Origin: Paraburkholderia edwinii
GTDB lineage: Bacteria; Pseudomonadota; Gammaproteobacteria; Burkholderiales; Burkholderiaceae
Assembly (NCBI RefSeq): GCF_019428685.1
Contig: NZ_CP080096.1
Span: 1,984,001-2,048,000 of the forward strand
Reading direction: 5' to 3'
DNA: 64,000 nt
The position numbers and the translations under genes were made by a program. The notes below the pieces were generated by a model, which saw nothing but the letters and a program-made list of their open reading frames with translations, had not been told where the DNA came from and did not search any database. Below are positions 1 to 64,000 of the stretch, piece after piece; position 1 is the stretch's first letter; each line of letters opens with the position of its first letter.

Positions 1-326
1 ACGATCCGGTAGCCACGCGCCTTGATCTGCGCGTCGAGATACGGCTTGTGCTGGAACGAGTTTGCGTCGAGATCGTGCGACGACAAGGCCTCGTTCGGCT
101 GCGTGTAGTCCGAGAATGTCGTCACCTTGATGGCGAGGCCATGTTTGGCCGCATTCGCAGCGACCACTTTCCACACGTCTTCGTCTTCGCCGGACATGAT
201 GCCGACGCGCAAGGTATCGTCGGCCGCGTGCGCGAATTGCAGCGGCGCGATGCCCAGGCCGAGCAGCAGGGCGCTAAAAAGGACGGTGGTGAATTTTCGG
301 GTTTTCATCAGGATGCGCATGGTCAT
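1..326 (-). CDS. metQ: MetQ/NlpA-family methionine ABC transporter substrate-binding protein (3' end outside window)
   Basis: Only the first 108 or so codons are present; the gene runs off the left edge. The product starts with a basic n-region and hydrophobic stretch ending in FAHA, then reads DTLRVGIMSGEDEDVW and later FSDYTQPNEALSSHDLDANSF and QHKPYLDAQI. This is the MetQ/NlpA signature: the family binds methionine (or a related ligand) in the periplasm for a MetNI-type importer. There is no lipobox cysteine, so a soluble periplasmic form is likely. In-frame ATGs at 326, 320 and 308 are all possible and none has a strong Shine-Dalgarno. The partner permease and ATPase would lie outside the window. 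The family call is firm; the ligand is inferred. Confidence 0.85.
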   Translation of the reverse strand, partial: MTMRILMKTRKFTTVLFSALLLGLGIAPLQFAHAADDTLRVGIMSGEDEDVWKVVAANAAKHGLAIKVTTFSDYTQPNEALSSHDLDANSFQHKPYLDAQIKARGYRI

Positions 327-444
327 GTGAGCAGTTGAACATGACCGGCATCCTAAGTAACGCGTGGCGGCGCTGACAAATAACGATGTTTCGTTTGCTA
401 TGCGGCTGCGCGCATATATGGGTATCGCGTTCGGTGAACTATGG

Positions 445-1092
445 TTAGCTTGCCGCGGTTTCCTGGCGTCGCAGCGCCGGCGAATTCCGCAGCATGCCGA
501 TGCACGCGTCCGCGATCAGCTTCGCGTCGCGCGGCAGGTCGACCGAGCCGTAATCGAGCAGCCAGTCGCGCAGCACGCCGCCGAGAAACATCAGCATCAG
601 GCCCGCGGCGCGTGCGGTATCGAGCTCGCGCGGCAGCTGGCCTTTGTCGATCGCATTGCGCAGGCCCAGTTCCATGCGTGTGCGGCCGTCGCGTGCGGCG
701 ACGCGTTGCCGCTCGAGCACCGGCGCCATTTCTTCCGTGTATTCGCACTTCGTGAACAGCACTTCGAAGACGCGGCGGCTATGCGGCTCGATCGCCGCCT
801 TCGCGAGGCAGAACATGAACAGATCGCGGATCCGTCCGAGCGGATCCGCTTCGCGCGGGTCGAACGTCGCGGTGACGAGCATCTCCATCGGCAGCTTCAC
901 GCGCTCGGCCATCGCGCTGAACACTTCGCCCTTGTTCCTGAAGTGTCCGTAGATGGCGCCGCGCGTGAGCCCCGCATGCTCGGCGATCTGGGCGAGAGAC
1001 GTATGCGCGAAGCCGTGCTCGAAGAACGTCACTTCGGCTGCATCGAGAATCTGATCGCGCGTTTTCAGCGCGTCTTCGCGTGTCCGTCTCAT
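445..1092 (-). CDS. TetR-family repressor of the RND efflux operon
   Basis: A 215-residue TetR regulator. The N-terminal HTH (about residues 25-50) includes TSLAQIAEHAGLTRGAIYGH, typical of the AcrR/TtgR/AmrR group that represses RND pumps and is released by pump substrates. The rest is the helical ligand-binding domain. The ATG at 1092 lies 5 bp past the pump stop codon, so the gene is the last cistron of the operon. Drug-pump repressors of this group are more often divergent from their operon; here the repressor would be co-transcribed with its targets, which predicts negative autoregulation through the promoter upstream of 7472. An in-frame extension to 1614 lies inside the pump gene and is not credible. 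The inducer is unknown. Confidence 0.9.
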   Translation of the reverse strand: MRRTREDALKTRDQILDAAEVTFFEHGFAHTSLAQIAEHAGLTRGAIYGHFRNKGEVFSAMAERVKLPMEMLVTATFDPREADPLGRIRDLFMFCLAKAAIEPHSRRVFEVLFTKCEYTEEMAPVLERQRVAARDGRTRMELGLRNAIDKGQLPRELDTARAAGLMLMFLGGVLRDWLLDYGSVDLPRDAKLIADACIGMLRNSPALRRQETAAS

Positions 1093-1097
1093 TGCCG

Positions 1098-4000
1098 TTA
1101 CACGTTCGCTTCCTGCGGATCGTCGTCGTCGAGGTGATGCTGCATCCGCTTCGACGGCTGATCGAGCTTGTCGCCGAGCACGAGGCGCACGGCCACGTAG
1201 AACACCGGAATCAGCATCAGCCCGAAGAAGGTGGCGAACAGCATCCCGCCGATCACGCCCGTGCCGATCTCGTGACGCGAGGCGGCGCCGGCGCCCGTCG
1301 ACAGCACGAGCGGCACCACACCGAGGATAAACGCCATCGACGTCATCAGAATCGGCCGCAGACGCAGGCGGCCCGCTTCGACGACGGCATCGTAGAGCGT
1401 CATGCCGCGCGCCTGGCCCTCGACCGCGAACTCGACGATCAGAATCGCGTTCTTCGCGGCGAGACCCACGACCGTCACCAGACCGATCTTGAAGTAGATG
1501 TCGTTCGGCACGCCGAACCACAGGCAGAACGCGAGCATGCCGAGCATCCCGAGCGGCACGACGAGCAGCACGGCGACCGGAATCGTCCAGCTTTCGTACA
1601 GCGCCGCGAGACACAGGAACACGACGAGCACCGACAGCCCGAGCAGCAGCGTGGCGGAGCTGCCGGCCAGCAGTTCCTGATACGACTGGCCGGTCCAGTC
1701 CGCCGCGAAGCCGTTCGGCAGCTTGGTGTCGACGATGTTCTGCAGCGTGTCGATCGCCTGGCCGGTCGAGTACCCGGGCGCCGAGTTACCGACAATTTCA
1801 ATAGCCGAGTAACCGTTATAACGCGGCAACACGAGCGGGCCGATACCCCATTGCGTCTTCACGACGCTCGACAGCGGCACCATGTTGTACGGTGCGATGC
1901 CGGTGTTGGCAGCCGACGGATTGACCTGGGTCAGATAGCCGCTGCTATTGGCCGCGCCGGTGCTGGGCGTCGACGTGGAGGCGGTCGACGAGCCGGTCAG
2001 GGCCTCCGTGCCGCTCGTGATGCCGTTGGTGGTGTTGGCCGCCTTGGTCGGCGTGTACAGATGCTCGAACGCGTCGAGACCCATCCGGTACGGCGCATCG
2101 GCCTGGATATAGACGCGCTTGACGCGGCCGCCATACGTGAACTGATCGATATAGAACGGCGCCAGTTGCATCTGGATCGTCGCGTAGACGTCGCTGAGCG
2201 ACAGCCCCATGGCTTCGGCCTGCACGCGGTCGACGGCGATGTTCAGCTGCGGCGCGGTCGGCAGCGAGTTCGGCCGGATGCCGAACAGCACAGGGCTCTT
2301 GCCGGCGTCCTGCACCAGCGTTGCGGTTGCCGCGTCGAGCTCGGACCGTGACTGGCCTTCGCGCGCCTGCAGATACATGTCGATACCGCCGAACTGGCTC
2401 AGGCCGCGAATGGTCGGGAGGTTGGTCGCGAAGATCTGCGCGTCGGGAATCGCGTGCAGGATCTGGTTCACCTCCGGTATCAGCTGCATCGCGGTCTTCG
2501 AGCGCTTGTCCCAGTCGGTCAGCTTGATAAACGCCATGCCGACGTTTTCACTGGTACCGACGAAGCTGAAGCCTTCAGGCTGGAAGATGCTCGAAATGTC
2601 CTTGCCGACCGGGCTCTTCAGCAGCGTCTCGCGCACCTCGGTCATCACGTGGTTGGTGCGCTCGATCGTCGCGCCCGGCGGCAGGTTGATCAGCGCGAGA
2701 ATGAAGCCCTGATCTTCGTCCGGCACGAAGCCGGTCGGCAGCTTCGTGTACAGGAAGCCGGCCAGCACGGTGACGATCAGGAACAGCACCATCCAGATCG
2801 GCACGCGCCGCGCCGAGTGGCCGACATGGGTCACGTAATGACGTGTCAGCCACTCGAAACCGTCGTCGAACTTCTGGAAGAACCAGTTCTTCTTGACGTG
2901 AGATTCCTGCTTGAGGATCGCCGCGCACAGCGATGGCGTAAACGACATCGCGAGGAACGCCGAGAAGATCATCGACACGGCGATGGTCAGCGCGAACTGC
3001 GCGTAGATGATGCCGGTCGCGCCCGGCTGCAGCGCGGATGGCACGAACACGGCCGACAGCACCACGGTAATCGCGACGATGGCGCCTGTGATCTGCTTCA
3101 TCGCCTTGATGGTCGCGGTTCGAGGGCTGGTCTTGTCCTCGGTCATGATGCGCTCGACGTTTTCGATCACGACGATCGCATCGTCAACCACAATGCCGAT
3201 GGCGAGCACCATCCCGAACAGCGTCAGCTGATTGAGCGTGTAGTGGAGCGCCGACAGGCCAATGAACGTGCCTAGCAGCGCGACCGGTATCACGAGGGTT
3301 GGAATGATCGTGGCCCGGAAGTTCTGCAGGAACAGCAGCATCACGAGGAACACGAGGATGATCGCCTCGGCGAGCGTATGGACCACGTCCGCGATCGACG
3401 CGGTAATGAACGGCGTGGTGTCGTACGGCACGCTCCACGTCACGCCGTTCGGCAGGTCTTTCGCGAGCGACGTCATCTGCGCTTTCACGGCCTTCGCGAC
3501 CTGCAGCGCATTAGCGCCCGGCAGCAGGAACACCGCGAGGCCGCCGGCCGGCTTGCCGTCCCAGACCGGCGCGATGCCGTAAGTCTGCGCGCCGAACGTG
3601 ATGTTCGCGACGTCCTTCAGACGCACCACGGTGCCGTTGCTGTTCGCGACGACGATGATGTCTTCGAACTGCTTGCGCGTCGAGAACAGCGAATCGCCGG
3701 AGACGGTGGCGGTAAACACCTGGCCGGGCACGGCGGGGTCCGCGCCGAGCGAGCCGGCCGCGAACTGCGCATTCTGCGCGCTGATCGCGGTCTCCACCTG
3801 GGTGGTCGACAGACCGTACGACTGCAGCTTGTCCGGATTGAGCCAGATGCGCATCGCGTATTCGGAGCCGAGCAGCGTGGTATTGCCGACGCCGTTCACC
3901 CGTCCGATCTGCGGCTGAATGTCCGAGGCGAGGATGTCCGACAGGCGCCCGGCGTCGATCGCCGGATTGTCCGAGCGCAGCGCAAGGAACATCAGAATGT

Positions 4001-4403
4001 CCGGGCTCGCTTTCGCGACCACCACGCCTTGCTGCACGACCGCGGACGGCAGCAGCGGCTGCGCGACCGTGATCTTGTTCTGCACCTGCACCTGCGCGAT
4101 GTCCGGGTTCGTGCCGGTCGCGAACGTCATGGTGATGACCGACTGGCCGTTCGAACTCGACTTCGAGCTGAAGTAGAGCAGATTGTCGATGCCGGTCAGC
4201 TGCTGCTCGATCACCTGCGTGACGGTGGTTTCCATCGTCTGCGCACTCGCGCCCGGATACGTCGACGTGATCGTCACCTGGGGCGGCGCGATGTCCGGAT
4301 ACGAGTCGATCCCCATCGAGCGCATCGCGAGATATCCGAACAGCGAAATCAGAATGGCGACGACCCACGCGAAGATCGGGCGTTTGATAAAGAAACTCGG
4401 CAT
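1098..4403 (-). CDS. RND multidrug efflux pump, inner-membrane subunit (HAE1 family)
   Basis: A 1101-residue AcrB/MexB-type proton-driven exporter. It begins with the canonical FFIKRPIFAWVVAI first membrane segment. The proton-relay pair in TM4 is intact in GIVVDDAIVVIENVER and falls at D407/D408, the AcrB numbering. It has the two large periplasmic loops and two blocks of membrane helices of the family. It is about 50 residues longer than usual because of a Ser/Thr/Gly/Ala-rich segment at about residues 786-840 (see separate entry). The start is 11 bp after the adaptor stop. With the adaptor and outer-membrane factor it should form a tripartite pump expelling hydrophobic drugs or aromatic compounds. 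Substrates cannot be read from sequence. Confidence 0.97.
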   Translation of the reverse strand: MPSFFIKRPIFAWVVAILISLFGYLAMRSMGIDSYPDIAPPQVTITSTYPGASAQTMETTVTQVIEQQLTGIDNLLYFSSKSSSNGQSVITMTFATGTNPDIAQVQVQNKITVAQPLLPSAVVQQGVVVAKASPDILMFLALRSDNPAIDAGRLSDILASDIQPQIGRVNGVGNTTLLGSEYAMRIWLNPDKLQSYGLSTTQVETAISAQNAQFAAGSLGADPAVPGQVFTATVSGDSLFSTRKQFEDIIVVANSNGTVVRLKDVANITFGAQTYGIAPVWDGKPAGGLAVFLLPGANALQVAKAVKAQMTSLAKDLPNGVTWSVPYDTTPFITASIADVVHTLAEAIILVFLVMLLFLQNFRATIIPTLVIPVALLGTFIGLSALHYTLNQLTLFGMVLAIGIVVDDAIVVIENVERIMTEDKTSPRTATIKAMKQITGAIVAITVVLSAVFVPSALQPGATGIIYAQFALTIAVSMIFSAFLAMSFTPSLCAAILKQESHVKKNWFFQKFDDGFEWLTRHYVTHVGHSARRVPIWMVLFLIVTVLAGFLYTKLPTGFVPDEDQGFILALINLPPGATIERTNHVMTEVRETLLKSPVGKDISSIFQPEGFSFVGTSENVGMAFIKLTDWDKRSKTAMQLIPEVNQILHAIPDAQIFATNLPTIRGLSQFGGIDMYLQAREGQSRSELDAATATLVQDAGKSPVLFGIRPNSLPTAPQLNIAVDRVQAEAMGLSLSDVYATIQMQLAPFYIDQFTYGGRVKRVYIQADAPYRMGLDAFEHLYTPTKAANTTNGITSGTEALTGSSTASTSTPSTGAANSSGYLTQVNPSAANTGIAPYNMVPLSSVVKTQWGIGPLVLPRYNGYSAIEIVGNSAPGYSTGQAIDTLQNIVDTKLPNGFAADWTGQSYQELLAGSSATLLLGLSVLVVFLCLAALYESWTIPVAVLLVVPLGMLGMLAFCLWFGVPNDIYFKIGLVTVVGLAAKNAILIVEFAVEGQARGMTLYDAVVEAGRLRLRPILMTSMAFILGVVPLVLSTGAGAASRHEIGTGVIGGMLFATFFGLMLIPVFYVAVRLVLGDKLDQPSKRMQHHLDDDDPQEANV
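1884..2048 (-). other. Low-complexity insertion in the RND pump docking region
   Basis: Codons for about residues 786-840 of the pump encode a segment rich in Thr, Ser, Gly, Ala and Asn, for example TEALTGSSTASTSTPSTG. In AcrB the matching place is the short loop between the YVR and MVPFSAF strands of the funnel/docking region, only a few residues long. The flanks align (AFEHLYTPT before, YNMVPLSSVV after) and the frame is kept, so this is an extension of the protein and not an assembly error. Confidence 0.7.
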
Positions 4404-4414
4404 GCCGAAAACTC

Positions 4415-5716
4415 CTATTGCGCGCGGCTAGCCGCGCTCGCCGTCTCGGGTGCGGACGCCGCCGCGGCGCCCGGGGTCATGGCGGCCGGGGTTGCTGCCG
4501 AGGTTGCCGCTGGCGCTGCTGCCGGTCCTGCCGCAGGGGCGCTCGCCGCCGCCGCGCCCGATGCGGCCGCCGCGGGCGGCTGCCACGCGACCGGCACCAC
4601 CGGTTGGGCCTCGTGGACGCTCTGCAGTTGCGTGACCAGCACACGGTCGCCGTCGTCGAGGCCGGCCGTGACGATCCAGCTGTTCTTGTACTGGTAAGCC
4701 GCGGTGATGTCCTTGCGGACGATCTTGTTGTCCTGGCTCACCGTGTACATGTACGAACCGACCGTGTCGCGCAGCAGCGCCTGCTGCGGCACGAGGATCA
4801 CGTTGTTCTGCTGGCCGAGGTTGATCGTCAGGTTCACGTACATGCCGGGCAGCAGCACCTGGTTCGGATTGGCCACGAGCGCGCGCAGATTGACCGCACC
4901 GGTGGTCGCGTTGACCGTGACGTCGGTGAAGTCGAGCGTGCCGACCTTGTCGTACAGGCTGCCGTCGGGCAGCGTGACCTCGACCGTCGTTTTGTTCTGG
5001 TTCGTCAGCGCGACCGAGCCCTTTGTCGCGGCCTGGCGCAGCGTGACCAGATCGGCGGCACTGATCGTGAAGTTCACGTACGACGGGTCGATCTGCTGGA
5101 CCGTGGTGAGCAGCGTGCCCGATGCGCCGGTGTCGCTGTTGCTGCTGCCGACCACCGCGCCCGCGGTGACGAGCTGCTGGCTCGCAATGCCGCTGATCGG
5201 CGAGGTCACGCGCGTGTAGTCGAGATTGATGCGCGAGCTCTCGACGAGCGCCTGATCCGCCTTCACCTTCGCGGCCGCCGTGCGTTCGGCGGCATCGGAG
5301 TTGTCGACCGTCTGTTGCGACACCGAGCCGACCGGCAGCAGCTTGCGGTTGCGTACGGCGGTGATGTGGTTGTTGACGTAGGTCGCCTCGTCCTGCGCGA
5401 GCAGCGCGAGGTTGTTGTCGAGCTGCGCCTTGTAGAAGGTCGGGTCGATCTGGAACAGCAGCTGCCCTTCGCGCACCTGGCTGCCTTCCTTATAGACGCG
5501 CTTGAGCAGCACACCGGACACGCGCGCGGTCACGTTCGCGCTGTAGTAGGGCGAAAGCCGGCCGACCAGATCCCTCGTGAGCGGCACGTCCTGCTTGTGC
5601 ACGGTCACCACCGACACATGCGGCGGCGGCGGTGGGGGCGGCTTATGTTTGCTGCAAGCGGCGAGGCCCACGAGTAACAGGCACAGCAAAGGCCCGCTTA
5701 GCGGGAATGACTTCAT
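4415..5716 (-). CDS. RND efflux periplasmic adaptor lipoprotein (membrane fusion protein)
   Basis: A 433-residue HlyD/AcrA-type adaptor. The ATG at 5716 follows a GGAG box and opens a lipoprotein signal peptide ending in the lipobox LAAC (Cys21). A run of seven prolines follows. The first beta-barrel/lipoyl part has VGRLSPYYSANVTARVSGVL and FQIDPTFYKAQLD, then a coiled-coil hairpin, then the second lipoyl half (DYTRVTSPISGIASQQ). The C-terminal 60 or so residues are almost all Ala, Pro, Ser and Thr and look disordered. The protein bridges the pump and the outer-membrane channel. An upstream in-frame start at 5839 would bury the signal peptide and is rejected. Confidence 0.95.
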   Translation of the reverse strand: MKSFPLSGPLLCLLLVGLAACSKHKPPPPPPPHVSVVTVHKQDVPLTRDLVGRLSPYYSANVTARVSGVLLKRVYKEGSQVREGQLLFQIDPTFYKAQLDNNLALLAQDEATYVNNHITAVRNRKLLPVGSVSQQTVDNSDAAERTAAAKVKADQALVESSRINLDYTRVTSPISGIASQQLVTAGAVVGSSNSDTGASGTLLTTVQQIDPSYVNFTISAADLVTLRQAATKGSVALTNQNKTTVEVTLPDGSLYDKVGTLDFTDVTVNATTGAVNLRALVANPNQVLLPGMYVNLTINLGQQNNVILVPQQALLRDTVGSYMYTVSQDNKIVRKDITAAYQYKNSWIVTAGLDDGDRVLVTQLQSVHEAQPVVPVAWQPPAAAASGAAAASAPAAGPAAAPAATSAATPAAMTPGAAAASAPETASAASRAQ

Positions 5717-5843
5717 GAAGACTCCATTCTTGCTTGACGGCGGTGATGACGACAGCCCGAGGCGTCCGGCGCGGCATTCGTCCAATGACGAAGCCGGGAA
5801 AGCAGCCGGAACGCCGCGAGTAGCGGGGGGTTCAACCATGCAG

Positions 5844-5870
5844 GGTCGGCGCGGTCGGCGCGGTCGGCGC
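5844..5870. repeat. Three tandem copies of a 9-bp unit (GGTCGGCGC)
   Basis: Three perfect head-to-tail copies of GGTCGGCGC lie in the 157-bp gap between the outer-membrane factor stop and the adaptor start. On the transcribed strand this is GCGCCGACC repeated. It may form weak structure in the operon mRNA or be simple slippage sequence; no protein-coding role is seen. Confidence 0.7.
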
Positions 5871-5873
5871 GGT

Positions 5874-7472
5874 TCAATGCGGCGGCGGCGGATTCGACGC
5901 CTGCTGCTGATCCGACGCCGGATTGGGCGTAGAAGCGGCCGTTGCCTTCGTCGACGCGCCGTTTCCGGCGGCCTGCATGTCCTTATAGTCCCAGCCCCCG
6001 CCGAGGTTCCTGACGAGCGCGACGCTGCTTTGCGCGAGTAGCGCCTGCGTGTCGCTCAGGTTCTGTTCGGCGAGCAGCAGCGTCAGCTGCTGGTTTAGCA
6101 CGTCCTGCTGGCTGGCCGCGCCGGCGTCGAACTGTGCGTTTGAACTGGCGAACAGCTGCTGGTTGCGCTTGAGAATATCCGCGAACGACTGACTTTGCTG
6201 ACGCAGGTGATTGACCGACGAGAGACTGTCTTCGACCGACTGGAATGCGGTAAGCACGGTGTTGCGGTAGAGCGCGACATTCTGGTCGTAGGTGGCGCGG
6301 GCCTGATGCACGGCGGCCGTGCGTTCGCCGCCGTCGAAAATCGTCTGGGCGATATCGGGACCGAGCGTCCAGAAGCGGTTCGGCAGCGAAAACAGATTCG
6401 CGAAGGTGTTGTGCTGGAAGCCGCCCGTGGCCGACAGCGTGACGGTCGGGAAGAACGCGGCTTCGGCCACACCGATCAATGCGTTGGACGATGCCGCCGT
6501 GCGTTCGGCGGCGACCACGTCGTAGCGGCGCTCGAGCAGTTGGGACGGCACGCCGAGCGGAATCTCGGGCTGCACGAATGCATAGTTCGGGTCCGGCGCG
6601 ATCGAGAAGTCGCCGGGCGGCACGCCGACCAGCACGGCGATCGCGTGCTCGTCCTGTTCGCGGGCGATCTGCGTCGTCTGCAGATCGGCGATCACCACTT
6701 CGAGGTTGTCTTGCGCCGCGAGCACCTGGTCATTCGACGCCTGGCCCTCGCGATACGCTTCCTGCGTCATATAGAGGATGCGGCTGTCGATATCCTTTTG
6801 TTGCGTGAGCAACTGGATGTCGATGTCGGCCTGCCGCAACTGCAAATAGTCGATCGCGATGGTGGCGGCGATCGAAAGCCGCTGGCCGGCCAGTTGCGCG
6901 TCGGTTGCTTCCGCGGTGCCTCTTGCCGATTCCACCTGGCGGCGGATGGCGCCCCACAGGTCGAGCTCCCACGACGCCGTTGCGCTCGCAATGAAGTCGT
7001 TGTTCACGCCCGGTGCGATCGAGCCCGTGGCCGAGCGCGACGTGCCGCCGGCCGGCGTGCCGCTGCGCGTGCCGGACAGGTCCGCCGTGACGATCGGGAA
7101 CAGCTGCGCGCGGTTGGCCTGAACGATCGCGAGCGAGGCGCGGTACGCGGCCTCGGCGGCAGCGATCGAAAAGTTCGCCTTCTGCGACTGCTCGATCAGC
7201 GCGGTGAGCTTGTCGTCGTTATACATGCGCCACCAGTCGCTCGACAGCGACGCCTGAGGGTTCGCCTGGGCGCGGTTCCAGTCGGCGCCTTCCTTGAAGC
7301 TCTGGGGCACCTGGACTTCCGGGCGCTTGAAGTCCGGGCCTAACGCGCAGGCCGCGATGGCGAGCGTGGCCGCAAGCGCGACGCCGGTCTTCAAAAGGCG
7401 CCATGCCGGCGACGGCGGCACGGCGCGCGGCGCCTTAGTTGGGGGTGGGGCAATCTGCGAAACGATTTTCAC
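5874..7472 (-). CDS. NodT-family outer-membrane efflux lipoprotein (OprM/TolC-like)
   Basis: A 532-residue outer-membrane factor and first gene of the operon. The start is a GTG at 7472 preceded by AGGAAGGATGC; the nearby ATG at 7474-7476 is out of frame. A 40-residue basic/hydrophobic leader ends in the lipobox IAAC (Cys42) followed by ALGPDFKRP, typical of NodT/OprM proteins. Two OEP repeats are seen, for example ASWELDLWGAIRRQVESA and PNRFWTLGPDIAQTIFDGGERTAA. The tail is Gln/Pro/Ala-rich and ends in NPPPPH. It forms the trimeric exit duct of the pump. The outer-membrane factor gene commonly comes last in RND operons; here it leads. Confidence 0.95.
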   Translation of the reverse strand: MKIVSQIAPPPTKAPRAVPPSPAWRLLKTGVALAATLAIAACALGPDFKRPEVQVPQSFKEGADWNRAQANPQASLSSDWWRMYNDDKLTALIEQSQKANFSIAAAEAAYRASLAIVQANRAQLFPIVTADLSGTRSGTPAGGTSRSATGSIAPGVNNDFIASATASWELDLWGAIRRQVESARGTAEATDAQLAGQRLSIAATIAIDYLQLRQADIDIQLLTQQKDIDSRILYMTQEAYREGQASNDQVLAAQDNLEVVIADLQTTQIAREQDEHAIAVLVGVPPGDFSIAPDPNYAFVQPEIPLGVPSQLLERRYDVVAAERTAASSNALIGVAEAAFFPTVTLSATGGFQHNTFANLFSLPNRFWTLGPDIAQTIFDGGERTAAVHQARATYDQNVALYRNTVLTAFQSVEDSLSSVNHLRQQSQSFADILKRNQQLFASSNAQFDAGAASQQDVLNQQLTLLLAEQNLSDTQALLAQSSVALVRNLGGGWDYKDMQAAGNGASTKATAASTPNPASDQQQASNPPPPH

Positions 7473-8081
7473 GCATCCTTCCTGTCAAGGAATCGACCGG
7501 CAAGTGAAATACAACGGGTTGCAAAAATGAACGTATAGCTTCCCTCGATAACGAACGCTCGTCGTGCATCCGGCGATTCTAGTCGGTATGAGTGAAGTTA
7601 TGACTGCAGGTTTTGTTTACGGCGTGTTTCGTATGGCTGCAACAACAGCCGCCATGCAAACCAGCTATGAAAGCTTAATGAAAAAGATCCGATTGCGGGA
7701 CTATGCTATCAATGCGAATTTCTAAATTCGCACGATCCTGATTGCGAAGATTGATCGCGAAATGCGAAAAGACAGTGGTCGAAAAGTCGTGGAACCGCCT
7801 GAAATCAGGCGATCCGGATTGTTTGCCGTGCAACGTTGCTTACAGAACACTTCTCGAGTGTTGTGCGGCCTGGCGGGAGTGGATTGCTGTGCACGAATGG
7901 CTGTTGCACGCTTGCAATAATGCATTGCGCTTTAAGAGGTAATCGTCGCGTCACTTCAGATGGCGCAGTGCGTTTTTTATGTCGCACTTGTCGTGCATGA
8001 TTAGCGCGTATTGCCGATCGGCGAACGGTACGCAATGCGCGCCATTCGCCGCCGGTGCAATTCCGTGCAATTCCGAACAGA
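7473..8081. promoter_or_regulatory. 609-bp intergenic region holding the RND operon promoter
   Basis: No convincing gene is present; short open frames on both strands lack ribosome sites and family features. The region is more A/T-rich than its surroundings. It should hold the promoter of the efflux operon reading left from 7472, and it contains a palindrome at 7713-7732 and further GCGAA motifs to about 7765. The left part nearest the operon (7473-7700) shows no clear motif. Confidence 0.5.
7713..7732. promoter_or_regulatory. 20-bp palindrome, candidate regulator operator
   Basis: TGCGAATTT and AAATTCGCA form a perfect 9-bp inverted repeat around a CT centre. Further copies of the half-site core GCGAA follow within 35 bp (near 7743, 7755 and 7761). 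It lies 241 bp upstream of the outer-membrane factor start. The size and symmetry suit a TetR-type dimer, so it is a candidate site for the repressor at the end of the same operon; this link is inference. Confidence 0.5.
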
Positions 8082-9194
8082 TTACTTCCCGCACAGCAAC
8101 AACAGACGCTCCTGATCCGAGCAAGGCCGCCGGTTGGTTTTCTGTGCGGCGGCGGCACGTTCGGGCGTCGCCGCCGTGCCCGTGCCGGCTGTCGCTTGCA
8201 TGGCGGCGCGATGCGCGAGGCACGCCTTCAGGCGCTTCTCGACCGGCGGATAGTATTGCCAGCCCTTGCCGAGACCCGGCAGCTCGAGTTTCACCTGCTT
8301 CCACTTCGGGTGACCGTGCTCCTGCAGGTTGTCGAAGTTCTCGCATAGCGAGTCGGCGAAGCGGTTCAGGTTGCCGACCGTGTCGCGCAGATTGTAGTCA
8401 TAGGTGACAAGAAACGCCTTGACGGTCCACGTCGGCACGTCTTCCTTGAGCCAGTTCGGGTAGCTCGATACGCGGATCGTCGCGGGGAAGTAGGTCTGCT
8501 TCGCCCGCGCGGTTTCGGGCGCGTTCGGATCGACGCGCAGAAAGCGGATCTGCTGCAGCAGATCGGGGTTCATATCGGTAAAGAGCTTGGCGGGCTGCCC
8601 GGCGACGATGATCGCGACGTCGATCTTCTTCACAATCAGCGCGGCGAGCGCGTCCTCGTTGCTCAGATGCTGGATGTTCTGCTCGGGAATCGGCTGGTTG
8701 AACATCAGACGGTAAAGCGTCGTGGCCGACTGCGCGGTGCCGCTGCCGATCAGCCCGACGCTGATCACCTTGTCCTTGATCTCGTTGATGTTCTTCATCG
8801 GCGAGTCGTTGCGGACGACAAAGTAGATCTCCTCGTCGTAGAGCGGCATGATGAGCCGCAGCGGGCGGATCGTCGTGCCGGCGTCCTGGTTGCCGGAGTT
8901 GGCCATGTCCACGTACGCCTGATAGACATCGGACTGCACGAGCGCGAGCTTCACCCCCGGTTCGAAGCGCATGCGCTGGACGTTTTCGGCGGAGCCTTTC
9001 GATGGAATCACTTCGAGGTCGATGCCGACCGGCTGTGCGACCCATTTCGACAGGTCCTGGCCGATCTGAATGTAGGTGCCGCGTTCGGGGCCCGTCACGA
9101 TCTTGTAGTGCGCGGTGGCCGGCGCGGCGAGCGCGAGTGTCGCGAAGAGCAGCGCGATGAGTGCCGCCAGTCCCGCCAGAGTCATTTTCAGCAT
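8082..9194 (-). CDS. TAXI-family (TRAP-associated) periplasmic solute-binding protein
   Basis: A 370-residue protein with a signal peptide (about residues 1-28) followed by YKIVTGPERGTYIQIGQDLSKW, the TAXI-family opening. Later blocks such as MRFEPGVKLALVQSDVYQAY and ISVGLIGSGTAQSATTLYRL fit the two-lobe fold. TAXI proteins normally deliver glutamate or other carboxylates to a fused DctQM TRAP permease, but no permease is present nearby. The C-terminus is extended by 30-40 residues (Ala/Arg-rich, ending CSDQERLLLLCGK). The ATG at 9194 follows GGGAGAGAGACC; a long upstream in-frame extension has no ribosome site. It follows the zinc-ribbon gene by 64 bp on the same strand. Confidence 0.85.
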   Translation of the reverse strand: MLKMTLAGLAALIALLFATLALAAPATAHYKIVTGPERGTYIQIGQDLSKWVAQPVGIDLEVIPSKGSAENVQRMRFEPGVKLALVQSDVYQAYVDMANSGNQDAGTTIRPLRLIMPLYDEEIYFVVRNDSPMKNINEIKDKVISVGLIGSGTAQSATTLYRLMFNQPIPEQNIQHLSNEDALAALIVKKIDVAIIVAGQPAKLFTDMNPDLLQQIRFLRVDPNAPETARAKQTYFPATIRVSSYPNWLKEDVPTWTVKAFLVTYDYNLRDTVGNLNRFADSLCENFDNLQEHGHPKWKQVKLELPGLGKGWQYYPPVEKRLKACLAHRAAMQATAGTGTAATPERAAAAQKTNRRPCSDQERLLLLCGK

Positions 9195-9258
9195 GGTCTC
9201 TCTCCCATTATTGGTGTCGATGTGCGGCAGATCACAATATGCTTTGGAATCCGTATGG

Positions 9259-10599
9259 TTAATGTGCGGTGTCCGACGGCACGGCGTGTTTCCATCCCGA
9301 TTGCCTGATCGCGCGTTCCTGTGCATCGGGACTGTTGTCGCTGCTGGCCGGCGTCGCGGCGCTGGCTGCGGCGGCGGTGTTGGTGTTCGCGGCTGATGGG
9401 GCGCTGGCGGGTGCAGTGATTGAGGCGTTCGGTGGTGCGCTTGCTTGTGCGCTTGTTGGTGTGCCGGTTTGTGCGCTTGCAGGCGCGGTAATGGTCGCCG
9501 TCGCTGTTGCATTGGCGGGCGCGCTGGACATGCGCGGCAACGGCGGTGGCGGTGCCGAGGCCGTCCAGTCCTTCGATGCGGCCGACGCGGCGGCACCCCA
9601 GTCTTGCGACGACGGCAGACGCACGTTGCTTGCGCCGCGCGGCAGCGGCGCGGCGGTGGGCGCTTGCGTGCCGGTGCCCGCGGCGCCGGCCGTAGCTGGC
9701 TTGGGCGGCTTTGGCGGTGTCAAGGGCGTCCAGCCTGTCGCGAGGATCGCGCGCTCGAGCAGCGATTGAGCATGCAGGCTGCTCGAATCGATCGCGAGCG
9801 CTTCCGATGCCAGGCGCTGCACGCATCCCCATGAGCGCTCGCTTGCGCATCGGTCCGCGCCTTGCAATGCATTGTCACGGCGTTGCTCGCGCGCGGCGAT
9901 GTCGCGTTGCAGGTCGCGCGCGTCGTCGTTGTCGGCTTCGCGCGCCAGCGCGGCGTTGGTCGCGGCCTTCGCGTCGGACAGATTGTTTTGCGCGAGGCTC
10001 GCGCGTGCCGCGCGCAGGCTGTCGGGCACGTCCTTGAATTGCGGCATCACGCGCGCTTTGGGCACGGTCGGTGGCGTGCGCGCATCGGCGCTCCCCGGTT
10101 GCGTCGAGTAGGGCGAAATCGAGCCGCCCGATGAACTGGCGAACTGGTCCTCGGGGGCGGGCTCCGGCTTTTTGTTTTCGCCGAGCAGCAGGTACGCGAC
10201 ATAACCCAGCGCGACGATGAACGCGACGAGCAGTACCCCTTTCGCGATAAACCAGTGCGTCGTGTGCCGGAACGACGACCGGCGCTCGAGCGCGACGTCG
10301 TCGCGGAAGTCGGGTTTGACGGGGGGCAGGTCGGTTGCGGCGGTGTCGCCGGCCGATAGTGAGTCTTGTGTGTCTCGTGGCGCGCGTGCCGCGTGTGCAT
10401 CCGGCGGGATGGGTGAGGGCGAGCCCTGCGCGGTGGGACCAACGGCTCTTAACGTCGTATCCGCGCGCGCGTGCGCGGCCGTTTCGAGGGGACGATCGGT
10501 GCCGCAGTATGGGCAGAAATCGACATGCTGATAGAGCACACCGCCACAGCGCTTACACGGCGTGGGGAAACTCTGGTCACGAGTAATCTGAGCAGACAT
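9259..10599 (-). CDS. Zinc-ribbon, single-pass membrane protein with repeat-like periplasmic part
   Basis: A 446-residue protein of unknown role. Residues 15-32 hold two CxxC pairs (CKRCGG and CPYCG), a zinc ribbon. A charged linker leads to one membrane helix at about 117-139 (WFIAKGVLLVAFIVALGYVAYLLLG). The distal part has a TPR-like helical stretch (SLRAARASLAQNNLSDAKAA, with CASERSWGCVQRLASEALA later) and a long Ala/Pro/Thr/Ser-rich tail. The likely topology is zinc ribbon in the cytoplasm and helical domain in the periplasm. The start ATG at 10599 is next to the zinc ribbon; a start 30 bp upstream is possible. It precedes the TAXI gene, suggesting a shared operon. I cannot name a function. 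Confidence 0.8.
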   Translation of the reverse strand: MSAQITRDQSFPTPCKRCGGVLYQHVDFCPYCGTDRPLETAAHARADTTLRAVGPTAQGSPSPIPPDAHAARAPRDTQDSLSAGDTAATDLPPVKPDFRDDVALERRSSFRHTTHWFIAKGVLLVAFIVALGYVAYLLLGENKKPEPAPEDQFASSSGGSISPYSTQPGSADARTPPTVPKARVMPQFKDVPDSLRAARASLAQNNLSDAKAATNAALAREADNDDARDLQRDIAAREQRRDNALQGADRCASERSWGCVQRLASEALAIDSSSLHAQSLLERAILATGWTPLTPPKPPKPATAGAAGTGTQAPTAAPLPRGASNVRLPSSQDWGAAASAASKDWTASAPPPPLPRMSSAPANATATATITAPASAQTGTPTSAQASAPPNASITAPASAPSAANTNTAAAASAATPASSDNSPDAQERAIRQSGWKHAVPSDTAH

Positions 10600-10945
10600 G
10601 CTGTCGACCCACCGGTATGGCGATGCCATTTCGGCATGCTCAGGATCGTCGTTGAAGCGATCAGCGAGGATACGCGGAACTTACGATCTACATGCGCAGG
10701 GAAGCGGCGGGGCCGGACCGAGCGCAGCCGCTTGAAGAAAATATGGGTGGTTTCCAACAGCGCGTCAATCGCCGTTGTTACCTACCGCACAGATGCGTTG
10801 TCGCACTACCAACTTAGACGATTGCACGAGGGAATTTTTACGGCGCACACATGTTTGCGTACGCCGTTTTTCTAATCATAAGAATAGCTAATCGAGTGAC
10901 GATGACGCATTGGCGAACAATCAGCTGTTTCGCGGATGCGGCGCA
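10600..10945. other. 346-bp region without a recognised gene
   Basis: This lies upstream of the zinc-ribbon/TAXI pair and should carry its promoter. Short open frames exist on both strands, but none has a good ribosome site or a recognisable product. I see no strong palindrome or repeat. Confidence 0.4.
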
Positions 10946-11245
10946 TCAGTGCTTGCGCAGCGGATGATTCTTTATGAGCCGCGCGAGCGCGTATGCAAGG
11001 ATCACCACGCACGCCGCAGTGAGATATACGGTATGCAATGCGCGGGCAAACGACTGAAGATAGGCGCTGCGCAAGGCATCGGGCAGTTGGCGAATCGCAA
11101 CAGGATTGAGCGAGTGCGGCAACGCGGCGCCTGCCAGCAGCGCCGCTTGCAAGCGCGCGTGCCGCTCTTCGTCGACGAAGCCGACTATGCAGGCCGCGCC
11201 GATCACGAGCACGCGTCGCGGCGAATCGTCGACGCGGCGATGCAT
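10946..11245 (-). pseudogene. C-terminal remnant of a DHA2-type MFS drug exporter
   Basis: The 99-codon frame ends in AIRQLPDALRSAYLQSFARAL followed by HTVYLTAACVVILAYALARLI and a basic tail. This resembles the last periplasmic loop and final membrane helix of 14-TM DHA2 exporters, which usually exceed 450 residues. The preceding 40 residues align poorly. An in-frame TAG lies two codons before the first ATG, and the next 90 bp upstream give way to a gene on the other strand, so the rest of the transporter is missing. It is best read as a decayed fragment. A short expressed membrane protein is less likely. Confidence 0.5.
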
Positions 11246-11333
11246 GACCGGCTAGCACCTCACCGCTCGCCGGCGGCAGTATCGTCAGGCAGGAAAGGAT
11301 GATCGATCGTCCGCTTTAGCCAAAGGGAGTGAA

Positions 11334-12038
11334 ATGTTCAGCAACAGCACTGCGATGACAAATGCAGCGGTATCGACAGCGCCACAGGCGAGTGGGCCAC
11401 GTGGTGTCGACGAGGTGATCGAACGCCTGGCCGGTCGCGCTTCTGTCGGGCAACGCAAGTGGGCGCCGGATAACACCGCAAGCAGTGATATCCGGCAACT
11501 CGGTCTGGCTGCCGACCAGATGACGGTTCAACAGAAAACCGCGGTCGAATCGAAGCTCGCGGAAGAACTCAGGCGCAAGCCCGCAAATCCACTCGATGCG
11601 CGGCTACTTCAGGATGTTGTGCACTATGTGCTTCAGTCCGGATCCAGCGGTTCGCCCGATCGATATCTCGCGCAAAAGGCGTTCGACGGACTTGCACTGC
11701 CTTCGCTGAAGCTTCGGGAAACGGGTGAAGCGGAGCCGAACTCGCGTACGTTCAATAGCACTTTGCCGTCGTTCGCTGAAAGCACGTATGACTACGGTCC
11801 GCTCGGGAGAACCTTGTTGTGGCAAGGCGCGTGTCAGCTGTTCAGCGGTCCGGCGCGCGACGAACGCAGCCGCCGGCTGGAGAAGGTCATATTCAGCTTT
11901 CCCAACCCGCCCGAGCCGGGCAAGCCGAAACTCGAAGGTCCGATGGACTTCATCACGGCAGTCGATGCGTTAAACGTGTACGAGCCGGTAGACGTTAATT
12001 CACTGCGTGATCAACAGAATGGCCGTCAGCCCACCTAG
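11334..12038 (+). CDS. Hypothetical protein, unknown family
   Basis: A 234-residue protein that I do not recognise. The ATG at 11334 has a good ribosome site (GGGAG, 5 bp away). The first 25 residues are rich in Ser, Thr, Ala and Asn. The rest looks soluble and helical, with DARLLQDVVHYVLQSGSSG in the middle and GPMDFITAVDALNVYEPVDV near the end. There is no signal peptide and no membrane helix. Codon use is less G/C-biased than in neighbouring operons, and it sits beside a broken MFS gene, which suggests acquired or decaying DNA. The Ser/Thr-rich N-terminus would be compatible with a secreted protein, but no secretion system is nearby and I do not claim one. Confidence 0.6.
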   Translation: MFSNSTAMTNAAVSTAPQASGPRGVDEVIERLAGRASVGQRKWAPDNTASSDIRQLGLAADQMTVQQKTAVESKLAEELRRKPANPLDARLLQDVVHYVLQSGSSGSPDRYLAQKAFDGLALPSLKLRETGEAEPNSRTFNSTLPSFAESTYDYGPLGRTLLWQGACQLFSGPARDERSRRLEKVIFSFPNPPEPGKPKLEGPMDFITAVDALNVYEPVDVNSLRDQQNGRQPT

Positions 12039-12101
12039 TGTGCGCTTCAGCTTAACAGGCAGGCATATCGATGCCGGTCGCGTCTTGCACGCGGCGCTCG
12101 C

Positions 12102-13148
12102 TCATTGCTCAAGCGGCCTGCGCTCCATCTGCGCATCGAGCGTCTGCGAATCGGCCCGCGCATCGCGCGACGCATAGGCAGCATCGCGATACTTCGCCGA
12201 CAGCACACCCCAGCGACGCGCCCATAGCGACGTGACGATCGGCGTCAGCAGCGCGGTCACGACAACCGAGGTCGCAACCAGGGCCGTCGCGGCCGGCGCA
12301 ACCGCCGCATAACGCGGCTCGATACCCGCGATGATCTGCGGCACCGCGACCGCGGCGCCCGCCGTCGAACACGCGCCCACGCCCGCCGTGCCGTTGCCTT
12401 TCGCGAGAAAAATATCGGCGAGCACGAGCGTCGTGCCGGTTACGAGCATGACGCAGACGCCGACCAGAATCCCAAGCAGGCCCGTGTTCGCGATCACCGC
12501 GAAATCGAGGTTGTTGCCGAGCGCGAAAGCGAAGAACGGCACCATCACGGGCACGGCCGAACCAAAGAAGCGTCGCAGTTCGGGATCGAGATTGCCGAGC
12601 GCGAAGCCGATCAGAAACGGCAGCAGCGCGCCGAACAGCGTTGCATACGGAAAGCTCGCGAGGCCCGCAATGCCGAGCGTGACCATCGTCATGAACGGCC
12701 CCGATTCGAGCGACATCAGGCAGAACGCACCGGCTTCCTCTTTGGTGCCGTATTGCTGCATCAGCGCCATATAGAGGCCGCCGTTGGTCTCGTTCATCAC
12801 GCAGATCACGGTCAGCGCGGAGAGGCCCGTGAGGAATCCGGACGTGATGCCGCCCGGCGGGAGGAAGTGCGAGGCGATCACGCCGGCAAGCGCGGCGGTC
12901 GCCACTTTGGTCACGACGAGCACGCCGCTTTTGCGCAGCACGACCGGCGTCGCCTTCAGGCTGATGCTCGCGCCCATACAGAAGAACCAGACGGCGAGAA
13001 TCGGCAGCGTGCCGGTGATCAGCGCATTCGAAAACGAGCCGAGATATTTGCCCGCGTGCGGCGCGAACGTGTGCACGCACGCGCCGAGCAGCAGCGGAAC
13101 CAGCATCAGTCCGCCGGGAATGCGGTCGATCGCTTGCTTGATCTTCAT
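12102..13148 (-). CDS. kdgT: 2-keto-3-deoxygluconate permease
   Basis: A 348-residue carrier with about ten hydrophobic segments, starting [20 protein letters not shown] as KdgT proteins do. Other family blocks are [30 protein letters not shown] and [20 protein letters not shown]. KdgT imports 2-keto-3-deoxygluconate, the intermediate of pectin and uronate breakdown, with protons. It is transcribed away from kduI and shares a 338-bp regulatory gap with it. The tail after the last membrane segment is longer than usual and charged ([17 protein letters not shown]). No kdgK or kdgA is in the window. Confidence 0.93.
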
Positions 13149-13486
13149 GCGGAGTGCTCCTCCACGAAACGGGTCGTGCCCGATCGGTTGTTATGGGTTG
13201 CGCCGCCGGGCGTCGTGCGCCCTACGCGATGCTGGACTGCAATTTAGCACCGACATGAAACAGCGTTCTAAAAATATTGGCGTTCCTGCGTCATCGTTTA
13301 CACCTACGTAATGGATGTCTTCGGCATACCCATATTGCATCGGGCATTCACGCGGATTGGATGTGCATAAAGTGGCGTGCTAGAGCGTGAACAATTTCGG
13401 ACCGATGTTCCGAAAATAATCGATTCATGCTCTAATGCGCGGCAGACGGCGCATGCCGCGATCCTTGTTCCGGATGGAGACAACCG
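13149..13486. promoter_or_regulatory. Divergent promoter region between kdgT and kduI
   Basis: This 338-bp gap must drive kdgT to the left and kduI-kduD to the right. It contains an inverted repeat at 13395-13415 about 70 bp before kduI, and a weaker element resembling GAAAC-N3-GTTC near 13258. No coding frame is supported. Confidence 0.5.
13395..13415. promoter_or_regulatory. Inverted repeat upstream of kduI, candidate KdgR operator
   Basis: TTTCGGA and TCCGAAA form a perfect 7-bp inverted repeat with a 7-bp spacer, ending 71 bp before the kduI ATG. IclR-family regulators such as KdgR bind short A/T-flanked palindromes in kdu/kdg promoters. It is therefore a plausible site for the regulator encoded at 15263-16135, but it does not match the enterobacterial KdgR box closely. 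Confidence 0.4.
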
Positions 13487-14323
13487 ATGGACGTTCGCCA
13501 AAGCATCCACAGCGAGCACGCGAAAACGCTCGATACCGCGGGGCTGCGCAAACAGTTTCTCGTCGAAAATATGTTCGAGCCGGATGCGCTGAAGCTCACG
13601 TATAGCCATATCGACCGCATCATCGTCGGCGGCGCGCTGCCGGTGTCGCGGCCGGTCGAGGTGTCGGCGTCGCTCGGCAAGGCGATCGGCGTCAACACTC
13701 TGCTCGAGCGGCGCGAACTCGGCGCGATCAATATCGGCGGCGCCGGATGGGTCGAGGTGGACGGCAAGCGCTTCGAGGTCGGCAACGAAGAAGCGTTGTA
13801 TATCGGGCAGGGCGCGCAGTCGGTCACGTTCGGCAGCGTCGATGCGGCGCGGCCCGCGAAGTTCTATCTGAATTGTGCGCCCGCGCACACGTCGTATCCG
13901 ACCCGCCGCATCACGCTCGCCGAAGCGTCGCCGGAAACCTTGGGCGACCCGAAGACGAGCAATCGCCGCACGATTCACAAGTTCATCGTGCCCGAGGTCG
14001 TACAGACCTGCCAGCTATCGATGGGCATGACAAAGCTCGAGGAAGGCAACCTCTGGAACACGATGCCGTGTCATACGCATGACCGCCGCATGGAGGTGTA
14101 CTTCTACTTCAATCTTGCGGACGACGCGGCGGTCTTTCACATGATGGGCGAGCCGCACGAAACGCGGCACATTCTCGTGCACAACGAACAGGCCGTGATT
14201 TCACCAAGCTGGTCGATTCATTCCGGTGTCGGCACGCGCGCGTACACGTTTATCTGGGGGATGGTCGGCGAGAACCTCGTGTTCAAGGACATGGACCACG
14301 TCGCGGTCGCGGACCTGCGCTAA
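13487..14323 (+). CDS. kduI: 5-dehydro-4-deoxy-D-glucuronate isomerase
   Basis: A 278-residue cupin-fold isomerase, the usual KduI length. It converts 5-keto-4-deoxyuronate from unsaturated uronides to 2,5-diketo-3-deoxygluconate. The zinc site is visible as [16 protein letters not shown] (two His and a Glu) with a further His in [15 protein letters not shown]. The start [20 protein letters not shown] is typical of the family. kduD follows after 27 bp, so the two steps are co-transcribed. Confidence 0.96.
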
Positions 14324-14350
14324 CGGCGCGGTGAACGGAAGGACACGGAT

Positions 14351-15178
14351 ATGCAGACCGCGCCGCCGGTAACGACGCAGATGAGCACGCCAATCAGCGC
14401 GCCGATGAGCACGCCCATAAGCGCCAGCCTGTTCGATCTGACCGGCAAGGTCGCGATCGTGACGGGCAGCAACACGGGCCTTGGAGCGGGCATGGCAATC
14501 GCGCTCGCGCGGGCCGGCTGCGACATCGTCGGCGTTTATCACAGCGCGCCTGGCGATACGCCGGGCGTGATACGCGAAATCGGGCGGCGCTGTGTCGATG
14601 TGCAGGCGGATCTCGGCACGATCGAACCCGTCGCGCGCATCGTGCGCGAGGCGCTCGACGCGTACGGGCGCATCGATGTGCTGATCAATAACGCGGGCAC
14701 GATTCGCCGCAACGACGCGCTCGATTTCACCGAAGCAGACTGGGACGCGGTAACCGGTGTCAACCTCAAGACCGTGTTCTTTCTCGCCCAGGCCGTCGCG
14801 CGGCAGTTCGTCGTGCAGAAGAGCGGCGGCAAGATTATCAATATCGCGTCGATGCTGTCGTTTCAGGGCGGCGTGCGCGTGTCGTCGTATACGGCCGCGA
14901 AAAGCGGCGTGCTCGGTCTGACACGCCTGCTCGCGAACGAATGGGCCGAACGCGGCATCAATGTCAATGCGATCGCGCCCGGCTATATGGCCACGCGCAA
15001 TACGGAGCCGCTGCGCGACGATACACGCCGCAGCGGCGAAATCCTCGCGCGCATTCCCGCGGGCCGCTGGGGCGCACCCGGCGATCTCGCCGGGCCCGTC
15101 GTGTTTCTGGCTTCTGCCGCATCGGACTACGTGCACGGCCATACGCTTGCCGTCGACGGCGGGTGGCTCGGGCGCTGA
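14351..15178 (+). CDS. kduD: 2-dehydro-3-deoxy-D-gluconate 5-dehydrogenase
   Basis: A 275-residue short-chain dehydrogenase that reduces 2,5-diketo-3-deoxygluconate to 2-keto-3-deoxygluconate, the step after KduI. It has the cofactor motif TGSNTGLGAGMA, the structural NNAG, and the active-site SYTAAKSG (Tyr and Lys). The C-terminus YVHGHTLAVDGGWLGR is typical. It is about 20 residues longer at the N-terminus than usual because of an 8-residue direct repeat (MSTPISAP/MSTPISAS). The ATG at 14351 has a good GGAAGGA site; initiation at the repeat ATGs (14381, 14405) is also conceivable. It is likely cytoplasmic and NAD-dependent. Confidence 0.94.
   Translation: MQTAPPVTTQMSTPISAPMSTPISASLFDLTGKVAIVTGSNTGLGAGMAIALARAGCDIVGVYHSAPGDTPGVIREIGRRCVDVQADLGTIEPVARIVREALDAYGRIDVLINNAGTIRRNDALDFTEADWDAVTGVNLKTVFFLAQAVARQFVVQKSGGKIINIASMLSFQGGVRVSSYTAAKSGVLGLTRLLANEWAERGINVNAIAPGYMATRNTEPLRDDTRRSGEILARIPAGRWGAPGDLAGPVVFLASAASDYVHGHTLAVDGGWLGR
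14381..14428 (+). repeat. Two 24-bp direct repeats at the kduD N-terminus
   Basis: Two near-identical 24-bp units starting at 14381 and 14405 encode MSTPISAP and MSTPISAS just before the conserved dehydrogenase start SLFDLTGKVAIVTG. Each begins with an in-frame ATG, so slippage at this repeat changes only a dispensable leader. Confidence 0.75.
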
Positions 15179-15262
15179 TCTCTTGTATTGGCCTGAATAC
15201 GTCGCGCGCGCATGCAAAAGCGCTATCCTCTCGTTCCAGGGAGAATCAACGGATGATCAAAC

Positions 15263-16135
15263 ATGCGAGTGGCAGCGAGAAAGATTAAAGCCGACGAGAA
15301 AGTCGGCGATATCGCATTGGCCGGCGGCGCGGAACTCGCCGCGGACGGCGGCGGCGAACGCGGCGAATCGGTCGCGGCCGTCAACAAGGTGTTCGCCATC
15401 CTGCAAGCGCTCGGCGCAAATAGCGAAATCGGCATCAGCGAACTGTCGCAGCGTCTCGTGATGTCGAAGAGTACCGTGCACCGCTTCCTGCAGACACTCA
15501 AGAGCCTCGGCTATGTCGCGCAGGAAGAGGACACCGACCGCTATCGTCTGACCATCAAACTGTTCGAACTCGGTTCAAAGGCGCTTGAAAGTGTCGACCT
15601 CGTGCGCGAAGCCGATGTGCAGATGCGCCGTCTTTCGCAACTGACGCGCGAAGCGATTCACCTCGGCGCATTCGACGAAAACAGCATTGTTTATATCCAC
15701 AAGATCGACGCCGACTACGACCTGCGCATGCAATCGCGCATCGGGCGGCGTAATCCGCTCTACAGCACGGCGATCGGCAAGGTGCTGCTTGCGTGGATGG
15801 AACCCGACGAGGCACGCAACGTGCTAGCACAAGTGGTGTTCCGCAAGTCGACGCAGAAGACACTGGCGTCGGCCGAAGCCGTGCTGAGCATTCTGCCGCA
15901 TGTGCGTGAGCAAGGTTACGGCGAGGACAACGAAGAGCAGGAAGAAGGGCTGCAATGCATCGCGGTGCCAGTGTTCGAGCGGTTCGGGCGCGTGATCGCA
16001 GGGCTTTCGATTTCGTTTCCGAGCATGCGTTGCGGCGCCGATACGAAAGCGCATTATGTCGCGTTGCTAAAAGAGGCTGGGCGTGCGATTTCGGCACAAC
16101 TGGGCTATCAGGACAGTGTTCGCGCACCGGATTGA
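15263..16135 (+). CDS. kdgR: IclR-family regulator, KdgR-like
   Basis: A 290-residue IclR regulator. After a 35-residue variable, Gly/Glu-rich leader comes the winged HTH (VNKVFAILQALG, then ISELSQRLVMSKSTVHRFLQ), then the effector domain with GRRNPLYSTAIGKVLLAWM and a C-terminal QEEGLQCIAVPVFERFGRVI. The sequence fits the KdgR subgroup, which represses uronate genes and is released by 2-keto-3-deoxygluconate. It follows kduD by 84 bp on the same strand, so it probably controls kdgT and kduID through the gap at 13149-13486. The gene symbol rests on context and family similarity. Confidence 0.88.
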   Translation: MRVAARKIKADEKVGDIALAGGAELAADGGGERGESVAAVNKVFAILQALGANSEIGISELSQRLVMSKSTVHRFLQTLKSLGYVAQEEDTDRYRLTIKLFELGSKALESVDLVREADVQMRRLSQLTREAIHLGAFDENSIVYIHKIDADYDLRMQSRIGRRNPLYSTAIGKVLLAWMEPDEARNVLAQVVFRKSTQKTLASAEAVLSILPHVREQGYGEDNEEQEEGLQCIAVPVFERFGRVIAGLSISFPSMRCGADTKAHYVALLKEAGRAISAQLGYQDSVRAPD

Positions 16136-16465
16136 GCATTGTGCAGGGTCCGTACGGTCACGCGCGCGCCTTAAAGTTGGGCTAACGTGGCGTCGCCCGC
16201 GTCGCTGCGGTGCATTGCGCAGCAGCGTACACTTCCTTGCAACTCGTCGGACGCAGTTAGGTCAATGGACGGTAGATTGATACGAACCGCACGGCGAACA
16301 GCGAGCCGACGGTTTTGTGCAGGAACGTCGTGTAAATATGCAAGGGTGGTGAAGGTCGTACAGTCTATTCGCTGTCGGCGCTGGCGCGGTGCAAGTGCCT
16401 GACAAGACCACGTCAGAATGCATAAACAGCTGAACAACAGCTGCTTTTTAGGTAACAACGCAAAA
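16136..16465. other. 330-bp region without a recognised gene
   Basis: This lies between the kdgR-like gene and the receiver gene. Short open frames have no ribosome sites. A start codon at 16418 in frame with the receiver gene has no Shine-Dalgarno. No hairpin with a T-run or strong palindrome was found; it may hold the receiver promoter or an unrecognised small RNA. Confidence 0.4.
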
Positions 16466-16876
16466 ATGAACGGTGCATTAAGGCTCGATCAGGCGACGAT
16501 CGTGCTTGTGGAAGACGACCCGCAGAATCGCGAGTCGCTCAAGAGTTTGCTGGAGTCCGAAGGCGCGCATGTGGTGGCGGTGTCGGATGCGGAGGAGGGA
16601 GTCGAAGCGGCGGTGCGTGTGATGCCCGACGCTGTCGTATGCGACATCGACTTGCCTGCGATGGACGGGTTCTATCTGATCCAGCGGTTACGCGATCACG
16701 AGATTCGCGGTGATCACGCGCCCGCGGTGGCGATTGCAATTACCGGCCATACCGACGAAGCCTACCGCTTGCGCAGCATTGGCGAGGGATTCCAACATTT
16801 CATGACGAAGCCGGCCCGTCCCGAGACGCTGGTGACGCTGTTGCACGACGCGATCGGCGCGCGTGCGGCGGGTTAG
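16466..16876 (+). CDS. Stand-alone response-regulator receiver domain
   Basis: A 136-residue single-domain receiver. It shows the acidic pair (VLVEDD), the phospho-acceptor Asp60 in VVCDIDLPAMDGF, the Thr in AIAITGHT and the Lys in FMTKPA. No output domain is attached, so it probably acts by protein contact or as a phosphate relay, as CheY or DivK do. The ATG at 16466 is preferred over one at 16418, which adds residues with no homology (HKQLNNSC). No kinase is adjacent; the nearest is the hybrid kinase at 22737-24686. The REC call is firm, the pathway unknown. Confidence 0.88.
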   Translation: MNGALRLDQATIVLVEDDPQNRESLKSLLESEGAHVVAVSDAEEGVEAAVRVMPDAVVCDIDLPAMDGFYLIQRLRDHEIRGDHAPAVAIAITGHTDEAYRLRSIGEGFQHFMTKPARPETLVTLLHDAIGARAAG

Positions 16877-17025
16877 CTAGCGGACCGCAAGGCGCGCGCG
16901 TTTTCCACGCATTGCCACGCGCTTGCGACGCGTTCCCCACGCGTTTTGGCGCGTGCTCGCGCGCTTATTGCGTGATTTTGTGCCTGTTTTTGTGCCTGAT
17001 TTCGTGCTGCGCGGATCGGCTGGCT

Positions 17026-17601
17026 TCAGTTGCCGGCGGCTTGCGCTGCCTGACATGCTGCGCACAGCCCCTTCAGCTCGATCTCTTCGCCCGCGAGACG
17101 GTAGCCTGCGTGCTCGACCTGCGCGATCAGCGCTTCGCGCAACTTCGGCTGATGCAGTTCAGCGACGCTGCCGCACTGCTGACACACCACGAGCATGCCG
17201 TGCTGGCATTGCGTCAGATCGTGGCAAACCGTGAATGCGTTGATCGACTCGATGCGGTGCACAAGCCCGGCCGCGAGCAGAAAATCCAGTGCGCGATACA
17301 CCGTGGGCGGCGCCGAGCCAGGGTGAATCTGCCGCATGTCGTCGAGCAGCGAATAGGCTTTGGTCGCGCGCCCCGAGTTGAGCAACAGTTCGAGCACCTT
17401 GCGGCGGATCGGCGTGAGCTTTTCGCCGCGCTCGCGGCAATATTCGTCGGCAAGCGCGAGCGCCGCTTCGGCCGAAGCGGGATGGTGATGCCCGGTGTGC
17501 GCGGTATGCCCGGCGTGCCTGGTATGGGCGCGCGCGCGGACGGGCGCCGGTTTTTCGGCGACCGGCTTGTCGGCGGTCGCTAATGCCTTTGCGGTTTTCA
17601 T
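17026..17601 (-). CDS. zur: Fur-family zinc uptake regulator (Zur-like)
   Basis: A 191-residue Fur-family protein of the Zur type. It has the winged helix (LTPIRRKVLELLLNSG, then PPTVYRALDFLLAAGLVHRI) and the two structural CxxC motifs of Zur (CQQC and CAAC). The Fur-type HHDH metal motif is replaced by VCHDLTQCQHGMLVVC. An N-terminal tail at about residues 24-41 is strikingly His-rich (HTRHAGHTAHTGHHH), absent from most Zur proteins, and could bind zinc. The ATG at 17601 is preferred; an in-frame ATG at 17652 would overlap the upstream transferase. It is the last of three same-strand genes after two glutathione transferases. Confidence 0.85.
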   Translation of the reverse strand: MKTAKALATADKPVAEKPAPVRARAHTRHAGHTAHTGHHHPASAEAALALADEYCRERGEKLTPIRRKVLELLLNSGRATKAYSLLDDMRQIHPGSAPPTVYRALDFLLAAGLVHRIESINAFTVCHDLTQCQHGMLVVCQQCGSVAELHQPKLREALIAQVEHAGYRLAGEEIELKGLCAACQAAQAAGN

Positions 17602-17635
17602 GTGCAGATTATAAGGGGCCGGCGCGCGCGCGGAT

Positions 17636-18262
17636 TCAGTCGAGTTTGACATCGAAGCCGCGCTGCACGGCGGGCCGCTCAAACATCATCCGATACCAGC
17701 GGTGCACGTTCGGGTAATCGGCGAGATCGACCTTATGGCGTTCGTGGCGCCACGCCCAGCCGAGAATCGCGAAATCCGCGACCGACAGATCGCCCGCCAC
17801 ATATTCGGTTTTGGCGAGGCGCGTGTCGAGCACCGAATAAAGCCGTCGCGTTTCCGCGGAAAAACGCTTGAATCCGTACGCGCGGTCGCTTTCCGATTGC
17901 AGCGCGGCGAAGTGATGCACCTGCCCCGGCATCGGTCCGAAACCGCCCATCTGCCACATCAGCCATTCGAGCACCGGTACGCGGTCGCGCAGGCTCTTCG
18001 GCAGGAATTTGCCGGTCTTTTCGCCGAGATAAAGCAGGATCGCGCCCGATTCGAACACACTGATCGGCTGCCCGTCCGGACCCTGCGGATCGACGATCGC
18101 CGGAATCTTGTTGTTCGGGCTGATGCGTAGGAATTCTTCCTGGAATTGCGCCTTGTTGCCGATGTCGATCGGCTTGACCGTGTATGGCAGTTCCATTTCC
18201 TCGAGCGCGACGCTGATCTTGCGTCCGTTCGGCGTGGCCCAGGCGTAGAGCGTGATTGTCAT
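17636..18262 (-). CDS. Glutathione S-transferase family protein (YfcG/YghU-like)
   Basis: A 208-residue GST with an N-terminal thioredoxin fold (MTITLYAWATPNGRKISVAL) and a helical C-terminal domain (VADFAILGWAWRHERHKVDL). The N-terminal NGRK and the long IDPQGPDGQPISVFESGAIL-type loop place it with the Nu-class YfcG/YghU group, which reduces disulfides with glutathione. The ATG at 18262 opens the conserved strand; an upstream extension to 18325 lacks homology. It lies 34 bp upstream of zur and 87 bp downstream of a second GST, so the three may share a transcript. Its physiological substrate is unknown. Confidence 0.9.
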   Translation of the reverse strand: MTITLYAWATPNGRKISVALEEMELPYTVKPIDIGNKAQFQEEFLRISPNNKIPAIVDPQGPDGQPISVFESGAILLYLGEKTGKFLPKSLRDRVPVLEWLMWQMGGFGPMPGQVHHFAALQSESDRAYGFKRFSAETRRLYSVLDTRLAKTEYVAGDLSVADFAILGWAWRHERHKVDLADYPNVHRWYRMMFERPAVQRGFDVKLD

Positions 18263-18349
18263 ATCGTGGTGAGGCGGAAGCGATTCGATGTGTGGCCGAT
18301 ATGCGCGTGCTGTTATCTCGGGCACGCGCGGCGGCGCGTCACATCGTCA

Positions 18350-18976
18350 TCAGGTGAGGGGGAAATCGATGTATTTGCGGAAACCCGAGCGTGCCGCGAG
18401 GCGCGAGTACCAGCGTTCGAGATTCGGCAGCGACGGCCGCTCGACACCTTCGAGGCCGAACCAGCGCTTCGCGTACGAACCGATCACGATGTCGGCGAGC
18501 GTGAATTTCTCGCCTTCGATATAGAAATGCTTTTGCAATTGCGCATCGAGCATCTTCCACAGGGCGCCGACCGCGGTGACGTCAGCGGCAAGCTTCGCGG
18601 TGTCGCGCTGTTCGGCCGGCGTGCGCACCACGGTGAGAAACACGGGCCGTTCGGCGGGCACGAGCATCGCGAGTGTCCAGTCCAGCCAGCGGTCGACGCT
18701 CGCGCGCGCTTTCGGGTCGTTCGGATAGAGGCTGCTCGTTGCGCCGTATTGCATCGCAAGATAGCGAAGAATGGCATGCGATTCCCACAGCACGTAGTCG
18801 CCGTCGATGAGGGTCGGAATACGGCCAGTCGGATTCATCGCGAGATAGTCGGGCGTGTCGTTGCGCCCGAATTGCAGGCCTGCATCGATGCGGTCGTACG
18901 GCAGCACGAGCTCGTCGCAGCACCACAAAACTTTCTGAACATTGACGGAATTGCTGCGTCCCCAGATTGTAATCAC
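18350..18976 (-). CDS. Glutathione S-transferase family protein
   Basis: A second 208-residue GST. The N-terminal domain has ITIWGRSNSVNVQKVLWCCDEL, then TGRIPTLIDGDYVLWESHAILRYL (the glutathione-binding Pro and the ES pair). The C-terminal domain has FTLADIVIGSYAKRWFGL. The start is taken as GTG at 18976, because AGAGGGA lies 8 bp before it and the product then begins MITIWGRSNS like relatives; an upstream in-frame start at 19096 adds 40 unrelated residues. It may conjugate or reduce electrophilic compounds. It is first in the GST-GST-zur group. Confidence 0.88.
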   Translation of the reverse strand: MITIWGRSNSVNVQKVLWCCDELVLPYDRIDAGLQFGRNDTPDYLAMNPTGRIPTLIDGDYVLWESHAILRYLAMQYGATSSLYPNDPKARASVDRWLDWTLAMLVPAERPVFLTVVRTPAEQRDTAKLAADVTAVGALWKMLDAQLQKHFYIEGEKFTLADIVIGSYAKRWFGLEGVERPSLPNLERWYSRLAARSGFRKYIDFPLT

Positions 18977-19322
18977 CGGCAAAATCCCTCTGCATGACAG
19001 GTTGGCAAGCCGCCCACACGCGCGGCGTTCAACGGTTAACGATACACGAAGCCGAATCATCCGACCGAAGGTCAAAATGGCCCGCCGCGTGTTCACCGTC
19101 GCGTTGGCAGTGCGACGCCGCTGCGTGCGCGCAGCGCTTTTGCCATGCGCATGACGTGCCTGGGTGGGGCTTGCGCGGTGGCTGTGCGGCGCTTGTGCCG
19201 GGCCTTTCCGGCATTGTCATCATAGGCATTGCGTACAATGAGCGGTCGCTGCGAAAGCCGCATCGACAACGCTTCACTTCTTTCTTCAACCGGTACACGC
19301 GTCACTGACCACGAGGCATTGC

Positions 19323-21032
19323 ATGGCCCGCATCGTTCCCGACGACTGGAAGCACGTTGCCGCCGCCGGCGCCGCCGCGCGCGAAATCGAAACGCTGAGG
19401 CTGCTCGAAGAGGCGCTGCCGGCCGGCTACACGGTTTATCACGGCGTGCACTGGACGCGCGTCAACCAGGGCTTTTCGGTGTTCGGCGAAGCCGACTTCG
19501 TGATCGTCGCGCCGTCGGGGCGCGTGATGATCGTCGAACAGAAAACGGGCTTCCTGCGCGAAACGCCGAAGGGGCTCGTCAAGGCGTATCTGCAGACCGA
19601 ACGCAATGTGGCGATCGCGCTGGCGCGTACGATCGAAGGCTTGCATCGGCGTTTCACCGCGGCCTTCGGCGCGGGCACCTACTTCATCGAGGAATTGCTG
19701 TACTGCCCCGATCATGCGGTAAAAGATGCGGCGATTGCCGGCGTCGACCCGGCGCGTATCGTCGACGCGACGCGCAAGGACCGGCTCGCGGCGATCATCC
19801 GCGAAGCGCTGCCTGCCGACGAGCCGCGTTTGCCATGCGCGGCAAAGATCCATCATTTCCTGTCCGACGAACTGTCGCTGACGCCCGATGCGAGCGCGCT
19901 GGTCGGCCAGGCGGGCACGCTCGTCACGCGGCTCGCGGGCGGCCTCGCAACATGGGCGCGGCGGCTGGAGTTCACGCCGTTTCGTCTGCGCGTGATCGGC
20001 ACGGCCGGCTCGGGCAAGACGCAGCTCGCGGTGCAGGTGATGAACGACGCGGTCGCGCGCGGCCAGCGGCCGCTTTACGTGTGCTTCAACCGGCCGCTTG
20101 CCGATCACATTGCTCGCGTCGCGCCGCCCGAGGCGAAGGTCGCGAACTATCACCAGTTATGCGACTGGATCGCGCGCGACGCGGGCCGCGCGCCGGACTT
20201 CGCCGCGCCGGACGTCTTTGCGCAACTCGAAGCGGTCTTCGCGCAGACGCCGATCGACGCGCGCTGGCAATACGATGTGCTGATCGTCGACGAAGGGCAG
20301 GACTTCCGCGAAGCGTGGGTGCCGGCGCTCGAGCGCGTGCTGCGGCCGGGCGGCGCGTGGTGGTGGCTCGAAGATCCGCTGCAGAACCTGTATATGCGCG
20401 AGCCGGTCGCGCTGCCGGGCTGGACCGTGCTGAAGGAATCGACGAATTACCGCAGTCCGCGCGACATTCTCGACTATCTTCGCGACGTGGTCGGCGCATC
20501 GGTGCCGCACGCGGCGGAGCTGACCGCCGCGAGTCCGTTCGACGGCTCCGACATCGCGCTATCGACCTACGACGAAGCGCAAGCCGCCGACAGCTGTGTC
20601 GACGCGACCAAGCGCGCGATCACCCAGGCGCTTTCGCTCGGTTTTCGCAAGCAGGACATCGTCGTGCTGTCGTTTCGCGGACGCGAAGGCTCGGTGCTCG
20701 CGTCGCTCGATCAGCTGGGGCCGCACCGCGTGCGCAGCTTTACCGGCAAATACGATCTGTTCGGCAGCCCCGAGTACCGCGATGGCGACGTGCTGCTCGA
20801 ATCGATCTATCGCTTCAAGGGGCAGGCCGCGCCGTGCGTGATTCTCTCGGAAGTCGACTTCGACGCGTTCGACGAACGCAGTGCGAGAAAGCTTTTCGTC
20901 GGCGCGACGCGCGCGACCATGAAGCTGATCGTCGTCGCGTCGCAGCGTGCCGCGCGGTATCTGCAGTTAGGCGCGGGTGGAGCAGGCGAAGCCGGGGAGA
21001 CGGCCGCGCTCAACCCCAGCGCGACGCATTGA
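19323..21032 (+). CDS. NERD-type nuclease fused to a superfamily 1 helicase-like ATPase
   Basis: A 569-residue fusion. The N-terminus has a NERD/PD-(D/E)XK-like core: GEADFVIV (Asp58) then VMIVEQKTG (Glu72, Lys74), so the nuclease residues look intact. The second part is an SF1 motor: Walker A GTAGSGKT at 226-233, Walker B VDEGQD at 322-327, a motif III-like WWWLEDPLQNLY, and motif VI near LFVGATRATM. It is short for UvrD and lacks the large 1B/2B insertions. Such proteins act in DNA repair or phage defence; which applies here is not known. The ATG at 19323 is the first credible start. The 3' end overlaps the convergent PRT-HAD gene by 23 bp. Confidence 0.85.
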   Translation: MARIVPDDWKHVAAAGAAAREIETLRLLEEALPAGYTVYHGVHWTRVNQGFSVFGEADFVIVAPSGRVMIVEQKTGFLRETPKGLVKAYLQTERNVAIALARTIEGLHRRFTAAFGAGTYFIEELLYCPDHAVKDAAIAGVDPARIVDATRKDRLAAIIREALPADEPRLPCAAKIHHFLSDELSLTPDASALVGQAGTLVTRLAGGLATWARRLEFTPFRLRVIGTAGSGKTQLAVQVMNDAVARGQRPLYVCFNRPLADHIARVAPPEAKVANYHQLCDWIARDAGRAPDFAAPDVFAQLEAVFAQTPIDARWQYDVLIVDEGQDFREAWVPALERVLRPGGAWWWLEDPLQNLYMREPVALPGWTVLKESTNYRSPRDILDYLRDVVGASVPHAAELTAASPFDGSDIALSTYDEAQAADSCVDATKRAITQALSLGFRKQDIVVLSFRGREGSVLASLDQLGPHRVRSFTGKYDLFGSPEYRDGDVLLESIYRFKGQAAPCVILSEVDFDAFDERSARKLFVGATRATMKLIVVASQRAARYLQLGAGGAGEAGETAALNPSATH

Positions 21033-21957
21033 CGAGCGTGCCCGAACGCGTCTGCGCGTCCCACCAGATGACGCGCAAGAGCGGCGCCGCCTGCGCGATG
21101 CGCAGCGCCTGTACCGGATCGCTTTCGATGAAATGCGTGACGCCGCAGCGCAACGCGGCGGCCGCCTTGTGCGCGGCGGCGCCGAGCGGCGTTTCGTCGT
21201 GCTTGTCGGGCACCCGCATCACGAGTTCGAGATGCCCGAAGCCATGGCGTTCGAGCCACGCACGCGTGCGTTCGAGGTCCGTCTGGGGCCGGCCTGTGAT
21301 GACCGCGCGGACGTGCTGCAGGTCGATGCCGGGCAGCGCCTCGTACGGTTGCAGCGCATCGCGTTCGGCCAGCGCTGCGGCCAGGTCCGCGTCGTAGCGC
21401 GTGACCGGCACATCGGGCAGCAGAATGCCGTCGAGGTCGATTGCGTAGGACGCGTACTCGTGGTCATGCGACATCGTCTTCGCGGCGCCGGCTTCGACCT
21501 GCAGCCAGTCCTCGCGATAACCCTCGGTGTACGCCTGGCGCTCCCACGGAAACAGCGCGAAATAGCCGCTCGCATCGTTCGCGAAGTCGGGGCGGATGCG
21601 GCTCAGTTCGTCGAAGGCGCCTGTCAGCGTCTTGACGACGAGTCCATGCTGTTCGAGAAAAGCGATGCAGTCGACGAGCGTAAAGCCGCGGCCCGCAATG
21701 TCTTCGCATAACAGCACTTTCGAACCGGGCGCCGGCAGCGGCAGCGACGAATCCCACGTGACGTGGCGCGCGCGGCGGTCGTAGCTGAGGAACGCGACGG
21801 GCACGCCGACACTGTGCGACGCCATCAGCGCGAGGGGCGCGCCGCCGCGCAGGATGCCGATGGCGGCTGAAAACCCTTCTGCCAGCAAGGCTGGCTGCAA
21901 CGATTCGATCCAGTGGTCGAGCTTTTCGTAAGTGAGCGGAAGAACGGGCTTTTTCAT
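21010..21957 (-). CDS. Phosphoribosyltransferase-HAD hydrolase fusion protein
   Basis: A 315-residue two-domain protein. Residues 1-120 are a type I phosphoribosyltransferase: GFSAAIGILRGGAPLALM, then the PRPP-loop-like VLLCEDIAGRGFTL. Residues 165-315 are HAD-like: AIDLDGILLPDVP (Asp174 and Asp176), AVITGRPQTDLERTRAWLE, and THFIESDPVQALRIA. A HAD domain paired with a PRT suggests nucleotide or nucleobase handling, for example clearing a phosphoribosyl product, but I know no characterised match. The ATG at 21957 starts the PRT domain; a longer upstream frame shows no homology. It overlaps the nuclease-helicase gene tail to tail. Confidence 0.8.
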   Translation of the reverse strand: MKKPVLPLTYEKLDHWIESLQPALLAEGFSAAIGILRGGAPLALMASHSVGVPVAFLSYDRRARHVTWDSSLPLPAPGSKVLLCEDIAGRGFTLVDCIAFLEQHGLVVKTLTGAFDELSRIRPDFANDASGYFALFPWERQAYTEGYREDWLQVEAGAAKTMSHDHEYASYAIDLDGILLPDVPVTRYDADLAAALAERDALQPYEALPGIDLQHVRAVITGRPQTDLERTRAWLERHGFGHLELVMRVPDKHDETPLGAAAHKAAAALRCGVTHFIESDPVQALRIAQAAPLLRVIWWDAQTRSGTLVNASRWG

Positions 21958-22248
21958 GGGCTGGCGTTCGGTTACGTTCAATGGCGCGAATTGACGTTGG
22001 AAGAGGGCCGATGGGTCGATACGCGTGAGCCGCCGGCGTGACGGCTTTTTCGGGATGGAGGCGATATTATGCATGCGGTTCACCGAATGCGCGCTTCGGA
22101 TCGCGCTTCGCATGGGACGAGGCGTACGGTGAATCACCACAAACAACGGAAAAGAACAGGCCAGGTCATGCGGGAACAGGAAGGGAAATTGCGCGGGATT
22201 TTGCGCGGCTCAGCGGGCAACGCGGGGTACAACGCAGAGGACAGGACA

Positions 22249-22767
22249 GTGCGGCATTCGCGCAGCCGGGGGTTCACTGCAATACGTCACAAGCTGACAT
22301 TTGCGATACTCGGATGCTGCGCGGCCGCGGCGGCCCATGCGACGCCGATGGCGCTCGATGTCACGGGCAAGATTTCCAATACGACGGATAGCGCGCACCG
22401 CGTGTTTCACTTTTCGGAAGCGCAGATTCTCGCGATGCCCGCGCACTCGATTTCGACCTCGACCTCATGGACGCCGAAATCGACCTTCACGGGCCCGTTG
22501 CTCGCGGATATCCTGAAAGAGGTGGGTGCGTACGGCGAGCGCATCGAAGTCCACACCTACGACGACTACACGTACACGTTACCGGTGTCGGACACCGATC
22601 GTTATGGTGTGATCGTCGCGTATAGCATGAACGGCAAGCGGCTCAAAATCAGCGATTTCGGACCGCTCTTCCTCATTTATCCGCGTGACGCGTACCCGGC
22701 GGAACTGACCGGCGCGGCTACGGATGCGAAATTCGTATGGCAGATCAAGGCTTTGATCATCAAGTGA
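22249..22767 (+). CDS. Periplasmic SUOX-fold (oxidoreductase molybdopterin-binding-like) protein lacking the cofactor cysteine
   Basis: A 172-residue exported protein. A GTG at 22249 with AGGACAGGAC before it gives a normal signal peptide (LTFAILGCCAAAAAHA); an earlier ATG at 22168 would give a very long n-region. The mature part fits the short sulfite-oxidase-like fold: FHFSEAQILAMPAHSI, FTGPLLADILKEVGAYGE, and FGPLFLIYPRDAY. In true molybdoenzymes a Cys follows the LP/MP block and binds Moco; here that stretch reads STSTSWTPKST with no Cys. It overlaps the kinase gene by 31 bp, so it is probably a periplasmic ligand-sensing partner of the kinase and not an enzyme. Confidence 0.75.
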   Translation: MRHSRSRGFTAIRHKLTFAILGCCAAAAAHATPMALDVTGKISNTTDSAHRVFHFSEAQILAMPAHSISTSTSWTPKSTFTGPLLADILKEVGAYGERIEVHTYDDYTYTLPVSDTDRYGVIVAYSMNGKRLKISDFGPLFLIYPRDAYPAELTGAATDAKFVWQIKALIIK

Positions 22768-24686
22768 CGGGGCGGCCGGAGACGCAACGGCCGTCGATGC
22801 AGCCGGACTCAGCGCAGCCGTCGCCGCAGGCGTCGACACGCCGCGCGTCGCATCCGTGGCGGCGGCGCATCGTCTATGTGCTGATCTGGCTGACGGCGCT
22901 TGCCGCGCCGACCGCCGCGATCGGCTACCTGCTCTATGCGACGCTGCTGAGCCCGCGCGTGACACAGCTCGCGGAATCGTACGACGGCGTCTACTGGGAC
23001 GCCGCGCAGCTGCAGATCGCCTATGCGCGGCTCGAAAGCCAGCTGCTGCAATACGAAACCGGCATCGACGGCGACTACGCGCAATTGAGGCTGCAATACC
23101 ACGTGCTGCAGTCGAAGCTGCGCGTGATGGCCGGTTCGACGCGCCAGCTCGCCGCGCGCCAGCTTGCCGGGAAGGCGGCGCACACCGAAGAACAGCAGCG
23201 TGAGATCCAGACCCTGACCGACATGCTCGCCGCGCTCGAACCGACGCTCGATGCGTTGCCGCGCGACCCGATGCTCGCCGACAAGATCGTGCTCGAGCTG
23301 CGCCGCCATTGGGAAGAGATCAACCATCTCGCGCTGTCGCGCCGTACCTCGGAGGTGGCCAACCGCACGGCACTCAATACCGATTTTGTGGCGAAGCGGC
23401 GCATGCTGTTCGCGGCCGGTCTGGTGCTGCTGTTGCTGTCGGCGGCGGCGAGCGTGCAGCTCGTGGTCAACGCGCGGCGGCGCACGAAGCTCATCAGGCA
23501 GCAGCGCGCCGCGCTCGACGCCGAGCATCAGGCCACGCGCGCCGCGCGCGAAGCAAGCCTCGCGAAGGACGCGTTTCTCGGCATGATCAGCCACGAGCTG
23601 CGCACGCCGTTGCACGCGATCGTGTCGTCGATCGAACTGCTCGGTTTCAACTTCCACTCCGAGGCCGATCGCAAGGTGATCCGCCGTCTCGAAGTGGCCG
23701 CGCGCCAGCTCGAAACGCAGATGAAGGATCTGACCGACTACGCGCGCCTCGGCGCGGGCAAGCTCGAACTGCGCGACGAGCAGTTCGATCCGCGCGACCT
23801 GCTTGCGTCGGTCGTCGACGAAAGCGAGCCGGCCGCGAACGCGCGTGGTCTTGCGTTCGCGAGCAGCGCCGGCGGGGCCGTGGGCCTCGTCGAGTCGGAC
23901 CCGCACCGGATTCGCCAGATCGTCACCAATCTTGTGACGAATGCGATCCGCTACACCGAAAAGGGCACGGTGACGCTGCGTTTCGAGCAGCGCAGCGACG
24001 CGCTCGTGATCGTGGTCGGCGATACCGGGCCCGGTGTGCCGAGTGCGCAGATTCCATTGATCTTCAAGGAGTTCACGCGCCTCGATGAATCGCGCGCGCG
24101 ACGCTTCGACGGCGCGGGGATGGGGCTCGCGATCGTGCAGGGGCTCGTCGATCTGTTCGGCGGCGAGCTAGTAGTCGATAGCCGCGTGGGCCTCGGCTCG
24201 ACCTTTACCGTCACGATTCCGGTGAAGCCGGTCGCGCCGCCGGCCGCGGCAAGCATCGCCGCGCGTGCGCAGCGGCGCACCGCGCGACCGCGCGTGCTGG
24301 TGGTGGACGATAACCAGCTCGTGCGCGAATCGCTATGCGAGATGGTCGAGCATATGGGATACGAAGGCGCGGCGGTCGGCGGCGTGGATGCGGCCTTCGC
24401 GTGGCTCGAGACGCAGCAGTGCGAACTGATCCTGCTCGACCTGCAGATGCCGGGCAAGGACGGCTATGCGTTCATCGGTGCATTCAATGCGGACGATGCG
24501 CGTGCGCGCAGCGTGCCGGTGATCGCTGTAACCGCTTACGCGCCTGAATTGCAGACGCACGGCGCCGCCCATCTTTTCTTCGACTGTCTGACGAAGCCCG
24601 TGCACTACGATGTGCTGCACGCCGCCGTGCATCGCGCGCTCGCCGCGCAAGGCAGTACGGCGGGCGGGGCGGCCACGGTGGCGTAA
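22737..24686 (+). CDS. Membrane-bound hybrid sensor histidine kinase
   Basis: A 649-residue hybrid kinase. Two membrane helices (about 45-70 and 223-245) flank an all-helical periplasmic sensor of about 150 residues with no named fold. The HisKA site is HELRTP (His286). The ATPase domain has the N-box TNLVTNAIRYTEKG, GDTGPGVP and GAGMGLAIVQGL. A C-terminal receiver carries Asp568 in ELILLDLQMPGKDGY and Lys in LTKPV. The ATG at 22737 lies inside the end of the upstream SUOX-fold gene, implying translational coupling; an ATG at 22797 is an alternative. It is convergent with a BetR-receiver regulator, its likely partner. Confidence 0.93.
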   Translation: MADQGFDHQVTGRPETQRPSMQPDSAQPSPQASTRRASHPWRRRIVYVLIWLTALAAPTAAIGYLLYATLLSPRVTQLAESYDGVYWDAAQLQIAYARLESQLLQYETGIDGDYAQLRLQYHVLQSKLRVMAGSTRQLAARQLAGKAAHTEEQQREIQTLTDMLAALEPTLDALPRDPMLADKIVLELRRHWEEINHLALSRRTSEVANRTALNTDFVAKRRMLFAAGLVLLLLSAAASVQLVVNARRRTKLIRQQRAALDAEHQATRAAREASLAKDAFLGMISHELRTPLHAIVSSIELLGFNFHSEADRKVIRRLEVAARQLETQMKDLTDYARLGAGKLELRDEQFDPRDLLASVVDESEPAANARGLAFASSAGGAVGLVESDPHRIRQIVTNLVTNAIRYTEKGTVTLRFEQRSDALVIVVGDTGPGVPSAQIPLIFKEFTRLDESRARRFDGAGMGLAIVQGLVDLFGGELVVDSRVGLGSTFTVTIPVKPVAPPAAASIAARAQRRTARPRVLVVDDNQLVRESLCEMVEHMGYEGAAVGGVDAAFAWLETQQCELILLDLQMPGKDGYAFIGAFNADDARARSVPVIAVTAYAPELQTHGAAHLFFDCLTKPVHYDVLHAAVHRALAAQGSTAGGAATVA

Positions 24687-24728
24687 CGTCAGCAGTGTCA
24701 GTCTCGCCGGGCTGCGATGGCGTAACGG

Positions 24729-25613
24729 CTAGCGCCGCAGCCGCTTCGACAGATCGGCCACCAGAATCGCCATCCGTGCAGGCTTCTCATAGCACGCGAC
24801 ATCGCATGCGCGCACGATCTCGCTGATGTCGGACTCGCTGGCCTTGCCCGTCAGCAGTTCACCGGTCAGCACGAAGATCGGCGCATCCGGGTTTTCCGAC
24901 GCGCGCACCGCGCGAATCGCGTTGGCCGAAGTCTGATCGCCGAACAGCCAGTCGATCACGACGCCATCGAATACTTGTGTCTGCAACGATTCGTTGAACG
25001 CCGCGAGGCCGTAGATCGCGACGGCCGCGAAGCCGTTGCGCTCGAGGTAGTCGCGCAGATTGTCCGCCGAGACGTGGTCGTCGTCGACCACCGCGATCAG
25101 CGGCTTGTCGGTCTCCGCGCGGCGCGGGTATATCTCGATCTTGTGGACTTCGAACGCGTTCTGATAAAGCGCGCCATCGCAGCGCACGACGCGCCACTGG
25201 TCGTGCTTCGACCACGCGATGAACTCGGGCCGGCTGCCCGGCTCGATCGGCGCGCCGACCCACGCGGTACACGCAATCTCGGTCGAGCCGATGCTGAAGA
25301 GCGCCTCCTGCGCCGTTGCGCCGACCATGCCCGGATCGAGCGACTGCGCGCCGAACAGCTGCGCGGCCGGCTCGTCGAACACTTCGGCGACTTTCCTGAT
25401 TTGCGAGAGCGTCCACGGACTGTTGCCGCGCAGCTTGCGATGGCCCTGCGAGAAGCTCAGGTCGAGGATGCGGCACAACTCGCTGGTTTGCTGGCGCTTG
25501 GCAATGCCGTGCCGGCTCATCAGTTCGCGCACGCGTTCGGCAACGGCGAGAGAGTCAGCGGAGAGAGCGTCGTTGGACATGCTGGATGTTTGTTCAGTCG
25601 TCGAGTTATTCAT
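24729..25613 (-). CDS. BetR-domain/receiver transcriptional regulator
   Basis: A 294-residue regulator with an N-terminal HTH of the BetR type (about 22-85: VAERVRELMSRHGIAKRQQT, then HRKLRGNSPWTLSQIRKVAEVF). A middle region of about 75 residues is unassigned, and a receiver is at the C-terminus (about 172-290). The receiver has the acidic pocket VVDDDH, acceptor Asp221 in GVVIDWLFGD, Thr in FVLTGEL and Lys in CYEKPA. The order DNA-binding first, receiver last is the reverse of most response regulators. Its stop is 42 bp from the stop of the convergent hybrid kinase. The start may be 25613 or the ATG at 25580; neither has a strong ribosome site. Confidence 0.85.
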   Translation of the reverse strand: MNNSTTEQTSSMSNDALSADSLAVAERVRELMSRHGIAKRQQTSELCRILDLSFSQGHRKLRGNSPWTLSQIRKVAEVFDEPAAQLFGAQSLDPGMVGATAQEALFSIGSTEIACTAWVGAPIEPGSRPEFIAWSKHDQWRVVRCDGALYQNAFEVHKIEIYPRRAETDKPLIAVVDDDHVSADNLRDYLERNGFAAVAIYGLAAFNESLQTQVFDGVVIDWLFGDQTSANAIRAVRASENPDAPIFVLTGELLTGKASESDISEIVRACDVACYEKPARMAILVADLSKRLRR

Positions 25614-25751
25614 TGGGCATCGTGCGTCTCTCGTATTCTAACGAGGAAGTGCATGCAAATTGCATCAGGATGACTACTGGATTGACGCATAAAGCTTTGC
25701 GCCGTTAAGACGAAGTGCTCCCTTCACTTCGTTGCAGTCATTTCGGTGCCC

Positions 25752-26486
25752 TCATTTCGGCGTAATGTCCCGACGCACACGCATGATGTGCTGCTCGACA
25801 TAGAACGCCGCGGCTTCGCCGTCTCCGTTGACGATCGCCTCGTAGATCAACCGGTGTTCGGACACATACAGACGAACCCGGCCGATGTCGTAGATCGCGT
25901 CGTCCTTGAGGCGCTTCCACAGCGGTTGGTTCATTGCTTTCGCAACTTCATCGGCGATCTTCACGAACAGCGCGTCGCCGGTCATGATGGCGAGCTGACG
26001 GTGAAACAGCCGGTCGCTGTCGTTCCACAGCGCGCGTTGCGCGGCATCGGTGACATCGGTGAGCGAATCCATCTGCGCGAGATAGTGCTCGGCGATCTCG
26101 TCGCGCCGAGCCTGCATGGCGGCGCGCCGCGCGATGGCCGGTTCGAGCACGAGGCGTACGTCGAGCGCGGAAGTCGGGCTGAAGTCCGCGTCGGCGCCGA
26201 ACGCCGCGCCGCCGCCCGGCGCCGTGGCCAGCCGCTGCAGCGCATCGGCGCAGACGTAGGTACCGGAATTGCGCCGCGTCAGGACGAGCCCTTCGTTCTG
26301 CAGCGCACCGATGGCCTCGCGCACGGCGGGCCGGCCGACGCCGAAGCGCGCCGCGAGGTCGCGTTCGGACGGCAGGCGCGACTCCGGCGCGAACTGGCCG
26401 TTGCGGATATCGACGCGCATGCGCTCGGCGACCTGCTCGTAGATCTGCTTGGGACGGAACGGATTATCGGGCGGGAGCGATGTCAT
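25752..26486 (-). CDS. GntR-family (FadR/FCD) regulator of hydroxyproline catabolism
   Basis: A 244-residue FadR-type regulator. The winged helix has IYEQVAERMRVDIRNGQFAP, PSERDLAARFGVGRPAVREA and GLVLTRRNSGTYV. The all-helical FCD effector domain follows (LVLEPAIARRAAMQA, NDSDRLFHRQLAIM, EHRLIYEAIVNGDGEAA) with the His/Asp residues that usually hold a metal. It is divergent from the hydroxyproline dehydratase gene and probably controls it through the palindrome at 26550-26568. The ATG at 26486 is chosen because the upstream extension to 26630 covers that operator. Confidence 0.88.
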   Translation of the reverse strand: MTSLPPDNPFRPKQIYEQVAERMRVDIRNGQFAPESRLPSERDLAARFGVGRPAVREAIGALQNEGLVLTRRNSGTYVCADALQRLATAPGGGAAFGADADFSPTSALDVRLVLEPAIARRAAMQARRDEIAEHYLAQMDSLTDVTDAAQRALWNDSDRLFHRQLAIMTGDALFVKIADEVAKAMNQPLWKRLKDDAIYDIGRVRLYVSEHRLIYEAIVNGDGEAAAFYVEQHIMRVRRDITPK

Positions 26487-26549
26487 GACCGGAGAACGCG
26501 CTGACTGACTGATCCGGAATTGAACCAGTTTGACGCAATTTTTTTGATA

Positions 26550-26568
26550 TTGGTTGATACAGAACCAA
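26550..26568. promoter_or_regulatory. Palindromic operator candidate for the FadR-type regulator
   Basis: TTGGTT-GATACAG-AACCAA is a perfect 6-bp inverted repeat with a 7-bp spacer in the gap between the regulator and the dehydratase gene. GntR/FadR-type sites are often TGGT-Nx-ACCA, which this contains. A second partial site (CTGG-N13-CCAG) follows at 26571-26591. Confidence 0.6.
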
Positions 26569-26693
26569 AGCTGGTCTACATTCAGCGCCAGTATAGAACA
26601 GTCTGAGTCGGAGACAACAATGGTCTGCATAAAGGATCATTCGAGGGCGTTGCCTGATGAAGCAAAGCGGGCCATGCAGGGAGCCGCGAAGCC

Positions 26694-27701
26694 ATGAAAC
26701 TGAACCGCGTGATCAGCACGGTCGAAGTCCATACCGCGGGCGAGCCGTTTCGCATCGTGACCAGCGGTCTGCCGAAAATTCCGGGCAAAACCATCGTCGA
26801 GCGGCGCGCGTGGCTCAAGGAGCACGCGGACCCTCTGCGCCGCGCGCTGATCTTCGAGCCGCGCGGCCACGCCGATATGTACGGCGGGTATCTGACCGAT
26901 GCGGTCAGCGAGGGCGCCGACTTCGGCATCATCTTCGTTCACAACGAGGGGTATAGCGACCATTGCGGGCACGGCGTGATTGCGCTCGCGACGGCAGCCG
27001 TATCGCTCGGCTGGGTCGAGCGGACCGAGCCGGAGACGCGCGTGGGCATCGATGCGCCGTGCGGGTTTATCGAGGCGTTCGTCAAATGGGACGGCACGCA
27101 TGCGGGCAGCGTGCGCTTCGTCAATGTGCCGTCGTTTATCTGGGCGCGCGATGTCGTCGTGCAGACGCCGGGTTTCGGCGAGGTGCGCGGCGATATTGCG
27201 TTCGGCGGCGCGTTCTACTTTTACACGTCGGGCGCGCCGTTCGAGCTGGCGGTGCGCGAATCGGATATTGACCGGTTGATCCGCTTCGGCGCCGAAGTGA
27301 AGCGCGCGGCCAACGACGCGTTCAAGGTTCAGCATCCGCACATTCCCGAAATCAACCACGTGTACGGCACGATCATCGATAACGCGCCGCGCCACGCGGG
27401 CTCGACGCAGGCGAACTGCTGCGTATTCGCGGACCGCGAGGTCGACCGGTCGCCGACGGGGTCCGGCACGGCGGGGCGGGTCGCGCAACTCTATCTGCGC
27501 GGGCAGTTGAAGATGGGCGAGACGCTCGTCAACGAATCGGTGATCGGCACGATCTTTCGCGGGCGTGTGCTGCGCGAAACGAAGCTTGATCGCTTCGATG
27601 CGGTGATTCCCGAGATCGAGGGCGAGGCCTACATTTGCGGGTTCGCGAACTGGATTGTCGATGAGCGCGATCCGTTGTCGTATGGGTTTCTGGTGCGCTG
27701 A
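26694..27701 (+). CDS. lhpH: trans-3-hydroxy-L-proline dehydratase (proline racemase family)
   Basis: A 335-residue protein of the proline racemase family. The two catalytic positions distinguish its members: racemases and 4-hydroxyproline epimerases have Cys/Cys (or Ser/Cys), while trans-3-hydroxyproline dehydratases have a Thr at the second site. Here the first is Cys91 in HCGHGVIAL and the second is Thr255 in DRSPTGSGTAGR. It should therefore dehydrate trans-3-hydroxy-L-proline to delta-1-pyrroline-2-carboxylate. The next gene encodes the reductase for that product. It is cytoplasmic; the start ATG is at 26694. The symbol follows the Lhp naming of such pathways. Confidence 0.85.
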   Translation: MKLNRVISTVEVHTAGEPFRIVTSGLPKIPGKTIVERRAWLKEHADPLRRALIFEPRGHADMYGGYLTDAVSEGADFGIIFVHNEGYSDHCGHGVIALATAAVSLGWVERTEPETRVGIDAPCGFIEAFVKWDGTHAGSVRFVNVPSFIWARDVVVQTPGFGEVRGDIAFGGAFYFYTSGAPFELAVRESDIDRLIRFGAEVKRAANDAFKVQHPHIPEINHVYGTIIDNAPRHAGSTQANCCVFADREVDRSPTGSGTAGRVAQLYLRGQLKMGETLVNESVIGTIFRGRVLRETKLDRFDAVIPEIEGEAYICGFANWIVDERDPLSYGFLVR

Positions 27702-27779
27702 GTCGCGCGATTCGATCGCATCTCGAACCACCGACCTGAAATCGAACCGCCGACCTGACCTGACGGAGGCTTTATCGAT

Positions 27780-28799
27780 ATGCCGAACAGCCTGTCCACG
27801 CCGCTTTTCAACGGCGCCGAGACCGCGCGGCTCACGCCTTATCCGGCGCTCGTCGATGCGCTGGCCACTGCCGTGGTCGATTACACGGAGAAGCGCATCG
27901 CGAGCCCCGAGCGGCTTGTCGTGCCGCTCAACGACGGCGGCGTGCTGCTGTCGATGCCGGCGACCGCGGCGGACCTCGCGATCCACAAGCTCGTCAACGT
28001 GTGCCCGGGCAACCGCGAGCGCGGCTTGCCGACGATTCACGGCCAGGTGATGGCGATCGAGCCTGATACCGGCGAGACGCTGTTTATCCTCGATGGCCCG
28101 ACGGTGACGGGCCGCCGGACCGCCGCGATGACGATGCTCGGTGTGCGCACGCTCAGCCGCGCGTCGCCGCGCGATGTGCTGCTGATCGGCACCGGCACGC
28201 AGGCGGCGAACCACCTCGAGGCGTTGCGCGAGTTGTATCCCGAGGCGCTCGTGCGCGTGCGCGGCAGCTCGCCGGCGCGAGCGCATGCGTTCTGCGACGA
28301 GCACGCCGCAAGGCTGCAGACGAAGGCGGGAGCGCAGGGATCCCGGCTGCAGCCGGTCGAAGACACGACGGTGCCCGATTCGGTCGATCTCGTCATCACG
28401 CTGACGACGAGCCGCACGGCCGTCTACAACGAAGCGCCGCGCGCGGGGCGGCTCGTGGTTGGCGTCGGCGCGTTCAAGCCCGATATGGCGGAACTCGGCG
28501 CGCGGACGCTCTCCGGCAGCGCGCTGTTTGTTGACGATCCGGCCGGCGCGAAGCATGAAGCAGGGGATCTGATTCAGGCGGGCGTGGACTGGGCGAACGT
28601 GGCGGGGATTGTCGTTGCGCTGGGAGGCGCGGCGGATCGCGCGGCGCGCATCGCCCGCGTAGCGGCGACTGATGCGCCCACGGCCGGCGCCGCTGCGACT
28701 ACCGACGATGGCGCGCCGCGCGTCTTCAAGACCGTCGGCTGCGCGGCATGGGACCTGGCGGCGGGCCGCGTCGCCCGCGGGCTGCTGAAGGCGGCCTAG
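27780..28799 (+). CDS. lhpI: delta-1-pyrroline-2-carboxylate reductase (ornithine cyclodeaminase/mu-crystallin family)
   Basis: A 339-residue ornithine cyclodeaminase/mu-crystallin family enzyme. It has the substrate-domain block GGVLLSMPATAADLAIHKLV, the NAD(P)-binding glycine motif in DVLLIGTGTQAANHLEAL, and VVGVGAFKPDMAEL. Members paired with hydroxyproline dehydratases reduce delta-1-pyrroline-2-carboxylate to L-proline. The gene follows the dehydratase by 78 bp. An internal Ala-rich stretch near the C-terminus (AATDAPTAGAAATTDD) is longer than in relatives. Together the two genes convert trans-3-hydroxy-L-proline to L-proline. Confidence 0.85.
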   Translation: MPNSLSTPLFNGAETARLTPYPALVDALATAVVDYTEKRIASPERLVVPLNDGGVLLSMPATAADLAIHKLVNVCPGNRERGLPTIHGQVMAIEPDTGETLFILDGPTVTGRRTAAMTMLGVRTLSRASPRDVLLIGTGTQAANHLEALRELYPEALVRVRGSSPARAHAFCDEHAARLQTKAGAQGSRLQPVEDTTVPDSVDLVITLTTSRTAVYNEAPRAGRLVVGVGAFKPDMAELGARTLSGSALFVDDPAGAKHEAGDLIQAGVDWANVAGIVVALGGAADRAARIARVAATDAPTAGAAATTDDGAPRVFKTVGCAAWDLAAGRVARGLLKAA

Positions 28800-29104
28800 C
28801 GGCGCCTCGCGGCGGCCCGCCGTAGGCCTTCACGCATAGGCCTTCACTGATCCCACACCTTCGCGCACGACCGTTCACTATCCAGGCCTTGCCGCGCCCA
28901 ACGTGCAAACAACACGAAAACGTTGCAACATAGGCGTCTCACGAAAAACGCCGCGGTCAGATACCGGATACGGGCGCCGAACCGCGCTCCCATCTTCCCG
29001 GTCCGCCAGACCCGCATGAAGTCAATCCGGGCACAGGTACATCCGCCGCGTTTCTCGCTGATCCAGTTCTTCGACCGCTGCTTCTTACCTGGTGCGACCG
29101 CGCT
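28800..29104. other. 305-bp region upstream of zwf
   Basis: No gene is supported. It should hold the end of the hydroxyproline operon and the zwf promoter. I looked for a HexR-type palindrome, common before zwf, and did not find a convincing one. Confidence 0.4.
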
Positions 29105-30589
29105 ATGACGACTTCCCACGCTCCCGCTACGCCGGACCTTCCGCTCGACATGATCATTTTCGGCGGCGCCGGCGACCTGTCCGCCCGCAAGCTGCTGCCC
29201 GCGCTGTTTATGGCGCATTCGCACGGCAATCTGCCCGGCGACACGCGCATTCTCGCCATCGGCCGCCGCGACTGGACACGCGAACAGTATGTGAACTTCA
29301 TGGAAGAGCACTCGAAGCCGTTTATCGAGCGCAAGGCGCTCGATGCGGCCGCGTGGGACAAGTTCCTCGCGCTCTTCGACTACGTGCGCATCGACGTCGA
29401 CAACGCCGACGACTATGCGCGGCTCGCGCAGGCGTCGCGTCCGAACGCGCAGCGCATCTTTTATCTCGCGACCTCGCCCGAACTGTTCACGACGATCTGC
29501 GACAACCTCGCATCGCATTCGCTGATCGACAGCCACTCGCGCGTCGTGCTCGAAAAGCCGCTCGGCAACAATCTCGAATCGGCGCAGGCGATCAACAACG
29601 CGGTCGGCAAGCACTTCGAAGAACCGCAGATTTACCGGATCGATCACTACCTCGGCAAGGAGACCGTGCAGAACCTGATGGTGCTGCGCTTCGGCAATGC
29701 GATCTTCGGGCCGCTATGGCAGGCGCCGTATATCCGCAGCGTGCAGATCACGGTGGCCGAGACGGTCGGCGTGGGTAGCCGCGCGGGCTTCTACGACCAG
29801 ACCGGCGCGATGCGTGACATGGTGCAGAACCACTTGCTGCAGCTGCTGTGCATCGTCGCGATGGAGCCGCCGGTGTCGCTCGACCCGGACGCCGTACGCG
29901 ACGAAAAGCTCAAGGTGCTGCGCTCGCTGCGCCCGATGACCGCGGAAGATATTTCGCGCGACACCGTGCGCGGCCAGTACACGGCCGGCGCCGTCGGCGG
30001 CGAGCCGGTGAAGGGTTATCTCGAGGAAGATAACGTGCCGCAGGGCAGCCACGCCGAAACCTTCGTCGCCCTGCGCGCGCATATCAACAACTGGCGCTGG
30101 GCGCACGTGCCGTTCTTCCTGCGCACGGGCAAGCGGATGGCGAAGAAGGTGTCGGAGATCGTCATCGAGTTCGCGGATCTGCCGTTCTCGATCATGCCGA
30201 ATAGCCCGTGTGGTCCGCGCAGCTGCGGCAACCGGCTCGTCATCCAGCTGCAGCCGGCCGAGTCGATCCAGTTGCAGATGCTCGCGAAGGAGCCGGGCAG
30301 CGGCATGCGCACGCTGCCGGTCAATCTGAACCTCGACCTCGAGCAGGCGTTCACGGGACGGCGAGCGGAAGCGTATGAGCGTCTGTTGATCGATGTCGTG
30401 CGCGGGCGCCTCACGCACTTCATGCGCCGCGACGAACTCGAAGCCGCATGGGCGTGGGCCGATCCGATCATCGAAGGCTGGAAGCTCGCGGGCGACCGGC
30501 CGCGGCCCTACACGGCCGGTACGTTCGGGCCGGGCGCGTCGACTGCGCTGGTGACGCGCGAGAATATGGCCTGGGCGGAAGAGTCTTGA
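29105..30589 (+). CDS. zwf: Glucose-6-phosphate 1-dehydrogenase
   Basis: A 494-residue enzyme, the normal Zwf length. It oxidises glucose-6-phosphate to 6-phosphogluconolactone with NAD(P), feeding the Entner-Doudoroff and pentose phosphate routes. The coenzyme motif is [16 protein letters not shown] and the active-site signature is [26 protein letters not shown] and [15 protein letters not shown] are also typical. It stands alone here, without pgl, glk or edd. A GC-rich hairpin follows at 30605-30630. Confidence 0.97.
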
Positions 30590-30604
30590 GCGATTGAAAG
30601 AGAA

Positions 30605-30630
30605 AGGCCGAGCCCCGGTGGGCTTGGCCT
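30605..30630 (+). terminator. Hairpin after zwf, probable terminator
   Basis: AGGCC-G-AGCCC pairs with GGGCT-T-GGCCT around a 4-nt loop, 16 bp past the zwf stop. The stem is strong but no T-run follows, so it may be a factor-assisted terminator or an mRNA-stabilising end. Confidence 0.6.
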
Positions 30631-30659
30631 GCGTGGATGACCCTTGTGACGACGCGTTC

Positions 30660-30715
30660 TTAAGGTTGACAATAAAATCCTTAAAGTTGACAATTAAGTC
30701 GCTTAAGGTTGTCAA
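30660..30715 (+). promoter_or_regulatory. Three direct repeats with embedded promoter before the HTH-HATPase-STAS gene
   Basis: The sequence TTAAGGTTGACAAT (30660), TTAAAGTTGACAAT (30681) and TTAAGGTTGTCAA (30703) occurs three times in the same direction at 21 and 22 bp spacing, two helical turns. The first holds a perfect -35 hexamer TTGACA (30666-30671). With a 17-bp spacer the second repeat supplies GACAAT as a -10-like hexamer. The third ends 11 bp before the GTG start. An array on one DNA face suggests cooperative binding, possibly autoregulation by the downstream HTH protein. Confidence 0.7.
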
Positions 30716-30726
30716 AGAGGCGCGCA

Positions 30727-31773
30727 GTGAATACGAGAATCCGTCCACAAGGCGAGCAGGTCCGCGGTTTCCTGCTCGAACATATTGAATCGCATCAGGG
30801 CGACGTCGTCGCGCTCACCGCAGATCACTTCTCGATCAGTCGCCAGGCTGTGAACAAGCACCTGCTTGTACTGCGCGAGCAAGGCGCGATTGTCAAAGAA
30901 GGCAATACGAGGGATGCGCGCTACAGGCTTGTCCCTCTCGCCACTGAGAGCTTCCGGTTTCCGTTGACGGGTGAACTCGAAGAAAACGTGATCTGGAGCG
31001 AAGTCGTCAGGCCCTTGATCGAACCGCTTCCAGCCAACGTGCTCAATATATGGCACCACGGCTTCACGGAAATCTTTAATAACGCGATCGACCATTCAAA
31101 CGGGACCACGGTTCTGGTGAAAATCACGCGAACCGCGGTATCCACGGAAATCATGGTTTCGGATGATGGTGTCGGGATCTTCAGAAAGATTCAGGCCGAA
31201 TTGAATCTGCTCGACGAGCGCCATGCAATCTTCGAATTGGCAAAAGGCAAACTGACCACCGATCCCCAGAATCACTCGGGGGAGGGGATCTTTTTCACCT
31301 CGCGCATGTTCGACCAGTTCGGGATTCTCTCGGGCGCACTTTATTTCGATCACCATAAGGATTCGTCGGAAGACGTGGTAATGGAACGTGAGGTCGCTGC
31401 GGGCGGTACGTCTGTTTTTATGACGTTGAGCAATCGTGCGGCACACACAACCAAAGAAATTTTCGACGAATACACCGAAAACGAGGACTACACGTTCGAC
31501 CGAACTGTCGTGCCGGTCGATCTCGCTAAATACGGCGTGGACGAATTGATTTCGCGGTCGCAGGCAAAACGATTACTTGCACGCCTCGACCTGTTTAAAA
31601 GAGTGGTGTTGGATTTCCGGAACGTCGACATGATTGGCCAAGCGTTTGCGGATCAGATCTTTCGCGTCTTCGCGAACGAGCATCCGGAAATAGAATTATT
31701 GGCGACCAATACGAGCGTGGCCGTACAGCAGATGATCTCTCGCGCTCGCGCGCAGCGCGAAGCGGCTCAGTGA
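30727..31773 (+). CDS. Winged-HTH / GHKL ATPase / STAS-like (DUF4325) signalling protein
   Basis: A 348-residue single protein with three parts. An N-terminal winged HTH (about 8-65: DHFSISRQAVNKHLLVLREQ). A GHKL ATPase domain of the RsbW type (about 100-225) with the N-box GFTEIFNNAIDHS and VSDDGVGIF, then HSGEGIFFTSRMF. A C-terminal STAS-like DUF4325 domain (FKRVVLDFRNVDMIGQAFAD). It thus joins DNA binding, an anti-sigma-kinase-type ATPase and an anti-anti-sigma-type domain, with no separate partner. The GTG at 30727 follows AAGAGG at 7 bp; a TTG six codons earlier is weaker. Base composition is clearly lower in G/C than neighbouring genes, suggesting transfer. Confidence 0.8.
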   Translation: MNTRIRPQGEQVRGFLLEHIESHQGDVVALTADHFSISRQAVNKHLLVLREQGAIVKEGNTRDARYRLVPLATESFRFPLTGELEENVIWSEVVRPLIEPLPANVLNIWHHGFTEIFNNAIDHSNGTTVLVKITRTAVSTEIMVSDDGVGIFRKIQAELNLLDERHAIFELAKGKLTTDPQNHSGEGIFFTSRMFDQFGILSGALYFDHHKDSSEDVVMEREVAAGGTSVFMTLSNRAAHTTKEIFDEYTENEDYTFDRTVVPVDLAKYGVDELISRSQAKRLLARLDLFKRVVLDFRNVDMIGQAFADQIFRVFANEHPEIELLATNTSVAVQQMISRARAQREAAQ

Positions 31774-31875
31774 TGTTTGGCGCGAGGTAGCTCCGTTCGA
31801 CAAACGAGGCTACCCCGCAAGACCTTCAAATCGAGCTTACGGTTTTTTAGGTCAAGCGCTTCTCACGCCCGCTGG

Positions 31876-32835
31876 TCACGCCGTATGCAACCCCCCACGC
31901 ATCAACTCCCGCACGCGCGACATATCGGCCTCGACATGTCCCGCGTGCTCGAACAGCTCCGCAAGCCAGTCGACGAACGCGCGCACGCGCGGCGACACGC
32001 GCCGTCCCTTCACGTAAGCGATCGAGACGGTGGTCGGCACCGGTCGCCACTCCGGCAGCACCTCGCGCAGCATGCCGGCATCGAGCCACTGCTGCGCGGC
32101 GATCCGGGCCGGCTGGATCAGCCCGAGGCCTTGCAGGCCGCAGGTCAAACAGGCCTGCTCGTCGTTGACGTTGACGAAACCGTCGACCTTCACCGCGAGC
32201 GGCTTGCCGTCCACTTCGAAATCGAAGCTGGCCGAGCGCTCGCTCTGGCGCGCCGTGAAGTTCACCGCGACGTGCCGCGTGAGATCGTCGAGCGTTTCCG
32301 GCTCGCCGAAGCGTTCGAGATACGCCGGGCTTGCGCATGTCACATGCTCGAGCGTGCCAAGACGCCGCGCCGCCAGCCCCGAGTCGGGCAGCGCGCCGAG
32401 CTGGATGCTGCAATCGACGGCCTCGCCGACCAGATCCACCGCGCGGTTGCTCACGCCGATCGACAGCTCGATGTTCGGAAAGCGCGCATGGAAATCGTCG
32501 AGCGCGGGCAGCACGAGCGCGGTCGCGACCGCGCCCGGCATCTCGACGCGCAGCCGTCCGCTCGGGTTCGCGTCCGTCTGCCGCAGACTCGCCTCCATTT
32601 CGTCGATGTCCGCGAGAATCTGTGCGCAGCGCTCGTAGTACGCGGCGCCTTCCGGTGTCAGGCTCAGACGCCGCGTCGTGCGGACCAGCAACGCGGTGCC
32701 GAGCAAGGCTTCGAGGTTCTGCATGATCGTCGTGGCGGTGGCGCGCGGCATGTTCAACGACTCTGCGGCGCGCGTGAAGCTATTCGTATCGACGATCCTG
32801 ATAAAAGTGCGCATGGCCTGAATACGGTCAATCAC
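31876..32835 (-). CDS. LysR-family transcriptional regulator
   Basis: A 319-residue LysR regulator of the AaeR/CrgA-like group. The HTH has IQAMRTFIRIVDTNSFTRAA and NMPRATATTIMQNLEALLG, followed by RRLSLTPEGAAYYERC. The effector domain includes GRLRVEMPGAVATALVLPAL. The start is GTG at 32835 with AAAGGAG 9 bp upstream; an open extension to 32937 has no homology. The nearest target candidates are the AraC gene 668 bp away on the other side or its own promoter; no operon points to a substrate. Confidence 0.9.
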   Translation of the reverse strand: MIDRIQAMRTFIRIVDTNSFTRAAESLNMPRATATTIMQNLEALLGTALLVRTTRRLSLTPEGAAYYERCAQILADIDEMEASLRQTDANPSGRLRVEMPGAVATALVLPALDDFHARFPNIELSIGVSNRAVDLVGEAVDCSIQLGALPDSGLAARRLGTLEHVTCASPAYLERFGEPETLDDLTRHVAVNFTARQSERSASFDFEVDGKPLAVKVDGFVNVNDEQACLTCGLQGLGLIQPARIAAQQWLDAGMLREVLPEWRPVPTTVSIAYVKGRRVSPRVRAFVDWLAELFEHAGHVEADMSRVRELMRGGLHTA

Positions 32836-33503
32836 AGTGACTTCTCCTTTGTCCGGCGTACAGCCAAGAGAGCAACCTGATAAAACATGCAGCAACGACG
32901 AGCGGCCGACACGCCTCTCGAAAAGGCACGTCGGCACTGCGGGGCGAAACCAGGGTTACGCCGCTGAACTGCGCGCGGCGGTTAATTGGCGGTTAATTGG
33001 CGGTTAAGGGGCGTGATGGCGAAACTGGGTACTGCCGCCCGTCGTGGTCATGGGGATTCCTGCAAGAGAGGCCTTGCAGCCGCGGCTTTCAATTGCCGGC
33101 AGGCTTGTTTCATTCAGGTCGGGCGCGTTTCCGGCAGCGGCATCGGAGCGGGCGTAGCGGAGTACGCAATCGGCACGGTGAACGCGGCCTGACATGAATA
33201 AAAGCGTGAATGGAAGCGTGCTCTGAAGCTCCCATCAAAGGTCTCTCGTCAGGGTTCCTATAGTAAGGAGCGCCGGCATCTCAGGGAATACCTGAATGTC
33301 TTGAAGATTTGCCTATTCCTCGCGCCGTTGCACTAAACAACGCATTTGGTGCTAGATTTCAAGCCTTATTCTGTTGCGCGCGAGAGTCGTGCCGGCGGCC
33401 GGTCCGAGATTCGTGCCGGCTCGCGGTTCAGACCCGGTCCAGGCCCGGTTCGCACCCCGTCCTCGCCATTTCGCCGCAACGCCGTTTCATCTCAGGTATC
33501 ACG
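32836..33503. promoter_or_regulatory. 668-bp divergent intergenic region between LysR and AraC genes
   Basis: No gene is supported. Short frames around 32986-33192 lack ribosome sites. The region contains a tandem repeat at 32977-33007 and a small palindrome, CAGG-GAATA-CCTG, at 33282-33294. It should hold both divergent promoters. Confidence 0.45.
32977..33007. repeat. 11-bp tandem repeat (GGCGGTTAATT), 2.8 copies
   Basis: Two full copies and one nine-base partial copy of GGCGGTTAATT lie 142 bp before the LysR start. The 11-bp period is close to one helical turn, so the GTTAA cores face the same side of the DNA. It may be a protein-binding array or slippage sequence. Confidence 0.6.
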
Positions 33504-34535
33504 ATGACCTTCGTTCACGATCAGCCCGATGTTCTTCCCGCAGTTCTCCCTGCCGCTCTCCCGGCGGTTCCCGGTCCGCTCGCGGAGCCGCGTCCGGTCA
33601 GCCGCGCGCAGCGGCATATGGTCGAGCTGTTCGACCGCCTCGCACCGACCGACGGCTTCACGTATTCGTGTGTCAATGGCGTGAAGCTGATGCGCGCCAG
33701 CCGGCCGATGCCGCGCCATCCGGTGATGTACGAACCGAGCATTCTGATCGTCTGCCAGGGGCGCAAGCGCGGCTTTCTCGGCGGCCAGTCGTACGTGTAC
33801 GACGCGCAGCAATATCTCGTGCTGTCGGTACCGCTGCCGCTGGAATGCGAAACGGAGGCGAGCGTCGAGGAGCCGTTTCTCGGCATTGCGATCAATGTCG
33901 ATCTCGCCATGGTCGCCGAACTGCTGATGCTGCTCGAAGAGAGCCGCTCCGACACGCACGAAGCGCCGCGCAGCATCTATTCGACGCCGCTCGACCCGGC
34001 GCTCTGCGATGCGGTCGAGCGTCTGCTCGAAGCGCTTGCGGCGCCGCTCGACGCGCGCGTGCTCGCGCCGTCGATCGTGCGCGAGATCTGCTACCGCGTG
34101 CTGACCGGCGTGCAAGGCCATGCGATTCGCGCGGCGCTCACGCATCAGCAGCACTTCGGGCGGATCGCGAAGGCGCTGCGGCGGATTCATAGCGACTACG
34201 ACCGCGCGCTCGACGTCGATACGCTCGCGCGCGAAGCGGGCATGAGTCTCGCGGTGTTTCATGCGCAGTTCAAGATCGTGACGTCGACGTCGCCGATGCA
34301 ATACGTGAAGGCGACGCGTCTGCATCAGGCGCGTCTGCTGATGATGCAGGACGGCGTCAATGCGAGCGTCGCGGCCGCGCGCGTCGGCTATGAAAGCGCG
34401 TCGCAGTTCAGCCGCGAATTCAAGCGCTTTTTTGGCCTCACGCCGACCGACGAAGTACGGCGCATGCGCGGCGCGCTTGAAGCGCCGCCGGTCAGCATCG
34501 CACCGCCGCCTCGGCATCTGGTCGAGGCGCGCTGA
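33504..34535 (+). CDS. AraC-family transcriptional regulator with AraC_N domain
   Basis: A 343-residue regulator. The N-terminal AraC_N-type domain has PVMYEPSILIVCQGRKRGFL and QQYLVLSVPLPLECET. The C-terminal double HTH has LDVDTLAREAGMSLAVFHAQFK and VAAARVGYESASQFSREFKRFFG. This group often controls neighbouring oxidoreductase or exporter genes, but here only small single-domain proteins follow. The ATG at 33504 is preferred; an upstream frame is Arg/Pro-rich and not homologous. A strong hairpin follows at 34569-34607. Confidence 0.9.
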   Translation: MTFVHDQPDVLPAVLPAALPAVPGPLAEPRPVSRAQRHMVELFDRLAPTDGFTYSCVNGVKLMRASRPMPRHPVMYEPSILIVCQGRKRGFLGGQSYVYDAQQYLVLSVPLPLECETEASVEEPFLGIAINVDLAMVAELLMLLEESRSDTHEAPRSIYSTPLDPALCDAVERLLEALAAPLDARVLAPSIVREICYRVLTGVQGHAIRAALTHQQHFGRIAKALRRIHSDYDRALDVDTLAREAGMSLAVFHAQFKIVTSTSPMQYVKATRLHQARLLMMQDGVNASVAAARVGYESASQFSREFKRFFGLTPTDEVRRMRGALEAPPVSIAPPPRHLVEAR

Positions 34536-34568
34536 GTTTCCAGGGAATTTACTGGGCATTGCCTGGGC

Positions 34569-34607
34569 GTGCGCGCGTGCATCGCGCGATGCGCCTCGCG
34601 CGCGCAC
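34569..34607 (+). terminator. GC-rich hairpin downstream of the AraC gene
   Basis: GTGCGCGCG pairs with CGCGCGCAC, and an inner palindrome GCATCGCGCGATGC sits in the loop, 33 bp after the AraC stop. There is no T-run. It probably ends or stabilises the transcript. Confidence 0.55.
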
Positions 34608-34734
34608 AAGGCTGGACGCTTGAGGCGGGTAATCGCTATACCAGCATGTCCGCTTGACTGGCTAAGCCCGCGCGGCTTTCATACGATGGTCTCTGCAGTC
34701 CCCATCCGCGTAGAGCACGAACCGGGAGAGACCG

Positions 34735-35061
34735 ATGAAACGCTTTCATATCGCACTGGCTGTCGCCAACCTCGAAGCCTCGATCGAAGACTACAGCCGC
34801 CGTCTCGGGCAAACGCCTGCAGCGGTCGTGCCAGGCCGCTACGCAATGTGGCGGACCGATCTGCTCAACTTCTCGATTAACGAGAACCCGCCGCGCGCGG
34901 GGCAACTGCGCCATGTCGGCTTCGAAGACGATGGCGCGGAGGGCTTTACGAGTACCGTCGATGTGAACGGTATCGAATGGGAGCAGTTTTCCGCGCGCGA
35001 ACAGGATCGCCGCATTGTCGAGATGTATGGCGTACCGGTGAGATCCGAAGGCGGCGCGTAA
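34735..35061 (+). CDS. VOC-superfamily (glyoxalase-like) protein
   Basis: A 108-residue VOC protein. The N-terminal MKRFHIALAVANLEASIEDY is the typical first beta-alpha unit with a metal-ligand His. Later FSINENPPRAGQLRHVGFED carries the second His and VEMYGVPV ends the fold. The size suggests one VOC domain acting as a dimer; the substrate cannot be told. The ATG has a GGGAGAG site. It precedes a small monooxygenase-like gene by 162 bp on the same strand. Confidence 0.8.
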   Translation: MKRFHIALAVANLEASIEDYSRRLGQTPAAVVPGRYAMWRTDLLNFSINENPPRAGQLRHVGFEDDGAEGFTSTVDVNGIEWEQFSAREQDRRIVEMYGVPVRSEGGA

Positions 35062-35223
35062 GAAAAGCGCGGAAAACACGTCGAAACACGCGCCGAAACA
35101 CGCGCAAAAGCCCGCTCATTGTGCACGCTCATTGCGCACACGTTGCCCGTCTCGCCGAAGCCGCACGCCACGCGCGACTATACTGGTTTGATCCCACGCA
35201 ACGTTCTCACACAGGAGGTGCAA

Positions 35224-35526
35224 ATGGTCAAACTCGCGCTATACGTTCGTCTCGAAGCAAAGCCCGGCAAGGAAAACGAGGTCGATCAGTTTCTACGTGG
35301 CGGCTTGCCGCTCGTCGAAGCGGAGCCGGGCACGATTGCATGGTTCGGCGTGCGGCTCGGCCCGTCGACGTTCGCGATTTTCGATGCTTTCAACGACGAA
35401 GCCGGCCGTAATGCGCATCTGTCCGGCAAGGTCGCGGCCGCGCTGATGGAACGCGCCGGCGACCTGCTCGCCGAACCGCCGAAAATCGAAAAGATCGACG
35501 TGCTCGCGGCCAAGCTGCCACATTGA
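35224..35526 (+). CDS. Antibiotic-biosynthesis-monooxygenase (ABM) domain protein
   Basis: A 100-residue protein starting MVKLALYVRLEAKPGKENEV, the usual opening of ABM-domain (YgiN-like) ferredoxin-like proteins, with FAIFDAFNDEAGRNAHLSGK near the middle. Such proteins act as quinol or small-aromatic monooxygenases without cofactor, often as dimers. The ATG at 35224 has a strong AGGAGGT site, which excludes an upstream in-frame start at 35119. Its role here is unknown. Confidence 0.85.
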   Translation: MVKLALYVRLEAKPGKENEVDQFLRGGLPLVEAEPGTIAWFGVRLGPSTFAIFDAFNDEAGRNAHLSGKVAAALMERAGDLLAEPPKIEKIDVLAAKLPH

Positions 35527-35595
35527 AAGCGCGACAAGTAAGCGCGGCCAATAAGCGCGAGCGACCAACAAGCGTAACCGGCAAAACACCAACGC

Positions 35596-37119
35596 CTACG
35601 GCTTCGTTCCCTCGCGCGCCCGCGCCTCATCGTTTGCATAAAGCGCGCGTTTGTCCTCGTACATCAACAGATCCGCGCGCTGCACGCCCGCTTCGAGCCG
35701 CTCGCCGCGCTGCACCGTCGCGGCGCCCATCGAGAAGCTCAGCGGCGTGCCCGGATAGAACTGATTGTTGAGTTCCACCAGTTGCCGGATCGTGTCGATC
35801 ACGGCCGCGCCGCCGCGCTCGTCGGTGCCGGGCAGCAGCACGGCGAACTCGTCGCCGCCGATGCGCGCGGCGACAAACGGTATTTCCATCGCCTTCGCGA
35901 GCACTTCGCCGGCGCGGCGCAGCAGCGCGTCGCCGGCCGCGTGGCCGAGCTGGTCGTTGACGCGTTTGAGCCCGTTGAGGTCGGCCATGATGACCGTAAC
36001 CGGATACGGGCCTTTACGCTCGAGCCGGTTCAGTTCGTCGACATAGAACGAGCGGTTGCGCAGCTTGGTCAGCACATCGTGTTTGCCGAGATACTCGAGA
36101 TACGCTTCGGCCTTCTTGCGCGCGGTGATGTCGGTCAGCGCGACCAGCACGAGGTCCCAGTTCTGCTCGTGGCCCGGCAGCACCGAGAATTGCAGGTGCA
36201 CGTGTACCTCGTTCGCGTCGAGCGAGTAGTTGAGCACTTCGCGCTGCTGGAACAGCTTGCCGTCCCACAGGTCGATCAGCTGCTCGCGAAAATGCGGGCG
36301 CATATCGTCGCGGAACACATCGGCGAGACGTGCGAGCAGGGTATGCTTGTCAGGCGCGGCAAACATCTCGAGCGTGTGCTGATTGACGTCGAGCACATGA
36401 ATTTCCTGCATGCAGCGCTCGACGAATTCCGGATGCACATCGGTAAACGTACGGAAATCGACGATGCCTTGCGCGCGCGCATCGTCGAGCAGACGTTTGA
36501 CGGCGCTGAAATCCTCGACCCACAGCGACACCGGCGAATGCTCGAACAGCCCGCGCGCGTATTGCTCGGCGTGCGTGATGCGCAGGCGGGTGCGTTCGAG
36601 TTCGGTGATGTCCTCCACCGACACGAGCACGCGGTCCCATAGCAGCGCATGGCCGGGCAGCACCTGTCCCTTGAGCAGCACGTCGAGACGCCGGCCGCCG
36701 AGCGTGTAGTTGACGGTCTGACTCGTGAAATGCGCCTGTCCGGCCCACAGCTGGCACAGTTCTTCGAGGTGCGTCTTCAGCATGTCGTCGCGGAACACGG
36801 CGCCGAGGTTGCCGGTCAGCTCGCCGAAATCGGTGGCATCGAAAAGCGCAAGCGTCTTGCGGTTCACCTTGATTACGCGGATGTGGCCCGCGCATTCGGC
36901 GACGCGTGCCGGATTCGCCTGCAGGAAGGTGCGCAAGTCGGTCACGCCCTGCGCGCGCCAGTCGTCGAACAGCGCGCGCACGCCGCTGAAGTCCTCGAGC
37001 CACAGCGAGACAGGGGCGAGTTCGAACATATCGGCGTCGTCGCTCGGCGTGGCATCGGTCTGCGTAAGCGGAAGGGCGGGCGTAGGGGCGGAAGCAGGGG
37101 CAGACGGGGAATTCGGCAT
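35596..37119 (-). CDS. Diguanylate cyclase with two tandem PAS-like domains
   Basis: A 507-residue cytoplasmic protein. Residues 30-185 and 190-345 are two clearly duplicated PAS-type sensor units, both beginning with a PVSLW(L/V)EDFS motif and ending in VLVSVEDITELER or VLVALTDITARKK. The catalytic domain has RIGGDEFAVLLPG with the GGDEF loop intact, so it should make cyclic di-GMP. The inhibitory RxxD I-site normally just before GGDEF is absent (the sequence there is AMEIPFVAAR), so product inhibition is not expected. No membrane helix is present, so it senses a cytoplasmic signal. Confidence 0.92.
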   Translation of the reverse strand: MPNSPSAPASAPTPALPLTQTDATPSDDADMFELAPVSLWLEDFSGVRALFDDWRAQGVTDLRTFLQANPARVAECAGHIRVIKVNRKTLALFDATDFGELTGNLGAVFRDDMLKTHLEELCQLWAGQAHFTSQTVNYTLGGRRLDVLLKGQVLPGHALLWDRVLVSVEDITELERTRLRITHAEQYARGLFEHSPVSLWVEDFSAVKRLLDDARAQGIVDFRTFTDVHPEFVERCMQEIHVLDVNQHTLEMFAAPDKHTLLARLADVFRDDMRPHFREQLIDLWDGKLFQQREVLNYSLDANEVHVHLQFSVLPGHEQNWDLVLVALTDITARKKAEAYLEYLGKHDVLTKLRNRSFYVDELNRLERKGPYPVTVIMADLNGLKRVNDQLGHAAGDALLRRAGEVLAKAMEIPFVAARIGGDEFAVLLPGTDERGGAAVIDTIRQLVELNNQFYPGTPLSFSMGAATVQRGERLEAGVQRADLLMYEDKRALYANDEARAREGTKP

Positions 37120-37303
37120 GGCGGCTTGGAAATCGTCGAAGCCGCTATTTTAAGATGCGCGGGGCGCGTCAGAAAGCAGGGTAAGTTTGAGTATCCGGAC
37201 ACCGGAATAATTTACCCAACCGCGCCACCCCGCCAAGCGACCCAACCGCACAATCATTGACCGCAGTAACCGGCCCGTTCACAGAAGCCAGGGAAAACGA
37301 AAA

Positions 37304-37693
37304 ATGACCATCGAACTGACGCTGCTTGCGTGGACGCTCGTCCTCGCGCTGATTCAGGTGCTCCTGCCCGCGCTGCTGCGTAACCGCGAGACCGGCATTG
37401 CATACAACGCAAGCGCGCGCGATAAACCGGGCGCGCCGGTCGGCGCGATCACCGGGCGGCTCATGCGCGCGCAGAACAATCTGTTCGAGACACTGCCCGT
37501 GTTCGCCGCGGCCGTGCTGATCGCCCACGTAGCGGGCCGCGACGATGCGCAAACCGCATTGGGCGCGTGGCTCTATCTGATCGCGCGCGTGGCGTATGTG
37601 CCGCTCTACGCGGCCGGCGTGCCATATGTGCGCTCGCTGGTATGGGTGGTGTCGCTAGCGGGTATCCTGCTGGTTCTCGGCCGGCTGATCTGA
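37304..37693 (+). CDS. MAPEG-family membrane protein
   Basis: A 129-residue membrane protein with four hydrophobic segments. The conserved MAPEG block is RLMRAQNNLFETLPVFAAAV, and the C-terminal YVRSLVWVVSLAGILLVLGR is typical. Eukaryotic relatives conjugate glutathione or leukotrienes; the bacterial proteins are mostly uncharacterised. It lies 45 bp upstream of an esterase gene, so the two may share a transcript. Confidence 0.88.
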   Translation: MTIELTLLAWTLVLALIQVLLPALLRNRETGIAYNASARDKPGAPVGAITGRLMRAQNNLFETLPVFAAAVLIAHVAGRDDAQTALGAWLYLIARVAYVPLYAAGVPYVRSLVWVVSLAGILLVLGRLI

Positions 37694-37738
37694 CGCCGGC
37701 CCCCCAACCGAGAGCGCCACGAAAGGAGCTGTCAACAC

Positions 37739-38425
37739 ATGAACGACCCGAAGATGAACGCCCCGACGTCGACGATCGAAATCGAAACCGCGCCGAACCC
37801 CGAGTTTGCGGTGATCCTGATGCATGGCCTTGGCGCCGACGCGAACGATTTCGTGCCGCTGATTCCCGAGCTGCGCCTCGCCGGTGCGCCCGGCGTGCGC
37901 TTCGTTTTTCCGAATGCGCCCGAGATTCCGGTGACCGCGAACAACGGCTATGTGATGCGCGCGTGGTACGACATCCTGTCGTTTCAGGGCATCAACCGGC
38001 AAGTCGACGAAACCGGCATCGACGCGTCGTGCACGACCGTGCGCCAACTGATCGCCGCGCAGAACGCGCGCGGCATCGCGACATCGAAGATCTTTCTCGC
38101 GGGCTTCTCGCAAGGCGGCGCGATGACGTATTCGGCGGGACTGACCCATCCGGACGCGCTTGCAGGCCTGATCGTGATGTCGGGCTATGTGCCGTCGCAG
38201 CCGTATATCGAAAGCCGCGCGAGCGAAGCGAACCGCCGCACGCCGGTGTTTGCCGCGCATGGGACACAGGACGACGTGCTGCCGGTCATTCTCGGCGAAA
38301 CCGCGCGCGACTACGCGAGCGCGCGTGGCAACGAGGTCGAATGGCACGCGTATCCGATGCCGCATTCGGTTTGCGCGGAGGAGATCGTCGCGCTGCGCGC
38401 GTGGCTCGTGGCGCGTTTGAAGTAG
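37739..38425 (+). CDS. Alpha/beta-hydrolase carboxylesterase (EstB/acyl-protein thioesterase type)
   Basis: A 228-residue esterase. The nucleophile elbow is GFSQGGAM (Ser124), the acid lies in HGTQDDVLPV and the histidine in PMPHSVCAEE. The oxyanion block LMHGLGADANDFVPLIPEL is typical of the phospholipase/carboxylesterase family 2 group, which cleaves short acyl esters or acyl-proteins. There is no signal peptide. It follows the MAPEG gene closely. Confidence 0.93.
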   Translation: MNDPKMNAPTSTIEIETAPNPEFAVILMHGLGADANDFVPLIPELRLAGAPGVRFVFPNAPEIPVTANNGYVMRAWYDILSFQGINRQVDETGIDASCTTVRQLIAAQNARGIATSKIFLAGFSQGGAMTYSAGLTHPDALAGLIVMSGYVPSQPYIESRASEANRRTPVFAAHGTQDDVLPVILGETARDYASARGNEVEWHAYPMPHSVCAEEIVALRAWLVARLK

Positions 38426-38584
38426 GAGATAGAGGGCCGCCGGTCGCAAGTGATGGCGGCACACGAAGAAGGTGGCACACGTGCGAGAGCGCCTGAGAGG
38501 GGCAGGCGGGACACGTGCGAGCGCGTGTGCGAGGGGCACGAAGCGCAGGCGGCGCGCCTGCTTGCCGCCTGCGCGCCGATTCGC

Positions 38585-39643
38585 TTACGCCGAAGCCGCT
38601 GCCGCTGCCGCTGCCGACGCTGCTGCCGCAGTCAAACGCTCAGCCTGCGCCTGTTCAAACGCATCGCCGTCAGCCTCGCCGCCGCCAGTAGCATCGCCAT
38701 GCTCCACCGCCGCTTTCCTGCTCGCAGCATAAGCCCGCGGCGTCATCCCGTAGCGTTCCTTGAACGCGCGGCTGAAGTGCGCGGCGCTTGCGAAGCCGCA
38801 TCGGTACGCGATTTCCTGAATCGCGCCCTGTTGGGCACCGGCCAGCATCCGCGTCGCGTGTTCGAGCCGCAGCGACCACGCGTAGCGCATCGGCGACAGC
38901 CCGTTTGCCTTTAGCGCGCGTGTCAGGCAGCTCGTCGAAATATTGAGTTCTTCCGCGATGCGCACGACGCTCAATTCCGGATCGCCGATCCGGCGCGCGA
39001 TAACCTGCTTGGCGCGCAGCATCGTCGCGACACTCGCGCGGCGCGACGCGCACGAATCGCGTTCGTTGACGAACACGTCCATCAGATCGAGACACTGGTC
39101 GCTGAGCCGCTCGAGCAGCGGTTCGCTGGCCTTGCCGGCCTGCGAGGTCAGATTCAGCAGGAACTCGCGCACCGCACCGACATCGCCCGACGCCGAGTCC
39201 GGGCGAAACACCATCGGAAAGCGATGACGCAAACCACGCTCGCGCAGCGCCGCCTTCGGAAAACGCAGGATCGCCAGCCGCGTCGGCTCGCGAAACGACT
39301 CGTTGAACATATGCAGCGGATCGAGCACGGCGATGTCGCCGGGCCCGAACTCGACGGTCTGTCCGCGCTGTTCGACCGACATCGTTCCGCTTCGGACGAC
39401 CTTCACATACAGATGCTCGCCGTTCCAGAAACGCGGGCGCTGCATGATCGGCGACACGGACTGCCACGCAACTTCGATGTTCAGAATGTCGGTCTGCCCG
39501 GCGCGCGCGCCATTGACGATCGATGGGACGGAATGGCACGCGTCGATCCGGCACTGCATGCCATGCGCCGATACTGCGTCGATCCATGCGTTACGGCCCG
39601 ATGGCGCGCCGTCCCAGCTGCTTTCGAAAAATCCGGTATCCAC
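38585..39643 (-). CDS. AraC-family regulator beside the beta-glucoside operon
   Basis: A 352-residue AraC regulator of the FeaR-like type. The N-terminal sensor has FWNGEHLYVKVVRSGTMSVE and FGPGDIAVLDPLHMFNESF. The C-terminal HTH pair has VVRIAEELNISTSCLTRALK and EIAYRCGFASAAHFSRAFKE. The start is GTG at 39643 with AAAGGAGAGG upstream; an in-frame extension to 39874 has no homology. The C-terminus ends in a poly-Ala run encoded by repeated GCN triplets at about 38588-38631. It is divergent from the glucosidase by 487 bp and could co-regulate it with the LacI protein; this is inference. Confidence 0.88.
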   Translation of the reverse strand: MDTGFFESSWDGAPSGRNAWIDAVSAHGMQCRIDACHSVPSIVNGARAGQTDILNIEVAWQSVSPIMQRPRFWNGEHLYVKVVRSGTMSVEQRGQTVEFGPGDIAVLDPLHMFNESFREPTRLAILRFPKAALRERGLRHRFPMVFRPDSASGDVGAVREFLLNLTSQAGKASEPLLERLSDQCLDLMDVFVNERDSCASRRASVATMLRAKQVIARRIGDPELSVVRIAEELNISTSCLTRALKANGLSPMRYAWSLRLEHATRMLAGAQQGAIQEIAYRCGFASAAHFSRAFKERYGMTPRAYAASRKAAVEHGDATGGGEADGDAFEQAQAERLTAAAASAAAAAAASA

Positions 39644-40130
39644 AGCCGTACCTCTCCTTTCCTGTTGGGCGCAAAGCCTTGATTGAAAACTGATGCGGCA
39701 TTGCGACGAGTCGCCCGGCGGAAGTTCACGCCTCGCTTCGAGGGGCAGTGAGGCAGTGTGCAACCAGGACGGCACTCGGCACCCATGATCGATACGGAGA
39801 ACAGCGGCCACGCGAAAATATTCCGTGTGCGCCACGTAAGTTGACGAATTCGGACAGGCGCGTCGTGCAGTCAAATTCGGCGACCCGTGAAGTCAATATC
39901 GCGTGCACTGCCACGCGCCGTGACCAGCTACGACGAGCGCGTCGATGCGAAGCGCATGGCAGGAATCTCGCGCTCTTTATGCGTGCCACAGCGCATCGCA
40001 TTCCACTCCAGACAAACCCGGATTGCTGCGTCAAAAGCGCCGCTGATATTGTGCGCAACGGACGGATGGAAGCGCTTCCATTCCTGCTGGATCGACGACC
40101 CTGCGGTTCAACCTTGCATGAGGAGTTCCC
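39644..40130. promoter_or_regulatory. Divergent promoter region of the AraC gene and beta-glucoside operon
   Basis: This 487-bp gap carries no credible gene. Its main feature is the perfect LacI-type operator at 40067-40080, 50 bp before the glucosidase start. The AraC-proximal 300 bp show no clear repeat. Confidence 0.55.
40067..40080. promoter_or_regulatory. LacI-family operator, perfect 14-bp palindrome
   Basis: TGGAAGCGCTTCCA is a perfect palindrome with the central CG of LacI/GalR sites and the form of CcpA- or BglR-like operators. It lies 50 bp before the glucosidase GTG. The LacI regulator at the end of the same operon (46228-47253) is the obvious binder. Confidence 0.8.
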
Positions 40131-41546
40131 GTGGCTCAAGACGCAGTTGAATCCCCCGATATCGCGCGCAGCGACAGAAGCAGCGACGTTGGCGGCGACC
40201 CCTTCACGCCTGCCGCCGGTTCCGCGCTCTGGCGCAAGAACTTCCTGCTCGGCGCCGCGACGGCCTCGTATCAGATCGAAGGCGCGGTCAACGAAGACGG
40301 CCGCCTGCCGTCGATCTGGGACACGTTCTCGGCCACGCCCGGCAAGGTGCTGCACGGCGATACCGGCGAGCACGCGTGCGACCATTACCACCGCTGGGAA
40401 AGCGACATCGAGTTGCTGACCTCGCTCAACTTCGAAGCGTACCGGCTGTCGATTGCCTGGCCGCGCGTGATGGATGAAGCGGGGCGGCCGAACCGCAAAG
40501 GGCTCGACTTCTACAAGCGCCTGCTCGGCAGGCTGAAAGAGAAGGGCCTGCAGACGTTCGCGACGCTCTATCACTGGGACTTGCCGCAGCATCTCGAAGA
40601 CCGCGGCGGCTGGCTCAATCGCGACATCGTTTACCGCTTCGCCGACTACGCGGACCTGATGAGCCGCGAACTCGCCGGCCACGTCGACGCCTGGATGACG
40701 CTCAACGAACCCTGGTGCTCGGCCTTTCTCGGCTACGGCGACGGCCATCACGCGCCGGGGCGCACGAGCGTGCGCTATGCGGCGCAGGCGATGCATCATC
40801 TGCTGCTCGCGCATGGCGAGGCACTCGCGGTGCTGCGCGAGAACGATCCCGCGTCGAAGAAGGGCATCGTCGCGAACGTTGGCCGCGGTACCGGCAATAC
40901 GTCGAGCGCGGCCGATACGCACGCCGCGCATCTGTTCGAAGTGCAGCACAACGCGTGGATTCTCGATCCGCTGTTCAAGGGCTCGTATCCGGCCGACCTG
41001 TGGACGCTGTGGCCCGGCGCGGAACCGCTCGTGCTCGACGGCGATATGCAGAAGATCAGCGCGCCGCTCGATTTTCTCGGCATCAACTATTACTTCCGCA
41101 CCAACGTGCAAAGCGACGGCGCGAACGGCTATACCGAAGTGCCGCTCGCCGGTGTCGAGCGCACGCAGATGGGCTGGGAAGTCTATCCGGACGGCCTGCG
41201 CGATCTGCTGACCGGCTTTCACCGCAACTATCGGACGCTGCCGCCGATCTACATCACCGAAAACGGCATGGCCTCCGACGACCAGGTCGACAACGGCCGC
41301 ATCGACGACGCGCAGCGCATCGCGTTCCTCAAGCGCCACCTCGCGGCCGTCGACGAGGCGATCGCGCAAGGCGTCGACATCCGCGGTTATTTCGTCTGGT
41401 CGCTGCTCGACAACTTCGAATGGGCGTACGGTTATGAACGCCGCTTCGGTGTTGTCCATGTCGACTACCGGACGCAGCAGCGCACCGTCAAACGCAGTGC
41501 GCAACTGATCTCGAAGTTCCTGCAGGAACGCGCCGCGCGCGCCTGA
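40131..41546 (+). CDS. Beta-glucosidase, glycoside hydrolase family 1
   Basis: A 471-residue GH1 enzyme. The acid/base is Glu193 in MTLNEPWCSAFLGY and the nucleophile is Glu377 in IYITENGM. FLLGAATASYQIEGA and the C-terminal GYFVWSLLDNFEWAYGY are family landmarks. With no signal peptide it is cytoplasmic and should hydrolyse imported beta-glucosides such as cellobiose to glucose; GH1 members can also act on galactosides or fucosides. The start is GTG at 40131 after TGAGGAG. About 30 extra residues precede the barrel. It heads an operon with a complete ABC importer and LacI regulator. Confidence 0.95.
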   Translation: MAQDAVESPDIARSDRSSDVGGDPFTPAAGSALWRKNFLLGAATASYQIEGAVNEDGRLPSIWDTFSATPGKVLHGDTGEHACDHYHRWESDIELLTSLNFEAYRLSIAWPRVMDEAGRPNRKGLDFYKRLLGRLKEKGLQTFATLYHWDLPQHLEDRGGWLNRDIVYRFADYADLMSRELAGHVDAWMTLNEPWCSAFLGYGDGHHAPGRTSVRYAAQAMHHLLLAHGEALAVLRENDPASKKGIVANVGRGTGNTSSAADTHAAHLFEVQHNAWILDPLFKGSYPADLWTLWPGAEPLVLDGDMQKISAPLDFLGINYYFRTNVQSDGANGYTEVPLAGVERTQMGWEVYPDGLRDLLTGFHRNYRTLPPIYITENGMASDDQVDNGRIDDAQRIAFLKRHLAAVDEAIAQGVDIRGYFVWSLLDNFEWAYGYERRFGVVHVDYRTQQRTVKRSAQLISKFLQERAARA

Positions 41547-41576
41547 TCCTGCATCTTTCGTCCTCGTTTTCATCGG

Positions 41577-41601
41577 GCTTGCCGGCGGCGCGCCGGCAAG
41601 C
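41577..41601 (+). terminator. Intercistronic hairpin between glucosidase and binding-protein genes
   Basis: GCTTGCCGGCG and CGCCGGCAAGC form a perfect 11-bp stem with a 3-nt loop, 31 bp after the glucosidase stop and 55 bp before the binding-protein start. No T-run follows. Such hairpins often partly stop transcription or protect an mRNA end, setting unequal levels of neighbouring gene products. Confidence 0.7.
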
Positions 41602-41655
41602 ATGCATGCAGCCGACTTGCAAAAAGAAGCAGGCGCGAAGCCTGGAGGAGATGAA

Positions 41656-42939
41656 ATGCAGAACAGAAGACCCGGAGCGCGCACCCGCATCGCCATGGCG
41701 AGCGCCTGTGCGCTCGCGCTATGCGGCGCGCTTGCGCAGATGGTTGCACCGGTCGCCGCGCATGCGGCAGAGCCGCCGCTCAAAGCGAACGTGATTCACT
41801 GGTGGACCTCGGGCGGCGAATCGGCGGCGATCCGCCAGTTCGCCGAGGCGTACGACAAGGCCGGCGGCCAGTGGGTCGACAACGCGGTGGCCGGCGCCGA
41901 CCAGGCGCGCGCGACCGCGATCAACCGCATCGTCGGCGGCGATCCGCCGACCGCCGCGCAATTCAATACGTCGAAGCAGTTTCACGACCTGATCGACCAG
42001 GGCCTGCTCAATAACGTCGATACGGTCGCCACGAAAGAAAACTGGGCGGCCATTTTCCCGCAGTCGATTCTCGACAGCATCCGCGTGAACGGTCATTACT
42101 ACGCGACGCCCGTCGATATCCACATGCAGGGCTGGTTCTTCTATTCGAAGCCGCTGTTCCAGAAAGCCGGCATTGCGAACGAACCGCAGAACTTCGACGA
42201 GTTCGTCGCCGATCTCGACAAGCTCAAGAAAACCGGCGTGATTCCGCTCGCGCTCGGCGGCCAGCCGTGGCAGGAAAAAATCACGTTCGACGCTATTTTC
42301 GCGGACGTCGGCGGGCAGGACCTGTATCTTAAGGTGTACCGCGATCGGGACGTCAACGCGGTGAAGTCCGATGCGTTCAAGAAGGTGCTCGCATCTTTCA
42401 AGAAGCTGCACGATTACGTCGACCCGGGTTCGCCCGGCCGTAACTGGAACGATGCCACCGCGCTCGTTATTTCCGGTAAGGCCGGCGTGCAGATCATGGG
42501 CGACTGGGCGAAGGGCGAGTTCTCGGCGGCGAAGCAGTCGGCGGGCAAGGACTTCGGCTGTTTCCCGGGCTTCGGTCCGCATTCGCCGTATCTGGTAGCC
42601 GGCGACGTGTTCGTCTTTCCGAAGACCGACAACCCGAATGCGATCAAGGCGCAGAACCTGCTTGCAACGATCATGACGTCGCCGACGGCGCAAGTGGCGT
42701 TCAGCGCGCGCAAGGGTTCGATTCCGATCCGTCCGGACGTCGATACGAGTCAGCTCGATATGTGCGCGAAAGAGGGCATTGCGATCATGAAAGACAAGTC
42801 GCGGCAGTTGCCGAATCCGGAAATGCTGATCTCGCCCGATGTGCAGGGCGCGTTGACCGACGTCATCACGAACTTCTGGAACAAGAACCAGTCGGTCGAC
42901 GATGCGCAGAAGGCCTTCGCCGGCGCGCTAAAGGGTTGA
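41656..42939 (+). CDS. Sugar ABC transporter periplasmic substrate-binding protein (family 1)
   Basis: A 427-residue periplasmic protein. A long signal peptide ends near VAAHAAEPP. The mature part begins NVIHWWTSGGESAAIRQFAE, the typical opening of family 1 oligosaccharide-binding proteins, with YYATPVDIHMQGWFFYSKPL and GKAGVQIMGDWAKGEF later. The ligand is probably a beta-glucoside given the GH1 partner. The ATG at 41656 has a GGAGGAG site and is preferred to upstream frames. Two permease genes follow directly. Confidence 0.94.
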   Translation: MQNRRPGARTRIAMASACALALCGALAQMVAPVAAHAAEPPLKANVIHWWTSGGESAAIRQFAEAYDKAGGQWVDNAVAGADQARATAINRIVGGDPPTAAQFNTSKQFHDLIDQGLLNNVDTVATKENWAAIFPQSILDSIRVNGHYYATPVDIHMQGWFFYSKPLFQKAGIANEPQNFDEFVADLDKLKKTGVIPLALGGQPWQEKITFDAIFADVGGQDLYLKVYRDRDVNAVKSDAFKKVLASFKKLHDYVDPGSPGRNWNDATALVISGKAGVQIMGDWAKGEFSAAKQSAGKDFGCFPGFGPHSPYLVAGDVFVFPKTDNPNAIKAQNLLATIMTSPTAQVAFSARKGSIPIRPDVDTSQLDMCAKEGIAIMKDKSRQLPNPEMLISPDVQGALTDVITNFWNKNQSVDDAQKAFAGALKG

Positions 42940-42946
42940 GCGAACA

Positions 42947-43945
42947 ATGGGCGCGCTGAAGTCGCAGGCTCTCGCGGATGTTGCCGGCAAGCCGCGGCAT
43001 GGCGGCGCCCATGCAGGCGGAGGCGGTGAAGTCACCGCCGCGCGCCAGCGCCGGCCCTTGCGCCCGCTGCGCAAGCGCTGGCCGCTTGCCGCATGGATCG
43101 CGCTGCTGCCGATGCTGCTGACCGTAGTGTTCGCGTATCTGGGCACGATGGTCTGGACGGCGCGCGTGTCGTTCAGCAACTCGCGCACGTTTCCGTCGAA
43201 CGACTTCGTCGGCTTCACGCAGTACGTGCGGCTCTTTCACAACGACCGCTGGCTCGTGTCGTTGCAGCATATCGTGCTGTACGGCGCGTGCTTTATCGTC
43301 GCGTGCATCGTGATCGGCATGCTGCTCGCGATCTTTATCGATCAGCGCGTCAGCGCGGAAGGCGTGCTGCGCACGATCTTTCTCTATCCGTACGCGATGT
43401 CGTTCGTCGCGACCGGCCTCGTCTGGCAGTGGATCCTCAATCCGTCGCTCGGCGCGCAAGCGGTGCTCAGGAAGATCGGCTTCGCGCACGCGCATTTCGA
43501 CTGGATCGTCGATCAGGACTTTGTCGTTTATACGCTCGTCATTGCGACGGTGTGGCAGGCGTCGGGCCTCGTGATGGCGCTGATGCTGGCAGGCCTGCGC
43601 GGCGTCGACGACGAACTGTGGAAGGCCGCGCGCCTCGACGGCATTCCGCGTTGGCGGGTCTATGTGAGCATCGTGATTCCGATGCTCGGGCCGTCGCTTT
43701 CAACGGCGTTCGTGCTGCTGTTCGTGATGGTCGTCAAGCTCTACGACGCGGTCGTCGCGATGACGCAAGGCGGCCCCGGCACCGCGAGCGAAGTGCCCGC
43801 GAAGTTCATCATGGATTATCTGTTCGGCCGCGCGAATATCGGGCTTGCATCGGCGGCGTCGGTGGTGATGCTGCTGACGGTGCTGGCGATTCTCGCGCCG
43901 TTCTTCTATGCAAGAAGCCGCGCCGCCGCGCGAAAGGACGGGTGA
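42947..43945 (+). CDS. Sugar ABC transporter permease (MalF-like)
   Basis: A 332-residue inner-membrane permease with about six membrane helices after a 45-residue basic N-terminal tail. The EAA loop that docks the ATPase reads DDELWKAARLDGIPRWRVYV, followed by IPMLGPSLSTAFVLLFVM. It pairs with the next gene to form the channel for sugar import. It starts 7 bp after the binding-protein stop. Confidence 0.94.
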   Translation: MGALKSQALADVAGKPRHGGAHAGGGGEVTAARQRRPLRPLRKRWPLAAWIALLPMLLTVVFAYLGTMVWTARVSFSNSRTFPSNDFVGFTQYVRLFHNDRWLVSLQHIVLYGACFIVACIVIGMLLAIFIDQRVSAEGVLRTIFLYPYAMSFVATGLVWQWILNPSLGAQAVLRKIGFAHAHFDWIVDQDFVVYTLVIATVWQASGLVMALMLAGLRGVDDELWKAARLDGIPRWRVYVSIVIPMLGPSLSTAFVLLFVMVVKLYDAVVAMTQGGPGTASEVPAKFIMDYLFGRANIGLASAASVVMLLTVLAILAPFFYARSRAAARKDG

Positions 43946-43948
43946 ACA

Positions 43949-44932
43949 ATGAGCACGCTCGATCCCGCTGAAGGCGCTGCATCGTTGCCGCAAGGGCGCC
44001 GTCTTGCCGAGGCTGCCGCTGCAACGGCTGGTGAAGCCGCCGCAACAACGGCACGCACGCGCCGTCCCCGTCCGCGCCGCCCGCGTTTTTCTCCAGCCCG
44101 CATCGGCATCTACGCGTTCCTGATGATATGCGCGCTGTTTTTCCTGCTGCCGCTCTACGTCATGCTTGTCACGTCCGTCAAACCGATGGACGAAATCCGC
44201 CTCGGCAATCTGCTCGCGTGGCCCGTGCATCTGACGCTGCACCCGTGGGTCGACGCATGGCAGGCTGCCTGCACCGGGCTCGACTGCAACGGCATCCAGG
44301 TCGGCTTCTGGAACTCGGTGCGCATCGTCGTGCCGAGCACCGTGCTGTCGATCGCGGTCGGCGCCGTGAACGGCTACGCGTTGTCGTTCTGGCGGCCGCG
44401 CGGTGCCGGTTGGCTGTTCGGCGTGCTGCTCGTCGGCGCGTTTATTCCGTACCAGGTGATGATTTACCCGATGGTGCGCGTGCTTGCCAGCGTGCACCTG
44501 TTCAGTTCGCTGCCCGGCATCGTGGTAATTCATACGATCTTCGGCATGCCCGTGATGACGCTGCTGTTCCGCAACTACTACGCGGGCATTCCGCTCGAGC
44601 TGTTCAAGGCCGCGCGCATCGACGGCGGCGGTTTCTGGCGCATTTTCTTTCAGCTGATGCTGCCGATGTCGCTACCGATCATCGTCGTCGCGATGATCCT
44701 GCAGGTGACCAACATCTGGAACGACTACCTGCTCGGCCTCGTCTTCGCGGGCACGAAAAACCTGCCGATGACGGTGCAGCTCAACAACATCATCAATACG
44801 ACGACCGGCGAGCGTCTGTACAACGTGAACATGGCCGCGACCATCCTGACGTCGCTCGTGCCGCTCGCGGTCTATTTCATTTCGGGGCGCTGGTTCGTGC
44901 GCGGCATCGCGTCTGGCGCGGTGAAAGGTTGA
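43949..44932 (+). CDS. Sugar ABC transporter permease (MalG-like)
   Basis: A 327-residue MalG-type permease. The N-terminal 45 residues are Ala/Arg/Pro-rich, then ARIGIYAFLMICALFFLLPL is the first helix. The EAA loop reads GIPLELFKAARIDGGGFWRI, and IPYQVMIYPMVRVL is typical of the group. It starts 3 bp after the previous stop, so translation is likely coupled. It forms the heterodimeric membrane channel with the gene before it. Confidence 0.94.
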   Translation: MSTLDPAEGAASLPQGRRLAEAAAATAGEAAATTARTRRPRPRRPRFSPARIGIYAFLMICALFFLLPLYVMLVTSVKPMDEIRLGNLLAWPVHLTLHPWVDAWQAACTGLDCNGIQVGFWNSVRIVVPSTVLSIAVGAVNGYALSFWRPRGAGWLFGVLLVGAFIPYQVMIYPMVRVLASVHLFSSLPGIVVIHTIFGMPVMTLLFRNYYAGIPLELFKAARIDGGGFWRIFFQLMLPMSLPIIVVAMILQVTNIWNDYLLGLVFAGTKNLPMTVQLNNIINTTTGERLYNVNMAATILTSLVPLAVYFISGRWFVRGIASGAVKG

Positions 44933-44940
44933 TCGGCATC

Positions 44941-45001
44941 GTCAAGGTGTGAGCGTCAAGGTGTGAGTCGTAACGAAACCGTAACGAAAACGTAACCGAA
45001 G
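44941..45001 (+). repeat. Direct repeats between permease and ATPase genes
   Basis: Two copies of GTCAAGGTGTGAG (44941 and 44955) are followed by three copies of an 11-bp unit, CGTAACGAAAC, CGTAACGAAAA and CGTAACCGAAG (44969-45001). They fill the gap before the ATPase ribosome site. They look like slippage-derived spacer; a role in translation of the ATPase is possible. Confidence 0.7.
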
Positions 45002-45009
45002 AGGTGAAG

Positions 45010-46203
45010 ATGGCGACCGTAGCGAATTCCGCGGGCCTCGCGAATGTGGCGGTGCGCGACCTCAAGGTGCAACTGGGCGCGAATACTGTCATCGACGCGC
45101 TCGATCTCGACGTGCGCGGCGGCGAGTTTGTCGTGCTGCTCGGCCCGTCCGGTTGCGGCAAGTCGACGCTGCTGCACAGCATTGCAGGGCTGATCGATGT
45201 GAGCGACGGCAGCATCGAGATCGGCGGCGAAGATATGACGTGGGCGGACCCGAAGGACCGCCGCGTCGCGCTCGTGTTCCAGTCGTACGCGCTGTATCCG
45301 ACGATGAGCGTCGAGCGCAACCTGTCGTTCGCGCTGCGCATCAACGGCACGCCGAAGGCCGAAATCGAGCGGCGCGTCTCGCGCGCGTCCGACATGCTGC
45401 AGCTGGGGCCGTTGCTCAAGCGCAAGCCCGCGCAGCTGTCGGGCGGACAGCGGCAGCGCGTCGCGATCGGCCGCGCGATCGTGCGCGAGGCCGACGTCTT
45501 CCTGTTCGATGAGCCGCTGTCGAATCTCGATGCCAAGCTGCGCACCGAACTGCGCCGCGAGCTCAAGCAACTGCACCAGCGCCTGAACGCGACGATGATC
45601 TACGTCACCCATGATCAGGTCGAGGCGATGACGCTCGCTACGCGCATGGCCGTGATGAAAAGCGGCGTGATCCAGCAGTTCGGCACGCCGGCCGAGGTGT
45701 ACGCGCGGCCCGAGAACCTGTTCGTCGCCACCTTTCTCGGCTCGCCGGCGATGAATCTGATCAATGGCACGCTCGCGGTGCAAAACAACGGCGTGCGTTT
45801 CGTCGGTGCGCATTTCACGCTCGATGTATCGCGCTATCCGTTTCGCGAGACGCCCGTGGCGGGCCGGCCCTGCGTGCTCGGCGTGCGGCCCGAGGACGTG
45901 CGTGTGCAGATCGGCGGTAGCGCGGGTGGCACCGGTAGCACCGGCCGCAGTGGCGTGGAAACCGGCGGCAGTGCAAGCGAAAACCTCGGCGAAAATCTCA
46001 GCAACAACGACGGCGAGCGTGCAAAAGTGTCGCTTGTCGAACCAATGGGTAACCACCGCGTTATTTGGCTCGATTATCATGGCGCGCAGATCGCGTCGAT
46101 CGATCAACAGAAAACGCCGGTCGCGGTGGGTGACACCATCGCGTATACGGTCGACGGCGCCCATATCTCGCTGTTCGACGAGGCCAGCAGCATGCGCCTC
46201 TGA
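45010..46203 (+). CDS. Sugar ABC transporter ATP-binding protein (MalK/UgpC-like)
   Basis: A 397-residue ATPase with all catalytic motifs: Walker A GPSGCGKST, Q-loop FQSYALYP, signature LSGGQRQR, Walker B FLFDEPLSNLD and H-loop VTHDQVEA. The C-terminal MalK-type OB/TOBE region has VLGVRPEDVRVQI, but is split by a Gly/Ser/Asn-rich stretch of about 35 residues (for example GGTGSTGRSGVETGGSASEN). The ATG at 45010 has GAGGTGAAG just before it. It powers the importer of the two preceding permeases. Confidence 0.94.
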   Translation: MATVANSAGLANVAVRDLKVQLGANTVIDALDLDVRGGEFVVLLGPSGCGKSTLLHSIAGLIDVSDGSIEIGGEDMTWADPKDRRVALVFQSYALYPTMSVERNLSFALRINGTPKAEIERRVSRASDMLQLGPLLKRKPAQLSGGQRQRVAIGRAIVREADVFLFDEPLSNLDAKLRTELRRELKQLHQRLNATMIYVTHDQVEAMTLATRMAVMKSGVIQQFGTPAEVYARPENLFVATFLGSPAMNLINGTLAVQNNGVRFVGAHFTLDVSRYPFRETPVAGRPCVLGVRPEDVRVQIGGSAGGTGSTGRSGVETGGSASENLGENLSNNDGERAKVSLVEPMGNHRVIWLDYHGAQIASIDQQKTPVAVGDTIAYTVDGAHISLFDEASSMRL

Positions 46204-46227
46204 CCAGCACCGGCAGACGGAGGCACT

Positions 46228-47253
46228 GTGGCAACCCTGAAAGACGTGGCGCGGCGCGCCGGAGTCGGGCTTTCGACGGCTTCGCGCGCGATTTCCGGTA
46301 AAGGCCCGGTGTCGGCCGACGCGGCTGCACGCGTGCACGCGGCCATCGCGGAGCTGAATTTCCGGCCGTCGTCGATCGGGCGGGCGATGGCGACACGCTC
46401 GCTCGGCATCATCGGCCTCTTTGTACCGACCTTCTTCGGCTCGTACTACGGCACGATCCTCAAGGAAACCGACACGCAGCTGCGCTCCGTGCACCGTCAT
46501 GTGGTGGTGGCCACCGGTTGCGGCGAGGCGTCGCCGCGCGATCAGGCGATGGAAGCGGTGCGCTTTCTGATCGGGCGCGATTGCGACGGTGTGGTAGTAA
46601 TCAGCCACGATCTGCACGACGAAGACCTGCACGCGCTGCACCGCATGCATCCGCGCGTCGTATTCCTGAACCGCGCGTTCGATGCGATGCCCGACGCGTC
46701 GTTCTGCGCCGATCACCGGCGCGGCGGCGAACTCGCGGCGTCGACGCTGCTTACGCACGGTCACCGGCAGATCGCGGTCATTTCCGGGCCGTTCACCGCA
46801 TCGGACAATATCGAGCGCCTCAGCGGATTCTTCGACGAACTCGCGCGCCACGGCATTGCGCGCGAAACGGTGCCGCTGATCGAATCGGACTTCTCGCCCG
46901 AAGGCGGCTATGCGGCCGCGCAAACGCTGCTCGATACGAAACGGCCGTTCACAGCGCTGTTTGTCGCGAACGACACGATGGCGATCAGCGTACTCGCGAA
47001 ATTCCAGCAGGCCGGCATCGTCGTGCCGCGCGACGTTTCCGTGATCGGCTACGACGACGATTACGCCGCCGCGTACGCTGCGCCCGCGCTGACCTCGGTG
47101 CATATTCCGACCGCCGAGCTCACGCAGAACGCAGTCCGTTGGCTGATCAACCGCTGCTATCGCACGTCGTGGGATATCGAGCGCGAGTTTCCGGTGACGG
47201 TGACGATGCGCGCGTCGGTCGGGCCGGCGCCGCGCATCGCGATCAACGCATAA
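46228..47253 (+). CDS. LacI-family repressor of the beta-glucoside operon
   Basis: A 341-residue LacI/GalR regulator. The HTH (TLKDVARRAGVGLSTASRAI) and hinge (FRPSSIGRAMATRS) are intact. The effector domain has HGHRQIAVISGPFT, ALFVANDTMAISVL and VIGYDDDYAAAYAAPALTSV. The start is GTG at 46228 with GGAGG. It is the last gene of the operon and should bind the palindrome at 40067-40080, released by a sugar that enters through the transporter. Confidence 0.94.
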   Translation: MATLKDVARRAGVGLSTASRAISGKGPVSADAAARVHAAIAELNFRPSSIGRAMATRSLGIIGLFVPTFFGSYYGTILKETDTQLRSVHRHVVVATGCGEASPRDQAMEAVRFLIGRDCDGVVVISHDLHDEDLHALHRMHPRVVFLNRAFDAMPDASFCADHRRGGELAASTLLTHGHRQIAVISGPFTASDNIERLSGFFDELARHGIARETVPLIESDFSPEGGYAAAQTLLDTKRPFTALFVANDTMAISVLAKFQQAGIVVPRDVSVIGYDDDYAAAYAAPALTSVHIPTAELTQNAVRWLINRCYRTSWDIEREFPVTVTMRASVGPAPRIAINA

Positions 47254-47329
47254 CGGCGCGCGGCCGTCTTTCAACTACTGCGAACTATCGCGAACTACGG
47301 CGGCGAACGACGGCGGCGAACTACGGCGT

Positions 47330-48478
47330 TTAGAAGCGCGTTCTCAGGCCCACGGTTCCCACCACCTGATTCGCCGTCGAAGAAGCGCCGCCCGAGTTGT
47401 TGATAAACGCGACATAGCCGTGCCCGGTCACATGCTGGTACATCGCCTCGGCATAGACGTCGGTGCGCTTCGAAAACGAGTAAAGCGCCTGCACGTTGAT
47501 CTGATTCCACTTGGGATCGGCGCCGAATGTGCTGGTCTTCGTTACGTGCCCATCGGTGTACGTGTAGGCGGCGCCGAGCGTGATGGCGGGCGTTAACGCG
47601 TACTTGCCGTTCAGCTCGTAGTTATCGAAGCGCAGCGTGCCGTTGTCCGAGCCGAACGCCTTGGTCCCCTGAAACTGGCTATGCGAATACACGAAGCCCA
47701 CCAGCGCGGGACCGTACCCATAGTTGATACCGGCTGTCGCCGTGCGCTGCACGTTCGAGCCGAGCACGAAGCCGGCCGTGCCGTTCGCAGGCGACTCGTT
47801 GGTATCGATCACGCCCGCCGTATTCGTGCTGTTCGAGCCGTCGATCTGCAGATAGCCCGCGCCGATATTGAGTGACCGGTAGTGGTAACTGGCGCCGAAG
47901 CTATACGCGCGATTGAGCGCGAAATCGTCGTTGTTCGAGAACGCGTACAGGCCGCCGAACTTGAAGCCCGCGAAGTCGGGGCTCATGTATTTGACCGCAT
48001 TGTTGATGCGAAAGCCGTGGTTCAGCTCGTCGTTGTCGAACGGGTGCGCGAAGCCCGTGTCGCCGAACGTGCCTGCAACGGCCGACAGCGGCAAGACGAA
48101 GTCGGTGTTCGAGTCGTACTGGCGGCCCAGCGTGATCGAGCCTAACCGCTCACTGGTCAAGCCGACAAATGCTTGCCGCCCGAATAGCTTGCTGTCCTGA
48201 CCGAGCTTGCCGTTCTGTACGTTAAAGCCGTTCTCGAGAACGAAGATGGCCTTCAGACCGCTGCCCAGATCTTCCGAACCGCGCAGTCCGAAGCGGCTGC
48301 CATTGATTTCGCCGCTTGTTGCCTGAAATAGCGGCCCGCGTGCATTCCCTTTCGCAACGTTGTTCGTGTAGATCAGGCCCGCGTCGATGATGCCGTACAA
48401 CGTCACCGAGCTTTGCGCATGAGCCGTACTCGACGCGGCGGAAACAATCGCCGCGGCAGCAACCAACTTCTTGACCAT
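47330..48478 (-). CDS. Burkholderia-type OmpC-family porin
   Basis: A 382-residue outer-membrane porin. The signal peptide ends at TAHAQ, then SSVTLYGIIDAGLIYTNNV opens the barrel. Alternating strand patterns run throughout, for example RLGSITLGRQYDSNTDFVL and AAYTYTDGHVTKT, and the protein ends in a terminal Phe (VGLRTRF), the outer-membrane assembly signal. It forms a trimeric 16-strand channel for small solutes. It lies tail to tail with the sugar operon, so a link to sugar uptake is possible but not shown. Confidence 0.95.
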   Translation of the reverse strand: MVKKLVAAAAIVSAASSTAHAQSSVTLYGIIDAGLIYTNNVAKGNARGPLFQATSGEINGSRFGLRGSEDLGSGLKAIFVLENGFNVQNGKLGQDSKLFGRQAFVGLTSERLGSITLGRQYDSNTDFVLPLSAVAGTFGDTGFAHPFDNDELNHGFRINNAVKYMSPDFAGFKFGGLYAFSNNDDFALNRAYSFGASYHYRSLNIGAGYLQIDGSNSTNTAGVIDTNESPANGTAGFVLGSNVQRTATAGINYGYGPALVGFVYSHSQFQGTKAFGSDNGTLRFDNYELNGKYALTPAITLGAAYTYTDGHVTKTSTFGADPKWNQINVQALYSFSKRTDVYAEAMYQHVTGHGYVAFINNSGGASSTANQVVGTVGLRTRF

Positions 48479-48777
48479 CCTGGTTCCTCTCGCAAGAGTC
48501 TGTTATTGAGGCTGGCCAGTATTGAAGACTCGTGCGGCTTAAGGAAGACAGGATCGGTAAACAGATTGTTTCTGATTCGTCGATTAATCGCAATGTTCGT
48601 GAGTGGCTAATGGCGTACGCAATCAATTCCACACTGGAAAAACAGATGTGAATGAGTTTTCGAGTGCGCGCGATTGTTAACTTGACAGACGTGACAAGAT
48701 TAACGCGTGGCTTACGAGCGCGATGTCGGAAAGCTCATTGAAGCGTGAGAAAGCGGGCGTGGCATCCGCATGCATGC
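48479..48777. promoter_or_regulatory. 299-bp porin promoter region
   Basis: No gene is seen. The region lies upstream of the porin and downstream of the acyl-CoA ligase, both reading left. It is more A/T-rich (for example around 48575-48700), as expected for a strong promoter, but I cannot place -35 and -10 boxes with confidence. Confidence 0.4.
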
Positions 48778-50391
48778 TCATGGTTCAGCAACGAACCGTT
48801 CCCGCAGCATGTATTTCTGGATCTTCCCCGAAGGCGTTTGCGGAAAGCTGTCGACAAAGCGCCAATGCCGCGGCGTCTTGAACGCCGCGAGATGCCGGCG
48901 GCAGTGGTCGAACAGCTGGTCTTCGCTGATCTGTGCGCCTGCCGCGGTGCGAATGAATGCGACCACCACTTCGCCCCACGTTGCGTCCGGCGCGCCGACT
49001 ACGGCCGCATCGGCCACGCCGGGATAGGTCACGAGCACGTCCTCGATTTCGCGCGGGTAGATGTTTTCGCCGCCGCGAATGATCACGTCCTTCAGGCGGC
49101 CGTGAATACTGCAATAGCCGTCGGGATCGATACTGCCGAGGTCGCCTGTGCGCAACCAGCCATGCGTATCGATTGCGTGGGATGTCGCTTCCGGATTGTC
49201 GAAATAGCCGCGCATCACGGCGTAGCTGCGCACGCGGATCTCGCCGATTTCGCCGAGCGGCAAGATCGCTTCGGTGTGCGGATCGACGATTTTCACCTCG
49301 GCGTTCGGCATCGGGCGGCCCACCGTCAAGGCGCGCCGTTCGAACGGCTCGTCGGGACGCGTGTGCGTGATGTACGGCGAATGCTCGGTCAGACCGAAGC
49401 CGATCGTGACGCGCGCGGACACCGTGCGTTCGATCCGCTCGGCGAGTTCGGCTGTGACCGGCGCGCCGCCGAGCGCGGCAATCCGCCACGACGACAGGTC
49501 GCGCTGCGCGAGTGTCGGATGCTCGAGCATCGCGATCGCCATGGTCGGCACCGAAAGCGTGATCGAACCGCGCTCGGATTCGATGAGTTCGAGCATCAGG
49601 CCCGCGTCGAAGCCCGGCAGCATCACGTGTGTGCCGCCCGTTTGCAGCGCGCCGAGCGTGACGAGCCCGCAGCCGGCGGTATGAAACATCGGCAGCGGGT
49701 TGATCCAGACGTCGCGCTCGCGCGCGCCGCTCGCTCCGGCGGAAAAGCGCGCGTTATTCACGAGCCCGCGATGATGGAGCATCGCGCCTTTCGGAAAACC
49801 GGTCGTGCCGGACGTGTACTGGATTTGCGCGATATCGCCGGGTTTCACCGCGGGCAGCCGCGCAGCCGGCAATTCGTCGGCGCTGGCATACGGCAGGTCG
49901 TGCAGCGACGTGATCTCGCGCAGCGCCGGCAATTGCGCGCGCACGCCGGCCAGCGTCGCGAGCATGTCGCGGTCGCGATAGTGCGGCACGGCGAAGCAGC
50001 CGGCCGCGCGCGACTGTTTGAGCACGTACACAAGCTCCGCTTCCTTGAACGCCGGATTGACCGTGACGAGCACGAGCCCCGCGAGCGCCGCGCCGAATTC
50101 GAGCAACAGCCATTCGGGGCTGCTATTGCTCCAAACGGCGATATGTTCGCCGGGCGCAAAGCGCCGCGAGAGCCCGAGCGCGATCCGCTCGGACGCGTTC
50201 AGCAATTCGCTGTAGGTCCACGCGCGGCGCGCGTGGCGATCCGCGCTGCCTTCAACCAGGGCGATTTCGCCTGCGAATACGCGGGCGGCGCTGCGCAGCA
50301 CGTCGCCGACGGTTCGTTCAATGACGGGGTTCGAGGTATCGGGCAGCCAGTGCGAATGCACGAGGCGCGGGCGGGCGGAAGACGGAGTCAT
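48778..50391 (-). CDS. AMP-dependent acyl-CoA synthetase/ligase
   Basis: A 537-residue member of the ANL superfamily. The P-loop is IQYTSGTTGFPKGAML; other landmarks are GFGLTEHSPYITHT, WLRTGDLGSIDPDGY and GRLKDVIIRGGENIYPREIE, with the catalytic Lys in TPSGKIQKYML. It should activate a fatty or aromatic acid to its CoA thioester through an acyl-AMP. The ATG at 50391 has AAGGGA upstream. The next upstream gene is a FAD monooxygenase on the same strand, 169 bp away, suggesting a shared degradation route; the substrate is unknown. Confidence 0.92.
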   Translation of the reverse strand: MTPSSARPRLVHSHWLPDTSNPVIERTVGDVLRSAARVFAGEIALVEGSADRHARRAWTYSELLNASERIALGLSRRFAPGEHIAVWSNSSPEWLLLEFGAALAGLVLVTVNPAFKEAELVYVLKQSRAAGCFAVPHYRDRDMLATLAGVRAQLPALREITSLHDLPYASADELPAARLPAVKPGDIAQIQYTSGTTGFPKGAMLHHRGLVNNARFSAGASGARERDVWINPLPMFHTAGCGLVTLGALQTGGTHVMLPGFDAGLMLELIESERGSITLSVPTMAIAMLEHPTLAQRDLSSWRIAALGGAPVTAELAERIERTVSARVTIGFGLTEHSPYITHTRPDEPFERRALTVGRPMPNAEVKIVDPHTEAILPLGEIGEIRVRSYAVMRGYFDNPEATSHAIDTHGWLRTGDLGSIDPDGYCSIHGRLKDVIIRGGENIYPREIEDVLVTYPGVADAAVVGAPDATWGEVVVAFIRTAAGAQISEDQLFDHCRRHLAAFKTPRHWRFVDSFPQTPSGKIQKYMLRERFVAEP

Positions 50392-50560
50392 CGAGCGATT
50401 CCCTTCGTTGTTTGACGGGCAGGTCCGCAGCGAGGCGTTGTCCCGTTGATGAAACAACGAAGGGCCGTTATTTATTCCGCGAAACGCAGCGAGGGGGTTA
50501 ATTGATCAAGTTTGATGGATTGTTCGAGACCGCCAGTCAATTCGTTCCGCAATTCGGGCG

Positions 50561-52198
50561 TCAGACTATCCGTGCATGCTTCAACCACGTGCCGATGGCA
50601 TTGGCCGAAGCCTGCGCGCTGCGCCAGCCGAGATAGCCGTCGGGCCGCACGATCCAGACCATGCCGCTGATGGCGCCATGCGCGCCGAACGCGGCTGCGA
50701 ATGCGCCGGCCGCGTCGGTTAACAGCGTGAATGTTTCGTCGCGTGGCGGCGTGCAACCGGGCGCTGCGATCAGCAAAGCCGAAGCGGCCGAGCCGAGCGC
50801 CGCATGCAAGGCGCGATAAGCGTCGGCGAACGCCGCGACCTGCGCGGCGAGTGGTGCGCCTTGTGCATCGATATAGCCGAGCAGCGTATGTCGGCCACGC
50901 CCGATGCGCTCGTGCAGCCGCACCGGATGGCCGACGAATGCCTGTGCGAGGCCGGCCGCGTCGGGCGCGCGGTCGCCGGGGGCGGGCAGTTCGGGCGGCA
51001 GTTGCGGGCATTCATCGGCGACGATCGCGCTATCGCGATAGCCGACCAGCAACTGCGTTTCGCGCATGCCGGGCAACGCAGCCTGTTGCGCGAGCACATT
51101 ATTCATCGCGCGCGTCGTCGATTCGACGACATCGAGGCCGACCGGCCGGCGCTCATCGGAATAGCTGTCGAGCAGCGTAGGCTGCGCCAGCCCGCGTGCG
51201 ACGAGCGACAGCTTCCACGCGAGGTTGTGTGCGTCCTGCAGGCCCGTGTTCATGCCCTGGCCGCCGACCGGCGGATGAATATGCGCGGCGTCGCCCGCAA
51301 TCAACACGCGGCCGTGGCCGTAGGACGGCACGATACGATGGCTCACGCGATAGACCGACGACCAGCGCTGATTCGACAGGCGCGTGCCGTCGGGCAGCGC
51401 GGGCAGCATCAGCGTGCGGATCTGTTCGGCATCGGGGGCTTCATTTGCGGCCGTGCCGGTGCGCGGCTCGGCAAGCCGCGAGGCGAGTTCCTCCGACGAA
51501 ACGATCACCGAAAGCCGATAGCGCTGCGCCGAACCGCGCACCGGCACGGCCGCGAGCGACGACACCGCGCGTGTGGGATCGGACCAGTTGAAGCGGTACA
51601 TCGGCCCGCGCGGCAGGGCCCAATCGACATCGACGTCGGCAAGCGCAAATGTCTGCGGATAGCGCGCGCCTTCGTACGGCAGATTCAGTTGCGTGCGCAC
51701 CGTGCTGCGCGCGCCGTCGCAGCCGACGAGCCACTGGCAGCGCAGCGTATGCGTCTCGCCTTGCGGTCCGCGCAAAACGGCCGCTACATCGTCGGGCGTT
51801 TCGCTGAAGGCCTCGAGTGTCCAGTCATAGTCGACGTGGCCCCCGTGCCGCTGCAACGCGGTTTCAAGCAACCGCTCGGTATCGAATTGCGCAAGCGACA
51901 GCGCGCCGTACGGCAGCCCCGGCAGCAGCGACAGCTGCATGCCGCCCGCGGGCGCGCCGTCCTGCCAGGTTTCGATGCCGGTCAACCACACGCCCGCATC
52001 GATTGCGGCATCGGCGATACCGATATCGTCGAACACTTCAAGCGTGCGCGCGGTCACGCCGAGCGCCTTGCAGAAAAACGTTCGGCTCGCCTGGCGGTCG
52101 ATCACGCAGGCATCGATGCCGTCGCGGCGCAATTCCGCGGCGAGCAGCAGGCCGACAGGGCCCGCGCCGACGATAAGCACCTCTGTGGCGTTCTGCAT
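50561..52198 (-). CDS. FAD-dependent aromatic monooxygenase (PheA/TfdB-type)
   Basis: A 545-residue class A flavoprotein monooxygenase. The FAD motif is VLIVGAGPVGLLLAAEL, the second motif is LVGCDGARSTVR, and the GD motif is VLIAGDAAHIHPPVGGQGMN. The C-terminal domain is thioredoxin-like, as in phenol hydroxylase-type proteins. It should hydroxylate a phenolic or polyketide-like ring using NAD(P)H and oxygen. The ATG at 52198 has GGGAGGAC upstream. It is divergent from a berberine-bridge-type oxidase across 471 bp. Confidence 0.9.
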   Translation of the reverse strand: MQNATEVLIVGAGPVGLLLAAELRRDGIDACVIDRQASRTFFCKALGVTARTLEVFDDIGIADAAIDAGVWLTGIETWQDGAPAGGMQLSLLPGLPYGALSLAQFDTERLLETALQRHGGHVDYDWTLEAFSETPDDVAAVLRGPQGETHTLRCQWLVGCDGARSTVRTQLNLPYEGARYPQTFALADVDVDWALPRGPMYRFNWSDPTRAVSSLAAVPVRGSAQRYRLSVIVSSEELASRLAEPRTGTAANEAPDAEQIRTLMLPALPDGTRLSNQRWSSVYRVSHRIVPSYGHGRVLIAGDAAHIHPPVGGQGMNTGLQDAHNLAWKLSLVARGLAQPTLLDSYSDERRPVGLDVVESTTRAMNNVLAQQAALPGMRETQLLVGYRDSAIVADECPQLPPELPAPGDRAPDAAGLAQAFVGHPVRLHERIGRGRHTLLGYIDAQGAPLAAQVAAFADAYRALHAALGSAASALLIAAPGCTPPRDETFTLLTDAAGAFAAAFGAHGAISGMVWIVRPDGYLGWRSAQASANAIGTWLKHARIV

Positions 52199-52669
52199 GA
52201 TGCGTCGTCCTCCCGATTGTTCTGCGTTCGCATGGAAGTGTGGTGCGGAGCGACGTGCGGCAGCGCACATTCGCGCTCGGCCGCCGGCCGTCACGATGAT
52301 AGGCGATCCGTCCGGGGATGACGAGCGCAGGGTGCCCGCCGAACGCGGTGGCCGCGGTGGCCGCAGTGGCCGCAGTGGCGTTAGATCGGGAAGTTAGGAT
52401 CGCTAGCCGTTAATTGACTTAGCAGATTCGAGTGTTCCCAGCGGATTGTTCTGTGTTGAGACACAGGTGCAGACCGTCGCTACGTGGCCTGCGCCACGTG
52501 GCCTAATGACGCATCGCTCATGGAATAACGCATGGATCCCGGCTGTTCTGATTACATCGCCGCCGTTCTCTCCCATGTCTTCCGCTTTTGACGGCACAGC
52601 CTTTTTCAGCCCGTCCGGTCACATCCGGACCGTGAAATGACCCCTTCGACTCTTTCTGAGGAAGAAACA
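52199..52669. promoter_or_regulatory. 471-bp divergent region between the two flavoprotein genes
   Basis: No gene is supported. It holds a 9-bp tandem repeat at 52348-52380 and two copies of ACGTGGCCT near 52480-52500. It should carry the divergent promoters of the monooxygenase and the oxidase. Confidence 0.45.
52348..52380. repeat. 9-bp tandem repeat (GTGGCCGCA), 3.7 copies
   Basis: One copy of GTGGCCGCG, two copies of GTGGCCGCA and a partial copy run head to tail, 150 bp before the monooxygenase start. This is a short slippage-prone array in a non-coding gap. Confidence 0.65.
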
Positions 52670-54058
52670 ATGCACGCAGCCACGCTGAAGCAGCGCGACG
52701 GCAAGAACGTCGACCCTGCAGCCCTCGACACATTCCGCAGCGAATTCAAAGGAGAGGCCTTATCGCCCGGTGACGAAGGTTATGAAGCGGCACGCACGAT
52801 CTGGAATGCGAGCATCGATAAACATCCGGGCCTCATAGCACGTTGCGCCAGCGCATCTGACGTGATTCGCGCAGTGAAGTTCGCGCGTGCGAACAATCTG
52901 CCCGTGTCGGTGAAGAGCGGCGGCCACAATGTCGCGGGCCGTTCGCTGTGCGACGACGGTCTCGTGATCGATCTGTCGATGATGAAGAAGGTATCGGTCG
53001 ACGCCGGCACGCGCACGGTTCACGTGCAGGCCGGCGCGCTGCTCGCCGATCTCGACCGCGAGACGCACGTGCATGGGCTCGCGGTGCCGGCCGGCGTCGT
53101 GTCGAAGACCGGCGTCGCGGGGCTTACGCTCGGCGGCGGGGTCGGCTACCTCGTGCGCAAATATGGGCTGACCATCGATAACCTGCTGTCGTGTGAAGTG
53201 GTGACCGCGGACGGCGATCTCGTCACGGCAAGCGCCGATGCGAACCCCGATCTGTTCTGGGGGCTACGCGGCGGCGGAGGCAATTTCGGCGTGGTCACGT
53301 CGTTTGTGTTCCGCGCGCATCCGGTGAAGACGGTGCTCGGCGGTTTGCTGATCTATCCGCGCATCGATGCGCGCGACGTGCTGCGCCATTTCCGCGAGTT
53401 CATGGCAACGGCGCCCGAGGAACTGACCGCGTACTCGGCCTTGCTGTCGACGCCGGACGGCGTGCCGGCGGTCGGCGTACTGGTCTGCTATTGCGGCGAT
53501 CTGACCGAGGGCGAGCGCGTGCTCGCGCCGCTGCGCCAGTTCGGCGCGCCGATGCTCGATGCGATCGAGGCGATGCCGTTCCCGGTCATGCAGTCGATGC
53601 TCGAGCAATCGTTCCCGGACAAGTCGTACAACTACTGGAAATCGACCTTCGTCAAATCGTTCAGCGACGATGTGATCGATCTGCTGATCGAGCATATGGA
53701 GCGTCCGAAGTCGCCGCTGACGACGGTCGTGATCGAGTACTACGGGGGCGCGCCGACGCGCGTGCCGGTCGCGGAAACCGCGTTTCCGCATCGCGACCAT
53801 CTGTACTACATCAACATCATGCCGCAGTGGCTCGAACCGGCCGACAACGATCAGCATGTTGCCTGGGCGCGGGCCCTGTTCGATGCGCTACGGCCGTATT
53901 CGAACGGCGCTTATCTGCCGAATTTCTTCAGCGACGAAGTGCCCGAACAAAGCCAGGTTGCGTATGGCGATAACTATGCACGGCTCGCCGAACTGAAGTC
54001 CAAGTACGATCCGACGAACTTCTTCAGCCTCAACCAGAACATTAAACCGACCCGCTAG
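52670..54058 (+). CDS. FAD-linked oxidase of the berberine-bridge (PCMH/BBE) family
   Basis: A 462-residue flavo-oxidase. The FAD domain has SVKSGGHNVAGRS, where His86 is the usual covalent FAD attachment site. The block VPAGVVSKTGVAGLTLGGGVGYL lacks the Cys that gives a second FAD link in many BBE proteins, so attachment is probably by His only. The C-terminal BBE motif is YGDNYARLAELKSKYDPTNF. No signal peptide is seen. It may oxidise an alcohol, sugar or phenolic compound. The ATG at 52670 follows GAGGAAG; an earlier frame start at 52637 is weaker. Confidence 0.92.
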   Translation: MHAATLKQRDGKNVDPAALDTFRSEFKGEALSPGDEGYEAARTIWNASIDKHPGLIARCASASDVIRAVKFARANNLPVSVKSGGHNVAGRSLCDDGLVIDLSMMKKVSVDAGTRTVHVQAGALLADLDRETHVHGLAVPAGVVSKTGVAGLTLGGGVGYLVRKYGLTIDNLLSCEVVTADGDLVTASADANPDLFWGLRGGGGNFGVVTSFVFRAHPVKTVLGGLLIYPRIDARDVLRHFREFMATAPEELTAYSALLSTPDGVPAVGVLVCYCGDLTEGERVLAPLRQFGAPMLDAIEAMPFPVMQSMLEQSFPDKSYNYWKSTFVKSFSDDVIDLLIEHMERPKSPLTTVVIEYYGGAPTRVPVAETAFPHRDHLYYINIMPQWLEPADNDQHVAWARALFDALRPYSNGAYLPNFFSDEVPEQSQVAYGDNYARLAELKSKYDPTNFFSLNQNIKPTR

Positions 54059-54174
54059 GCGATCCGGGTGGCGATCCCGGGTTGCGCCCGGATTGCAGCC
54101 GTTTTTGCCCTGCGATTCATCGCAGTTTTTTGCCTCGCGCGCGGTTGGGGCCCGCGCCGGGGCGGAGTTCACGC

Positions 54175-54918
54175 ATGATTCAGATCAGTCATCTGTCGAA
54201 GTGGTATGGCGATGTGCAGGCGCTCGACGACTGCAGCCTGTCGCTGAAGAAAGGCGACGTGGCCGTGCTGTGCGGGCCGGCCGGGGCCGGCAAGTCGACC
54301 CTGATCAAAACCATCAACGGTATCGAAGGATTCCAGCGCGGCGAGATTACGGTCGGCGCGCGCACCTTGAAACCGGGGCGTCGCGTGGCATCCGAACATC
54401 GGGTGCGCGTCGGCGTCGTGCTGCAGGGCGTGCATCTGTTTTCGCATCTGACCATCCTCGAAAATCTCGATCTCGGCCAGACGCAGGTGCTGCGCCGCTC
54501 GCGCGACGAAGCGAGCTTGCGCAGCCGCGCGCTGCTCGGGCGCGTCGGGCTGCGTGCGTGCGAGGGCAAGTATCCGCATGAACTGTCGCGCGCGCAGCAG
54601 CAGTGCGCGGGCATGGCGCGCACGCTGGTGATGGACCCCGAAGTGCTGCTGATCGACGATCCGACCGCCGGAATCGAAGTGGAGCGCGCGGGCAGCGTGC
54701 TTGGCCTGATCGCGGACCTCGCGCAGGAAGGGATGACGATGCTGATCGTGACGCACGAATACGGCTTTGCGCGAGAGGTGGCCGACCGCATGCTGTTTAT
54801 GGCGGGCGGACGCATTCTCGACGACCGGCCGCCCGCGCAGTTCTTCGATACGGCCGCGCGCTACGAGGACGAACGCGAGCACGCGTTTCTGGCGCGGACG
54901 CTTGTGCATTGCGGGTAG
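54175..54918 (+). CDS. Orphan GlnQ-like ABC ATPase with degenerate catalytic motifs
   Basis: A 247-residue protein that follows GlnQ/HisP-type amino-acid ATPases over its whole length. The Walker A is near normal (GPAGAGKST, 34-42) and the Q-loop Gln84 and H-loop His194 are kept. The signature is LSRAQQQ instead of LSGGQQQ, the Walker B ends ID-DPTAGIE, so the catalytic Glu is Asp162, and the D-loop SALD is lost. No permease or binding protein is adjacent; the nearest ABC genes are PotD/B/C-like and of another class. It may hydrolyse ATP poorly or act as a regulatory ATPase. The ATG at 54175 has GGAG upstream. Confidence 0.8.
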   Translation: MIQISHLSKWYGDVQALDDCSLSLKKGDVAVLCGPAGAGKSTLIKTINGIEGFQRGEITVGARTLKPGRRVASEHRVRVGVVLQGVHLFSHLTILENLDLGQTQVLRRSRDEASLRSRALLGRVGLRACEGKYPHELSRAQQQCAGMARTLVMDPEVLLIDDPTAGIEVERAGSVLGLIADLAQEGMTMLIVTHEYGFAREVADRMLFMAGGRILDDRPPAQFFDTAARYEDEREHAFLARTLVHCG

Positions 54919-54940
54919 ATTGGCGCGCGCGGCGCGTTAT

Positions 54941-56227
54941 TTACGCCCGCGCTGCTTCGGCCGTTGTCAGCTTCACATCTTCGACAACGGTGTCGTCGAT
55001 CGGAAAATGCAGCAGTGCCGCAAACAGGCCGGCCAGCGCGGTCGCGCCCCAGACCAGCGAATACGAGCCCGTCACATCGAATACGAAGCCGCCGAGCCAC
55101 GCGCCGAGGAACGAGCCCAGCTGATGGCTCAGAAACACGACGCCGAATAGCGTCCCAAGATGGCGCGTGCCGAACACCTTTGCAACGAGTCCGCTGGTGA
55201 GCGGCACGGTGCCGAGCCACGTCAGGCCCATCACGGCGGCGAACAGCACGACCGAGACCGTCGACTTCGGCAACAGGAAGAACGCCGCAATGGCGGCGCC
55301 GCGGATCAGGTACAGCCAGCCGAGCACATATTGCTGCCGGAAGCGTCCACCGAGCCAGCCGCACGCCCAGCTGCCCGCCATGTTGAAGAGCCCGATCAGC
55401 GCGAGCGCCGTCGCACCGAGCCCGATCGGCATATGGCACAGGAAAAGATAGCCGGGCAGGTGTGTCGCGATAAATGCAAGCTGGAAGCCGCAGGTGAAAA
55501 AGCCGAGCGTGAGCAGCCGGTAGCCGCGGTGACGCGACGCATAGGCGAGCGTCGTGCGTAGTGAGGTCGGCCGTGTTTCATGCGACGTTGCGGGCGTGGT
55601 TGCGGCGCGCTGCGCATCGGAGCCTTGCGGGCGATGACGCCGATCGAGCACGATGCCGAGCGGCGCGGCAAGCAACATCACGAACGCGAGCACGAAGAGC
55701 GATGTGCTGATGCCTGAGCTAAGCCGCACAGCCTGCGCAAGCGGCACCATCAATACCTGGCCAAGCGAGCCGCCCGCGCTGGCAATGCCCATCGCGAGGC
55801 TGCGCTGTTCCGGCGATGCGACCCGTCCGACCGCGCTCAACACCACGCCGAAGCTCGTGCAACTGATACCGATACCGACCAGCACGCCCAGGCCGAGCAC
55901 AAGCGTCCATCCCGACGACGAAGCCGCCGCGAGCGCGAGCCCCGCGGCGAATACCGCCGCGCCGAACGCGACCACGGGCGCCGCGCCGTGACGGTCGGCG
56001 GCCGCGCCCGCGAACGGCTGCGCAAAGCCCCAGACGAGGTTGTGCAGCGCGATCGCAAACGCGATCAGCGTGACCGGCACGCCACGATCGAACGAGAAGG
56101 GCCCGATAAAAAGGCCGAAGGTTTGTCGTATGCCCATCGCCGCGCTCATGACGAGCGCCGCCGCGATGATCACGAGCGTCAGCTGGGTTTTCAGGGGATG
56201 CGCAGGACTGCGCAGGGCCGTCGACAT
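54941..56227 (-). CDS. MFS transporter (12 membrane segments)
   Basis: A 428-residue major facilitator with about 12 hydrophobic segments and a central loop at about residues 200-225. The N-terminal half has GIRQTFGLFIGPFSFDRGVP and FAQPFAGAAADRHGAAPVVA, the latter a motif-A-like turn. The pattern is that of the YbfB/oxalate-formate (OFA) or monocarboxylate-like carriers; the substrate is not clear. The ATG at 56227 has a strong GAGGAGG site. The LysR gene at 56310 is upstream on the same strand by 82 bp. Confidence 0.9.
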   Translation of the reverse strand: MSTALRSPAHPLKTQLTLVIIAAALVMSAAMGIRQTFGLFIGPFSFDRGVPVTLIAFAIALHNLVWGFAQPFAGAAADRHGAAPVVAFGAAVFAAGLALAAASSSGWTLVLGLGVLVGIGISCTSFGVVLSAVGRVASPEQRSLAMGIASAGGSLGQVLMVPLAQAVRLSSGISTSLFVLAFVMLLAAPLGIVLDRRHRPQGSDAQRAATTPATSHETRPTSLRTTLAYASRHRGYRLLTLGFFTCGFQLAFIATHLPGYLFLCHMPIGLGATALALIGLFNMAGSWACGWLGGRFRQQYVLGWLYLIRGAAIAAFFLLPKSTVSVVLFAAVMGLTWLGTVPLTSGLVAKVFGTRHLGTLFGVVFLSHQLGSFLGAWLGGFVFDVTGSYSLVWGATALAGLFAALLHFPIDDTVVEDVKLTTAEAARA

Positions 56228-56309
56228 GGTGGGTTCCTCCTCGCGGCCATAGTGGCAGCGGTTCGGAACGGCGGCAAAGGAAAAGATTTTGACGACAGGT
56301 GAAAAATTT

Positions 56310-57407
56310 TCACGCCTGTTGCGGCCGATCGGAACCGGTTGTGTCCGCAACGGGTTCGACGAGTGCCGCTTCGGCGAGTAGCCACTGCCTGAAGGCGAGC
56401 ATTTCGGGGCGTTCGTCGGTGGTGTGCGCGCTGACCAGCCAGTACGCGGGTTCGGCCGCGACGATGTGCGCGCTTGCGGCGACCAGCGTGTGGGCGGCAA
56501 GGTCCGCGTCGGCGAGCGGCAACCGTCCGATGGCGACGCCGAGACCGCCGGCGGCGGCCTCGAGCGCGAGCTGCACGGTGTCGAAGCGCAGACCGCCCGA
56601 GGCATCGATGTCCGCGTAGTTGGCAACGGCGCCGGCCTGCGCGCCGGCGCCGTCGATCCAGGTCTGCCAGTCGGCGCTTGCGGTATCGACATGGATCAGC
56701 GTCGCGCGGCGCAGGTCGGGCAGCGCGGCCGTGTTCTCGCCCGCGCGTCGACGTGTGCGCTTGCGCGTGGCTTTTAGCGCGTTATCAGGCGTGCCATCAG
56801 ACGTGCTATCAGACGAAGACGAGCTATCAGCCGTACGTGCATCCACGCCTTCAACCAATCCGTCGCCACTGTCGATCAACATCTTCAGATACGCGGGGCT
56901 GCACACGGGCACGAGCCGCTCGCCGAACAGCCGGTCGCACGTCGCGCCCGCGATCGGCCCGCGCGAGAGACGCAGCGCGAAATCGAAGCCGTCGGCCGGG
57001 AACCCGACCAGCCGGCGCGACGTATCGACCGTCACATTGACGTTCGGCCAGCCTTCGCGAAAGCGTGCGAGGCGCGGCACGAACCAGCGCATCGCGAGCG
57101 TCGGCGCGCAGCTGACGGCGATGGTGCGGTTCGCGCGCCGGTCGGGCAAACGCTGCGTGCCGATCGCGATCAGCGCAAACGCTTCGGCGATATACGGCAG
57201 ATAGAGCTTGCCTTCGCGCGTCAGCGACAGCCCGCGCGGTTCGCGCACGAACAGTTCAACGCCTAGCGCCTCTTCGAGCCCGACGATGCCGTGACTGACC
57301 GCGCTCGGCGTCACGTTGAGCTCCGCCGCGGCTCGCTTGAAGCTCTGCAGCCGCGCGGCCGCTTCGAAAAAACGAAGCGACGACAAAGGCGGTAGGCGAA
57401 GCGGCAT
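56310..57407 (-). CDS. LysR-family (GcvA-like) regulator with a low-complexity insertion
   Basis: A 365-residue LysR regulator, longer than the usual 300. The HTH (LSSLRFFEAAARLQSFKRAA, then NVTPSAVSHGIVGLEEALGV) and start of the effector domain (GCVA-like FDFALRLSRGPIAG) are normal. At about residues 180-229 a charged Ser/Asp/Arg-rich segment is inserted, for example TADSSSSSDSTSDGTPD, before the conserved LPDLRRATLIHVD resumes. The ATG at 57407 begins the conserved protein. It is divergent from the PotD-like gene and upstream of the MFS gene, either of which it may control. Confidence 0.88.
   Translation of the reverse strand: MPLRLPPLSSLRFFEAAARLQSFKRAAAELNVTPSAVSHGIVGLEEALGVELFVREPRGLSLTREGKLYLPYIAEAFALIAIGTQRLPDRRANRTIAVSCAPTLAMRWFVPRLARFREGWPNVNVTVDTSRRLVGFPADGFDFALRLSRGPIAGATCDRLFGERLVPVCSPAYLKMLIDSGDGLVEGVDARTADSSSSSDSTSDGTPDNALKATRKRTRRRAGENTAALPDLRRATLIHVDTASADWQTWIDGAGAQAGAVANYADIDASGGLRFDTVQLALEAAAGGLGVAIGRLPLADADLAAHTLVAASAHIVAAEPAYWLVSAHTTDERPEMLAFRQWLLAEAALVEPVADTTGSDRPQQA
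56721..56870 (-). other. Insertion within the LysR effector domain
   Basis: Codons for about residues 180-229 carry imperfect 12-bp units around ACGTGCTATCAG (about 56780-56831). The translation is low-complexity and in frame, between two conserved effector-domain blocks. It is most simply a repeat-driven expansion. Confidence 0.6.
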
Positions 57408-57450
57408 GAAGTGTCCCCGGTGTCGGTGTGGGTCGGTAAAAGCTATCGCA

Positions 57451-57498
57451 GGTCTTGCCTGAGGTCTTGCCTGAGGTCTTGCCTGAGGTCTTGCCTGA
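57451..57498. repeat. Four perfect 12-bp tandem repeats (GGTCTTGCCTGA)
   Basis: Four identical 12-bp units run from 57451, 44 bp upstream of the LysR start, in the gap shared with the PotD-like gene. If translated in the LysR frame each would add ARPQ. Copy-number change here would alter the leader or promoter spacing of both divergent genes. Confidence 0.85.
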
Positions 57499-57664
57499 GG
57501 CGATTCAACACTGAACGATATCAAATTCGGTGAAATAATCAGGTGCGAACGGGTGTTGTTTTCTGAGCATGTTCAATGCGCGTTCACTGCAAACGAGGCT
57601 TGAAACCAACGTGAAAGAACACCAACGCAAAGACTTAAGCCCGGACCTCAATCTGCAAGGAAGC

Positions 57665-58744
57665 ATGACCGGCCACACGGGGCGCCGACGCTCGATCCTG
57701 AGGATGCTTGGCGCCGCCGCCATCATGGCGCCGTTCGCCGGCTCGCCAATCGCCCGCGCGGCGGCGGCGCGTCAACTGAATATCTACAGCTGGCCCGACT
57801 ATTTCTCGACCACCGATCTGCGCGCTTATGCGCAGCAGTCCGGCGTCACGCCTGCGGTATCGACGTTCAATTCGAACGAGATGCTGTTTGCGAAACTCAA
57901 TAGCCCGGCCGGTGCGGGCTTCGATATCGTGATCCCCTCATCGAGCTGGATCGCGCAGTTCGCGAAGCGTGGGCTCTTGCAGGAACTCGATCACAGCCGG
58001 CTCAATCTTGCGTCGATCGATCCGAAGCTGCTCAATCGCGAATACGATCCGGGCAACCGCTATTCGATACCGAAGGATTGGGGGCTGCTCGGCGTGCTCT
58101 ACGACCCTCAGGTCACGGGCGAAATCGTCACCTGGGAAGACTTCTTCAAGGCCGGCGAAAAGCCGGGCGTATCGGGCAAGGTGCGCCTGTCGGTATCGGG
58201 CTGGGAGACGATCGGTCCTGAACTGTGGATGCGCGGGCAGGACTGGAACAAGGCGAGCGCCGATCAGATTCGCGCGGCGGCCGAACCGGTCAAACGCTTT
58301 GCGAAGCATGTGAAAACCTTCGCGACCTTGCAGCCCGATGCGGCGGCGAACGGTTCGATCGTGCTCGCGCAGACGCATCAGGCCGGCGCGCGCGCGGCGA
58401 TCATGCTGAATCCGCGGCTCAAATGGGTCGTGCCGGGTCCGTTGAGCGAACTGTGGGTGGACAACTATGCGATTGCGAAGCATGCGGCGCACGTTGACGA
58501 CGCCTACGGTTTTCTCGCCTATCAGCTGCGGCCGGAAGTGCAAGTGGCCGAAACGCGCTACCTCGGTTTTCCAGCGGCGATTGCGGGCTTGCGCGAAAAG
58601 ATCGGGCCCGACGTGCAAGACGCCGATCTGATTTTCGGCGGCAAAGGGCTCGACTTCAGCAAGCTGACGTCGTTTGTCGTGAATCCGGAAACAATTGGCG
58701 TCTATCTGCAGATGCAGACGGAAATCCGTGCCGCTGCGGGTTGA
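57665..58744 (+). CDS. PotD-like polyamine/organic-amine periplasmic binding protein
   Basis: A 359-residue binding protein of the spermidine/putrescine class. The N-terminus has a Tat-like signal (GRRRSILRMLGAAAIMAPF) ending near ARAAAARQ. The mature part opens LNIYSWPDYFSTTDLRAYAQ, typical of PotD/PotF, with FDIVIPSSSWIAQFAKRGLL and IPKDWGLLGVLYD later. The start at 57665 follows AAGGAAGC; earlier starts at 57611 or 57569 are possible. Two matching permease genes follow. No ATPase gene is in the operon. Confidence 0.88.
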   Translation: MTGHTGRRRSILRMLGAAAIMAPFAGSPIARAAAARQLNIYSWPDYFSTTDLRAYAQQSGVTPAVSTFNSNEMLFAKLNSPAGAGFDIVIPSSSWIAQFAKRGLLQELDHSRLNLASIDPKLLNREYDPGNRYSIPKDWGLLGVLYDPQVTGEIVTWEDFFKAGEKPGVSGKVRLSVSGWETIGPELWMRGQDWNKASADQIRAAAEPVKRFAKHVKTFATLQPDAAANGSIVLAQTHQAGARAAIMLNPRLKWVVPGPLSELWVDNYAIAKHAAHVDDAYGFLAYQLRPEVQVAETRYLGFPAAIAGLREKIGPDVQDADLIFGGKGLDFSKLTSFVVNPETIGVYLQMQTEIRAAAG

Positions 58745-58759
58745 GAGCGGGGCATAGCC

Positions 58760-59677
58760 ATGCGAGGCTTGCACCGTTGGCACGGCGATTCATCATCCGC
58801 GTCGGCTCAAACGCCGTCGCGCGCCGTGCCGCTCGCGCTGCGCGAGGCGCCCGACCATCTGCTGGCGGCGCTGCCCGCGTCGTGGCTCACAGTGTTCTTT
58901 CTCGTGCCGCTTGCCCTGACGGCCGTGTTTTCGTTTGGACATTCGACCTTCGGCGGCGTCGAACCGGGCTTTACGCTCGATAACTATGCAGCGGCGCTAA
59001 GCGGTTTTTACGGCGCAACGCTCGCAAGAACATTGCGCTTTGCCGCAACGGCATCGCTGCTATGCGTCGGCGTCGCGTATCCGGCCGCTTATTTCATTGC
59101 GTTTCACGCGCGCCGCAAGCTGTTCGCCTTGACGCTGATTCTCGTGCCGTATTTCTCGAGCTTCCTGATTCGCGTGATGTCGCTGCGCATGGTGCTTGCC
59201 CGGCACGGTTTCGCCGAGGCGCTACTCGATGCGACCGGCCTGCATGCGGGCGCGCTCGATGTGCTCGATACGCCGGTCGCGGTGTTTATCGGCATGGTCT
59301 ATGTCTATCTGCCGATTGCGATCGTGCCGCTTGCAGTTGTGCTCGAACGCATTCCGCGCGAACTGATCGACGCGAGCGAAGATCTCGGCGCGACGCGCTG
59401 GCGCACCTTCCGCTCGGTGATTCTGCCGTTGAGCCGTCCCGGTATCGCGACCGCGGTTTTGCTGACCGCCGTGCCGATGCTCGGCGAAATGGTGATTCCG
59501 ACGTTGCTGGGTGGCGGCCGCGGTGTGCTGATGGGGCAGGCGATTGCCGAGCAGTATCTCGATGCGCAGAACTATGCGTTGGGCTCGGCGATGGCGATGG
59601 CCGTGCTGGTTGCCGTGGCCGTGCTGGTCGCGTTGCTGGCGCGCGTGACGGCGGGTTTTGCGGAGACCGGGCGATGA
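58760..59677 (+). CDS. ABC transporter permease, PotB-like
   Basis: A 305-residue membrane permease with about six helices. The ATPase-docking loop reads IPRELIDASEDLGATRWRTF, followed by VILPLSRPGIATAVLLTAVPM, typical of the PotB/PotH class. It starts 15 bp after the binding-protein stop and overlaps the next gene by 4 bp (ATGA). Confidence 0.92.
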   Translation: MRGLHRWHGDSSSASAQTPSRAVPLALREAPDHLLAALPASWLTVFFLVPLALTAVFSFGHSTFGGVEPGFTLDNYAAALSGFYGATLARTLRFAATASLLCVGVAYPAAYFIAFHARRKLFALTLILVPYFSSFLIRVMSLRMVLARHGFAEALLDATGLHAGALDVLDTPVAVFIGMVYVYLPIAIVPLAVVLERIPRELIDASEDLGATRWRTFRSVILPLSRPGIATAVLLTAVPMLGEMVIPTLLGGGRGVLMGQAIAEQYLDAQNYALGSAMAMAVLVAVAVLVALLARVTAGFAETGR

Positions 59678-60597
59678 ACGGGCCGCGTGCTTCGTCATCC
59701 GACCGGTTGCGCGCGCAACGGGGTGGGTTGCGATTGCAATCGCAATCGCGTCGGCGATCGGATGCGCGCCTGCGCCTCGCGGAAACGGGCCTTAAGGCCT
59801 GGTACGCGCTCGTCGTCGTGTTTCTATTCGTGCCGATTTTTGCCGGTATCGTGTACTCGTTCAATCTCGGCGTCGACAACAAGCAGACCGCGATGCTAAC
59901 GGGCTGGACGCTGCAATGGTATGCGGCCGCGTGGAGCGATCTGTCGCTGCGCCATGCCGTCGAAGAAAGCGTGATCGTTGCGGCGTGGTCCGCGCTGCTA
60001 TCGGTGCTGCTCGGCACGATGCTCGGGTTCGTCGTCGTGCGGCATCCGGTGCGGCGCGTGCGCCGCCTGCTCACCCTGATGACGTATCTGTTGCTGATCG
60101 TGCCCGAATCGGTGATCGGCATTTCGCTGTTGCTGTTTTATGCGGTGACGGGCGTGCCGCTCGATACGGCGACGCTCGTCGCGGGCATCACGCCGATCGG
60201 CATTGCCGTGGTCGCGCTCGTGGTACGCGCGCGCATGCTGACGCTCGACCGCGACCTCGAAGACGCCGCCGCCGATCTCGGCGGCACGCGCAGCGCGACG
60301 CTGCGCTATATCGTGCTGCCGCAACTTGCGCCGGCAGTCGCGGCGGGCGGCGTGATGGCATACACGTTCTCGTTCGACAATCTCGTGATTTCCGCCTTCC
60401 TGACGACGCCGCAAACCGGCACGCTGCCCGTGTATCTGTACGGCAGTCTGCAATATGGTCCGTCGCCGGCCGTGTATGCGGCTGCGTCGGCGGTGTTCGT
60501 ATTCACGGTGGCAATGCTTGCGGTCGCGGCGCTCCTGTATCGGGCGATGCGGCGTCCGTCCTCGTACGGGCCTTCGCCGCGGCACGCTTCAGCGTGA
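59674..60597 (+). CDS. ABC transporter permease, PotC-like
   Basis: A 307-residue PotC/PotI-type permease. A basic N-terminal tail of 40 residues precedes the first helix (YALVVVFLFVPIFAGIVYSF). The docking loop is LDRDLEDAAADLGGTRSATL and the C-terminal half has AYTFSFDNLVISAFLTTPQT. The ATG at 59674 overlaps the previous TGA, showing coupling; a much longer upstream frame covers the previous gene and is false. Confidence 0.92.
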   Translation: MNGPRASSSDRLRAQRGGLRLQSQSRRRSDARLRLAETGLKAWYALVVVFLFVPIFAGIVYSFNLGVDNKQTAMLTGWTLQWYAAAWSDLSLRHAVEESVIVAAWSALLSVLLGTMLGFVVVRHPVRRVRRLLTLMTYLLLIVPESVIGISLLLFYAVTGVPLDTATLVAGITPIGIAVVALVVRARMLTLDRDLEDAAADLGGTRSATLRYIVLPQLAPAVAAGGVMAYTFSFDNLVISAFLTTPQTGTLPVYLYGSLQYGPSPAVYAAASAVFVFTVAMLAVAALLYRAMRRPSSYGPSPRHASA

Positions 60598-60667
60598 TTG
60601 CTTCCGCCCGATTACTTCCGCAAACCGCTAACGAGCGCATCCATTGCTCAAGGAAAAAGGCCGTTCG

Positions 60668-61771
60668 ATGTCCCGCTTCGATCCTCGCTTGCTGCTCGAT
60701 CCACCCCGTTATCCCGCCGACCGTTACGCGCCGCTTGCCGATCGCATCAAGCGTCTGTTCGCGACTACGCAAAGCGATGTCGTGTTCGTGCAAGCTGAGG
60801 CGATTCTCGCGCTCGAAGCGGTGGCGACCAGCATTGCACGGCCGGGTCTCGTCGCGGTCAATGTAGTGACAAGCCCGTACGGCGCGTGGTTTGGCACGTG
60901 GCTCGCGCGTGCCGGCGCAACCGTGCATCAGGTGAGCGCGGCAGCGGGGCAGCCGATCGAGGCAGCCGCGGTATCCGCGTGTCTCGATCGGCTGCCGCAC
61001 GTCGATATCGTTGCGGCTGTGCATGCGGAATCGTCGAATGGCGCGCTCAATCCGCTTGGCGCATTGGCGGCGCTCGCGCGCTCGCGCGAGGCGCTGTTCG
61101 TGGTCGATGCGGTCGCGTCGGTCGGTGGCCATCCGATCGACTTTGACAGGCATGACATCGATATCGCGGTGATCGGCGCGCAAAAAGGACTGGCGGGGCC
61201 GGCTGGCGTATCGGCGGTCGCCGTCAGCGCGCGTGCGTGGGCGCATATCGATGCGCTGCCGGACTTCGCGCCATCGAGCCTGTCGCTCGCGGAACTCAAG
61301 CGGAACTGGCTCGATCGTGGCCGGCTGGCGCTGCCGGGCACGCCGCCGGCGCTCGAATTCTGGGCGCTCGATGCGGCGCTCGATCGCGTCGAAGCCGAGG
61401 GCATCGAACAGGTCATTGCGCGGCATCGGCAGGCGGCGCGTGCGAGCCGCGCGGGGTTACGCGCGCTTGGCGTCGAGCCGTGGATTGCCGCCGACGATGC
61501 GGCGTCCGCACTCGTCACTTCGGCGCCGGTACCGGAAGGCGTTCATGCGGACGCATTGATCGCGGATGTGGCGAAGCTTGGCGTTGGACTGCTGCCGGGC
61601 TTTGGGGAAATCGAAGGAAAAATCGTGCGGCTCGATCACACCGGTTTGCACGCGTCGTTCGATGCAGTGCTCGCGAATGTGACTGCGTTTGGCGCGGTGC
61701 TCGAGCGGTGGGGTGCGAGTGTCGATGTCGGCGCGGCGGTGCGGGCGGTGAGGGAAATTTACGCCCTCTGA
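60668..61771 (+). CDS. Class V PLP-dependent aminotransferase
   Basis: A 367-residue aminotransferase of the alanine-glyoxylate/serine-pyruvate group. The PLP lysine is in IAVIGAQKGLAGPAGVSAVA and the cofactor-binding Asp in LFVVDAVASVGGHPIDF. VAAVHAESSNGALNPLGAL is also typical. It lies 70 bp after the PotC-like gene on the same strand, so it probably transaminates the imported amine or a product of it. The ATG at 60668 is preferred to a TTG at 60644. Confidence 0.88.
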   Translation: MSRFDPRLLLDPPRYPADRYAPLADRIKRLFATTQSDVVFVQAEAILALEAVATSIARPGLVAVNVVTSPYGAWFGTWLARAGATVHQVSAAAGQPIEAAAVSACLDRLPHVDIVAAVHAESSNGALNPLGALAALARSREALFVVDAVASVGGHPIDFDRHDIDIAVIGAQKGLAGPAGVSAVAVSARAWAHIDALPDFAPSSLSLAELKRNWLDRGRLALPGTPPALEFWALDAALDRVEAEGIEQVIARHRQAARASRAGLRALGVEPWIAADDAASALVTSAPVPEGVHADALIADVAKLGVGLLPGFGEIEGKIVRLDHTGLHASFDAVLANVTAFGAVLERWGASVDVGAAVRAVREIYAL

Positions 61772-61851
61772 TCCGGAAGCCCGCCCATTCAAGGTTGGCG
61801 GACCGGCGTCGAAACCAGAACCGGCAAGCCGAAGGTCTGCCTGCCATGGCC

Positions 61852-62142
61852 TTACCAATGGCGCGCCGGGTTGCGCTCCTGCGGCAGGCCGTCACGCCTG
61901 TCGAGAAGATATCGCGCGCGTTCGACGCCCGCACGGATCGCTTCCTGCCGCGTGGTCCAGTAAGGCCCGATGCTCTCCGGTTCGTCGATATCGACGCGGC
62001 TGCCGTCGCGGCGGATATCGAGCCGCGCCTTGTAGCTTCCCAGTTCATCGCGATGCGCGATGACGCGAACCAGGTAACCGCGGTGCTCGAGTTGCTGTTC
62101 TTCGATGCGCTCGTCTTCGGAAAATTTGCTCATGGTGATCAT
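61852..62142 (-). CDS. Small conserved hypothetical protein
   Basis: A 96-residue soluble protein. The core reads HRGYLVRVIAHRDELGSYKA and IGPYWTTRQEAIRAGVERAR, a pattern common in short Burkholderiaceae proteins of unknown function. It is rich in charged residues and has no signal or membrane segment. The start may be 62142 or the ATG at 62133. It is next to the hydroxylase-like gene on the same strand. Confidence 0.75.
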   Translation of the reverse strand: MITMSKFSEDERIEEQQLEHRGYLVRVIAHRDELGSYKARLDIRRDGSRVDIDEPESIGPYWTTRQEAIRAGVERARYLLDRRDGLPQERNPARHW

Positions 62143-62278
62143 AATGGGAACGTCGGCTAGTCGCGGATGACGTGTTCAGTGCATGCGGCGTGCCACAGCG
62201 GCGATGGTGGCGGTAGGCGGACTACGCAAGCGCCGGCGGTATGAATAGTTGTCCTGGGACGGTGGACGTCGCGTCGAG

Positions 62279-63073
62279 CTAGCGAAGCATGTCCCAGTTC
62301 GCATAAAACACGCGGCGTGCAAACAGAATGCCGCCGCCGATGCTCTTCACGAGTACGCGCAACAGCGGGGTCAGAGGGCTCGGCCGCAGCACATCGAGAA
62401 ACACGCAATAACGTAAGCGATCCGAATCGTTGACGGACTGATGCACGAGCGTGTCGTCGAAGATAAACAGCGGGTCATGGCGCCAGTAGTGCCGTTTGCC
62501 CGCGACATCGATAAATGCCTCGGCGTGCTGGTCCGGGGCGAGATTGTAGAGGCAGCGCAGCGTCAGGCGCAGCGGCCCGTAGTGCACGGAGGTGCGCTGG
62601 CGCTGGTTGAATACCGAGCAGCCGATCGTCTGCACGTACTTGAAATCGCGGTCGAGGCCCGGTATGCAGAGCGACCCCTGCAAGCGCCGCCCGTACCAGC
62701 GCAGGAAGCACATGCCGCGCTTCTTGCCGGACATCTGACACGCCAGCGATTCAACGAGCGCGAAGTTCTCGCGGAACGCTGCGATGACCGCGCTGACTTC
62801 CTCGCGGTGGGTGTCGGGCAGATCGGATAGCCGGTAGACGCGCAGATTGCGCCGGCACAGCATATCGATCGCAAGATTGAACGGCGAGAGCAGCCAGGTG
62901 AGCGTGCCGTTACCGAGGAAGTAGCGCCGCCAGCTAACCGCGTCGAATTGCCGGCTGCGCTGGAAATCGCACAAGCCGGCCGCGATGATGCCCGCGACGA
63001 CCGGAAGGGCCGTCGGCCGCGCATAGAGCAGCGCGGACAACGCGGCGAAGCACACCATGTCTTTGCTTTTCAT
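62279..63073 (-). CDS. Aspartyl/asparaginyl beta-hydroxylase family protein (LpxO-like)
   Basis: A 264-residue protein. An N-terminal hydrophobic segment (about 7-35) suggests membrane anchoring. The catalytic jelly-roll has His164 in VHYGPLRLTLRCLYNL, an acidic pair in IFIFDDTLVHQ-like context (PLFIFDDTLVHQSVN, His211), and Arg221 before FLDVLRP. These are the iron and 2-oxoglutarate ligands of the family. LpxO members hydroxylate lipid A acyl chains, others peptides; which applies is open. The ATG at 63073 has GAGGT 5 bp away; an upstream TTG at 63151 is less likely. Confidence 0.82.
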   Translation of the reverse strand: MKSKDMVCFAALSALLYARPTALPVVAGIIAAGLCDFQRSRQFDAVSWRRYFLGNGTLTWLLSPFNLAIDMLCRRNLRVYRLSDLPDTHREEVSAVIAAFRENFALVESLACQMSGKKRGMCFLRWYGRRLQGSLCIPGLDRDFKYVQTIGCSVFNQRQRTSVHYGPLRLTLRCLYNLAPDQHAEAFIDVAGKRHYWRHDPLFIFDDTLVHQSVNDSDRLRYCVFLDVLRPSPLTPLLRVLVKSIGGGILFARRVFYANWDMLR

Positions 63074-63439
63074 CGCAACCTCGCGCGGGTTCGAAGTAGC
63101 GATGCCTATCGTATGCCGGCCGACAGCTTGCATGAGGTGTGATGTCAGCAAGTGTGTCAGCTACGCGACAACTTATAGGGTTCCGAATGATAGTAGGCGC
63201 AACAGTCGGCGATGTTTCCGGTAATCCTTTCTGGTAAGACGTAAGAAGTTCTCTGCTGTCCTGCGGAAAAATTCTTCCGCATCGCCTCTTGATGGAATCG
63301 CTCCGCGCAGCCGCGATGCTCGTATCGCGTTAGGGAAAAAGCGGTCCGCGCGTGCATTGCATTTCGCAAAAGCTTGTTTGGATTCCTTCCGGATAGCGAC
63401 TAGATTTCAATCGAAACGATGCCCGCGATGGAGTGCGCG
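63074..63439. other. 366-bp region without a recognised gene
   Basis: This more A/T-rich gap lies between the hydroxylase-like gene and the small hypothetical gene, which diverge. It should contain both promoters. I see no strong repeat or palindrome. Confidence 0.4.
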
Positions 63440-63712
63440 ATGCCACATTCGACGAAGACAAGATTGTTCGGCTTGCTCAAGCCGGTCGGATTCGCGCCTC
63501 GCGACGACGGCAAGGGCAAGCGCAGGGGTGGGCGTGGCGGTGGCGACGACGGTGCAGGGGCATCGCGCGGCGCGGCGGCGCCGCGCGCGATCGACGCGCC
63601 GGAAGCGTGCGAGCGCCTCGAGCGCATCGCGATGTATGCGCGCGCCGGGTATTTCAATATGGGCTACACGCTCGACATGATGCAGGCGCCGGGAGATATC
63701 CTGCCCGAATAG
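63440..63712 (+). CDS. Small hypothetical protein
   Basis: A 90-residue frame with a GGAG site 6 bp before the ATG at 63440; an earlier ATG at 63419 has no ribosome site. The product begins MPHSTKTRLFGLLKPVGFAP, has a Gly/Arg-rich low-complexity middle, and ends ACERLERIAMYARAGYFNMG. The end looks like an ordered helix and could be real, but I recognise no family. It is convergent with the amidase gene. Confidence 0.4.
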   Translation: MPHSTKTRLFGLLKPVGFAPRDDGKGKRRGGRGGGDDGAGASRGAAAPRAIDAPEACERLERIAMYARAGYFNMGYTLDMMQAPGDILPE

Positions 63713-63734
63713 TGCCGGCGCTGCGGCGCTGCGT

Positions 63735-64000
63735 CTATCGGAACGCCGGTAACGTCGCCTGCGCCCACGCGGCAAACTGCAAGATACTCAGGTCAGCATC
63801 ACGCGCGCCGATCAGCTGAAAACCGAGCGGCAATCCATTCGCGGCGCGCCCCGACGGAATCGTCACCGCCGGCATGCCGAGAAAACTCCACGCGGCGCAA
63901 AACGTCGCGTCGCCGGTGTCGTCGAGACCGCGCGGCGCGCCGCCGGTCGCCGGCACCGATACGACCAGATCGCAGCCGCCGAGAAACGCGGCCGATTGCG
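63735..64000 (-). CDS. Amidase-signature family enzyme, C-terminal part (5' end outside window)
   Basis: Only the last 88 or so codons are present. The block DDTGDATFCAAWSFLGMPAV followed by TIPSGRAANGLPLGFQLIGA is the C-terminal signature of amidase-signature hydrolases (GatA/AtzF/indoleacetamide hydrolase type). The catalytic Ser-Ser-Lys region lies outside the window, so substrate class cannot be judged. Confidence 0.85.
   Translation of the reverse strand, partial: QSAAFLGGCDLVVSVPATGGAPRGLDDTGDATFCAAWSFLGMPAVTIPSGRAANGLPLGFQLIGARDADLSILQFAAWAQATLPAFR

What the first reader, a model, noticed from the sequence alone, without database searches (positions are those of the whole stretch)
22249..25613. 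Candidate new signalling module: cofactor-less SUOX-fold protein, hybrid kinase and BetR-receiver regulator
A periplasmic sulfite-oxidase-fold protein that lacks the Moco cysteine overlaps a hybrid kinase gene by 31 bp, and a BetR-receiver regulator converges on it 42 bp away. The kinase has an all-helical periplasmic sensor of no named fold. This suggests a retired enzyme fold used as a soluble ligand sensor that reports to the kinase, which then phosphorylates its own receiver and the BetR regulator. The family calls come from motifs; the wiring is inference.
Basis: partly seen in the sequence, partly recalled or inferred. Interest (0 to 1): 0.72.

Follow-up and report, generated by a model that had tools for sequence, protein, structure and literature searches.

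The report
Pterin-type sensor with kinase and BetR
Three neighbouring genes of a soil Paraburkholderia probably let the cell sense a small pterin molecule in its periplasm and change gene expression; the arrangement is already known from a few other bacteria, but comparing them suggests what their unidentified signal may be.

Summary
In detail: a 172-aa sulfite-oxidase-fold protein without the molybdenum-ligand cysteine overlaps a hybrid kinase gene by 31 bp, and a BetR-receiver regulator converges on it 42 bp away. It is not a new module. The small protein belongs to PruR, the periplasmic pterin-binding family (best fold matches: five PruR crystal entries, one with neopterin). The kinase sensor matches the DcpA-type domain of PruR-linked cyclases (profile probability 98%). 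The layout equals the published Chromobacterium air system and, by sequence, Serratia Reg1-Reg2-BetR.

Linkage is strong: in 249 Burkholderiaceae genomes, 75 of 79 clear PruR genes have BetR within 6 kb. Of 80 PruR places sampled outside the family none has BetR, but in a Serratia-containing family all 7 genomes with a clearly scoring BetR show the same layout.

Two less ordinary points: BetR-coupled kinases lack the Glu of the WX7E motif of PruR partners, and PruR was lost at least twice while kinase and BetR stayed.

The signal is probably a reduced pterin; binding was not tested. The PruR review I read in part does not mention Serratia or Chromobacterium, nor does the Serratia paper mention pterins. 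The main PruR paper was not held.

The parts
22249..22767 (+). PruR-type pterin-binding SUOX-fold protein, 172 aa (GTG start as in the finding; an in-frame ATG lies at 22069). Hydrophobic helix at residues 12-23, then the mature domain
   Evidence: Pfam PF00174 32.5 bits; PDB sequence matches 7rkb, 7kos, 7kom and 7kp2, all named pterin-binding or Oxidored_molyb domain proteins; AlphaFold2 model pLDDT 90.6; best Foldseek matches are the PruR entries
22468..22470 (+). codon of Trp74; the review says that PruR proteins have Trp in place of the Moco-ligand Cys. In a sequence alignment with the YedY-like protein of the same genome the Cys falls 3-4 residues before Trp74 (Thr70/Ser71)
   Evidence: W in 121 of 121 rows, no Cys at residues 65-80; alignment with the genome's own SUOX proteins; PMC13259868 section 7
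22737..24686 (+). hybrid histidine kinase, 649 aa: two TM helices around a periplasmic helical sensor, HisKA (His286), HATPase_c, receiver (Asp568)
   Evidence: Pfam; best NCBIfam match TorS, 238.5 bits, below its cut-off of 676.5; His286 in 57 of 57 and Asp568 in 56 of 57 aligned kinases, 1 gap
22932..23402 (+). periplasmic sensor (about residues 66-222), four-helix bundle, DcpA-type; Trp87 of the WX7E motif kept (22995-22997), Glu replaced by Ala95
   Evidence: AlphaFold2 model pLDDT 90.2; profile match to PruR-linked cyclase sensors, probability 98.0, E 2.6e-13; motif counts
24729..25613 (-). BetR-receiver response regulator, 294 aa: BetR DNA-binding domain (residues 20-163, window 25125-25556) and receiver (Asp221; 24732-25097)
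   Evidence: BetR PF08667 180 bits; Asp177, Asp178, Asp221, Thr250 and Lys277 in 79 of 79 aligned BetR proteins

Best explanation
An air-type, PruR-based two-component system. The PruR-type protein is secreted, binds a small, probably reduced pterin such as tetrahydromonapterin in its truncated SUOX pocket, and in that state docks on the DcpA-type helical sensor of the kinase. This shifts kinase activity; the phosphate passes through the kinase's own receiver, or directly, to Asp221 of the BetR regulator, which changes transcription. Shown here: gene layout, family membership by sequence and fold, loss of the Moco cysteine, homology of the kinase sensor to the PruR-partner domain, conserved linkage of the three genes, conserved phosphorelay residues. 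Inferred: pterin binding, docking, direction of the switch, phosphotransfer, target genes. A periplasmic pterin as the signal rests on homology to PruR.
For: PruR family by sequence (E 6.4e-19 to 7rkb) and fold (7kos target TM up to 0.90; 7rkb is the K. pneumoniae PruR-neopterin complex). No Moco Cys, Trp74 invariant; no Tat-like RRxF[LI] string in the first 60 residues of 120 relatives. DcpA-type sensor. Linkage 75 of 79, 78 of 79, and 7 of 7 in the Serratia-containing family. Serratia marcescens protein 98% identical to the PruR of L300. airM is required in Chromobacterium. The genome has an SDR with TGAARRIG and YTLSK, fitting the TGX3RXG and YX3K of pteridine reductases, beside a FolB-family gene.
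Against: No binding or phosphotransfer data for this locus. The kinase lacks the Glu of WX7E, so docking may differ. PruR is absent from 21 genomes that keep kinase and BetR, with Trp87 and Gln91 unchanged in all 21 kinases, so PruR is not always needed or that patch has another role. The SDR scores 117 bits against the dihydromonapterin reductase model, below its cut-off of 249. About half of the BetR genes (75 of 149) are not near a PruR gene. Foldseek gave no significant match for the sensor model (best E 0.036).
Confidence: 0.75

Rival explanations
1. The SUOX-fold protein senses something other than a free pterin (for example redox state, or a lipid or peptide cue). The fold is shared but the ligand differs.
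For: The window protein has Asp (residue 105) where A. tumefaciens PruR appears to have Asn102 (alignments); the review ties this change to other groups and possibly to pterin specificity. The air-system authors suggest an oxidative or membrane-lipid signal (passages). The BetR-coupled kinases lack the Glu of the partner motif.
Against: Close fold and sequence kinship to PruR proteins from four species with solved structures, one in complex with neopterin by its title.
Confidence: 0.17
2. It is a Moco enzyme of the sulfite oxidase or MsrP (YedY) kind that happens to lie beside a two-component system.
For: PF00174 match; databases name relatives molybdopterin-dependent oxidoreductase.
Against: No Cys at the ligand site in 121 of 121 rows; 172 aa against the 263-aa and longer chains of the solved SUOX-family enzymes; conserved fusion of its fate with the kinase gene.
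Confidence: 0.02
3. The kinase and BetR form the working system and the PruR-type protein is a dispensable modulator that some lineages dropped.
For: Two PruR losses with kinase and BetR kept (tree); 0 of 21 such genomes has a PruR-type match above 34.3 bits, against about 200 bits in the 2 controls.
Against: In Chromobacterium airS alone did not restore the response, airMS did. In 75 of 79 cases PruR comes with BetR.
Confidence: 0.06

Closest known systems
air system (airM-airS, convergent airR) of Chromobacterium violaceum ATCC 31532, PMC7240160 (passages read)
   Same: Same three proteins: secreted OxMoco-domain protein, hybrid kinase in operon, convergent BetR-receiver regulator. The paper says that similar systems occur in other Chromobacterium and in Burkholderia.
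   Different: AirM itself was not fetched, so its kinship to PruR rests on the published domain call. The signal there is linked to translation inhibitors; nothing is known for the window. A second paper saw no such violacein phenotype in strain 12472 (PMC11019928, passages).
Reg1-Reg2-BetR of Serratia marcescens (Reg2-BetR also called EepS-EepR), PMC7618870 (abstract and passages)
   Same: PruR-type gene, kinase and convergent BetR in the same layout in loci L298-L303; the PruR of L300 is 98% identical to a named S. marcescens protein.
   Different: Kinase sensor only 18-20% identical in the four rows aligned and Lys instead of Ala at the Glu place. The paper leaves the signal unknown. That Reg1 is this PruR-type protein is inferred from gene order and species.
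PruR-DcpA and PruR-DTB systems (PMC13259868, sections 5, 7 and 8 read; PNAS 2024 e2319903121 not held)
   Same: SUOX fold without Moco Cys, gene directly upstream of the partner, DcpA-type periplasmic sensor, TorS-like kinase with receiver.
   Different: No Glu in WX7E; a BetR regulator is coupled; DcpA has cyclase and phosphodiesterase output instead of a kinase.
XylFII-LytS complex (PDB 5xsj, seen as a fold match)
   Same: Works alike: a binding protein outside the membrane and a helical-bundle kinase sensor in one complex (entry title; mechanism recalled).

Membership tests
PruR pterin-binding proteins | small SUOX-type fold, about 170 aa | tested here: met
   172 aa; model pLDDT 90.6; five PruR entries rank first, 7kos target TM up to 0.90
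PruR pterin-binding proteins | no Moco-ligand Cys; Trp instead | tested here: met
   0 of 121 rows with Cys at residues 65-80, Trp74 in 121 of 121. Exact register of the Cys is 3-4 residues before Trp74 in my alignment
PruR pterin-binding proteins | N-terminal secretion signal, periplasmic | tested here: inconclusive
   predicted helix at residues 12-23 and an AHA site by eye; no signal-peptide program was at hand; no Tat-like RRxF[LI] in 120 relatives
PruR pterin-binding proteins | conserved Tyr of the pterin site | tested here: inconclusive
   Tyr107 in 121 of 121 and nearly invariant in 41 diverse rows, but I could not map the review's Tyr to a residue
PruR pterin-binding proteins | binds reduced pterins | not testable with these tools
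   needs protein and ligand
[quoted passage not shown]
   hhalign probability 98.0, E 2.6e-13 against 23 PruR-linked cyclase sensors; three single-sequence kinase controls under 1%
[quoted passage not shown]
   window WDAAQLQIA. Trp in 57 of 57 tree kinases, Glu in 0 of 57. In 79 regulators outside the family: Trp and Glu in register in 56 of 79
[quoted passage not shown]
   TorS is the best of 152 NCBIfam matches, below its cut-off; receiver PF00072
air-type module (airMS, convergent airR) | secreted OxMoco protein and kinase as overlapping or adjacent genes, BetR-receiver gene convergent | tested here: met
   78 of 78 named loci convergent
air-type module (airMS, convergent airR) | the OxMoco protein is needed for signalling; response to translation inhibitors | not testable with these tools
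   genetic experiment needed; published only for Chromobacterium
Moco sulfite oxidase / MsrP enzymes | Cys ligand of molybdenum | tested here: not met

The most novel reading that the evidence does not exclude
The BetR-coupled PruR systems of Paraburkholderia, Serratia (Reg1-Reg2-BetR, EepSR) and Chromobacterium (air) are one branch of pterin signalling that uses a modified PruR-sensor contact (Glu lost) and ends in BetR. The unidentified signal of the Serratia lifestyle switch and of the antibiotic-induced response would then be a periplasmic, redox-sensitive pterin. In most sampled Caballeronia genomes of this genus group the kinase works without PruR.
Probability: 0.55. Interest if true: 0.7.

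Novelty: new member of a known kind. Interest (0 to 1): 0.45.

Why it matters
Two published systems that govern competition, antibiotic production, motility and adhesion have a periplasmic sensor whose ligand is unknown. If their small protein is a PruR, the ligand class is guessed and can be tested with a handful of pterins. It would also extend pterin signalling from cyclic-di-GMP to a transcription-factor output. The lineages that lost PruR but kept the kinase are a natural test of what PruR adds.

Tried and rejected
Moco enzyme beside a kinase by chance: rejected (no Cys, conserved linkage). New module: rejected after the literature search. Sensor domain without known kin: rejected by profile comparison, although Foldseek found no significant structural match (best E 0.036) and the VIA-align list holds common helical bundles, many of them designed proteins, so it names no family. 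Relaxed constraint on the sensor after PruR loss: periplasmic-to-core divergence ratio 2.34 in 19 Caballeronia-clade kinases, 1.82 in 27 Paraburkholderia kinases with PruR, 2.03 in one PruR-positive Caballeronia pair; too small a difference to claim.

Led nowhere: Chromobacterium itself could not be fetched. BetR-like hits in the order sample (G1116, G1151, G1044), the class sample (G055) and G673 lie beside no PruR or kinase found by my seeds. Of the four literature searches naming BetR or pterin-binding kinases, two returned no paper. One paper search and one genome search were left unused.

Rows dropped before counts: 31 of 110 rows (47.7 bits or less); 11 of 91 rows (4 of the own family, G745 as a copy of G747, 6 of the weakest) before fetching 80 places; L215 and L221 from the sensor alignment as badly cropped.

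Weak spots: downstream ORFs were picked by script. Of the 79 named-locus ORFs scanned, 4 held a WX7E string, which look like out-of-frame or over-long ORFs; in the 80 best-kinase ORFs, 73 gave a W...A string, 4 gave strings that look out of frame and 3 gave none. Two of 18 BetR-coupled kinases checked one by one (L082, L307) lack the Trp too. The hhalign controls were three single sequences only.
Full report
WHAT IS THERE. The window lies in a two-contig genome of 8.3 Mb and is Paraburkholderia by its relatives (nearest named PruR relatives P. humisilvae 89% and P. solisilvae 87%). The three genes sit exactly where the finding puts them: a 172-aa ORF at 22249-22767, a 649-aa hybrid kinase at 22737-24686 and, on the other strand, a 294-aa BetR-receiver regulator at 24729-25613. 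Pfam confirms the domains. The kinase has His286 and receiver Asp568; His286 is in 57 of 57 and Asp568 in 56 of 57 aligned kinases, with one gap. The regulator's Asp177, Asp178, Asp221, Thr250 and Lys277 are in 79 of 79 aligned BetR proteins.

THE SMALL PROTEIN IS A PruR. A sequence search of solved structures gave four distinct sequences, three named pterin-binding protein and one Oxidored_molyb domain-containing protein (7rkb, 7kos, 7kom, 7kp2; E 6.4e-19 to 4.1e-11). The AlphaFold2 model (41 sequences, pLDDT 90.6) matches PruR of Agrobacterium, Klebsiella (with neopterin), Vibrio vulnificus and V. cholerae before any sulfite oxidase or YedY entry. No row of 121 has a Cys at residues 65-80, and Trp74 is invariant. 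A 2026 review states that PruR proteins lack the Moco Cys, have Trp instead, have a truncated pterin pocket and are about 170 aa with a secretion signal (PMC13259868, sections 5, 7 and 8 read plus passages). In A. tumefaciens PruR prefers tetrahydromonapterin and docks on the periplasmic part of DcpA (same source).

THE KINASE SENSOR IS DcpA-TYPE. The model of residues 40-270 is all helical (pLDDT 90.2). A profile of 67 sensors of the BetR-coupled type matches a profile of 23 PruR-linked cyclase sensors (probability 98.0, E 2.6e-13, 171 columns), with Trp on Trp; three single-sequence controls gave under 1% against it. The review describes PruR-DTB systems with the same sensor on TorS- or BaeS-like kinases; TorS is the best NCBIfam match here, below its cut-off. 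The reported WX7E motif is changed: WDAAQLQIA. Trp is kept in 57 of 57 tree kinases and Gln91 too; the Glu column holds Ala in 36 of 36 with PruR and Ala 19, Thr 1, Gly 1 in 21 without. In 79 regulators from other families the same column, in register, holds Glu 59, Gln 8, Asp 7, other 5; Trp and Glu together 56 of 79. Six Serratia-type kinases have Lys there. Two other BetR-linked kinases of 18 checked one by one lack even the Trp (L082, L307).

LINKAGE. In 249 Burkholderiaceae genomes BetR (PF08667) occurs in 112 and P0001-type genes at 79 places of at least 104.7 bits (31 weaker rows left out). 75 of 79 have BetR within 6 kb: 48 convergent, 27 on the same strand with BetR upstream (of these, one is a second PruR beside a convergent pair); about 0.2 expected by a rough estimate. 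Of the four others, two are on contig ends, one is near a contig start, and one (G367) is truly alone. Conversely 75 of 149 BetR genes are not near such a gene. Of 80 named loci, 79 gave a PruR ORF and 78 of 79 have the full set; the exception runs off its contig. In a sample of 397 genomes of the phylum 73 have PruR-type genes. I fetched 80 of the 87 places outside the own family: downstream lies a hybrid kinase in 29, a kinase in 20, a GGDEF protein in 23 (9 with EAL), other or none in 8, and BetR in 0 of 80 by the window's BetR as seed. PF08667 matches 8 of 397 of these genomes, at high score only in the 4 Burkholderiaceae. In 198 genomes of a family that holds Serratia, 10 match BetR; the 7 with 86 bits or more all have PruR, kinase and convergent BetR in the same layout, though in one (L304) the kinase and BetR frames are broken.

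ALREADY IN PRINT. The air system is airM-airS convergent with airR (BetR-REC); airS alone did not restore the tetracycline response, airMS did; the authors saw similar systems in Burkholderia and took AirM for an oxidoreductase (PMC7240160, passages). Serratia Reg1-Reg2-BetR is described as periplasmic sensor, kinase and BetR regulator, always together, signal unknown (PMC7618870, abstract and passages). The PruR of L300 is 98% identical to a named S. marcescens protein. The review does not hold the words Chromobacterium, Serratia, BetR or response regulator; the Serratia paper does not hold pterin, molybdopterin, PruR or Chromobacterium; a later Chromobacterium paper does not hold pterin. Searches for PruR with pterin, pterin-binding with kinases, EepR-EepS and airMS listed no paper whose title or abstract start joins them; I did not open all of those listed. 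The main PruR paper (PNAS 2024) is not in the library, so the join may be printed there.

AGAINST A SIMPLE STORY. In 21 genomes (19 in one clade with Caballeronia, 2 small genomes of the window's genus) the kinase and BetR stand without PruR. None has a PruR-type match elsewhere: best 34.3 bits, in ORFs of 254 aa or more, against about 200 bits in two controls. A tree of 57 kinases needs two changes of this trait; since PruR is present in the outlying rows, these are most simply losses. Trp87 and Gln91 stay in 21 of 21. So the kinase can persist without PruR. Three further loci of another genus have BetR alone.

PTERIN SUPPLY. The genome has two FolB-family genes. Next to one lies an SDR with TGAARRIG and YTLSK, which fits the pteridine reductase motifs given in the review, but it scores 117 bits against the dihydromonapterin reductase model, under the cut-off of 249.

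VERDICT. A Paraburkholderia member of a known kind: an air-type two-component system with a PruR sensor. Confidence 0.75 in the mechanism as stated. What is of use is the join: three literatures appear to describe one pathway, which points to a pterin as the missing signal.

Noticed in passing
L072, L073, L308-L324 (Caballeronia clade), L075 and L088: PruR gene gone, kinase and convergent BetR kept; in the four looked at (L072, L073, L075, L088) the kinase directly follows or overlaps the NERD/UvrD-like helicase gene that lies further upstream in the window.
   Followed up: partly
window 19323-21032 (+): 569-aa protein with a NERD-like N-terminus and UvrD-type helicase C-terminus; its homologue adjoins the kinase in the PruR-less loci.
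   Followed up: partly
window 21010-22146 (-): 378-aa ORF with an N-terminal phosphoribosyltransferase match; the C-terminal half looks HAD-like by eye only.
   Followed up: no
window 30709-31773 (+): 354-aa protein that by eye joins a helix-turn-helix N-terminus, an HATPase-like part and a short C-terminal domain; no family search was made.
   Followed up: no
L071, L086 and similar Burkholderia-like loci: alternative order betR-pruR-kinase on one strand, with BetR about 500 bp upstream of PruR (27 same-strand pairs, one of them a second PruR at 4.3 kb).
   Followed up: partly
L070, L074, L081, L325-L327: BetR-receiver genes without PruR or a related kinase beside them: apparent orphans.
   Followed up: no
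L304 (contig length equals that of a Serratia rubidaea record): kinase and BetR reading frames are broken; the assembly is 91% complete, so this may be sequencing error.
   Followed up: no
L084: two divergent PruR-kinase pairs in one locus, one with a convergent BetR.
   Followed up: no
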